Shown: piece after piece, positions 1 through 39,957 of the stretch | Numbering within the stretch: the stretch's first letter is position 1 | How the letters are laid out: each line of letters begins with the position of its first letter | Notes under the pieces: model-generated | What the model saw: only the letters and a program-made list of their open reading frames with translations | Databases searched by the model: none | What the model was told of the DNA's origin: nothing | Assembly (NCBI GenBank): GCA_001773455.1 | Contig: MEWR01000014.1 | Span: forward strand, 40,835-80,791 | Reading direction: 5' to 3' | Origin: Candidatus Abawacabacteria bacterium RBG_16_42_10 | GTDB taxonomy: Bacteria > Patescibacteriota > Gracilibacteria > RBG-16-42-10 | Length of the DNA stretch: 39,957 bases | Position numbers and translations under genes: made by a program

Positions 1-126
1 AGTAGACACAATTGATTGTGCCGGTACTGGAGGTTGCACAGTTTCCCTCCGCAAAGTAAGCCACCACAAAATAATAAGGATAAGAACAAGAAACAGGAGG
101 ATAATAAGCATTGTCCGCTGACGCAT
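1..126 (-). CDS. 5' part of a membrane-anchored protein running off the window edge (N-term MRQRTMLIILLFLVLILIILWWLTLRRETVQPPVPAQSIVST)
   Basis: Manual minus-strand translation from ATG at 126; hydrophobic N-terminal anchor then Pro-rich segment; open to the edge; below the ORF-track length cutoff. Confidence 0.6.
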   Translation of the reverse strand, partial: MRQRTMLIILLFLVLILIILWWLTLRRETVQPPVPAQSIVST

Positions 127-283
127 GGAACATCGATTTAAAAACAATAACAATATTACCCAACCGTCACAGAAACACAAATAGTAACACCATATTTCAC
201 TCTCTCGTATAGACAAATGAAGAATATGCAAAGTTTGATTATCCAAATATGCTATATTCTCAAAGAATTTTTAAACATTTTCT

Positions 284-1897
284 ATGTTCAAACGACTACT
301 AACTCGTTTAGCTATTATCATGGTTGTTCTCAGTGCAATGCCTACTGCTCAAGCATTTATATTTATCCCACTTTTCTTTGGGCCAAATGTCACGATGACC
401 AGTCCAAAAGATCAGGAAAGAATAGTCTTTGATTTCGGCAGTGCAACAAGCACCAGAACTATCGTTGTGATGTTTGACCGAAGAGTAGATTTTGTTGGTA
501 GCGCTAGCGATGCAATTGAAGTAACAAACACCACTGACACTTCATTAGTTGTTCCAACCAGCGTTGAGGCATTCAGAAATATGCTTTTCTTCACATCTGA
601 CGCATTTACTTATAGTGGCGCAGGCAAAGAATATGAAGCAAAAATCATTGCGAGCAAAGTGAAAGACGCATCAACAGGCACTTTGATGACAAGTAACTAT
701 GTTTGGACATTTGAAATTGTAAATCCATCACTCTTTGTCCCAGAAAATTCCCCCCGTATCAGTGTTGAGAAAAACACTTCCACCCCCGGTGTTACAGTAG
801 GCAGTACAGATGAGACAGCAACATACAAAATTACTGTTACCAATAACGGTGAATATGACTTAACAGATCTTACTATCAAGGATGTGCTCCCTCCAGGATT
901 CACATTTGACAGTATTGTTTCAGCAAGTGGTATTTCCACATCAGGCACAAGCATAGTGACATTCACCGCTGGAGCATTACCAACCGGCAATAGCACCATT
1001 ATCACTTTCAAAGCAAAAGTTCCGGCAGGTGACAACAGTTCGAGTGATCCTATTGTTCCAGCAGGTACGTATCACAACAGCGTGATGGTATATGGACATT
1101 TTGTACCTACCGGCAATGGTGTAGGGCAATATCCCGACCCTGTTGTCAGTGATTATGATGACAATCGTGAAAGTGATGAAGATGTTGCGATTACTCGAAG
1201 CACCCCATCCCCCACTCCCACGCCGACTCCTTCTCCAACATCAACAGCATTCCCTCATCCAGCTAGTGATCCCCTTACCTGTTTAAGTTTAGGAGGCGCT
1301 ACAAGTATCAATTTCACCGACGTTTCTGGTTCCGATCCACAAAGACCCTATATCGACTTTCTCTCAAGCACTGTATTCGCAGACAATCCCTCTACAAGAT
1401 TGTCAAAAGGCTATACTGACGGTTCATTTGGTGTAAACAATACGCTGACTCGTTTTGAACTGACCAAAATGGCGCTTGGTGGGAACTGTATGAATTATGT
1501 TGGTTCTCCTGCACCAAACACCTTCTTTAATGATGTACCCAAAGACAATTCTGAAATGTCTCTCGTTATTGGAAAGGCTTATGCAGAAGGAATCGTTTCC
1601 GGTATAGGCGATAGATTTTATCCCAATATCCCTGTGACCTATGGAGAAATGGTAAAAATTCTTGTCGGTGCCGGGGTATATTTCAACCATGGCACACCAG
1701 TTACCGCTCAGGCAGACTCCCTCACATGTATCACTGACGAATCATTCCGCCAATTTGCAGAACATGCAACTCGAATGAACCTCGTAAATCTTGGTCCTGG
1801 AAACTGCTTCCCACAAAACAATCAAGTGATACGTCGTTATATGGCTCAAGCAGTCGCTCGTTATATTGCTTGGCTGAAGAATATTACCCTCCCATAA
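284..1897 (+). CDS. Secreted surface protein: signal peptide, Ig-like domain, DUF11-type repeat, Pro/Ser/Thr linker, C-terminal SLH-like domains
   Basis: Hydrophobic N-terminus; YKITVTNNGEYDLTDLTIKDVLPPGFTF (DUF11-like); STPSPTPTPTPSPTS linker; SLH-like FTDV...SKGYTDGSFGVNNTLTRFELTKM and FFNDVP...AYAEGIVSGIGDRFYPNIPVTYGEMVKIL. Confidence 0.85.
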   Translation: MFKRLLTRLAIIMVVLSAMPTAQAFIFIPLFFGPNVTMTSPKDQERIVFDFGSATSTRTIVVMFDRRVDFVGSASDAIEVTNTTDTSLVVPTSVEAFRNMLFFTSDAFTYSGAGKEYEAKIIASKVKDASTGTLMTSNYVWTFEIVNPSLFVPENSPRISVEKNTSTPGVTVGSTDETATYKITVTNNGEYDLTDLTIKDVLPPGFTFDSIVSASGISTSGTSIVTFTAGALPTGNSTIITFKAKVPAGDNSSSDPIVPAGTYHNSVMVYGHFVPTGNGVGQYPDPVVSDYDDNRESDEDVAITRSTPSPTPTPTPSPTSTAFPHPASDPLTCLSLGGATSINFTDVSGSDPQRPYIDFLSSTVFADNPSTRLSKGYTDGSFGVNNTLTRFELTKMALGGNCMNYVGSPAPNTFFNDVPKDNSEMSLVIGKAYAEGIVSGIGDRFYPNIPVTYGEMVKILVGAGVYFNHGTPVTAQADSLTCITDESFRQFAEHATRMNLVNLGPGNCFPQNNQVIRRYMAQAVARYIAWLKNITLP

Positions 1898-1900
1898 ATC

Positions 1901-2680
1901 GTGTCTCAGATCATCGATGGCAAAAAGTTAGCTGAAGAAATAAAAGAACAGTTACGCCCGGTCCCTCATCATGGGGGACTCGGTGTAATTATGATTGGAG
2001 AAAACCCAGCGTCTACAATTTACGTCGGACAAAAAGAAAAATTGACCAAAGAGTTAAACATTCCTTTCGAAGTTTTGAAGCTGACTGAATGGGATGATTG
2101 GCTGGAAACCAAAGAAGATATTAAAGATTTCTGTGAACGTAAAGATTTGGCAGGGATTATCGTTCAACTCCCCCTTCCTCCGGGAATTCATGCCGAGGGA
2201 ATCTTGGATCTGATTCCTATCGACAAAGATGTCGATGGTCTCAAAAAGTGCAGTTCATTCATCCCAGCTACAGCGCGTGGTGTTATGTACGCCCTAAAAA
2301 GCACTGGCACACTGATGACAGGGAAACATGCTGTCATTCTCGGCCGCTCTAAACTGGTTGGCAGACCCCTAATTGATCTACTGCTAGCCGAAAACTGCAC
2401 AGTCACCATCGCCCACTCCTATACCCAAGACCTGCCAAGCATCACAAAAACAGCTGACATTCTTATCAGTGCTGTCGGCAAACCCAGTATAGTGAATGGC
2501 GATATGGTCAAAGAGGGAGTCATTGCCATCGATGTAGGCATCACCAGAACTGAAGCAGGGCTCAAAGGCGATCTCGTTTTCGATGAAATAGCAAAAAAGG
2601 CCAATTTCATCACTCCCGTACCGGGAGGAATTGGCCCCCTCACTGTTGCCTTCCTTATGGCCAACATCCTCGGCAAATAG
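1901..2680 (+). CDS. folD: Bifunctional methylenetetrahydrofolate dehydrogenase/cyclohydrolase FolD (GTG start)
   Basis: Motifs YVGQKEKL, GIIVQLPLPPGI, DKDVDGL, VILGRSKLVGRPL, TPVPGGIGPLTVAFL. Confidence 0.95.
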   Translation: MSQIIDGKKLAEEIKEQLRPVPHHGGLGVIMIGENPASTIYVGQKEKLTKELNIPFEVLKLTEWDDWLETKEDIKDFCERKDLAGIIVQLPLPPGIHAEGILDLIPIDKDVDGLKKCSSFIPATARGVMYALKSTGTLMTGKHAVILGRSKLVGRPLIDLLLAENCTVTIAHSYTQDLPSITKTADILISAVGKPSIVNGDMVKEGVIAIDVGITRTEAGLKGDLVFDEIAKKANFITPVPGGIGPLTVAFLMANILGK

Positions 2681-2684
2681 TATT

Positions 2685-2758
2685 GGTTTGATTTATCAAA
2701 CCAGTGAGTCATCAAACCAGCGAGTCATCAAACCAACGATTTATCAAGCCTACATTGC
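2685..2758 (+). repeat. Hairpin GGTTTGAT-TT-ATCAAACC followed by a ~16-bp tandem repeat (ATCAAACCAGYGAGTC, about 4 units, last two degenerate)
   Basis: Direct reading; units start at 2695, 2711, 2727, 2743. Confidence 0.8.
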
Positions 2759-3184
2759 ACCTTTACTTGCTCGGCTTTTGAAGGACCGAATAATGGAACT
2801 GAGTCCATCTGCAGACACTGTTGTCCCTTCTCCATCAACACCTTGCTGTGACGAATAGCGCATTCCAAATGGAGAAGCACCATCTTGGATGACAAATTCT
2901 TCCACGGCAATGCCATTATTAGAAATCACTGCAATTGCTCCATCAGCGAGTCGAGCAATACTGACACGTCCCCTACTAGATTCACCCTCTACAATCTCCT
3001 TACCACCCAACAAAGAGTGTAATGCTCTCATATAATCGATATCCATTGATTCTCTTACCGTAGAACGAATATCGCTGACCATTTTCTGCCCTTCTGGCAG
3101 TTTCATCACATCCATCGCATGAGGATTCACTTGAGCGAGTCTCTCATCACCTGGAGTCATGGGTAATCCTGGAGCTTTCTTCAT
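2750..3184 (-). CDS. Hypothetical protein (144 aa)
   Basis: Open reading frame with no competing longer ORF; no family recognised. Confidence 0.6.
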   Translation of the reverse strand: MKKAPGLPMTPGDERLAQVNPHAMDVMKLPEGQKMVSDIRSTVRESMDIDYMRALHSLLGGKEIVEGESSRGRVSIARLADGAIAVISNNGIAVEEFVIQDGASPFGMRYSSQQGVDGEGTTVSADGLSSIIRSFKSRASKGAM

Positions 3185-3211
3185 AAAAGATTGGGGTTAT
3201 TATTAAGTAAA

Positions 3212-4423
3212 TCATGTCATTGTAACACACTTTTCTTTTATTTTGGAAACTCCCCTCTCCGTTTTGAATTGACAAAGATCAGTACTCCCAAAAAGCTTAT
3301 AAAAAAGAAAATATGCAAATTGACTCAGACGAATAAGATACCCGACACAGTGGAGCAGAAAGTTGGAGAGTGAAAGCTTCCTGTAGAAAATCAGATCTAG
3401 CATTACTTGAAAAGCAAACAATCCCAGCACCAGCATATGTCCGCTCACGAGCGCGTTGATGAAAAAAATGATACTTACGTATTCCAACACATAAAAAACA
3501 TACAAACAACATCCGATAAATATATTTTTAATGGTAAAGGGTATATTGAAACTTTGCAGTGTTCGAAAGAAAGAAAATACTCCGGAAAAAATCGGTATCA
3601 TCTGGCGATAAAGATTTTTAAGATTGGGTGGCCCTTCCACATAGGTAAAAAAGGGTAGTGAGACATAACTCCTCTTATGATGATCAAGAACATATTTCAG
3701 TGAAAGATCATCATTGGGTTCGGGTATATGTTTGATGAATTTCCAAAGTTTAGGTGAATAAACAGTGGTTGCTCCCATTGGATAATTGAGACCTAATGAG
3801 AACTTCGATGGGTATTCAAAAGCAAGCACCCTTTCTCCGTGGTGAAACATCAACGCACGTATCCATGGACCTGAGCTCTGATCACCATTCATCTTCGGTA
3901 CAAACGAATACACCGCATGTTCTGGATGCTTTGATATATATTGATCAGCCAGGAGAAAGTCTTGCCATCGCATACGCGCATCACAATCAAAACTCACTGT
4001 ATACGGTGTTTCCTTATATTTGGAACGAATAAAATCAAGCGCAAAGTTAACTTGTGTCGCTTTTGTACCATCAAGAGAAGGACATAAAATACAATTAATA
4101 CGTTTCTTATACAAACTTTTAGCAATAAGTTTAAGCAACATATCGCTCGTAGACGGCACATTATTTTCCTTCTGAGTGCCAACAAATATGATCTCTACTT
4201 GAGGGAACCAGCGTAGAAATCTTTCATAATAAAGAAACGTCTTTTCGATAATGTGATGTTCGCGAAATACTGGGAAAAGAAAAACATAATGATGTTGAAG
4301 TTTCGTCGGAATATGAAACCCACGTCTCTTTCTATAATCGACCAAAGAAAAACAGCTCAGTACAAGAATCAATAATCGATAACCGATAACAAATACCAGA
4401 ATCACTATTTCAATAATGGCCAT
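3212..4423 (-). CDS. Membrane-associated family 2-like glycosyltransferase
   Basis: N-terminal TM, FLFPVFREHHIIEKTF, VSFDCDARMRW (DxD-like), C-terminal hydrophobic helices. Confidence 0.75.
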   Translation of the reverse strand: MAIIEIVILVFVIGYRLLILVLSCFSLVDYRKRRGFHIPTKLQHHYVFLFPVFREHHIIEKTFLYYERFLRWFPQVEIIFVGTQKENNVPSTSDMLLKLIAKSLYKKRINCILCPSLDGTKATQVNFALDFIRSKYKETPYTVSFDCDARMRWQDFLLADQYISKHPEHAVYSFVPKMNGDQSSGPWIRALMFHHGERVLAFEYPSKFSLGLNYPMGATTVYSPKLWKFIKHIPEPNDDLSLKYVLDHHKRSYVSLPFFTYVEGPPNLKNLYRQMIPIFSGVFSFFRTLQSFNIPFTIKNIFIGCCLYVFYVLEYVSIIFFINALVSGHMLVLGLFAFQVMLDLIFYRKLSLSNFLLHCVGYLIRLSQFAYFLFYKLFGSTDLCQFKTERGVSKIKEKCVTMT

Positions 4424-5259
4424 AGAGCAAGATTATGTATAGCCTGATCTTTATAGGGATAATTGTTTGCATGCCCTTCATAGGCATAATAGGAAACAGC
4501 CCCAAGAAACTCCAAAGCCATATATGCATTCAAAAGGGTCACTTCTTTTTTATCTGGTTTTCGTTGTAAATATTTTACCAGCAACATTCTTACGATATCA
4601 CTCTCATTGTCCAAGACACGCCAAGAAAATTTCGCCAAGTCAGCAAAGGGATGATCCACTCTAGCTCTTTCAAAATCTATATAGCCAATTTCCCGAGATT
4701 CGGGACTATAAAGGATATTATTGGCATTGAGATCGCCATGAATAAAACCATTGCCATGTACCGTCAGAAGCGTTGTCCTTACACTTCCGGCTACTTCCGA
4801 AACCAATTTCTTTTCTTCCTCCTTCACATGAATGCTCTCACAAATCTTTCTCACATAAAGATCTATCATTTCTCTCTGTATACCATTTCTCTTGTGTAGG
4901 CCTCGAAAACCATGCAAGCTCCTAAGACTCACAACAAATTGATCAAAAGCACCATTATCACAATCATCTTTAGTCAGGGGGCGACCGGGTACACAAGATA
5001 GGATGTTAGCCAGTAAATTTCTATGGTGAGCTCGCAGTCGAGGAAAAACAAAATTATCCTTCTCAAGCTGGAGCAAAACAAGAGATTCATTATCGAAGTT
5101 TTCTGGCTCTCCATAAATTTTTACAAAAACAGCTTCATCATCCAATATGGCCCGGATGACAGTATTTTGAAATCCTTTACTACAGGAAATAATTTCTAAA
5201 CGGGATAACAAATCAGTGATAGATTCGGTTGATGCAAATTGCCTCATAGTCAGCATCAT
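4405..5259 (-). CDS. APH/choline-kinase-like phosphotransferase
   Basis: Brenner-like motif FIHGDLNANNILY and IGYIDFERARVDHPFADLAKF. Confidence 0.8.
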   Translation of the reverse strand: MMLTMRQFASTESITDLLSRLEIISCSKGFQNTVIRAILDDEAVFVKIYGEPENFDNESLVLLQLEKDNFVFPRLRAHHRNLLANILSCVPGRPLTKDDCDNGAFDQFVVSLRSLHGFRGLHKRNGIQREMIDLYVRKICESIHVKEEEKKLVSEVAGSVRTTLLTVHGNGFIHGDLNANNILYSPESREIGYIDFERARVDHPFADLAKFSWRVLDNESDIVRMLLVKYLQRKPDKKEVTLLNAYMALEFLGAVSYYAYEGHANNYPYKDQAIHNLALWPLLK

Positions 5260-5800
5260 TAAAGATATATTGGGTCACCGAACAGTTGTTAAACTTCAAC
5301 GCTGTAATTTCATGGGACAAATCCTTCATATACCCCACGACAGCCTTGATGACATTTTCATGAGTAATTATCGCAATATGTTGAGCGGGATTACTCTCAA
5401 TATTCTCCCTCATAAATTGCGCCAATCTGTCCTTCAAATCAGCCAGACTTTCCCCTCCTTCATGACGAAAATGATAAGGATCTTGAAAAAAACTTTCATT
5501 GATATGGGCTGGAATATCAGACAACAAAGTTCCTGTCATTGAACCGAAATCCTGTTCACGTAATTGATCACAAACAACTGCCTGGAGAGAATTATCAAAT
5601 AACAATCTTGCTGTGTCCTGTGCTCTGGTATTGCTACTTACAAAAACACTTTCAATGGGAAAATCCTTAAGTTTCTGAGCTAAATTCTTTGCTTGCATGA
5701 TGCCAATTTCGCTCAGAGGTGTATCAATACGACAACCCATGAGCATCTGCCTTTTATTGCCCTCGGTTTCTGCATGTCGAATAAAATAAATATGTTTCAT
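5213..5800 (-). CDS. Histidine phosphatase superfamily protein (phosphoglycerate mutase-like)
   Basis: N-terminal YFIRHAETEGNKRQMLMGCRIDTPLSEIG; FVSSNTRAQDTA; IAIITHENVIKAV. Confidence 0.9.
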   Translation of the reverse strand: MKHIYFIRHAETEGNKRQMLMGCRIDTPLSEIGIMQAKNLAQKLKDFPIESVFVSSNTRAQDTARLLFDNSLQAVVCDQLREQDFGSMTGTLLSDIPAHINESFFQDPYHFRHEGGESLADLKDRLAQFMRENIESNPAQHIAIITHENVIKAVVGYMKDLSHEITALKFNNCSVTQYIFNDADYEAICINRIYH

Positions 5801-7395
5801 AAAAGTTGGTTAAGTAGATAAAGCCCACGAAGAAAAAATTGCTGACGCATCTGATAGTCAGAATAAAACTTCCCCATACTGAGGAAGCACAAAGCTTCAA
5901 TCCACAACACATCCTTCGTCTTTATTCCCATGTTATCAAGGTAAGGCTGTAAAAAATACAATGTATTCATAGGATCACTTGGCATTTTCAGAGTATACCT
6001 CTGAGTATCATAACACTCAAAAAAGCTTAAGTTGTTTTTGATGAATTCATAACCTCCATGGAAAGAATGAAGAAATTTCCCAAAGTCATATCGTATATCG
6101 CCATAGACCGAAACTTGTCTTCCCCACTCGCCACGAGGATCAACAAATATAAAAATATGTCGCAAAGCATCATAGAGAATATTGGCACAGTGAAAATCAC
6201 CATGTATATGACGAATAATAGCAGTATCCGCCAAATCCCTTGCCCTACTGAGAACAATGCTTTTTAATTTTGGCCAACCAATAACTTTCACGTTATTGAT
6301 ATACAGCGTATCTACAAATTGCAAAGGAAAAGCAGCTTTTTCGGAGAGTTCTTCCACTCTATCGACAATTCTCTTGCCATACATCCACGCGGTCTCTGTA
6401 GACAATGCATCATCAGTACACTTTCCATAAAAATCTTGAATCATCTTGGACCAAAGTTCGTCCACAACATACTGTGTGTTTTCTTCCTCCATGCTCTCGT
6501 ACAGAAACAAATATGCCAAAGACTGTAGGGGTTCATAACTCATGGTAATTTTCCCCTCATCAATTTCAAATATCTTGGGAAAATATTGTGGTACTTTCAG
6601 ATTGCGGTAATAAAACCGCTCCCCTACAAGGAGCTTACCGCTACTCTTTTTTACAATACTTTGCCCTCTTCGTATCAGTTTATTTTGCCCACGAGCGTCG
6701 AAAGTAGTATGAGCATGTAAACGCTTTAAATTTCCGATGTCGCTCCAATCATTTCTTGGTCTTACGAGCACAGGCTGAGAAGTTTTATAACGTTCAATTA
6801 AACCACTGACCTGCAACTCGCCATGAATTGGTTTGGAATAGGACATGGCATATTTCAAAGCTTGCAAAAGAATATGTATACGATGAAAAAAGTAAACACC
6901 ACAAATAGCATCTTTTCCCTCACAAGATACGGGCTTATCAACCAAAGATAATAACTGTTTATCAGTAAACTTGATCATGCACCAATCACGTGGATTTATA
7001 ACTTTTGCCGACAATACCCAGCTTTGCTGCAAATCACTCTCATGTAATGGCATCTGTAAGAGAGTATCAGCCAGGTGAATAAGTACTTGATCTGCTTTGG
7101 CGATTTCTTCTTTTGCCTGAACAATGCTATCGAGAAGCCCGAGAGCACTTTTCTGAACAATAATTTTGATAGGGAAACGATAACGATAATGCTCAACAAT
7201 TTTCCGAAAACGTGCGACATGGTCTGATGCCACGACAATAACCACCTGCTGAATAGCAATATGTTTATAAAAATCAAGGATACGACTCAATGCAGGTTTA
7301 TCACCGCAAGGGATTAATGCCTTAGGGAAATAATTATTAAGAGGGCTCAATCTCCTTGCCCTTCCCGCTGATGGAATGATAAGAATGCGTTTCAT
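5797..7395 (-). CDS. Fusion protein: N-terminal NTP-transferase (nucleotidyltransferase) domain + C-terminal APH/choline-kinase-like domain
   Basis: N-term MKRILIIPSAGRARRLSPLNNYFPKALIPCGDKPALSRIL; C-term IIRHIHGDFHCANILYD...FVDPRGEWG. Confidence 0.85.
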   Translation of the reverse strand: MKRILIIPSAGRARRLSPLNNYFPKALIPCGDKPALSRILDFYKHIAIQQVVIVVASDHVARFRKIVEHYRYRFPIKIIVQKSALGLLDSIVQAKEEIAKADQVLIHLADTLLQMPLHESDLQQSWVLSAKVINPRDWCMIKFTDKQLLSLVDKPVSCEGKDAICGVYFFHRIHILLQALKYAMSYSKPIHGELQVSGLIERYKTSQPVLVRPRNDWSDIGNLKRLHAHTTFDARGQNKLIRRGQSIVKKSSGKLLVGERFYYRNLKVPQYFPKIFEIDEGKITMSYEPLQSLAYLFLYESMEEENTQYVVDELWSKMIQDFYGKCTDDALSTETAWMYGKRIVDRVEELSEKAAFPLQFVDTLYINNVKVIGWPKLKSIVLSRARDLADTAIIRHIHGDFHCANILYDALRHIFIFVDPRGEWGRQVSVYGDIRYDFGKFLHSFHGGYEFIKNNLSFFECYDTQRYTLKMPSDPMNTLYFLQPYLDNMGIKTKDVLWIEALCFLSMGKFYSDYQMRQQFFLRGLYLLNQLL

Positions 7396-7397
7396 TG

Positions 7398-8705
7398 TCA
7401 GTGTATATGAGATAAAACATGCTTCGCACAGGCAAGAACAGGCATTGCAGGATTAAAAAGTCCGTTTGTAGCCAGTGCTGCGGCCGAGGCAATAGCGACA
7501 TTCGGCAAATCATGAAGAAAGAATCTCTCATCCAGTACATCAGGGTATGCAGCACCCCCAGACACATGACCCGCAAAATACCAAGGAAAATGTTCATTGA
7601 GCAAAACAAAATCCTGAGTTGGAAAAATCTCTTTCTGCAAATAATCAACAAGAAATTTTTTGTGTATGTCTAATGACTTGTAAAAGAAAGAGCTAATCTT
7701 ATAGCTGCTATTGTCCCACAATTGACCTTTTTCCAAGGACCCGGATTGTATAAGAAAATATAGTCTATGTGAACGTATATTGGGTATATGTACTACGGCG
7801 GCAATACGTATAAAATGTTTCACAAAATGGTCTGCAGTATACTGGGGAAATCTCTTCAAACACAGTTCAACCAAGTCTTTCCTAGGTGGAGTAAAATGAA
7901 ACTCCAAACGAAAACGAACTCCCTCTACCTCATAATCTTGATAACATATCGCAGGGAGAGAGGTTCGCGGAATATCTTGCTTGAGAGAGAGAAAACCGAA
8001 AGAAAGTTGAGGATGCTCAGAAAATCCACGTCCTATCAAGTCTCGCGTTTGTTCATTTACTCTGAAACCATCATACGTATTTTGGAGCAGTGCTATCGAC
8101 CCTGGTGTATGAGCTGCAACTATAAATTTCTTAGCATAGATAACACCTCTTCTGCCTTTGTCATCATATCCATGGATACTTGTTGCCTTACCTCGGTCTA
8201 TAAAAAAACTTTCAGCATGAAAGTATTTCGGCTTCAATTTCAAGAAATCCCATTGTGGTTTTTGTTTCATCCAATACTCACCGTACGCTTCACGAAACTC
8301 AAAGTCGGGACCGCTAAAAGTTTGATGCGCGCTTTCAAAATAGCGCAAAGGCTCGCGAGAAAATTGTTTCTGCAGATAATCTATTGCTGAGGAACAACTT
8401 GGACTAGCACCTATTTCCCGAAGACTTTTGATATTCAATTCTTCTCGAAGCTCATCACAGTATCTTTGCCATTTCTTCAGTGTGACAGGAAAATAACTCA
8501 TGTCATCGTCTTCCGGCCAAGATATGATGCCAAAGGCTTTTTCCTGCCACGTGTCCTTGCGACCAAGATACTGAGCCAATTGATATGACTGAGTGCTTGT
8601 GAACGTCGGATATTCACTGCTTACCCAAGCAATGTTTTTCCCTTGTAATTTTGAGGCAATATACTTCCCCACTAGCCCCCCACCTATAACGCAAATATCG
8701 TACAT
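7398..8705 (-). CDS. FAD-dependent oxidoreductase, GMC-like; start probably at 8705 or 8711 rather than 8762
   Basis: N-terminal Rossmann motif YDICVIGGGLVGKYIASKL; RGFSEHPQLSF; C-terminal HVSGGAAYPDVLD...NVAIASAAALATNGLFNPAMPVLACA. Confidence 0.8.
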   Translation of the reverse strand: MYDICVIGGGLVGKYIASKLQGKNIAWVSSEYPTFTSTQSYQLAQYLGRKDTWQEKAFGIISWPEDDDMSYFPVTLKKWQRYCDELREELNIKSLREIGASPSCSSAIDYLQKQFSREPLRYFESAHQTFSGPDFEFREAYGEYWMKQKPQWDFLKLKPKYFHAESFFIDRGKATSIHGYDDKGRRGVIYAKKFIVAAHTPGSIALLQNTYDGFRVNEQTRDLIGRGFSEHPQLSFGFLSLKQDIPRTSLPAICYQDYEVEGVRFRLEFHFTPPRKDLVELCLKRFPQYTADHFVKHFIRIAAVVHIPNIRSHRLYFLIQSGSLEKGQLWDNSSYKISSFFYKSLDIHKKFLVDYLQKEIFPTQDFVLLNEHFPWYFAGHVSGGAAYPDVLDERFFLHDLPNVAIASAAALATNGLFNPAMPVLACAKHVLSHIH

Positions 8706-8813
8706 ATTCATAAGATTATGTACCTCACACAGTAGTGAAATTTTTAATCTACACCACAGCAAAAATTCAAAACTGATTAAGATTTAATCCTATTTTAATA
8801 ATTAACGCGTTGG

Positions 8814-8841
8814 TTGACTGTATAAACAATTTCAGTATTCT
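8814..8841 (+). promoter_or_regulatory. Candidate sigma70-type promoter for the tRNA
   Basis: TTGACT (8814-8819), 16-bp spacer, TATTCT (8836-8841), 12 bp before the tRNA. Confidence 0.6.
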
Positions 8842-8853
8842 TTGGTGGCATAT

Positions 8854-8930
8854 GTATCCGTAGCTCAGCTGGATAGAGCGCAACCCTGCGGAGGTTGAGG
8901 TCAGAGGTTCGAATCCTCTCGGATACACCA
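8854..8930 (+). tRNA. tRNA-Arg(GCG), CCA encoded
   Basis: Full cloverleaf: acceptor GTATCCG/CGGATAC, D-stem GCTC/GAGC, anticodon stem CAACC/GGTTG with loop CTGCGGA (anticodon 8888-8890 GCG), T-stem AGAGG/CCTCT with TTCGAAT, ACCA 3' end; body closely resembles bacterial tRNA-Arg(ACG). Confidence 0.97.
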
Positions 8931-8948
8931 GAATCCTTATTAGGCTTT

Positions 8949-9025
8949 AGTTAAATATGTAATGGTTTATGACTCGCTGCGCTCGGGTATTTGGCGCAGT
9001 CGGGCGTATGGCAGGCCATTTAACT
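8949..9025. repeat. Nested inverted repeat with GC-rich core just downstream of the tRNA
   Basis: Outer AGTTAAAT (8949-8956)/ATTTAACT (9018-9025); inner CTGCGC (8977-8982)/GCGCAG (8994-8999). Confidence 0.6.
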
Positions 9026-9032
9026 TAGTCTG

Positions 9033-9212
9033 TTACTTAGTTTTAATTTCTTTTATTTCTATACGACACATTTCTGCAAGACGACGATTCTCTTCCAATA
9101 AATCAGCGATATTTCTCCCCTCTGCTTCCGCCCTTAACATGCTGGCATTATATAAATCCGCCGGCTCTTCTAAGCCGGGCATAATCAAAGACACAATGGA
9201 GCATTTTCTCAT
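9033..9212 (-). CDS. Small hypothetical protein (59 aa): MRKCSIVSLIMPGLEEPADLYNASMLRAEAEGRNIADLLEENRRLAEMCRIEIKEIKTK
   Basis: Manual translation; just under the ORF-track cutoff; helical, charged composition; the overlapping 90-aa plus ORF looks less protein-like. Confidence 0.6.
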   Translation of the reverse strand: MRKCSIVSLIMPGLEEPADLYNASMLRAEAEGRNIADLLEENRRLAEMCRIEIKEIKTK

Positions 9213-9275
9213 AAATTTTTGTTATTACTGTTAAACATATATAACATATTTATCTGATTTTTGTAATCAAAAAAA

Positions 9276-9294
9276 GAGGTAGACGATCTACCTC
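9276..9294 (-). terminator. Rho-independent terminator for the minus ORF at 9324
   Basis: GAGGTAG-5nt-CTACCTC perfect 7-bp stem followed on the minus strand by TTTTTTT. Confidence 0.8.
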
Positions 9295-9323
9295 CTTGGA
9301 AATTATATTTTATCTTAAATTTA

Positions 9324-9533
9324 TTATGCGGCTGATTTTTGCTTACCTCCATCTGGAGCTGGATTATCCAATGCTTTGCGCACAGGAATACGAAATGCAG
9401 CTACCGTTTCTTCAACATCTTTTTCAATTTGTGCAGGAGACATCCCCCCCGCAACTAAACTTGCATGCAGTGCTGCAGTAAACTCGTGCAGACTAATTGT
9501 TTCTGGTGGAGGTATTTGTTCAAGCTTGCTCAT
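9324..9533 (-). CDS. Small hypothetical protein (start likely MSKLEQIPPPE...)
   Basis: Open frame ending just before a strong terminator; alternative ATG at 9551. Confidence 0.6.
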   Translation of the reverse strand: MSKLEQIPPPETISLHEFTAALHASLVAGGMSPAQIEKDVEETVAAFRIPVRKALDNPAPDGGKQKSAA

Positions 9534-9629
9534 AATATATATTAATGACACTGGGATGCTATCACATAACTTGATTTTTGTACATGTTCGAGGTACTTTT
9601 CTCCATCAGTGAAATAACTCACATATTGT

Positions 9630-10499
9630 ATGCCGAGACATCAGCGCGTCCGCACACCAACTGCTCCAACTGTACAGGACCTCAGAAGACTTCGTTTGGA
9701 TACGAAATGCTTGGACCATTTTATGGCTGACACATTAATTGTTGCTGAAAATAGAATTCAACGTAAACTGAAAAGTCCCATCCAAGCAATCAAAGATGAT
9801 GAGTTAGCATCGAGAAAAAGACCGAGAGCAATGGTCCGTATGATGACCACTCCCAGTCCAGAACCCGTGTATACAGAAAAAGATGCTAGGCAAAGACTTA
9901 TCGACTTAAAACAAGAATATGGATTCTTAGCTATAAATTTGGCATTAACAGCTTGCAGTAGATCTGCTATTGCTGAGGTTGTCAGTCCACAAAGAAGATT
10001 ACATGATGAAGATCGGATGGAAGAAATAAAAGAAGTGTATAGAATAACTTCTCAATTATTTCACGCATTGCCTAGCATGTATTTTAAAAATGAACATATA
10101 CCTCTCCCTGGACATCGGGACTTAAATGAATTTATCACTTTAGTTGATTGGATGGAAATGATGTTTAATGGATATTTAAAACAATCACAAGAAACTTTTA
10201 TCGGAGTATTCATTGGCCAAAAAAATGACCGTGAAAGCTTGCCAAAAACAATACAGGTATTGATAAATTTATTTTATATCGCAAGAGAAATTTTTGCGAA
10301 ACTGTTCCCAAGCAGACACCCAATGTTACCGGCAGGAGAAACACAAGGACAAAGTTTTAGGATTGCGCATGAAAAATTAAAACAATTAGAAACAACTATT
10401 GCATCTCTACAAGTAAAACTCCTGCAAAATCCTTCAGTGCCTTTGACTAAACACAGACAAGAAGTCATTGATTTGATTAAAAGTGCTACGGTAACATAA
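9630..10499 (+). CDS. Hypothetical soluble protein (289 aa)
   Basis: Long open frame, ATG start, no competing ORF; family not recognised. Confidence 0.75.
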   Translation: MPRHQRVRTPTAPTVQDLRRLRLDTKCLDHFMADTLIVAENRIQRKLKSPIQAIKDDELASRKRPRAMVRMMTTPSPEPVYTEKDARQRLIDLKQEYGFLAINLALTACSRSAIAEVVSPQRRLHDEDRMEEIKEVYRITSQLFHALPSMYFKNEHIPLPGHRDLNEFITLVDWMEMMFNGYLKQSQETFIGVFIGQKNDRESLPKTIQVLINLFYIAREIFAKLFPSRHPMLPAGETQGQSFRIAHEKLKQLETTIASLQVKLLQNPSVPLTKHRQEVIDLIKSATVT

Positions 10500-10521
10500 A
10501 CTTCTTTTCTGGCTAGGTTAA

Positions 10522-10571
10522 AACGAATAAATGAATAGCATATGTTTGCGATTTATTCGTTGGATATGCTA
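10522..10571. repeat. Interleaved inverted repeats: AACGAATAAAT/ATTTATTCGTT (11 bp) and TAGCATAT/ATATGCTA (8 bp)
   Basis: Direct reading: 10522-10532 with 10551-10561; 10536-10543 with 10564-10571. Confidence 0.8.
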
Positions 10572-10619
10572 CTAATCCCTCGATCATTTATAATTTTACA
10601 TTTTTAATTTTTAATTTCT

Positions 10620-11537
10620 ATGCTTACACCTCAAGCAAACTATTTCGATCGTGTAAAACAATCCGTCATGCTGCTTCTCCAGAACTGGCAAGTATTTGTT
10701 TTAGTTCCAATTATTGTGGGAATTGCCGTGTACATTATCCAATCCATACTCATGGTCACAGGGGTGATGTCAATGTTCAGTAATATTAGCAGCGGTCGTC
10801 TGACGGCAGGGTCTTTTCTGATTCCTATTGTTTTGACAATGATTATTCCAGTGATTTTGGCTCTTCTGGGTGGAGCAATCAGTGCAGTAGCTCCGATCAA
10901 AGCCGTTGATACTATGGACCACGATCAAAAGCCCACCATTGGAGGTGTCGTTCAATTCGCTTTGGGCTATATCGGACGCTATTTCTCTGTAATATGGCAC
11001 GTATTTACATACATCGCTCTTTGGCCAGTACTCGGCATCATCCTGAGCATTGTATTACTCGTTATGGGTGAAGTAACAGCGAGCATTGGTGGTCTCCTCA
11101 TGATGGTTTCAGTAATTGTACTTTTAGTTCTCATGATTGTCCGCGGACCCTCCGCAGTCTTTGCACTGTATATCGCAGTAGCACAAAACAAGAGCGGCAA
11201 AGATTCACTTACTGACTCTGTTAGCCTGACAAAAGGTCGCTGGGGTGAAGTCGTTATTAATCTTGTTATTTATTCTCTCATCGCCTGGTTAGTCGGTGTC
11301 ATAATCGGAGGTATAGGTAGTGCTATTGCCAGTTCATTTGGAAGTCCTTACATCTATACACAAGGATTCACAACATATTCATACGATTACTTTTCTGCTT
11401 ATGCTATTGTGTCCGGTATTTTCCAAGCTATTCAAACTGGCTTGCTCACAGGCTTTGTGTCTATTTATCTGTACCTCCTCTGGAAAATGTTTGCTACTGG
11501 TCCTAAACCAGCCACCCCTGCAGCTCCAACAGCCTAA
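10620..11537 (+). CDS. Polytopic membrane protein of unknown function (305 aa)
   Basis: Several hydrophobic helices; GPSAVFALYIAVAQNKSGKDSLTDSVSLTKGRWGEV segment between them. Confidence 0.8.
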   Translation: MLTPQANYFDRVKQSVMLLLQNWQVFVLVPIIVGIAVYIIQSILMVTGVMSMFSNISSGRLTAGSFLIPIVLTMIIPVILALLGGAISAVAPIKAVDTMDHDQKPTIGGVVQFALGYIGRYFSVIWHVFTYIALWPVLGIILSIVLLVMGEVTASIGGLLMMVSVIVLLVLMIVRGPSAVFALYIAVAQNKSGKDSLTDSVSLTKGRWGEVVINLVIYSLIAWLVGVIIGGIGSAIASSFGSPYIYTQGFTTYSYDYFSAYAIVSGIFQAIQTGLLTGFVSIYLYLLWKMFATGPKPATPAAPTA

Positions 11538-11570
11538 GGAATAATTATAGAGGTTAGTAGTAGAAAATAT

Positions 11571-11610
11571 AAAATAGTTCTAGGGTTTTAAGCCTTAGGA
11601 CTATTTTTTG
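11571..11610 (+). terminator. Rho-independent terminator after the membrane protein gene
   Basis: AAAATAGTTCTAGGG-TTTTAAG-CCTTAGGACTATTTTTT stem-loop with T-run. Confidence 0.75.
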
Positions 11611-11652
11611 TGGAGACAAACTTTTGTGTTCCTAGTTAACAGACATCGTAAT

Positions 11653-11750
11653 AGATATAGTTCTCATACTAGTTAATGGTTATAGGATGAAGAGAATCCT
11701 AGAAATAAGATCTATATTTCTTTACTAGAACTAGAATCATGACTATATCT
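11653..11750. ncRNA. Candidate structured RNA (multi-helix, strand unresolved)
   Basis: Nested helices: AGATATAGT/ACTATATCT (9 bp), CTAGTT/AACTAG (6 bp), two adjacent hairpins TAGGAT/ATCCTA and GAAATA/TATTTC, each 6 bp with a 7-nt loop. Confidence 0.45.
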
Positions 11751-11780
11751 GTCCGTGCCCTATCACTACCTCTACACCAT

Positions 11781-11827
11781 AAAAAAGAAGCCTGCCAGGA
11801 TTATCTCCGGGACAGGCCTCTCTTTTT
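11781..11827. terminator. Bidirectional terminator-like hairpin
   Basis: AAAAAAGAAGCCTGCC...GGACAGGCCTCTCTTTTTA between converging units. Confidence 0.75.
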
Positions 11828-11841
11828 ATTAACATCTATTA

Positions 11842-12519
11842 CTACGAGTTATAGTAGGTCCAGAAACGAACTTGGATTGTTGTAATACCACCATCTTCTG
11901 ACCAACGCACAGTCAAATTCTCTTCACCATTTGGGGTTTGGTTTTGCAAAGTAAGGCTACCCTCGTCGGTGCTGGTACTCTGTGCTGTTGTTTTCCAGCC
12001 ACCACTCAATGTTTTTGCTAAGTTCTTATAAAAATCCCCCACAGTTTTCATGACATCAAGAGTCTGATATTTGAGGTTAAAATCAAAATTGGGACTATTG
12101 GAATTGTCGTTAACGCTGACTAACTTGCCGTTTGCATATGCAAAGGTTTTAAGCACTGGAGGAGCGTTCTCAGGAAATTCCAGAGACTCTTTCTCGGCAA
12201 ATTCTCGAGTATTCTGCTGTTTCTCAATGTCTTGAATAGTACTTAAGAAATTTTGCACAGCATTTGGGTCACTCACATTTCCTTGTTGATCAAATGCGGT
12301 TCCCAGTTGAGAAAGCGCACCCAAGCCTCTCAGTGCATCACCTGCCTCATTGTCAGGAGCAAGATTGGTAAGAGGAGCCAATGGATTAGCTGGAACACCG
12401 GGGACACCAGGAGCACCGGGTGGAGGAGGAATGATTGGAGCAGCACCACAAGCAGCTAGAAAAACACCAAGCACCAAAGGTACCAACAATTTTACCTTTG
12501 TAGATTGAAAAGAAACCAT
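11842..12519 (-). CDS. Putative lipoprotein (start likely MVSFQSTKVKLLVPLVLGVFLAAC)
   Basis: Signal peptide with lipobox LAAC, then Pro/Gly-rich linker PPPPGAPGVPGVP. Confidence 0.75.
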   Translation of the reverse strand: MVSFQSTKVKLLVPLVLGVFLAACGAAPIIPPPPGAPGVPGVPANPLAPLTNLAPDNEAGDALRGLGALSQLGTAFDQQGNVSDPNAVQNFLSTIQDIEKQQNTREFAEKESLEFPENAPPVLKTFAYANGKLVSVNDNSNSPNFDFNLKYQTLDVMKTVGDFYKNLAKTLSGGWKTTAQSTSTDEGSLTLQNQTPNGEENLTVRWSEDGGITTIQVRFWTYYNS

Positions 12520-12642
12520 AAGAAAAATAAAAGTTAAGGCTGAAAAAATCATAGCATACTTTCTATACTTCTCGAAAATCAGGCGGCAGTTCCCTCACCA
12601 TCATTTCCTGTGTTATAGTGCTAGTGTCTTTAAATATCACCC

Positions 12643-12963
12643 ATGGAAATGCAATTCACGGATGCCAATTTTGCAACCGAAGTCGAACAAAGCAAGGGAC
12701 TCGTTATCGTGGATTTTTTCGCCACGTGGTGCGGACCCTGCAAACAACAAGGACCCATTGTTGAAAAACTTGCAGAAAAATATGCCGGCAAAATCAAAAT
12801 CGGCAGCATTGATGTCGACGCCAACCCTGAGTTCCCGGGTAAATATGGAGTTTTTAGTATCCCAACTCTCAAATTCTTCAAGGACGGCAAAGAAGTAGAA
12901 ACCCTAGTCGGTTTCCATTCTGATGGTCAATTAGAGAAGGTCATTGAAGAACACAATAAATAA
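12643..12963 (+). CDS. trxA: Thioredoxin
   Basis: VDFFATWCGPCKQQGP active site and SIPTLKFFKDGKEV. Confidence 0.95.
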   Translation: MEMQFTDANFATEVEQSKGLVIVDFFATWCGPCKQQGPIVEKLAEKYAGKIKIGSIDVDANPEFPGKYGVFSIPTLKFFKDGKEVETLVGFHSDGQLEKVIEEHNK

Positions 12964-12974
12964 TTTGGATCCCA

Positions 12975-12992
12975 TTGTTAATTGTTAATTTC
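12975..12992 (+). repeat. Heptad repeat TTGTTAA-TTGTTAA-TTTC at the trxA/miaA junction
   Basis: Direct reading; contains the miaA stop codon (12985-12987). Confidence 0.7.
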
Positions 12993-13944
12993 TTTGGAGC
13001 CAATGTATCTCTTTGTTCCATTTCCACCAAGTCATTTGGCGCTTAGCATATGCTAAAGTGTCTTTGTTTAGCTGCTCAATCATTATTTCTTTTTTAAATT
13101 CACCTTTCAAAAAACCCATCACCTGACGATAGCCGATACCGGTCATCGCTATTTCACTTTTGGGATATTTTTTGATTAAATCTTTTACTTCTTCAATCAA
13201 ACCATCATCGATCTGTTGTTGAATTCTCTTCGCAACTCGTTCTTTTAATTCTTCTTTGTCCACGGACAATCCCAATAATACATATGGGTACTTCGGTTTG
13301 GATTTATGAGATTTTTCCCAAAGCCACTCCCCTGTTAGATGATAATGCTGCAACGCTCGCATAAGACGCACCGGATTCTTACTATCAATGTATTTATCGT
13401 AATCAGGTACCAGGTCCAACAATTCTTTCTGTAATTGTTCCAAGGACATTGCCCTTATTCTTTTTCTTAATGCGGATTCTTCATTTTCAATCGGTAATTG
13501 GTAATTGTTAATTACCGAGTCTATATACAGCATGGTCCCGCCAACTAACACAGGTATCTTTTTTCTCTTTATAACATCGTCAATTATCCTGAAAGTTGCT
13601 TTTTGATAATCCGCAACCGTAAAACGTTCCTCGGGATCAACTACATCAAGTAAATGATGAGGAACCAGTTTTTGTTCTTCCTTGGTTGGTTTGGCAGTCC
13701 CAATATCCATATCTTTATACACCAAACGAGAATCAGCCGAGATAATTTCTATAGGAAAATATTCCGCCAATGCCAAAGCCAATGCGGTCTTTCCTGAAGC
13801 AGTTGGACCCAGTACAACAATGACTGATTTCGGTTCTTTCTTTAGTTGTTCATCAATCAGTTTTCGTGCCCGCCCTTCGAAGCTCGTTTCGGACGAGCGT
13901 AGTAGGGGCTGTTCTATGATACCTTTTCCCCTCGTAGTACCCAT
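12985..13944 (-). CDS. miaA: tRNA dimethylallyltransferase MiaA, with a repeat-encoded N-terminal extension
   Basis: VIVVLGPTASGKTALA, ISADSRLVYKDMDIGTAKP, HHLLDVVDPEE, VGGTMLY. Confidence 0.95.
   Translation of the reverse strand: MGTTRGKGIIEQPLLRSSETSFEGRARKLIDEQLKKEPKSVIVVLGPTASGKTALALALAEYFPIEIISADSRLVYKDMDIGTAKPTKEEQKLVPHHLLDVVDPEERFTVADYQKATFRIIDDVIKRKKIPVLVGGTMLYIDSVINNYQLPIENEESALRKRIRAMSLEQLQKELLDLVPDYDKYIDSKNPVRLMRALQHYHLTGEWLWEKSHKSKPKYPYVLLGLSVDKEELKERVAKRIQQQIDDGLIEEVKDLIKKYPKSEIAMTGIGYRQVMGFLKGEFKKEIMIEQLNKDTLAYAKRQMTWWKWNKEIHWLQRN
13869..13908 (-). repeat. 40-bp palindromic element, copy 1 (within miaA), encoding PLLRSSETSFEGR
   Basis: Identical to 14003-14042; internal hairpin GCTCGT-TTCGG-ACGAGC. 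Confidence 0.95.
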
Positions 13945-15248
13945 GTGAGTGCTTCGTTAACTTTCACCGTCACTATTTCTCCTAACTCCAAACCTTTGAA
14001 GACCCGCCCTTCGAAGCTCGTTTCGGACGAGCGTAGTAGGGGGATTTCTACATATTTCCCATGTTCTGATCGCCCTGAAGCAACGCCGTTTTTGATCTTA
14101 TCAATGAGTACATGAATTTTCTTATTGATATAGATTTTATTCTTCTCTTCAGCAATCTCTTCTTGCAAAGCATGTAAAATATGAAATCTTCTTTCCTTTT
14201 CTTTCCTGGGAATATCATCTTTCATTTTATACGCTAGAGAATGTGGTCGTGGTGAATACATACCGATATAGACCAAATCAAACTGTGCTTTCCGATATAG
14301 ATCCAGGGTATCCTGGAAATCCTGCTCCGTCTCACCACAAAAACCGACAATGATATCAGTGGATATTGTAATCCCAGGTACACGATCATAAAATTTCTGC
14401 ACCAAATCCAAGAAACTTTCTTTGGTATAGAAACGATTCATTCTGCGAAGTACCGCTGAAGAACCAGATTGTACTGGCAAATGCACCGTGGGGCAGAGAT
14501 TCTTTAACGTCGCATGAGCTTCAATCACATCATCAGTCATATCCTTGGGATGAGGTGAGGTATAGAGAATTCTTTCTACCCCAGAAATCTCCTCCACTTT
14601 GTGAAGTAGATAAGCAAATGTCGCTTGCTTACCATCGTCTTTCATTCCACGATAACTATTGACGTTCTGGCCCAACAACATGACTTCTTTCGCTCCCTTT
14701 TTCACAAATTTCTTGATTTCGGTAATAATGTCAGCCACGGTTCTACTTTTCTCTCGACCTCGCGTAAAAGGCACGATACAAAAACTACAAAAATTATTGC
14801 ATCCGGTCATAATCGGGACAGAAATCTGAAATTTATTCTTGGTTTTGGGTAAAATATGTAAATACTCGCTATATTCAGGCATAACCAAATCTACTCCCAT
14901 AGTTTTAGCCAGTTTCCCAGGCAACTGTGGCAGCTCTTGAATATCAAATGTAATATCTACTTCCGGTAATTTTCTTTGAAAATCATAGCCTTTGTGTGCC
15001 ACCATGCAGCCGGTCACTCCAATGACCATATTTGGATTGTTTTGTTTCATCACTTGCCATTTCTCACGACTGCCCAAAATCCTATTTTCCGATTTCTGAC
15101 GCACTGAGCAAGTATTATAAATGAGCACATCAGCCTCAGCCTCCGTCTTGGATGCAGTAAAGTTCATCGCTTCCAACATCGAAGCAATACGCTCCGAATC
15201 AGAGACATTCATCTGACACCCATAAGTAGTAATGTGATACTTGCGCAT
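13914..15248 (-). CDS. miaB: tRNA-2-methylthio-N6-dimethylallyladenosine synthase MiaB (start likely MRKYHITTYGCQMN)
   Basis: UPF0004 motif TYGCQMNVSDSE, radical-SAM CNNFCSFCIVPFTRGRE, C-terminal TRAM-like region. Confidence 0.93.
   Translation of the reverse strand: MRKYHITTYGCQMNVSDSERIASMLEAMNFTASKTEAEADVLIYNTCSVRQKSENRILGSREKWQVMKQNNPNMVIGVTGCMVAHKGYDFQRKLPEVDITFDIQELPQLPGKLAKTMGVDLVMPEYSEYLHILPKTKNKFQISVPIMTGCNNFCSFCIVPFTRGREKSRTVADIITEIKKFVKKGAKEVMLLGQNVNSYRGMKDDGKQATFAYLLHKVEEISGVERILYTSPHPKDMTDDVIEAHATLKNLCPTVHLPVQSGSSAVLRRMNRFYTKESFLDLVQKFYDRVPGITISTDIIVGFCGETEQDFQDTLDLYRKAQFDLVYIGMYSPRPHSLAYKMKDDIPRKEKERRFHILHALQEEIAEEKNKIYINKKIHVLIDKIKNGVASGRSEHGKYVEIPLLRSSETSFEGRVFKGLELGEIVTVKVNEALTWVLRGEKVS
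14003..14042 (-). repeat. 40-bp palindromic element, copy 2 (within miaB TRAM region), encoding PLLRSSETSFEGR
   Basis: Identical to 13869-13908. Confidence 0.95.
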
Positions 15249-15305
15249 ACACTTTTTAAGCATGCTCAAAATAGCATTTTGATCGATCCTTTGCCATGAA
15301 TGCAC

Positions 15306-15680
15306 TTACATTTTTATCCTCTTTGCTAAAGCTTTGTCAAAAGTGACAACAGGGTATTTCTCAGATGCATACAACAAATAATGATCAACAAAAGACAACT
15401 TATTTGAGTGATTCGACAAATAAAGACAAAATATTGCTTGCCATTCCTCACGATCATCTATAAGAATTTCAACGTGAGTAGATGTCGTTAGAATATGTAA
15501 TATTTTGTTTGCTTCTCTTTTACCCATGCGATTCTGCACAAACCCTACCACTTCTTGCAAAACACATAGTGGTAAAAGTATCCCCTCAGTGAGAAGTTCA
15601 AGAGTCCTTCTAGCATTCTCATGCAAACCGTCATCTGCAAAGAAATCCGCAATCCAAACATTTGAGTCCACAATAATCAT
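15306..15680 (-). CDS. PIN-domain protein, VapC-like toxin
   Basis: N-terminal MIIVDSNVWIADFF, internal LQEVVGF, C-terminal LSFVDHYLLYASEKYPVVTFDKAL. Confidence 0.85.
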   Translation of the reverse strand: MIIVDSNVWIADFFADDGLHENARRTLELLTEGILLPLCVLQEVVGFVQNRMGKREANKILHILTTSTHVEILIDDREEWQAIFCLYLSNHSNKLSFVDHYLLYASEKYPVVTFDKALAKRIKM

Positions 15681-15946
15681 ATGTCTCCATAAACAATTTC
15701 ATCCACTTTTTTACTGAGATCCTTATCTCCAGATTTAAACTGTATCTTTGCCAATTCATCGAGGAATTTCTTATGCGTTACTCGATTGCGCACAGGAACA
15801 ATACGAAAAACAGGGGTGGAATTTTTGACCACCGTAAACTCCCTCCCCTTAGCTACAGCATCTATTATTTCTTTTAACTCCTTATGGAGCTGACGAACAC
15901 CCACTATGTCATGAAGCATAGACTTGTTTAACAATTGTACTAACAT
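15677..15946 (-). CDS. Phd/YefM-like antitoxin partner (start uncertain: 16003, 15946 or 15919)
   Basis: 4-bp overlap with the PIN gene; VGVRQLHKELKEIIDAVAKGREFTVVKNSTPVFRIVPV resembles Phd/YefM antitoxins. Confidence 0.75.
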   Translation of the reverse strand: MLVQLLNKSMLHDIVGVRQLHKELKEIIDAVAKGREFTVVKNSTPVFRIVPVRNRVTHKKFLDELAKIQFKSGDKDLSKKVDEIVYGDI

Positions 15947-16020
15947 AAGTTTAACATTGGTTAAATAATAAAACAATAAAACATTACTAATGTACCAAAA
16001 CAATAATGAAATAATTCTTC

Positions 16021-16061
16021 TTGACTTTGAACTTTGAACTTAGAATTTAGAACTTAAAACT
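16021..16061 (+). repeat. Heptad repeat array A (TTGAACT/TAGAACT-type units)
   Basis: TTGACT TTGAACT TTGAACT TAGAATT TAGAACT TAAAACT. Confidence 0.85.
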
Positions 16062-16109
16062 TGTGTTCATAATCACCTTTCTCTATCCTGCCCTTTGCAA
16101 ATCCCCTTT

Positions 16110-17357
16110 ATGATCGATATCAATCTCATTCGCACCAATAAAGAACTTGTTGAAAAGAACAATGCCAGTCGCAATGTGAAAGTTGATCTAGAAAAAATCG
16201 TAACTTTGGACAATGAGTACCGCAAACTACTCACGACAGTTGAAGAGTTGCGCAGTGAACGCAATAAAAATCCTAAGGGAAAACCGACACCGGATGAATT
16301 AAAAAAACTCAGAGAGCTTAGCGAGACGATCAAGACAAAAGAGGCTGGGTTACAAAATATTAAGACTGAATTAGATGGATTATTAGTCCACTTACCCAAT
16401 ATTAATCATGAGACCACAGCCATTGGCAAAGATGATACTGAAAACAAGATTGAACGCTTTGTGAATGAGAAACCTGCTTTTGATTTCGAACCGAAAGAGC
16501 ATTTTGAACTGGGAGAATTATTAGACCTCATCGATACGGAACGAGGAGCAAAAGTCTCTGGATCTCGGTTCTGGTACATCAAGAACGAATTGGTACTCTT
16601 GCAACTTGCCATCATCCAATTCGTTAGTCGAAAGTTGTTAGAAAAAGGGTTTACGCCGATGATCCCTCCCTATCTTGTTAAAGAACATGCTATGTTCGGT
16701 ACCGGATTTTTCCCTGCAGACAAAAATGAAATTTATACCGTTAATCCCGGTGAAGACGAACTTTACCTAATAGGTACATCAGAAGTTCCACTCGTCAGTT
16801 ATCACATGGATGAAATCATTGATGTCAGCCAACCAAAGCGATATTTCGGCATTTCTCCTTGTTTCCGCCGTGAAGCTGGGACGTATGGCAAAGACACCAA
16901 AGGAATTATTCGTGGTCATCAATTCGACAAGATAGAGATGGTGAGCTTTGCCAAACCGGAAGATTCTTGGAAAGAGCATGAGTATTTTCTCTCCATCGAG
17001 GAAGAAATTATGAAAGATCTTGGCTTCCACTATCAAGTGGTAAACATTTGTACCGGAGATCTTGGTTTTCCAGCCGCAAAGAAATATGACATTGAAGCCT
17101 GGCTTCCTGGTCAAAAACACTACCGCGAACTCACTAGCACTTCTAATACGACTGATTATCAGGCTCGTCGTCTCAATATCCGCTACAAAGATGATAAAGG
17201 GAAGAACGCCTTAGTACATACGGTTAATGGCACGGCAGCTTCCATGAGACCTCTCATTGCAATAATGGAAAATTATCAAACCAAGGATGGAGAGATAAAA
17301 ATACCAGAGATTCTAGAACCGTTTATGCCCTCTGGACCCATGATTATTAAACGCTAA
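16110..17357 (+). CDS. serS: Seryl-tRNA synthetase (start likely MIDINLIRTN)
   Basis: N-terminal coiled-coil; LIGTSEVPL, ISPCFRREAGTYGKDTKGIIRGHQFDKIEM, TSTSNTTDYQARRLNIRY, VNGTA. Confidence 0.96.
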   Translation: MIDINLIRTNKELVEKNNASRNVKVDLEKIVTLDNEYRKLLTTVEELRSERNKNPKGKPTPDELKKLRELSETIKTKEAGLQNIKTELDGLLVHLPNINHETTAIGKDDTENKIERFVNEKPAFDFEPKEHFELGELLDLIDTERGAKVSGSRFWYIKNELVLLQLAIIQFVSRKLLEKGFTPMIPPYLVKEHAMFGTGFFPADKNEIYTVNPGEDELYLIGTSEVPLVSYHMDEIIDVSQPKRYFGISPCFRREAGTYGKDTKGIIRGHQFDKIEMVSFAKPEDSWKEHEYFLSIEEEIMKDLGFHYQVVNICTGDLGFPAAKKYDIEAWLPGQKHYRELTSTSNTTDYQARRLNIRYKDDKGKNALVHTVNGTAASMRPLIAIMENYQTKDGEIKIPEILEPFMPSGPMIIKR

Positions 17358-17366
17358 AGGGCTTGT

Positions 17367-17386
17367 CCTGTACTGCATGGTACAGG
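17367..17386 (+). terminator. Possible serS terminator hairpin
   Basis: CCTGTAC-TGCATG-GTACAGG; only a weak T-rich tract follows. Confidence 0.4.
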
Positions 17387-17492
17387 GCCATCTTCACTTT
17401 TCTTGGCAAGAGACTTCTTTTGGCCTCAGTTGGCTAAAAAGAAATGCGTGCTATGATTATGCCTCTTATATATATTTTGCCGCCCCAATCTC

Positions 17493-17741
17493 ATGCTTAG
17501 TCAACAACTAGGACAAGCACTCGCTCGTTACCTCATCACCGCTTCCATTCAAAGTATTGAGGGGGGGAAAGCAATTCTGAAACTAGATACCACCGGCGAA
17601 CTCATTGCCTGGCCCATTGCCCATCTTCCTTCGTATCTCACGCCTGGCAGCGTAGTGAGTTTTCAAATTGGATCCGACACTTTGGTACAACAAGAGCGTG
17701 AAGCAATCGCCAGAAAACTTTTGGCAGACTTGATCAAATAA
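17493..17741 (+). CDS. Small protein resembling DUF3006-type proteins
   Basis: IQSIEGGKAILKLDTTGELIAWPIAHLPSYLTPGSVVSFQIG pattern. Confidence 0.55.
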   Translation: MLSQQLGQALARYLITASIQSIEGGKAILKLDTTGELIAWPIAHLPSYLTPGSVVSFQIGSDTLVQQEREAIARKLLADLIK

Positions 17742-17752
17742 TATGAGACTCC

Positions 17753-20275
17753 ATGCGTCCTCTTCGCCTCTATCTCAAAAACTTTTTAAGTTATGGTGAA
17801 AAAGGGACTGAAATAGATTTTTCCCCGTATCACACATTATTACTGACTGGCAAAAACGGCGCCGGTAAAAGCAGTATCCTTGACGCTATTTTGTGGGTTT
17901 TATGGGGTCAAACGCGCACTGGAGGAGATAACGACATCATGCACCACGGTGCCAGTGACATGGAAGTACGTTTGGATTTTAGCGTACGCGATCATCCTTA
18001 CCGCGTCATTCGTAAACGGAGTAAAAAAGGCAAGAGTTTTGTTTCGGTAGTAGAGCTGCAGAGTCTGACTGAACCAATCACCCTTCTTACTGATGCCACG
18101 ATCAGCAAAACCCAAGAATCAATCAATCGGTTAATTGGTTTGGATTATGAACTGCTGATTAATTCCGCCTTCTTACGACAAGGCGAAGCACAAGAATTCA
18201 CCAAAAAATCTCCCAGCAAGCGAAAAATAATTTTGGCCTCGATGCTCGGCCTGGATCAATATGTACTTCTGCATGAGCAAGCTAAAGAAGAAAAAAAGAA
18301 AATCGACACTCAATTAGCCAGTACTCAATTACAAAAAGACCATCTTGAAAACGAACTTATGCGCAAAGAACAAGAATTGGCTGAGTTAGAAAAAAACATC
18401 ATCCAAGATCGCGAACAAGAAGTTGCTGAAGCTCTTACAAAAGGACGACAACAACTACAAGTTCTGGAAAAAGCCATCCACTTACAGAGAGAAAGAGAGG
18501 GCAAAATGCAGGCCCTACAAGCAGAACATGAGCGTTTACTCGGGAGAGTAAATACTAGCACTCAAAAGAAAAAGACTATGGAAAGTACGTTGTTACAGAT
18601 CAAAACCCAAGCCCCAGCTGTAGCTCTGGCAGACATCGACGATGAGCAATTAATCAAACTAGAGACGCATTATGGAGAATTACAGCAGATAAAGCTCAAA
18701 ATCACCGAACTAAAACAATCTGAGCAACATATAAACTCCCTACTCTCCCAGAAGCAAGTACATTGGCGAAATCGCAGACAAGAAATCTCTCAAGAAACTG
18801 CTTTTTTACAAGAAAAGATCTCGAGTAGCAACATTGCTAAAAATGATTTCACTGAATTGGCAGAAAAGGCGGAGAAAAGCAAAGAAACTCTTAGTAAAAA
18901 ACAAATCGAGTTTTTGAAAATCACCGAAGATATTGCGCGTATAGAGCAATCCATTACCACTATTACATCACAAGGCAATGAAATAAAAAAGAAAAAAGAA
19001 AAACTAACCAACCTGGAGCATCAATGTCCACTCTGTGAGCAAAATATCAATGACCAGCACAAACATGATATTCAAGAAAAATACGACAAAGAAAGGAATG
19101 TTTTAGTAGAAGAATTTAAAGTGAAGAATAAGGAACTGGAGCAAATACAGATCAAAAAAAAGGCGCTAGACAAAGAGATTATCTCCTTAAGGAAAATAGT
19201 AGATCAAATCCCCCATCTTCAGGAACTCATTTTAGCCACACAACAAATAGAGGCATTGATGAAAAAAGATAAAGCCTTAGAAAAAGAATTTGAACAGCAG
19301 AAAAAGACAATTGAAAAAGAAATAAGTCTGATTCAATCACAAAAAAACGATATTACTTTCTCAGAAGATGATTTACATGCCGCACAGAAAGAATTAGAAC
19401 GTCTGCGAGAAATTCAAAAACAAGCCAAGAATCAGCAAGACATTCAAATACAGCTTGCAACATTGCAAAAAGAAATAGCTCTTCACGACGCTATCTTGAA
19501 AGAAACTGAAAAAGAGAAGTCCGTCGTGCAGAAAACCCTGATCGAATTACAAGCTTTGAGAGTGAGTCAAAGCCTTGAGAAAGAGCATGGTGAAACACTG
19601 CAGAGTATCCATAATCTCGAAAAAGAGATCGCCAGTATCAATAACTTCAAAACAATTATTCAGCATATGCGGAGTGAGCAAGAAGAGCTTTTGGAGCAAA
19701 AAAAGCGGCTCGAAAAAAATATTCGTGAATATGCAGACCGAGAAGAGTCACTTGCCATCCTTGCAGAAGCATTCAGTCATAAAGGCATTCCGAGCATGCT
19801 GATCGAAGAAGCAATCCCTCGTCTGGAGCAATATGCAAATGAAGTGTTAAGTTTCCTTTCCGAAAACACGATGACCATTCGCCTCAGCCTCACCCGCCCA
19901 AGCAAAACCGATCGTGATGCTCAGATTGAGACACTTGATATACTCATTGGTGACACTTTTGGCACACGAGCTTATGAATTATTCAGTGGTGGAGAAGCTT
20001 TTCGCATTGATATAGCTCTTCGCTTAGCATTAACAAAACTTCTTACCGAACAAACCGGCGGACAAATTGAGTTCCTCGTCATTGATGAAGGTTTCGGTTC
20101 TCAAGATGACAGCGGTAAGGACAATATAGTCCAAATCATTCACAAATTAGAAAACCTCTTCCGTCTCATTATTCTGATCACTCATGTGGACACCCTCAAA
20201 GAGACCTTCCCTGACAGGCTTATTGTTCGCAAAGGACCACAAGGATCGGAAATTTTTATGGATCAGGACAACTAA
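17753..20275 (+). CDS. SbcC/Rad50-like SMC-family ATPase
   Basis: LTGKNGAGKSSILDAILWVLWG Walker A, long coiled coil, zinc hook HQCPLCEQNI, LFSGGEAFRIDIALRLAL signature, VIDEGFGSQD Walker B. Confidence 0.92.
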   Translation: MRPLRLYLKNFLSYGEKGTEIDFSPYHTLLLTGKNGAGKSSILDAILWVLWGQTRTGGDNDIMHHGASDMEVRLDFSVRDHPYRVIRKRSKKGKSFVSVVELQSLTEPITLLTDATISKTQESINRLIGLDYELLINSAFLRQGEAQEFTKKSPSKRKIILASMLGLDQYVLLHEQAKEEKKKIDTQLASTQLQKDHLENELMRKEQELAELEKNIIQDREQEVAEALTKGRQQLQVLEKAIHLQREREGKMQALQAEHERLLGRVNTSTQKKKTMESTLLQIKTQAPAVALADIDDEQLIKLETHYGELQQIKLKITELKQSEQHINSLLSQKQVHWRNRRQEISQETAFLQEKISSSNIAKNDFTELAEKAEKSKETLSKKQIEFLKITEDIARIEQSITTITSQGNEIKKKKEKLTNLEHQCPLCEQNINDQHKHDIQEKYDKERNVLVEEFKVKNKELEQIQIKKKALDKEIISLRKIVDQIPHLQELILATQQIEALMKKDKALEKEFEQQKKTIEKEISLIQSQKNDITFSEDDLHAAQKELERLREIQKQAKNQQDIQIQLATLQKEIALHDAILKETEKEKSVVQKTLIELQALRVSQSLEKEHGETLQSIHNLEKEIASINNFKTIIQHMRSEQEELLEQKKRLEKNIREYADREESLAILAEAFSHKGIPSMLIEEAIPRLEQYANEVLSFLSENTMTIRLSLTRPSKTDRDAQIETLDILIGDTFGTRAYELFSGGEAFRIDIALRLALTKLLTEQTGGQIEFLVIDEGFGSQDDSGKDNIVQIIHKLENLFRLIILITHVDTLKETFPDRLIVRKGPQGSEIFMDQDN

Positions 20276-20297
20276 TAATTATCAGTTAGCAACTGTA

Positions 20298-23200
20298 TTA
20301 GTTTGGTTTTGAGTTAATTGTTAATTGGGTCGCTGCTGTACTACCGAAAACATCGGGGAAGTATTTTTGTACAACTTGAGCTGGACGTACTTTAAATGTT
20401 CCGGGAGTACTGGCACGGGCCACATAAGAGAATTCATAAATTCCTTTTGGCAAGAAATCAGAGAATACTGCCACACGATCATCACGAATTTCTTGATGAT
20501 TCCAATACCAATAGTCATAGAAATAATAAGGGATATTTTCACTTTCCAGTCCTTGTCTATCCATTTCTGCCAAGAGGTCTCTTTGTATTTGTGACGTCGT
20601 GGCAAAGTCAAAATTTTGCGCTTCTAGGCCAGCCGGTAAAAAGTCTTCAACATGCACAAAGTAACGGTCCTCAGGAACAATAATGGTTAGTTTAACTCGC
20701 AAATCCTGACCGACTTTCGCTGACTGTAACGGATTTCTACTTTCCTTATCTTCAAAATCAAAATATTCTTTATAAATACCAAGTCCCTGAGTGACAGGTT
20801 CTGCTTCAGTACCACGAACTGAATAACTCATAGTGCCTTCATAGTACAAACTTCCCAGACCGGTTTTCTGTATAACCATACCATTGATGTCCCCTGCAGT
20901 TTTGAGTTGTGACAATGGAAGAGTATAAGACGCATCCCTCTCAGCGCCGACAGCCAAAGTACCACTCATAACTTTCTGTTCATTGAGCGTTAGTAACCAA
21001 TCAAAACTCGCCTTTGCATCTTCTTTTACCTTCATCAATTCCGTGAGTGCAATGAGCCACTGAATATTCTCTTGGGCGGATCGATAATTTTGGGAAAAGC
21101 TACCACGGAGAAGATATCTGACAATGTCGGTAATTGCAGGATTATTTGAATCCGAACGAGCCATCATTTGCAGGATAATTGCGTTACTGGTCACATTGTT
21201 GGTAAAGAGGTAGTCATTACGCTGCTCTTCTTCGAAATGAGCAGATGTTGCAGTCTTGAGCAACTTGTTCATGATTTCCTGGTACAAAGTATCGACCATA
21301 CCACCATGTCCTCCTGACTGAGCAGACATCGCCAGATATGCTTTACCATAGAGAGCCAGTTCAGATCGTCGATCAAAGAGCACCTGCAAAGGTAAATTCT
21401 TTTGGCCCATTCCGGTAAGGACATGAGCGATGTAAGCTTTGGTATTGAGTATCATGTGTATTCTTGCCTGTGCTGTTTCTCGTCCTTTTTCTGCAAGATT
21501 CTTCTCTTCATCAGTCAATGTAATCGGATAATTGCTATAGTAATCAGTAACATAAGTCACCAACTGATCGAGAGCATATTCAGGGACAGTAAATCCTTGT
21601 TTGCGTGCCATTTGAAAAGCATGCAATACATAAGCAGACAAATATGGATCACTCTCTCTCGAACCCGACCAATAAGCTATTCCTCCATCACCTCGTTGTA
21701 AATTCGCCAAATCCTGGAACAGCTTATTTATCTCCTTGCTCAGTATATCTTGATCACTAACAAGGTCATTAAAATCTGCGAATGAATGGGATATATCCAT
21801 ACGTAAGAGTTTGGCAATCAACTTTGTCGTCAGCTCCTCACCACTGGGATAATAAAGATTATCCAAATCAGTGAATGTATTTTTGCCGAGATCAAGTAAG
21901 GTACGACTGAAACGCAATCGCAATTCTCCTGAATCGGTTAATGTGCCTACAGGCACCACAATTTCTTCCAATGCCTGTTTGTCGACTATATTTCCAAAAG
22001 CCACAGTTTGCTTGGTAACCCAAGGGTAAATTGGAACAGTTTTTTCGACGACATCCCGATATTTGTCAGCACTGAATGTATACGTCACTTTCAGCTGTGC
22101 ATTATCAACAATGGTGGCATCCCATTTGGCTATTATATTTCCTTTTGCAGGAATTGAAACAGACTGTTCTGCACCAGTGGACACAGCACCTTCTACTTTC
22201 AATTTGATAGTTCCACTCACTGCACTGTCAGTCAGATTATGTAACTGAGCACCCATTTGTAGAGCATCCCCCGTGACTACAAACCTGGGCAATATCGGCT
22301 CTAAGAAGACATCCTTTCGGGAAACAACATGAATCTTTTCACTACCAACATACGTATCGTCAGTAGCACCAAAAACCCAGATTTGCCACGTTGTAATATT
22401 ATCAGGCAATGCAAACTGTAGTTCCGCTTTCCCCTCTGCATCAGTGAGCACATGTGGTTCAAAATGTGCAGTATCCTTGAAGTTCGCTCTTTTTTGAAGT
22501 CTATCTTCACCGCCTCCTCCTTTCGCTCCGCCACCTTTCTTCACATCAATCTTTTTGATAAGAGTGGTCATATTTGTATATGTCCGAACCGCCAAAGATC
22601 GCTGACCAAAAAACCTTTCCAAAATATCCTGCGAATTTTCCCCCGTCAGAGCAAGCAAACTCTCATCGACGACAGCAACAGCAAAATCGCCACTAACAGG
22701 TTTCCCTTCCGCATTCTTCACCGCCAACTTCAGGTGCACATTTTCTTTGGGGGCATAATGATCTTTATCGGGAGTAGCGGTAATCTCCAGTTTGCGAGCA
22801 ACATTATCAATACGTACATTGATATAGCCGAGTTTAAATCCCGGGATACCGTCTTTACCGTGTCCTTTCACGACAACAACAGAGACAAATACATTGGGTA
22901 AATATTCCTCCTTCAGGGGAATTTCTATTATTGAAGCCGTGGTAGCCAAATCAGTCAGTCTTTTCTCTATGATACCGTTTCGCTCTACTGTTACCAAAGC
23001 TTTCACACCTTCATATGGAGACTTCACGAGAAGTTTTGCGGTATCTCCAAGTTTATATTCTTTCTTATCAGGAACTATTTCCATACGATCATTATTGTCA
23101 CGACCCCAGTTGATATATGTCTCGCTGCTCACCCAAATATCGGTAGCAGCTACAACCTGATTCCTCTTCGAATCAGTCGATGTGACCACCACATGATACT

Positions 23201-26200
23201 GACCACCTTCGGGAATCGCGAAACTCACCTGAGCTTTACCGTCATTGGTGGTCGAGAAAGAAGCCTTCCTTATGAGTGTGTCATTGAAAGAAGTATCGTA
23301 GTAAAAAAATCCATCAAGATTCTTTTTCTTCACGGTCAGATACTCACGCTTATACAAAGACGCCTCACCAGAAATGTACGGAAGTTCATTTGCCATAATA
23401 TCCGTAGCGACAATATCAAAAACAGCATTGTCTTTTTGCTTGATTGTATAGTCTCGGTTAGCAATTCCCAGATAAAAACCTGCTTTATGAACAAGAAAGG
23501 AAGTTCTTTGGTAAATGATTTGCTTGGTAGCGTTATCTTCGATGCCCACCTCTACGGTCACAAGTTGTGATTCTTTTTGATCAGTAAATTTGGTCGGAAC
23601 GTTAAACGTCAGATGACCCTGTCCATCGGTAATTGTTTTTTGATCAATCCATGTCTTACCGCTTACGCCTGAAGGATCACAATAAAAACAACTGAGACTA
23701 TAATCACCAAAGTTATACCGGTAGTCATCATAACGCGCGAAGAAATAATCATCTCCCATCACTCGATATGTGACTTGTGCATTGGCTAGTGGCGCTCCGA
23801 AAAAATATGCGGCATCAACCTTAACTGTTGCATTGTCACCTTGAATATAATCTTCTTTGTCAGATTTTACAGTAACTTTAAAAGTTGGTTTTTTGTATTC
23901 CTGCACAGAAAATGAAGTGACCATGCTTTGAGTACCAATCAAAGCCTCAAGAGTATACATACCAACCGGCGCAGAATCCGCCAAAGTCAATGAGTCACTT
24001 ATCGTACCATGCGCATCAGTGATGAGATCCTTCGCCAGAATTTCTTCGCCATTGGTATTCATAACACGAACTTTTACCTGGGTATTGGTGGGCAAGAGTT
24101 GGTATTGATGATTCTTTTCTTCCCTGAACATTCCCTTATAGAATACTTGTTGTCCTGGAGTGTAGAGGGGCCTTTCTGTAGTTAGAAACCCTCGAATATT
24201 TTCAACTGCAAAACTTTCAGTAACATTAAACTGCCACGGTTCAATTCCTTGATTCCAAGTAAAATCGTTACCTGTGAACGCAACTTCATCTCCCTTGGTT
24301 CCCACGACAAGAAATGGAGGCACATCAAGATAATTATACTGCTCATTCAAGAAACCGCTTGGCCATGTAAGCTGAACCAGACCATCATTATCAGTGATAC
24401 CACCGGCAATAATTTCATTGGCATTTGCGTGTACATCTATTTTCATACCACTGACCGGTAAGCCGCTTTTTAGGTCGGTAGCCCATACCAAAACCCCCTG
24501 AGGAGTGGCCTTTACAGTGAGTGATGTTTTGCTGACGATAAAAACCTGCTGCTGCTCACGAAGAGTATTGTCGATGTCATGTACGGTCATCACATACATG
24601 CCGGAATTTTGTACCTTGGTGGTAATATCTACGGGAATTTCGACAACTTGATTGAGTGGATTGGGAGAATCCAAAGTCCAAGTGCTCTCCTCACCAACAA
24701 CTGAAACAAAATCTCTCTCTGCCGCATAACCAAAATTAGCGAATACTTGGTTGAGATCGGCTTTACTCAAAGTCACATTAACCTTGGCAACATTAATCAG
24801 TTGTAATACTTGTTGGAAATTTTGATTATATCCGTCAATCAAACCAAACTTTTGCCGTCCAACAAAAGCCAGATCTGGAGCTGTCATATCAGTCTCAAAT
24901 TTGAGTACGAAATCTTGTGCCATTTTCTGACCATATTTGTCCGCCCAGTCTTTGCTCAGGGTAACAGTATATGCAGTCGAAGGAAGAAAATCACCACCGA
25001 TATTGAGAAACAGACCATCGCTATATTCATCCAAGCTATTAAATTGATTCTCAACTTTCGGCTCTACTTTGATATACTGATCGATATCATTTTCATCCGA
25101 CATGGGATTGGAAAAGTTGATCGTCACCCCATAGCGCTGAGCATTTTTTTCATCATTCTTTGGATTGCTATCCACCACTTGGGGATCGCCTACCGTACTA
25201 AATGTCAGATGATAATCCTCGTCTAAGGCAAATGTTCCCTGAGCAGACTTGAGTCCCTTTTTTACCACTACGTGATAACTGGTAAGATTTGTGAGAGGCA
25301 TCTGCGGTGTCAAAATCGTCTTCATACCATCTTCTTCATTTCTGAGAGTAAACGCCACCTTTTCAGCAGGCCCCGTCCCGAGCTTTGGGTCGAGGAAAGC
25401 ATCGCCTTCATTGGTTTTTTCCCACTCAATATTCTGTTCCAAAGATCGCTGATCAATTCCCTGATTGAAACGAATAACTACTTCAGTTTTTGCACCAGCT
25501 TTTGAATATTCCGCAGGTGGATACGTATACAGCACACTCGGATGCGGAGTATCAAATTGCCACATGACATCATTCGGAAGAGCAGAACCATACAAATCTG
25601 TTAAACCTTTTTTCACTTTAACTGTATACGCAGTCGCGGGTAATAATTTCTCAGGAATAAACTGTACGGTATTTGTACCCAACCACTTATAATTCCCCCT
25701 CGCTTCTGGTTCTACAGTCAAAGGGATAGGCAAGTTTGGTGATGCTTGTAACGTGGTTACCGGAATCATCGCACGATCAAAAACAACAGTTATCGGAGTT
25801 TCCATGTTTTCTACAACTCCTTGTGGCAATTGCATCACAACTTTTGGCGGGCCCGCAGTAGCAAATTGCTGATAAAAAGAGCTTTTCAACTTTTTACGGA
25901 AAATATCTTGCGCTTGCTCATCGATCCACACTTCATAGTTTTTATTGGCATCAAATTCTTTTTTCTCTGGAGTAAATACCAGAGTATTGCCATCCCATGT
26001 TAAATTACCCTTCAAGCTGGGAGCAATATGGAAAGATTTTTCTACTGAGGACTTATCCATGAAACGGGAGAAACTGATTCGTATTGGCGCAGAAACATCA
26101 ATTTTCTGTACTTGTCCCAAAGCTAAATTATCTCCCAAGACTTCCGGTGGCGGCAGGAAATACACATATGCTCCTCCGACAACGATCACTACTATTACCA

Positions 26201-26255
26201 CACCAAGAAACCACAAAAGTATCGCACCAAGAGAGGAAGATTTTTTAGCTGCCAT
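20298..26255 (-). CDS. Giant alpha-2-macroglobulin-family protein, N-terminally membrane anchored, thioester motif apparently absent
   Basis: N-terminal TM; repeated Big_5/MG-like modules; RGFLTTERPLYTPGQQVFYKGMFRE; FKDTAHFEPHVLTDAEGKAELQFALPDNITTWQIWVFGATDD; YYPSGEELTTKL where CxEQ would be expected. Confidence 0.92.
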   Translation of the reverse strand: MAAKKSSSLGAILLWFLGVVIVVIVVGGAYVYFLPPPEVLGDNLALGQVQKIDVSAPIRISFSRFMDKSSVEKSFHIAPSLKGNLTWDGNTLVFTPEKKEFDANKNYEVWIDEQAQDIFRKKLKSSFYQQFATAGPPKVVMQLPQGVVENMETPITVVFDRAMIPVTTLQASPNLPIPLTVEPEARGNYKWLGTNTVQFIPEKLLPATAYTVKVKKGLTDLYGSALPNDVMWQFDTPHPSVLYTYPPAEYSKAGAKTEVVIRFNQGIDQRSLEQNIEWEKTNEGDAFLDPKLGTGPAEKVAFTLRNEEDGMKTILTPQMPLTNLTSYHVVVKKGLKSAQGTFALDEDYHLTFSTVGDPQVVDSNPKNDEKNAQRYGVTINFSNPMSDENDIDQYIKVEPKVENQFNSLDEYSDGLFLNIGGDFLPSTAYTVTLSKDWADKYGQKMAQDFVLKFETDMTAPDLAFVGRQKFGLIDGYNQNFQQVLQLINVAKVNVTLSKADLNQVFANFGYAAERDFVSVVGEESTWTLDSPNPLNQVVEIPVDITTKVQNSGMYVMTVHDIDNTLREQQQVFIVSKTSLTVKATPQGVLVWATDLKSGLPVSGMKIDVHANANEIIAGGITDNDGLVQLTWPSGFLNEQYNYLDVPPFLVVGTKGDEVAFTGNDFTWNQGIEPWQFNVTESFAVENIRGFLTTERPLYTPGQQVFYKGMFREEKNHQYQLLPTNTQVKVRVMNTNGEEILAKDLITDAHGTISDSLTLADSAPVGMYTLEALIGTQSMVTSFSVQEYKKPTFKVTVKSDKEDYIQGDNATVKVDAAYFFGAPLANAQVTYRVMGDDYFFARYDDYRYNFGDYSLSCFYCDPSGVSGKTWIDQKTITDGQGHLTFNVPTKFTDQKESQLVTVEVGIEDNATKQIIYQRTSFLVHKAGFYLGIANRDYTIKQKDNAVFDIVATDIMANELPYISGEASLYKREYLTVKKKNLDGFFYYDTSFNDTLIRKASFSTTNDGKAQVSFAIPEGGQYHVVVTSTDSKRNQVVAATDIWVSSETYINWGRDNNDRMEIVPDKKEYKLGDTAKLLVKSPYEGVKALVTVERNGIIEKRLTDLATTASIIEIPLKEEYLPNVFVSVVVVKGHGKDGIPGFKLGYINVRIDNVARKLEITATPDKDHYAPKENVHLKLAVKNAEGKPVSGDFAVAVVDESLLALTGENSQDILERFFGQRSLAVRTYTNMTTLIKKIDVKKGGGAKGGGGEDRLQKRANFKDTAHFEPHVLTDAEGKAELQFALPDNITTWQIWVFGATDDTYVGSEKIHVVSRKDVFLEPILPRFVVTGDALQMGAQLHNLTDSAVSGTIKLKVEGAVSTGAEQSVSIPAKGNIIAKWDATIVDNAQLKVTYTFSADKYRDVVEKTVPIYPWVTKQTVAFGNIVDKQALEEIVVPVGTLTDSGELRLRFSRTLLDLGKNTFTDLDNLYYPSGEELTTKLIAKLLRMDISHSFADFNDLVSDQDILSKEINKLFQDLANLQRGDGGIAYWSGSRESDPYLSAYVLHAFQMARKQGFTVPEYALDQLVTYVTDYYSNYPITLTDEEKNLAEKGRETAQARIHMILNTKAYIAHVLTGMGQKNLPLQVLFDRRSELALYGKAYLAMSAQSGGHGGMVDTLYQEIMNKLLKTATSAHFEEEQRNDYLFTNNVTSNAIILQMMARSDSNNPAITDIVRYLLRGSFSQNYRSAQENIQWLIALTELMKVKEDAKASFDWLLTLNEQKVMSGTLAVGAERDASYTLPLSQLKTAGDINGMVIQKTGLGSLYYEGTMSYSVRGTEAEPVTQGLGIYKEYFDFEDKESRNPLQSAKVGQDLRVKLTIIVPEDRYFVHVEDFLPAGLEAQNFDFATTSQIQRDLLAEMDRQGLESENIPYYFYDYWYWNHQEIRDDRVAVFSDFLPKGIYEFSYVARASTPGTFKVRPAQVVQKYFPDVFGSTAATQLTINSKPN

Positions 26256-26284
26256 GAAAAATGAATAATCATTTACAAGATAGG

Positions 26285-26302
26285 GATCTTTCCTAAAAGA
26301 TC
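26285..26302. repeat. Perfect hairpin GATCTTT-CCTA-AAAGATC in the divergent A2M/csaB spacer
   Basis: Direct reading, 7-bp stem, 4-nt loop. Confidence 0.6.
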
Positions 26303-26341
26303 AAGAATACATACTATGCTATAGCTATTAAATTTTGTGAC

Positions 26342-27370
26342 ATGCGGTTTTGTCTCTTTGGAAGTTACGGTCAGAAAAATCTAGGTGACGAAGCTATAGC
26401 TGACGGCGTAGTGAAAATGCTGCGCTTAATTTTTCCAGATTCCAAAATCACCCTTTTCACTCACGAAGTAATTGAAAGCAATAAATTACATACTCAATTT
26501 GATGACATTCGTCCAATGATCGCATCGGGCTTGCGAAGTTTTTTTAAACAACGAAAAGATGGTAATTGGGAGAAAAATAAAGATAGTATCAAAAATAGTG
26601 ATTGGCTCATTATTGGTGGTGGTGGCATCTTTCATGATAAGGAAATTGATCAAAAGGGACCAAATCCGCTTTTTATCTGGTGGCTAAGAACATTGTTTTT
26701 TAAAAAACTCCAGAAAAGAATTATTATCTGGTCTGTCGGCATCGGCCCATTAGAAAAATCCCTCAGTAAATTTTTCCTCAAAGGAATTCTCAAAAGAGCA
26801 GATATTATTACTGTCCGTGATCAAGCTTCTTTCAATTTGATCAGGCCACTAATAAACAAAAAGATTCACATCATTCCTGATCCTGTTTGGGGATTATTTG
26901 AACCAACAAGAAATATTTCTTCCAAAAAAGTTTTGGGGATTAATATACGAGAGAGCCATCGTCTACCTTCAGCAGAATTATTACCTAAATTAACTCACAC
27001 AATTCAGCAGATTTCACAAAATGAGGCATTTCAAGAAATCTGGCTCATTCCCTTTGCCCTTGGGAATCCTGATGATCGTGATCTCATGAATACAATTTTA
27101 CCCAAATTACAACAACAATTTTCAATACCGATAAGTATTCAAGAACCAGACTCTCCAGCCGAAGCGTTTGCACTGGTCAACAGATGTTCACACTTCATTG
27201 CCATGCGATTTCACAGTTACATCTTTGGAGTATCAGCTGATGTGCCCTGTACGTTGCTCAGCTACAGCTCCAAGACCGATGAAATTACACGCTTCAGTAA
27301 AAAAGAGTTTCTTGAGCAGCAAGGAGAAACTCAGACTTTGTTACAAAAACTCATCAACACTGATCTCTAA
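26342..27370 (+). CDS. Polysaccharide pyruvyl transferase family protein (CsaB-like)
   Basis: FGSYGQKNLGDEAIADGVVKML, DWLIIGGGGIFHD, SVGIGPL, ITVRDQASF, PDPVWGL, HFIAMRFHSYIFG. Confidence 0.9.
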   Translation: MRFCLFGSYGQKNLGDEAIADGVVKMLRLIFPDSKITLFTHEVIESNKLHTQFDDIRPMIASGLRSFFKQRKDGNWEKNKDSIKNSDWLIIGGGGIFHDKEIDQKGPNPLFIWWLRTLFFKKLQKRIIIWSVGIGPLEKSLSKFFLKGILKRADIITVRDQASFNLIRPLINKKIHIIPDPVWGLFEPTRNISSKKVLGINIRESHRLPSAELLPKLTHTIQQISQNEAFQEIWLIPFALGNPDDRDLMNTILPKLQQQFSIPISIQEPDSPAEAFALVNRCSHFIAMRFHSYIFGVSADVPCTLLSYSSKTDEITRFSKKEFLEQQGETQTLLQKLINTDL

Positions 27371-28049
27371 ATGTAGCGATATGTCTTGCCAAGGCGACAA
27401 AATCAAGACGTGCATGATCTTCGGCGCGAACAAGATGTGCCTTCACTTCAGACGGTAAAGTGATATACCTACCTACGAGATCAGCATTATACACAACTAT
27501 TTCAGGGCAACCCGACAATGCTTCACTAGCCTGACAAATTACATTACTCTCAACTTCCCAAGAAGCAATTCTCCTAAGGAACAAACTACTGCGTATGTGA
27601 TCAAGTATTTCATGCTTAATTTTATATTCTCCCGGCCAGACTTTCTCACCTTTAGGCACAACGAATGCTTGCTCTCTTGGAACATCATCACCAAAATGTC
27701 TGTATATCAATTGTCGTTTTCCATTTGGATTTTGCCAATCAGAAAAAGAACTTTCTCGTAACATTTGGCGGTAGTTTCTTCGCGTTTCTTTATGATCCTC
27801 TGGCACATAAATAGCAATACAGCCATCGTCATTCACTTTCCATGTATACGAAATTCCATCAAGCTCAAGATCTTGTACTTGTCTGCGAATTTCTTTATGC
27901 AGATTTGCGATAGCATTGTTATACCTTCCCTTTCCGTCTGCTAATTCTATGTGAGGTAGAGTTCTTATCAAAACGCCGACATTTCCATTCACTCCTCCAA
28001 TCATGTGAGTTACCATCATTAATGATAAGAGATTCTGACAGAAAACCAA
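27354..28049 (-). CDS. Hypothetical protein (start uncertain; several Met near the N-terminus)
   Basis: Long open frame, 17-bp convergent overlap with the upstream plus gene. Confidence 0.7.
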   Translation of the reverse strand: MVFCQNLLSLMMVTHMIGGVNGNVGVLIRTLPHIELADGKGRYNNAIANLHKEIRRQVQDLELDGISYTWKVNDDGCIAIYVPEDHKETRRNYRQMLRESSFSDWQNPNGKRQLIYRHFGDDVPREQAFVVPKGEKVWPGEYKIKHEILDHIRSSLFLRRIASWEVESNVICQASEALSGCPEIVVYNADLVGRYITLPSEVKAHLVRAEDHARLDFVALARHIATFRDQC

Positions 28050-28062
28050 AGGAAGTCAAGTG

Positions 28063-28080
28063 CATACCGGTTCTGGTATG
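28063..28080. repeat. Perfect hairpin CATACC-GGTTCT-GGTATG
   Basis: Direct reading. Confidence 0.5.
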
Positions 28081-28114
28081 AAGAATAAGGTCTGTTCTTG
28101 GAGTTTTTGTGAGT

Positions 28115-28149
28115 TTTAACTTAGAATTTAGAACTTAGAACTTAGAATT
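28115..28149 (+). repeat. Heptad repeat array B
   Basis: TTTAACT TAGAATT TAGAACT TAGAACT TAGAATT; abuts the stop of the 28152 gene. Confidence 0.85.
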
Positions 28150-28151
28150 TC

Positions 28152-29564
28152 CTATATTCCTTTTTTCAATGTTCCCTTTATGAGACTAAACTGTTCAATA
28201 TAGCGGGTGAAAACCGGACTCAAACTAATATCGAGCCCCAATGCTTGATCAAGACGAATAGCAGTCTTTTGCTCAAATACACCTTTTTCTTCGATACTTA
28301 TATTCATCGTATATTTCTTTTGAAAATCACTGACAGCCTTCTCTGTTTGTTCACCAAAATATTCTGAGAGTGGTCCTTTATATGTTCCCACTTTTACTAA
28401 TTTTTCTTGAAGCATTTTTACTTCCACACCACGACTACCTTTCTTCAAGTTTGTAAACGGTATCGGAGCAGGTTCATTTTTGCCAAGGAGCACTGCAAGT
28501 AATCGTTCACGTGTTTTCTTATCCAGTATGCCTGCACGATCATCCTGATCACTATCGATTACTTTTTCTGCAAGTTGGAAACGAATAACTGCTGCTTGTG
28601 TAGCTGGACCAAAATAATCAGTAATCGTGGGATTATCAAAATATCCGAGCAGACGGAGATTCCCTTGGAGTTTACTTACTTCACTTCCCTCAGCACCATA
28701 ACCCAAGTCGATAGCGATTTTGTGATCGACTGTACTCCTTGTCGGTATTAAGACAGGATTTGATTTGGTGTTGGAACTAGATGCCGCGAGCAATGCCTGC
28801 CATGTCCTCGGACCCACCGTCCCCGCACCCCCGCTAGTACTATCAGCAATAATCTTTTTCTGAATTTGGAATTCGATGACTTCCTTCTCAAAATCCTCAT
28901 TAAAATCACCATCAACAACAACCTGATATCCCAAGGACTTGAGAATTTCTTGAGCCTCTCTCACATCATCTCCTTCACTACCAAGACTCAAGTTTTTGTG
29001 ACCAAAAGACTGTTTTTTAAGCCAGAAATCAGCGGGCAATACCGCACTGGGTAAATTATATTTTCCCATTTTTTCCTTCACCGCAGAGGGCACCTCACTA
29101 CCTGGCAAATATACCGTACATTTTGTGGTTCTCTTCCCCCAGTTTGCTGCACGAGCAAGGCCCTCATCACCTCTTCCTAACCAAATATCAAAACGGTTAT
29201 TTTTGATAGCACCACCACGATCTCGCACTTCACCTACACCAAAACCCGTAATTTCAACAATAGTTCCAAACGGATATTCCGGCGGAGCAGCAACCGTTCC
29301 AAGAGACACTTTTGTGCCACTGGCAGTGGTATCATCTCCATCCATAGCCACTTCGGCAGCAAAACTTCCCTGCAAGAAATTAGCCTGTGTCGCTAATGGC
29401 TCATAATAGGCTGTCACAACACAATCCAGTGTGGAAATCAGCCCACTCTCTATGACGTCAGTATGATTACTCGCTTTTACCGAAAAAGGATAAAGTACAG
29501 AACTGATCCCTGCGATTCCCAACACAAGACGTATCCATAAAAGAACTGATTTGGACTTTGTCAT
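28152..29564 (-). CDS. Secreted cell-wall protein: 3D domain plus multiple peptidoglycan-binding (PG_binding_1-like) repeats
   Basis: VTAYYEPL...GTVAAPPEYPFGTIVEITGFGVGEVRDRGGAIKNNRFDIWLG (3D domain); three repeats of LGSEGDDVREAQEILKSLGY-like sequence. Confidence 0.88.
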   Translation of the reverse strand: MTKSKSVLLWIRLVLGIAGISSVLYPFSVKASNHTDVIESGLISTLDCVVTAYYEPLATQANFLQGSFAAEVAMDGDDTTASGTKVSLGTVAAPPEYPFGTIVEITGFGVGEVRDRGGAIKNNRFDIWLGRGDEGLARAANWGKRTTKCTVYLPGSEVPSAVKEKMGKYNLPSAVLPADFWLKKQSFGHKNLSLGSEGDDVREAQEILKSLGYQVVVDGDFNEDFEKEVIEFQIQKKIIADSTSGGAGTVGPRTWQALLAASSSNTKSNPVLIPTRSTVDHKIAIDLGYGAEGSEVSKLQGNLRLLGYFDNPTITDYFGPATQAAVIRFQLAEKVIDSDQDDRAGILDKKTRERLLAVLLGKNEPAPIPFTNLKKGSRGVEVKMLQEKLVKVGTYKGPLSEYFGEQTEKAVSDFQKKYTMNISIEEKGVFEQKTAIRLDQALGLDISLSPVFTRYIEQFSLIKGTLKKGI

Positions 29565-29645
29565 GAATTTTGGTGTTTATATAGGTTATTTCCACTCATT
29601 ATACCAAATAAAAACTCAACAAAGTCGATAGAGAAGCATAATTTG

Positions 29646-29674
29646 TTGACAGATTACTAGGGTAACACTATATT
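29646..29674 (-). other. Strand placeholder rejected; see plus-strand promoter entry at the same coordinates
   Basis: No minus-strand feature is claimed here. Confidence 0.
29646..29674 (+). promoter_or_regulatory. Strong sigma70-type promoter for the rpoBC transcription unit
   Basis: TTGACA (29646-29651), 17-bp spacer, TATATT (29669-29674). Confidence 0.85.
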
Positions 29675-29767
29675 TCGGCTCGGACGGTTGTAAGACCGAG
29701 GGACTTTTATGCCCCAAATCGGCAAAAGTAAGCCGTAAATTACTTATATCTAAGCCCTATTCCTCCT

Positions 29768-32700
29768 ATGGCACAAATTTCAAAACGCCAGTATTTCACT
29801 CAACACATAGATCTGCTCCCTCTACCAAATTTGATTGAAATACAGCTAGATTCTTATAAGTGGTTCCTCAAAGACGGGATCAATGAGCTTTTGGATGAGA
29901 TCAGCCCGATACAAGATTTTACAGGCAAAAATCTCGAGCTGCATTTTTTGAAACATACAATAGACAAGCCGAAATACAGTGAAAATGAGGCCAAGGAAAA
30001 AAATATTACCTATGAAGCTCCCCTGCGATGTCAGGTACAGCTTATCAATAAAGTAACCGGTGAAGTAAAAGAACAGGAAGTTTTCTTGGGAAATTTACCA
30101 ATGATGACCCCCCGTGGCACATTCATTGTGAACGGTGTGGAAAGAGTGGTTATTAGTCAAATTGTACGTTCTCCTGGTGTCATCTTTACCAAAGATGATG
30201 CGACGGGTTTCTTTGGTGCCAAAATTATTCCGAATCGCGGAGCTTGGTTGGAGATAGAAACAGGGAAAAAAGGCGTGATCACAGTAAAAGTTGATCGTAA
30301 GAGAAAAGTTCCGATTACGGCTTTACTTCGAGCATTTGGCTATGGAAAAGACAAAGACATTATCGACCTTTTCAAGGATTCAACGATTGAAGGCGAAACA
30401 GATTTTGTCCTTGCCACCCTAGAACGTGATCCCACAAGCAGTGAAGAAGAGGGTCTTCAGGCTGTGTACAAGAGAATACGTCCGGGTGACTTGGCTACAC
30501 CAGAAAATGCAAAATCTCTTTTGCAGTCAATGTTTTTTGATTATCGCCATTATGATATCGGTCGAGTGGGACGTTACAAAATCAACAAACGTTTGAGTCT
30601 TAAGTCAAAGATTGACAGAGAACATCGGGTTTTTCAGGTTGATGATCTTGTGTTGATCATCAAAGAAATTGTCCGCTTGAATAATACCCTTGATGCCACG
30701 GCTGATGATATCGATCATCTTGGAAATCGTCGTGTTCGTCCGGTTGGAGAATTGGCTCAAAATAAATTCCGCGTGGGATTACTCCGTACTGAACGTATTT
30801 GTAAAGATCGTATGACAGTATTGGATCTGGAGACTGTAGTTCCTACACAGCTTATCAACTCCCGCCCAATCATCGCAGCTATGCGCGAATTTTTTGCAAG
30901 TTCACAGCTGTCACAATTCATGGACCAAACGAATCCACTTTCTGAATTGGAGCATAAGCGACGCTTATCAGCTACAGGTCCGGGAGGCCTAACCCGTGAA
31001 AGAGCTTCATTTGATGTTCGTGATGTTCATCGTACTCACTACGGACGCATATGTCCGATTGCTACTCCAGAAGGACCAAATATTGGTTTGGTAGTACAAT
31101 TATCTACCTATGCCAAAATCAATGAACATGGATTTATTTTGACACCATATAGAAAAATATCTCAATTTGCGCCCAATAAAGGAGATATTTTGCTGGGACG
31201 CAGCACCGGTGAAGCAGTGGTTGATCCTAAAACTCGAAAAGTATTGATTCCTGATCGCGCAGTCATCGGCAAAAAAGAGCTTAAGATTTTATCCCGTCTC
31301 AAAAATCTCAAACAAATCACCGTACGACCATACATCACCGAGGAAATCAACTATTATGACGCCGATGAAGAAACCAATTTAATTATTGCTCAAGCCACCG
31401 TGCCAGTAAACGACTTAAATGAGTTCGTTGAAAATCGCGTATCTGCACGTAGAGATGGTGAAGCAGCTCTCTATCACATCAAAGATTTAACGCATGTAGA
31501 TGTTTCTCCCAAACAAGTTGTATCAGTCTCCACATCACTGATCCCCTTTGTGGAACATGATGAAGGTGCGCGAGCACTGATGGGTTCAAACATGCAACGC
31601 CAAGCAGTCTCTCTTATCAATCCCGAATCGCCTATCGTTGGTACCGGTATGGAGGGCATAGCAGCCGTCAACTCCGGACAAGTAGTTATCTCCGAAGAAT
31701 CCGGGACGGTTTCTTATGTGGATGCCGGTAAAATTACCATGATCACCAATTCCGGTAAAAAAGTTACATACACACTGCACAATTTTTCTCGTTCCAATCA
31801 AGGCACATGTATTCATCAAAAACCGATTGTTGAGAAAGGTGAAAAGATCAAAAAAGGTCAAGTCATTGCCGATGGAGCGGCTACTGAGACAGGAGAATTG
31901 GCATTGGGAAGAAATCTTCTTGTTGCTTATATGCCTTGGCAAGGTGGGAATTTCGAAGATGCCATTTTGATCTCGGAACGTGTGATTCGTGATGCTCTTT
32001 ATTCCTCTATTCATATCGAAGATTATCCCGTCGATGTTCGTGACACCAAACTGGGACCAGAAACCATCACACGCGATATTCCCAATATCGGCGAGGATAA
32101 ACTCAAAGATCTCGATGAGGATGGTATTATTCGTATCGGTGCCCAAGTAAAAGAGGGTGATATTCTTGTCGGTAAAATAACTCCCAAGGGTGAGACCGAG
32201 CTTACTGCAGAAGAAAGACTTTTGCGAGCAATTTTCGGTGAAAAAGCTCGTGAAGTAAAAGACACCAGTTTGCGTATGCCGGGAGGAAGCCAAGGTAAAG
32301 TGATTGGAATCAAGATTTTTTCTCGAGACAAAGGAGATGAATTACCCACGGGAGTCATTCGTCAGGTGGTTGTAAGTGTCGCACAAATCAAGCGTTTACA
32401 AGTTGGAGATAAGCTCGCAGGGCGCCATGGGAACAAAGGTGTTATTTCTCGCATTGTAAAAGTCGAAGATATGCCATACTTAGCCGACGGTACACCTGTA
32501 GATGTCGTACTCAACCCTCTGGGTGTGGTAAGTCGTATGAACATCGGTCAAATTTTGGAGGCCGAATTGGGTAGAGCTGTTTCGATTTTGGGTTACAAAG
32601 TTGCAACACCATCCCTGGATGGAATCACACAAGAAACCATTCGTGATTTACAAAAAAAATCCGGAGTCTCGCCATCAGGTAAAGTCCAACTCTTTGATGG

Positions 32701-33277
32701 TAATACGGGAGATGCATTTGATTCTGAGACACTGGTTGGCATCACATATATCATGAAGCTTTCTCACTTGGTTGACGACAAGATTCATGCGCGCTCTATC
32801 GGTCCTTATTCACTTGTCACCCAGCAACCGCTTGGAGGTAAAGCTCAACATGGCGGCCAAAGATTTGGAGAAATGGAAGTATGGGCTCTTGAGGCATATG
32901 CAGCCGCATATACTTTGCAGGAAATGCTAACCATCAAATCTGATGATGTATTGGGTAGATCAAAAGCATATGAAGCTATCGTTAAGTGCGAACCGATCAA
33001 AAAACCGCGAACACCAGAATCTTTCAACGTATTGGTACGTGAATTGGAGAGTCTGGGTCTGAGTGTAAATTTGTACAGCAAGGAAGATGTTCCGGATGAG
33101 AACTTTAATCTAAATGAGCTTTTCAGTGGAAATGTAGATGCATTTTTGTCCGCTACCAAACAATCCAAAGAAGGAAGACCTGTGCAACCAGAAGCGTCAG
33201 TTGAAAAATCTGAAGACAAAGTGGCTGTTACCGCAAAAAACGAAAAGAAATCGAGCAAAACAAGCAGCAAGTCTTGA
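29768..33277 (+). CDS. rpoB: DNA-directed RNA polymerase subunit beta
   Basis: [87 protein letters not shown]-like C-terminus. Confidence 0.99.
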   Translation: [1169 protein letters not shown]

Positions 33278-33284
33278 TTCCAAA

Positions 33285-33308
33285 TTTTACATTTTTAATT
33301 TTACATTT
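33285..33308 (+). repeat. Heptad-type leader TTTTACA-TTTTTAA-TTTTACA-TTTC just before rpoC
   Basis: Shares 20 identical nt (33283-33302) with 10592-10611. Confidence 0.7.
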
Positions 33309-33313
33309 CCCAA

Positions 33314-36300
33314 ATGGCTCAAATATTCAATCGTCACGAAAAAAGTTATATCCCTCATGATTTTGAAGCTATCTCTGTAGCTACAGCCTCGCCAGAGCAG
33401 ATCTTGGGTTGGTCCTATGGTGAAGTAACCAAGCCAGAAACCATCAACTATCGTACCCAAAAACCAGAAAGAGACGGTCTTTTTTGTGAAAGGATATTCG
33501 GACCGACAAAAAACTGGGAATGTTATTGCGGCAAGTACAAAAAAATTCGCTACAAAAATATTATATGTGACAAATGTGGTGTAGAAGTTACTCGTTCTTC
33601 CGTGCGTCGAGAAAGATTGGGACATATTAAATTGGCAGTGCCAGTGACTCATATTTGGTTTCTCCGTTCTACTCCATCTCGTATCGGTTTATTGCTCAAT
33701 CTCTCCATCAAAACTCTTGAACAAGTCGTTTATTTTGCGAGCTATATTATTGAAGATGTAAATGAAGAAGCAAAGATCTCTGCGATGAAGGAGCTTGATC
33801 ATGATTACAAAAATCGCGTAAAACGCATTCAAGAAACATACGAAGAAAAAAACACCGAGCTCAAAGCTAAAAAATCTTCCCCAAAGGAATTACAAAATGC
33901 GCAGACAATCCAAGCAGATGAATTAAAATCACTTGCGGAGAATTACGAACAAGCCAAAGAAGATCTGAAGAGCATTATCAAATATAGTGTGGTCTCCGAA
34001 TTGAAATACCGTGATCTTTCGATGAAATTCGGTCATGTTTTCCGTGCAGGCATTGGGGCTCAAGCGATTCGTGACGTGATCCAAAATATCGACTTGATTA
34101 AATTACTCCGTGAATTACGCGAAGAACTGAAATCAGCTCAAGGTCAAAAACGCAAAAAAATCAGCAAGCGTTTGATGCTTGTTGGTAATTTGATCAAAGC
34201 AGCAATCAAGCCTGAATGGATGGTGATGAATGTATTGCCAGTCATTCCACCTGATTTGCGTCCTATGGTTCCGTTGGATGGTGGCCGCTATGCAGCCTCT
34301 GATCTCAATGATCTCTATCGACGTATCATCAATCGCAACAATCGTCTCAAGCGTTTACTAGAAATTGGCGCACCAGAAGTGATCTGTCGCAATGAGAAAC
34401 GCATGCTTCAAGAAGCTGTTGATGCTCTCATCAACAATTCTGCACGCGCGGGTAGAGCGGTGACCAAGACAGGTTCGTCACGTCTACAACTCAAGAGTTT
34501 GTCTGATATGCTCAAGGGTAAACAAGGTCGTTTCCGTCAAAACTTACTCGGTAAACGTGTCGACTATTCCGGCCGTTCAGTAATTGTGGTTGGTCCGAAG
34601 CTAAAACTCCATCAATGTGGCTTGCCCAAGAAAATGGCGTTGGAGCTTTTTAAACCGTTCATTATCGGTAAATTGATTGAAAAAGGACAAGCTCACAATA
34701 TTAAAAACGCTGAAAAACTCATTGAATGGGAACGCTCTGAAGTCTGGGATGCTCTCGAAGAGATTACTCAACATCAATATGTTCTTCTCAATCGTGCACC
34801 GACACTACACCGCCTTGGTATTCAAGCCTTCCAAGCAGTTTTAATCGAAGGAAAAGCTATTCAAGTCCATCCACTCGTATGTGCAGCTTTTAATGCGGAC
34901 TTTGATGGAGATCAAATGGCGGTACACTTGCCATTGTCCAAACAGGCACAGGAGGAAGCTCACAATATTATGCTTTCTTCCAAAAATCTCCTAAAGCCAT
35001 CCGATGGTGGTCCTGTTATCACACCATCTCAGGATATGGTTCTTGGTTGTTATTACCTGACGAAGGATGGGAAAAAGGACAGCAAAATGGTGTTTGTGAA
35101 TATTCATGAAGCCATTACAGCATACCGACTTAATCATGTTGGATTACAAGACAAGATAAAAACACGCATCACTGGACAAATCGTTGATACTACAGTTGGA
35201 CGACTCATCTTCAATAGTTTCCTGCCAGAAGAATTGGGTTTCCAAAACAAGACAATGAATAAAAAGGAGATCTCCAGCCTTGTGGGAGAATGTTATGAAA
35301 AATGCGGCACAGATCGTACCGCTGTCTTGGTCGATGAGATCAAGCGTGTCGGTTATAAATTCGCTACCAAGTCAGGTATATCTCTCGCCATCAGTGATTT
35401 CAAAGTACCCAAGGAAAAAGATGAAATCTTAAATAAAGCCAGCGAATTAGTAACAGAGATTACCCGCAAATATCGCAAAGGATTACTCACTGATGAAGAA
35501 CGTTATAGTAATACTTTGAAGATCTGGAATGCTGCTAAAGGCGAAATTTCCAACGAGATTACTGGCAACATTGATCGCGACAGCACTCTCTACACTATGG
35601 TTGAATCTGGTGCTCGCGGTACTTGGGCTCAAGTGGCTCAGGTCGCAGGTATGAAAGGTCTCGTTGCCAATCCTGCCGGTAAAACTATCGAGCTGCCTAT
35701 CAAATCAAACTTCATCGAAGGTTTCCAAGTCCTGGAATACTTCATCGCTACTCATGGTGGACGCAAAGGTAAATCTGACACAGCGCTCAAAACAGCTAAT
35801 GCGGGTTATCTGACACGTCGCCTTGTCGATGCTGTTCAAGATGTCGTCATCCGAGAGGTAGATTGTGGAACCAAGGACTTCAATCCTATTACCATTGCCG
35901 AATCCAAAAGAATCGGTGAAAAATTTACCAATCGCATATTTGGACGAACATTGGCAACTGCCATTGTGGACCCAAATACCGGTGAGGTAATCGCAGAGAA
36001 AGGCGATGAAATCGATCTTAATCTTGTCAAACAAATTGAGAAGCTCGATATCGACACAATTAATGTTCGTTCAATCATTACCTGTGAAACCACTGATGGT
36101 GTATGCCAAAGCTGCTATGGACGTGATTTGGCATACAATAAAACCGTCGAATTAGGAACTGCTGTTGGTATTATTGCCGCACAAAGTATCGGTGAACCAG
36201 GTACACAGCTTACAATGCGTACATTTCACTCTGGTGGTGTAGCAGATGTCAAAGATATCACCCAAGGTTTACCCCGCGTGGAAGAATTATTTGAGGCTCG

Positions 36301-37192
36301 CACACCAAAAACCCAAGCAGTTCTTGTCGAAATTGACGGAACAGTAGAGATCGAACGCGCTTCTAACCAAAATATTGTCACCATTACCGCTGATGAATTG
36401 GGAACAGATGAATATGATATCGAAGGATATACTCCCCTTGTCAAAGATGGCATGACAGTAGGTCCAAAGGAAATTCTCGCTAAAAATGCAAAGAATCAAG
36501 AAGTTATCCGTGCCGTAAATCGAGGCAAGGTAAAGATTAAAAACAATCAGATTTTTGTCAAACACACCGATCTCATAAGACGTCAATATACCATTTCTGT
36601 ACGTGATACTCTCAGGGTCGTAGATGGCACCAAAGTAAAGGTTGGAAGCACACTCACCGAAGGACATCTCAATCTGGTAGATCTTATCAATCTTACCGAT
36701 ATTCTGACCGCTCAAAAATATATCATCAATGAAGTACAAAGTATTTATTCTGCGCAGGGTCAGACCATCAATGACAAACACATCGAGATTATCGTACGCC
36801 AAATGTTCTCCAAAGCCCGCATGATTGATAGTGGTGATTCTGCATATTTGCCGGGACAAGTTGCAAGCTTCCTCAAAGTAAGAGATGTAAATGCAGAGCT
36901 CGCTAACGAAGGAAAGCGCCCCGCTAAATTCGAACGCCTGCTACTCGGTCTTACTCGTACATCTCTCACGACAGAGAGTTGGTTGTCTGCCGCTTCATTC
37001 CAAGAGACTATTCGTGTGCTTGTGGAAGCCGCTGTCACCAAGAAAGTAGACTATCTCCGTGGACTAAAAGAGAATGTCATTATCGGACGATTGATCAAAG
37101 CAGGAAAGATATATCAAGCAGAGCGGGCCGGACAACCTATTGAACAAGAAGTATTAAGTGAAGAAGAAATAGCAGTTGCTAGTGCAACCTAA
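33314..37192 (+). CDS. rpoC: DNA-directed RNA polymerase subunit beta'
   Basis: Zn site [23 protein letters not shown], catalytic [28 protein letters not shown]. Confidence 0.99.
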
Positions 37193-37203
37193 TCCTGGAG
37201 AGA

Positions 37204-37247
37204 CCACACCTTGTGGCTTGACGGGATGAAAACCCTACGTTAACGTA
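37204..37247 (+). promoter_or_regulatory. Candidate structured leader before rpsL
   Basis: Three successive helices/palindromes: CCACA-CCT-TGTGG, GGG-ATGAAAA-CCC, TACGTTAACGTA. Confidence 0.5.
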
Positions 37248-37265
37248 CCTCAGCTTACAAAACTT

Positions 37266-37685
37266 ATGCCAACGATCAATCAACTCATTCGAAAACCACG
37301 GAAGAAAATTTGGGCAAAATCTAAGTCCCCTGCCATGCAATTTGCTCGCAATGTCCTTACAAAAAAAGACATTGAACTCAAGAGAGGTGCACCTCAGAAA
37401 CGTGGTGTATGTACCAAGGTAACAACCATGACACCAAAGAAACCAAACTCAGCAATCCGCAAAATTGCTCGTGTAAAGTTGAGCAACGGTCTCGAAGTCA
37501 CTGCTTATATCCCCGGAGAAGGACACAATCTCCAGGAACACTCTGTGGTAACTATCCGTGGTGGCCGTGTAAAAGATCTACCTGGTGTGCGCTATCACAT
37601 CGTCCGAGGTTCTCTCGACACTGCCGGTGTAGAAGCTCGCCGCCAAGGGCGAAGTAAATACGGCAATAAGAAGCCTAAAAAATAG
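37266..37685 (+). CDS. rpsL: 30S ribosomal protein S12
   Basis: [57 protein letters not shown]. Confidence 0.99.
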
Positions 37686-37688
37686 TTT

Positions 37689-38120
37689 ATGAAGAAAAAA
37701 GTTATTACCCTTCAAGACAAATTGATCAATATGGTCATGACTCGCGGCAAGAAATCGACCGCGGTAGATATTGTGAATGGTGCTTATGAAAAGATTCGCC
37801 AAAGTAAAAAAAATCCTGATGAAATTTTTACTCAGGCTTTCGAGAATGTAGCTCCGGTCGTAGAAGTAAAAGCAAAACGTATCGGTGGTTCCAACTATCA
37901 GATTCCTATCGAAGTAAAACCCAATCGTCGCCAAACTTTAGCATTACGTTGGCTCATCGGTGCTGCTCGCGATCGCAAAGGACACACCATGGCAGACAAA
38001 TTAGCCGCTGAACTGATGGAAGCTAGTCAAAATCAAGGCGGCGCTATCAAGAAGAAAGAAGATACTCATCGTATGGCAGAGGCCAATAAGGCGTTCGCTC
38101 ATTTTGCGAAGTACATGTAA
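37689..38120 (+). CDS. rpsG: 30S ribosomal protein S7 (short N-terminus)
   Basis: [59 protein letters not shown]. Confidence 0.98.
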
Positions 38121-38130
38121 GAAATGAGCA

Positions 38131-38223
38131 AATAGGATTAGTGAATTGGAATAGGGTTTCTGTTTTGTTTTTAGAAAAAACAAACAACAAACAAAAGCCC
38201 TAATCACTATCCCTCATCCTATT
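38131..38223. terminator. Long nested imperfect hairpin between rpsG and the NYN gene; probable terminator or structured 3' region
   Basis: AATAGGAT/ATCCTATT, TAGTGA/TCACTA, TAGGG/CCCTA, T/G-rich arm against A/C-rich arm. Confidence 0.6.
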
Positions 38224-38238
38224 CACTTGTCTTCGCTC

Positions 38239-38844
38239 ATGTCTGACTTACACACCATCCTCACTGGACGAATCTACATCTTCATCGATGCGAGTAATGT
38301 TTTCTTTATCAAAAAACGCCTCCGAGTAGAAATAGACTATGCCAAAGTCCTGCAGTTTTTCCGCTCCTTTGATAAAGAGGCAAAGTTTTACTTCTTCTCC
38401 GCCTTTCAAGAGGACTATCAAAAACAAATCGATTATTTGAATGAATTAAGCCAGCTCGGTTTCATCGTCCGGAAAAAACCACTCAAGTTTATCTCTACAC
38501 CCAAGACAAGGACCAAAACCCAGAAACCCGAAGAAGCCGGCTTCTACAAAGGCAATATGGACGTTGAGCTCGCCATCGACGCTATTCGCATGATGTCTCA
38601 GTACGACACTTTTGTTTTATTTTCCGGCGATAGCGACTTCTTCACTCTCCTCAAATATCTCCAAGAACATGATAAAAAGATCGTAGTACTTTCAACCAGA
38701 GGCTTTGTCGCTGAAGAGTTAACCACCATTGGTCACTTTATCGATATTGCTGATTACTTACAAAAACCAAAGTCCCCTCGCCGTCAAAACAACACTCATC
38801 AGAAAAGACGAAAGACACCTCAAACAAAAAGACCCCCAACTTAG
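38239..38844 (+). CDS. NYN-domain (PIN-like) putative nuclease, LabA/DUF88-like; ATG at 38239 preferred over TTG at 38227
   Basis: IYIFIDASNVFF, GNMDVELAIDAIRMM, TFVLFSGDSDFFTLLKYLQEHDKKIVVLS; basic C-terminal tail. Confidence 0.88.
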   Translation: MSDLHTILTGRIYIFIDASNVFFIKKRLRVEIDYAKVLQFFRSFDKEAKFYFFSAFQEDYQKQIDYLNELSQLGFIVRKKPLKFISTPKTRTKTQKPEEAGFYKGNMDVELAIDAIRMMSQYDTFVLFSGDSDFFTLLKYLQEHDKKIVVLSTRGFVAEELTTIGHFIDIADYLQKPKSPRRQNNTHQKRRKTPQTKRPPT

Positions 38845-38876
38845 AACTTAGAATTTAGAACTTTGAACTTAAATTT
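38837..38876 (+). repeat. Heptad repeat array C, overlapping both convergent stop codons
   Basis: CAACT TAGAACT TAGAATT TAGAACT TTGAACT TAAATTT; NYN stop TAG 38842-38844 and minus-gene stop (tta 38875-38877). Confidence 0.85.
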
Positions 38877-39681
38877 ACATAACCCTCACCGAGCCGCGCC
38901 AACGAAGGAAAAGGTACCCAACAGCAGGACCAGCGAAGTTCAAGAACACCCGATCAAGGTTCCAAAAACCAAACGCCACGAGGGAACTCTCTGTGAGATT
39001 CTTAGCATTTAAGGCAGTCCAATTTTCTTTATCGATAGGTTTGCCTGCTTGTAAGCTACACATCATTAAAGCTAAGTAGGTTCTCGCATCGTTAATCACA
39101 TCTACGCCCTGTCCTTCATATTTCTTGACCCAGGCTTTAGCTCGTTGGTAATTCGTGCCTCTAATAGCTTCATCAGCTTTTACATCGCGAACACCAGTGA
39201 CAATTGCTACTTCCCAAGCATCGGTAGCTTCTGGTTTACCACCACTCCACAAATCATCATTTCCAAATTTGTAATTAGTAGTCTCATGTTTTTGGCCTGG
39301 TACCTTATGAGCATCAATAGCCTCTACCATAGTCTGACGACTGACAGGAGGTACAATCACTAAGGCGGGTTCTTCAAGCTTACGTACCCTCTTAAGGACT
39401 TCAGGTGCTAATTCGGCCAACACCAATTCCCATGTAGGCATGCCCTCAAGAGAAATCTTGTATGCCTTCAAAGTATCTAGCATTATATTATATTGACCCG
39501 CCAAAGTTTCAATCTGTTCTCGCTCTTCTTTTGACCATTTTATGTGTGACACATTTGCCGGTACTCGATACGACCCAACAGCCAACATCTCTCGACGTAT
39601 CTCTGCTCGTTGCCTTTCCTCTTCTGAAGACCTGCGTGTCATATTCGACAATTTCTCCTTCATCCTTTCCAGCAAACCCAT
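38875..39681 (-). CDS. Hypothetical protein (268 aa)
   Basis: Long open frame, no competing ORF. Confidence 0.75.
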   Translation of the reverse strand: MGLLERMKEKLSNMTRRSSEEERQRAEIRREMLAVGSYRVPANVSHIKWSKEEREQIETLAGQYNIMLDTLKAYKISLEGMPTWELVLAELAPEVLKRVRKLEEPALVIVPPVSRQTMVEAIDAHKVPGQKHETTNYKFGNDDLWSGGKPEATDAWEVAIVTGVRDVKADEAIRGTNYQRAKAWVKKYEGQGVDVINDARTYLALMMCSLQAGKPIDKENWTALNAKNLTESSLVAFGFWNLDRVFLNFAGPAVGYLFLRWRGSVRVM

Positions 39682-39774
39682 GGTGAATATTATTTATTCT
39701 CCTAATTGTATCATATTTCATTACAAGTCATTCTAAATACCGCTCCCTGGCATTGTCTCATAGAAAGATCTTTC

Positions 39775-39794
39775 CCCTGAAGCAAGTTCAGGGC
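39775..39794. repeat. REP-like hairpin CCCTGAA-AGCAAG-TTCAGGG within a GC-rich intergenic repeat cluster
   Basis: Direct reading; followed by GGCCGCCTACGGCTACGCCC and later CCCTTCGGCTTCGCTCAGGG. Confidence 0.65.
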
Positions 39795-39826
39795 CGCCTA
39801 CGGCTACGCCCAAGATGACAGAATAT

Positions 39827-39860
39827 TTAACTTAGAACTTTGAACTTAGAATTTAGAACC
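39827..39860 (+). repeat. Heptad repeat array D
   Basis: TTTAACT TAGAACT TTGAACT TAGAATT TAGAAC, directly followed by CCCTTCGGCTTCGCTCAGGG. Confidence 0.85.
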
Positions 39861-39957
39861 CTTCGGCTTCGCTCAGGGCAGGCTGCATAACCTCAGATAC
39901 ATATTGGACTGCATGAGGCCCTAGGCCTATGGCATTCTTTCATCACATTCATTGCAG

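Follow-up and report, generated by a model that had tools for sequence, protein, structure and literature searches.

The GDP-heptose route, with HddA, GmhB and HddC, is a precedent for a pathway built from a kinase, a phosphatase and a nucleotidyltransferase, and in the fused enzyme Fkp the kinase half is of the GHMP type. Fkp of Bacteroides unites L-fucokinase and GDP-fucose pyrophosphorylase in a fused form (PMC12732313, PMC11982464), and the recycling of peptidoglycan sugars by MupP, AmgK and MurU is an established case of kinase, phosphatase and nucleotidyltransferase (PMC5371407). Phosphatase, kinase and nucleotidyltransferase make up the standard logic by which a sugar phosphate becomes an NDP-sugar (MupP/AmgK/MurU, PMC5371407; Fkp, PMC12732313), and we used this logic as the basis for reading the mechanism of the locus described here. 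It lies in a stretch of 39,957 nucleotides (the window) from Candidatus Abawacabacteria bacterium RBG_16_42_10, whose genome of 1.1 Mb is 96% complete, and it appears best read as an activation cassette that would feed a membrane glycosyltransferase by the logic of the GDP-heptose or MupP/AmgK/MurU systems. On the minus strand, at 3212-8705, the list of open reading frames places five genes in tight succession, with a 2-bp gap or overlaps between them:

Gene 1, 7398..8705, minus strand: putative divergent GMC-superfamily (FAD) oxidoreductase, 435 aa
Gene 2, 5797..7395, minus strand: fusion of a nucleotidyltransferase (residues 1-~240) and an APH-like kinase (residues ~250-532)
Gene 3, 5213..5800, minus strand: histidine phosphatase of branch 1 (CobC/PspA-like), 195 aa
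Gene 4, 4405..5259, minus strand: second APH-type small-molecule kinase, 284 aa
Gene 5, 3212..4423, minus strand: membrane-anchored GT-A (GT2-like) glycosyltransferase, 403 aa
tRNA-Arg(GCG), 8854..8930, plus strand: found with ARAGORN, divergent and upstream, the 5' limit of the operon
Sixth open reading frame, 2750-3184, minus strand: 144-aa protein, 27 bp beyond the glycosyltransferase stop

Genes 1 and 2 lie 2 bp apart, genes 2 and 3 share the 4 bp of an ATGA, and the two junctions that follow overlap by 47 bp and 19 bp, these last two values being uncertain by some tens of bases because the starts of the APH kinase and the glycosyltransferase are not fixed by conservation. The frame of gene 1 is nested in a longer TTG-start frame reaching 8762. 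Translation table 11 gives a good reading of the window; some genomes of the same class have several TGA codons in frame, in keeping with the Gracilibacteria code. The window genome is therefore likely to come from a Peregrinibacteria-like member. Inspection by eye revealed no Shine-Dalgarno motif upstream of the operon starts, and a promoter scan scored no better than shuffles. Past the tRNA-Arg gene, at 9273-9297 on the minus strand, a terminator-like hairpin is followed by a T run. The idea of a recently acquired island beside the tRNA found no support, as the GC3 of the operon genes (0.33-0.36) is within the range of the remaining window.

The only other genome of the same family in our set (G001, 'Candidatus Gracilibacteria', a second genus; hereafter the sister genome) has all five families, arranged in the same order, on a contig of 5.9 kb (C79, JAGNZB010000072.1) whose end cuts the GMC gene and leaves its C-terminus only. 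There a 2-bp gap (306/309) separates the GMC gene from the fusion, and the next three junctions overlap by 4 bp (1805-1808), 50 bp (2349-2398) and 10 bp (3191-3200). Identity between the two loci is 35% for the GMC protein, over its C-terminal 101 aa only, 38% for the fusion overall and 47% across its kinase half, 53% for the histidine phosphatase, 33% for the APH kinase and 39% for the glycosyltransferase. Since the genes flanking the unit differ between the two genomes, the five genes have been kept together without surrounding synteny, and with order and junctions conserved across two genera it is very unlikely that they adjoin by chance. The original prediction of five minus-strand genes joined by overlaps or a 2-bp gap is thus borne out in its coordinates and by near-identical junctions in the sister genome, and the gene-neighbourhood search that might have exposed an unconserved arrangement instead found all five families together there. 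The frame at 2750-3184 was considered as a sixth member and dropped, having only a weak partial match elsewhere in the sister genome; it is unlinked to the five-gene unit there, and the operon consists of exactly five genes.

Among about 350 genomes of the class, no further carrier of the five-gene set was found. Taken singly, the kinase profile was strong only in the window genome and the sister genome among 353 class genomes, with further matches in G172 (5e-15) and G123 (6e-7), and the glycosyltransferase profile recovered only the same two class genomes plus a distant homologue in a G167 locus. No third genome with a copy of the GMC protein was found among 79 relatives, and a search of 370 phylum-wide genomes gave only a short weak C-terminal match, in G650. 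When genome contigs were scanned, the window fusion alone as query gave no match and the two-row fusion alignment had the sister contig as its sole match. In viral contigs no glycosyltransferase match was confirmed, and neither the GMC protein in plasmids and phages nor the glycosyltransferase in plasmids had a match. We conclude that this is a genuine operon, conserved between two genera and restricted to their lineage.

The five enzyme types that had been assigned to these genes largely hold, with the GMC and GT2 calls falling under Pfam thresholds and being recovered by profile and fold matches, and sequence motifs indicate intact catalytic residues in all five window proteins. Gene 1 matches the large subunit of fructose dehydrogenase (FDH) in three collinear segments (PDB profile, E 3e-5), which include the N-terminal Rossmann motif and the C-terminal domain, and Pfam GMC_oxred_C matches weakly, below threshold. 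The likeness to FDH extends to the catalytic-His region, with which His380 (GHxxGG) aligns, and to the C-terminal Asn motif, where Asn418 lies within an NP motif; both residues are conserved in the sister genome. An FAD Rossmann motif together with a C-terminal domain holding His and Asn thus suggests a GMC enzyme, an assignment that is weak in sequence. Unlike the FDH large subunit (544 aa), the 435-aa gene 1 protein has no transmembrane segment predicted from hydropathy, and the operon lacks the partner heme or small subunits. In gene 2, Pfam NTP_transferase matches at 7e-16 and APH weakly, and the motifs GRARRL, PK, AD, WSD and HGDFHCANIL/DPRG are intact. Gene 3 matches Pfam His_Phos_1 (9e-40), PDB CobC (2.5e-19) and, below cut-off, TIGR03162 (2.5e-31); its catalytic Arg8-His9, Arg59, Glu82 and His147 are all present and conserved in the sister genome. 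Gene 4 matches Pfam APH (1.3e-14), its PDB matches are macrolide and aminoglycoside kinases, and the alignment shows intact HGDLNANNIL and DFE motifs. Gene 5, which has no Pfam match, contains a DxD motif (FDCDAR) and PEPxxDDxSL, with hydrophobic helices at its N- and C-terminal ends by hydropathy. Structure prediction, which had been proposed as a check, gave a divided result: in the AlphaFold model of gene 5 (pLDDT mostly 62-91 in the block of residues ~40-170) the GT-A core matched PcManGT, mannosylglycerate synthase and hyaluronan synthase, the last with a Foldseek E of 7e-6 (VIA Z 14.6, rmsd 4.9 over 203 residues), whereas the GMC model of gene 1, built on an alignment of two sequences only, reached just pLDDT 33.7. 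By its model, therefore, gene 5 has a GT-A fold with DxD.

The fusion belongs to a family (phrog_24015/4098) for which the libraries searched hold no named model, phrog_24015 matching both domains over residues 5-525 (8e-29). Its kinase signature, HGDxxxxN...DPRG...GDxRYDxxK, is found in the window and in the sister genome. Using tblastn and profile searches, we found relatives, full-length or kinase-only, on Citrobacter, Caballeronia and Legionella plasmids, in Enterococcus, Stenotrophomonas, Pseudoalteromonas and Synechococcus phages, and in other Patescibacteria, where some lie in glycan loci. Those of Citrobacter and Caballeronia sit in capsule loci, and that of Legionella in a locus with WavE-type glycan genes. 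Besides the window and the sister genome, 15 loci were read (Citrobacter, Caballeronia, Legionella, Enterococcus phages 9183 and Planchet, S-SKS1, DLP_6, G172, G694, G681, G652, G572, G579, G382 and G465); these are not all independent, since the two Enterococcus phages are close relatives. A phosphatase accompanies the kinase in 13 of the 15, one gene away in G652 and G572 and beside it in the others, so that pairing of kinase fusion and phosphatase in glycan loci is directly seen. The 13 enzymes are small EcbF/BcbF-type HAD or KdsC-like HAD phosphatases, the EcbF/BcbF type being identified in Citrobacter by a model match (2.4e-49) and elsewhere by similarity; in G172 this HAD is fused to a nucleotidyltransferase. 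The loci without an adjoining phosphatase, phage DLP_6 and G465, are also the two longest tree branches. Fragment G123, where a KdsC-like gene adjoins too, stands outside the 15-locus count, and the unannotated phage match XG4 was left unscored. An adjacent HAD phosphatase is thus usual, not universal, in the family, and in the window and the sister genome its place beside the fusion is taken by the histidine phosphatase; no EcbF/BcbF homologue (TIGR01689) turned up elsewhere in the window genome or in the sister genome. In the kinase tree these two pair at 100/100, deeper forks being mostly unresolved. The literature searched yielded no characterisation of the fusion, of WavE/HAD or of BcbF.

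Several of these loci deserve a remark of their own. Synechococcus phage S-SKS1 SWZG_00042 (L045:3568-4995), annotated as 3,4-dihydroxy-2-butanone 4-phosphate synthase, is actually a nucleotidyltransferase-RibB domain fusion, and downstream follow the family's kinase, an EcbF/BcbF-like HAD and a transaldolase, which looks like an uncharacterised phage sugar pathway. In Enterococcus phages 9183 (L040:4657-6632) and Planchet (L046:4657-6629), a HAD phosphatase and the nucleotidyltransferase-kinase fusion sit among genes for thymidylate kinase, thymidylate synthase, dUTPase and RNase HI, and might serve DNA or surface modification. Two Patescibacteria loci (L077:4461-8832 and L078:4805-9199) contain a row of KdsC-like phosphatase, shikimate-dehydrogenase-like protein, nucleotidyltransferase-kinase fusion, class II aldolase-like protein and cupin, another candidate sugar pathway.

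Every aligned family member has intact core kinase residues (HGD, Asn, Asp). The window, the Enterococcus phages, phage DLP_6 and the KdsC-type loci have intact nucleotidyltransferase motifs, while Citrobacter, Caballeronia, G172 and G694 have lost part or most of them; in the sister genome G-x-G-x-R, the lysine of PK and the two metal aspartates are all gone although the kinase is intact, so that nucleotide activation cannot be taken as a conserved step. These losses beside a retained kinase would fit a scheme that we regard as rather unlikely, in which nothing is activated by a nucleotide: the fusion would be a kinase only, its N-terminal domain having a structural role, the state of phosphorylation would be set by the second kinase together with the phosphatase, the GMC enzyme would oxidise the group, and the glycosyltransferase would use an ordinary donor such as GDP-mannose. 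ManC, which is present in both genomes (split over two contig ends in the sister genome), is consistent with this, and so is the close ranking of the glycosyltransferase core with the mannosyltransferases PcManGT and mannosylglycerate synthase. However, every nucleotidyltransferase motif is intact in the window. A separate nucleotidyltransferase gene adjoins the lone kinase of Legionella and the fusions of G694 and G172, whose own domain is degenerate, so activation seems to be wanted there. In the sister genome the other nucleotidyltransferase matches are two contig-end pieces resembling one ManC, plus a third; a stand-alone replacement was not found, which is provisional as that genome is 93% complete.

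Our preferred reading, a lineage-restricted cassette for donor synthesis and transfer to a surface glycan or glycolipid, is about an even call. The cassette probably serves to oxidise and phosphorylate a small sugar-like molecule and to link it to a glycan of the cell surface. In the scheme that we infer, in its substrate, reaction order, NTP and acceptor alike, the soluble GMC flavoenzyme would act first, oxidising a hydroxyl group on a small sugar or polyol; both APH-type kinases would add phosphate to it, one of them, most likely that of the fusion, at the site of later activation; the histidine phosphatase would take off the other phosphate, as HAD phosphatases do in related loci; an NDP derivative would next be formed by the nucleotidyltransferase domain; and the membrane GT-A enzyme would move the group onto a lipid or glycan acceptor. 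Donor synthesis is favoured by the gene order and junctions common to two genera, the intact catalytic residues of the window proteins, the GT-A core of gene 5, the precedents named above, and the occurrence of fusion relatives in capsule and glycan loci, mostly beside a phosphatase. Against it count the loss of the nucleotidyltransferase motifs in the sister genome, the lack of export, polymerase or lipid-carrier genes adjoining the operon, the weak GMC assignment, and the need for two kinases, which is left without explanation. Of the original prediction, the activation and attachment of a small group therefore agrees with the neighbourhoods of the fusion relatives, but a complete-looking pathway with NDP-activation was too strong a description, given the motif loss in the sister genome, the lack of an assigned acceptor or substrate, and the absence of adjoining glycan-export or polymer genes. 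No characterised close homologue was found that would place the genes in a known pathway.

Two other readings have to be weighed. The GMC enzymes include the choline oxidases, and choline kinases are relatives of APH, which would suit a LicCA-like arrangement where kinase and cytidylyltransferase yield a CDP-alcohol (choline- or ethanolamine-like) and a choline-oxidase-like GMC enzyme acts on the same alcohol; gene 4 has a weak Pfam Choline_kinase match, and LicC is among the PDB matches of gene 2. We hold this improbable, since RmlA/GlmU-type matches on gene 2 beat LicC by orders of magnitude, the nearest GMC match is fructose dehydrogenase and not choline oxidase, and a GT-A glycosyltransferase stands in place of the expected LicD-type transferase, no LicD match being found among the operon proteins. 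Biosynthesis of a soluble metabolite, cyclitol- or antibiotic-like, in place of a surface glycan seems very improbable: cyclitol antibiotic pathways also use GMC, APH kinase, RmlA-like nucleotidyltransferase and phosphatase types, but the genome is only 1.1 Mb, the strict five-gene unit has no cyclase, aminotransferase or exporter, the glycosyltransferase is membrane-anchored, and the fusion relatives lie in capsule loci.

If the donor-synthesis cassette is real, this bacterium has, despite genome reduction, retained a pathway dedicated to an unusual surface group. The fusion family is spread over capsule loci, phages and Patescibacteria, yet we found no named model for it, and the five-gene version, which brings a phosphatase, an oxidase and a transferase of its own, would be a convenient unit for finding its substrate; the motif loss in the sister genus offers a natural way of telling which domain is the essential one. 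We think it possible, though doubtful, that the locus encodes an undescribed pathway to an oxidised NDP-sugar or NDP-polyol peculiar to one Gracilibacteria/Peregrinibacteria-type lineage. Such a pathway would combine a cytosolic GMC flavoenzyme and two APH-type kinases with a histidine phosphatase and a fused nucleotidyltransferase, and its nucleotidyltransferase step would already be replaced or bypassed in the sister genus.

Campylobacter CDP-glucitol synthesis was set aside as a parallel because its cytidylyltransferase is a separate protein, its reductase depends on NAD(P), and no kinase takes part (PMC10918830). With MupP/AmgK/MurU the operon shares a phosphatase, an APH-like kinase and RmlA-like nucleotidyltransferase logic; it differs in the fusion of two domains, another phosphatase superfamily, an extra oxidoreductase and a dedicated glycosyltransferase, and AmgK and MurU model scores are far below cut-off. 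Fkp likewise has nucleotidyltransferase and kinase in a single polypeptide, whereas gene 2 is much shorter and has an APH-like kinase half with an HGD motif, not a GHMP one; no Fkp model was among the NCBIfam matches listed for it. The GDP-heptose route resembles our proposal in forming a bisphosphate by a kinase, followed by phosphatase and nucleotidyltransferase, but the operon has no GmhA isomerase, its kinase and phosphatase come from other superfamilies, and the HddC model reaches only 7e-8, far below cut-off. The EcbF/BcbF-associated capsule fusion family (TIGR01689 neighbour) has the same two-domain fusion and the HGDxxxxNIL..DPRG..YGDxRYDxAK signature, and on the Citrobacter and Caballeronia plasmids its members adjoin phosphatase and GT2 genes, as in the window; the window differs by a histidine phosphatase in place of HAD, an extra GMC enzyme and second kinase, and the lack of ABC transporter or WavE genes. 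The kinase, nucleotidyltransferase and phosphatase logic is thus already known, and what this operon would add to it is one oxidation and a second phosphorylation.
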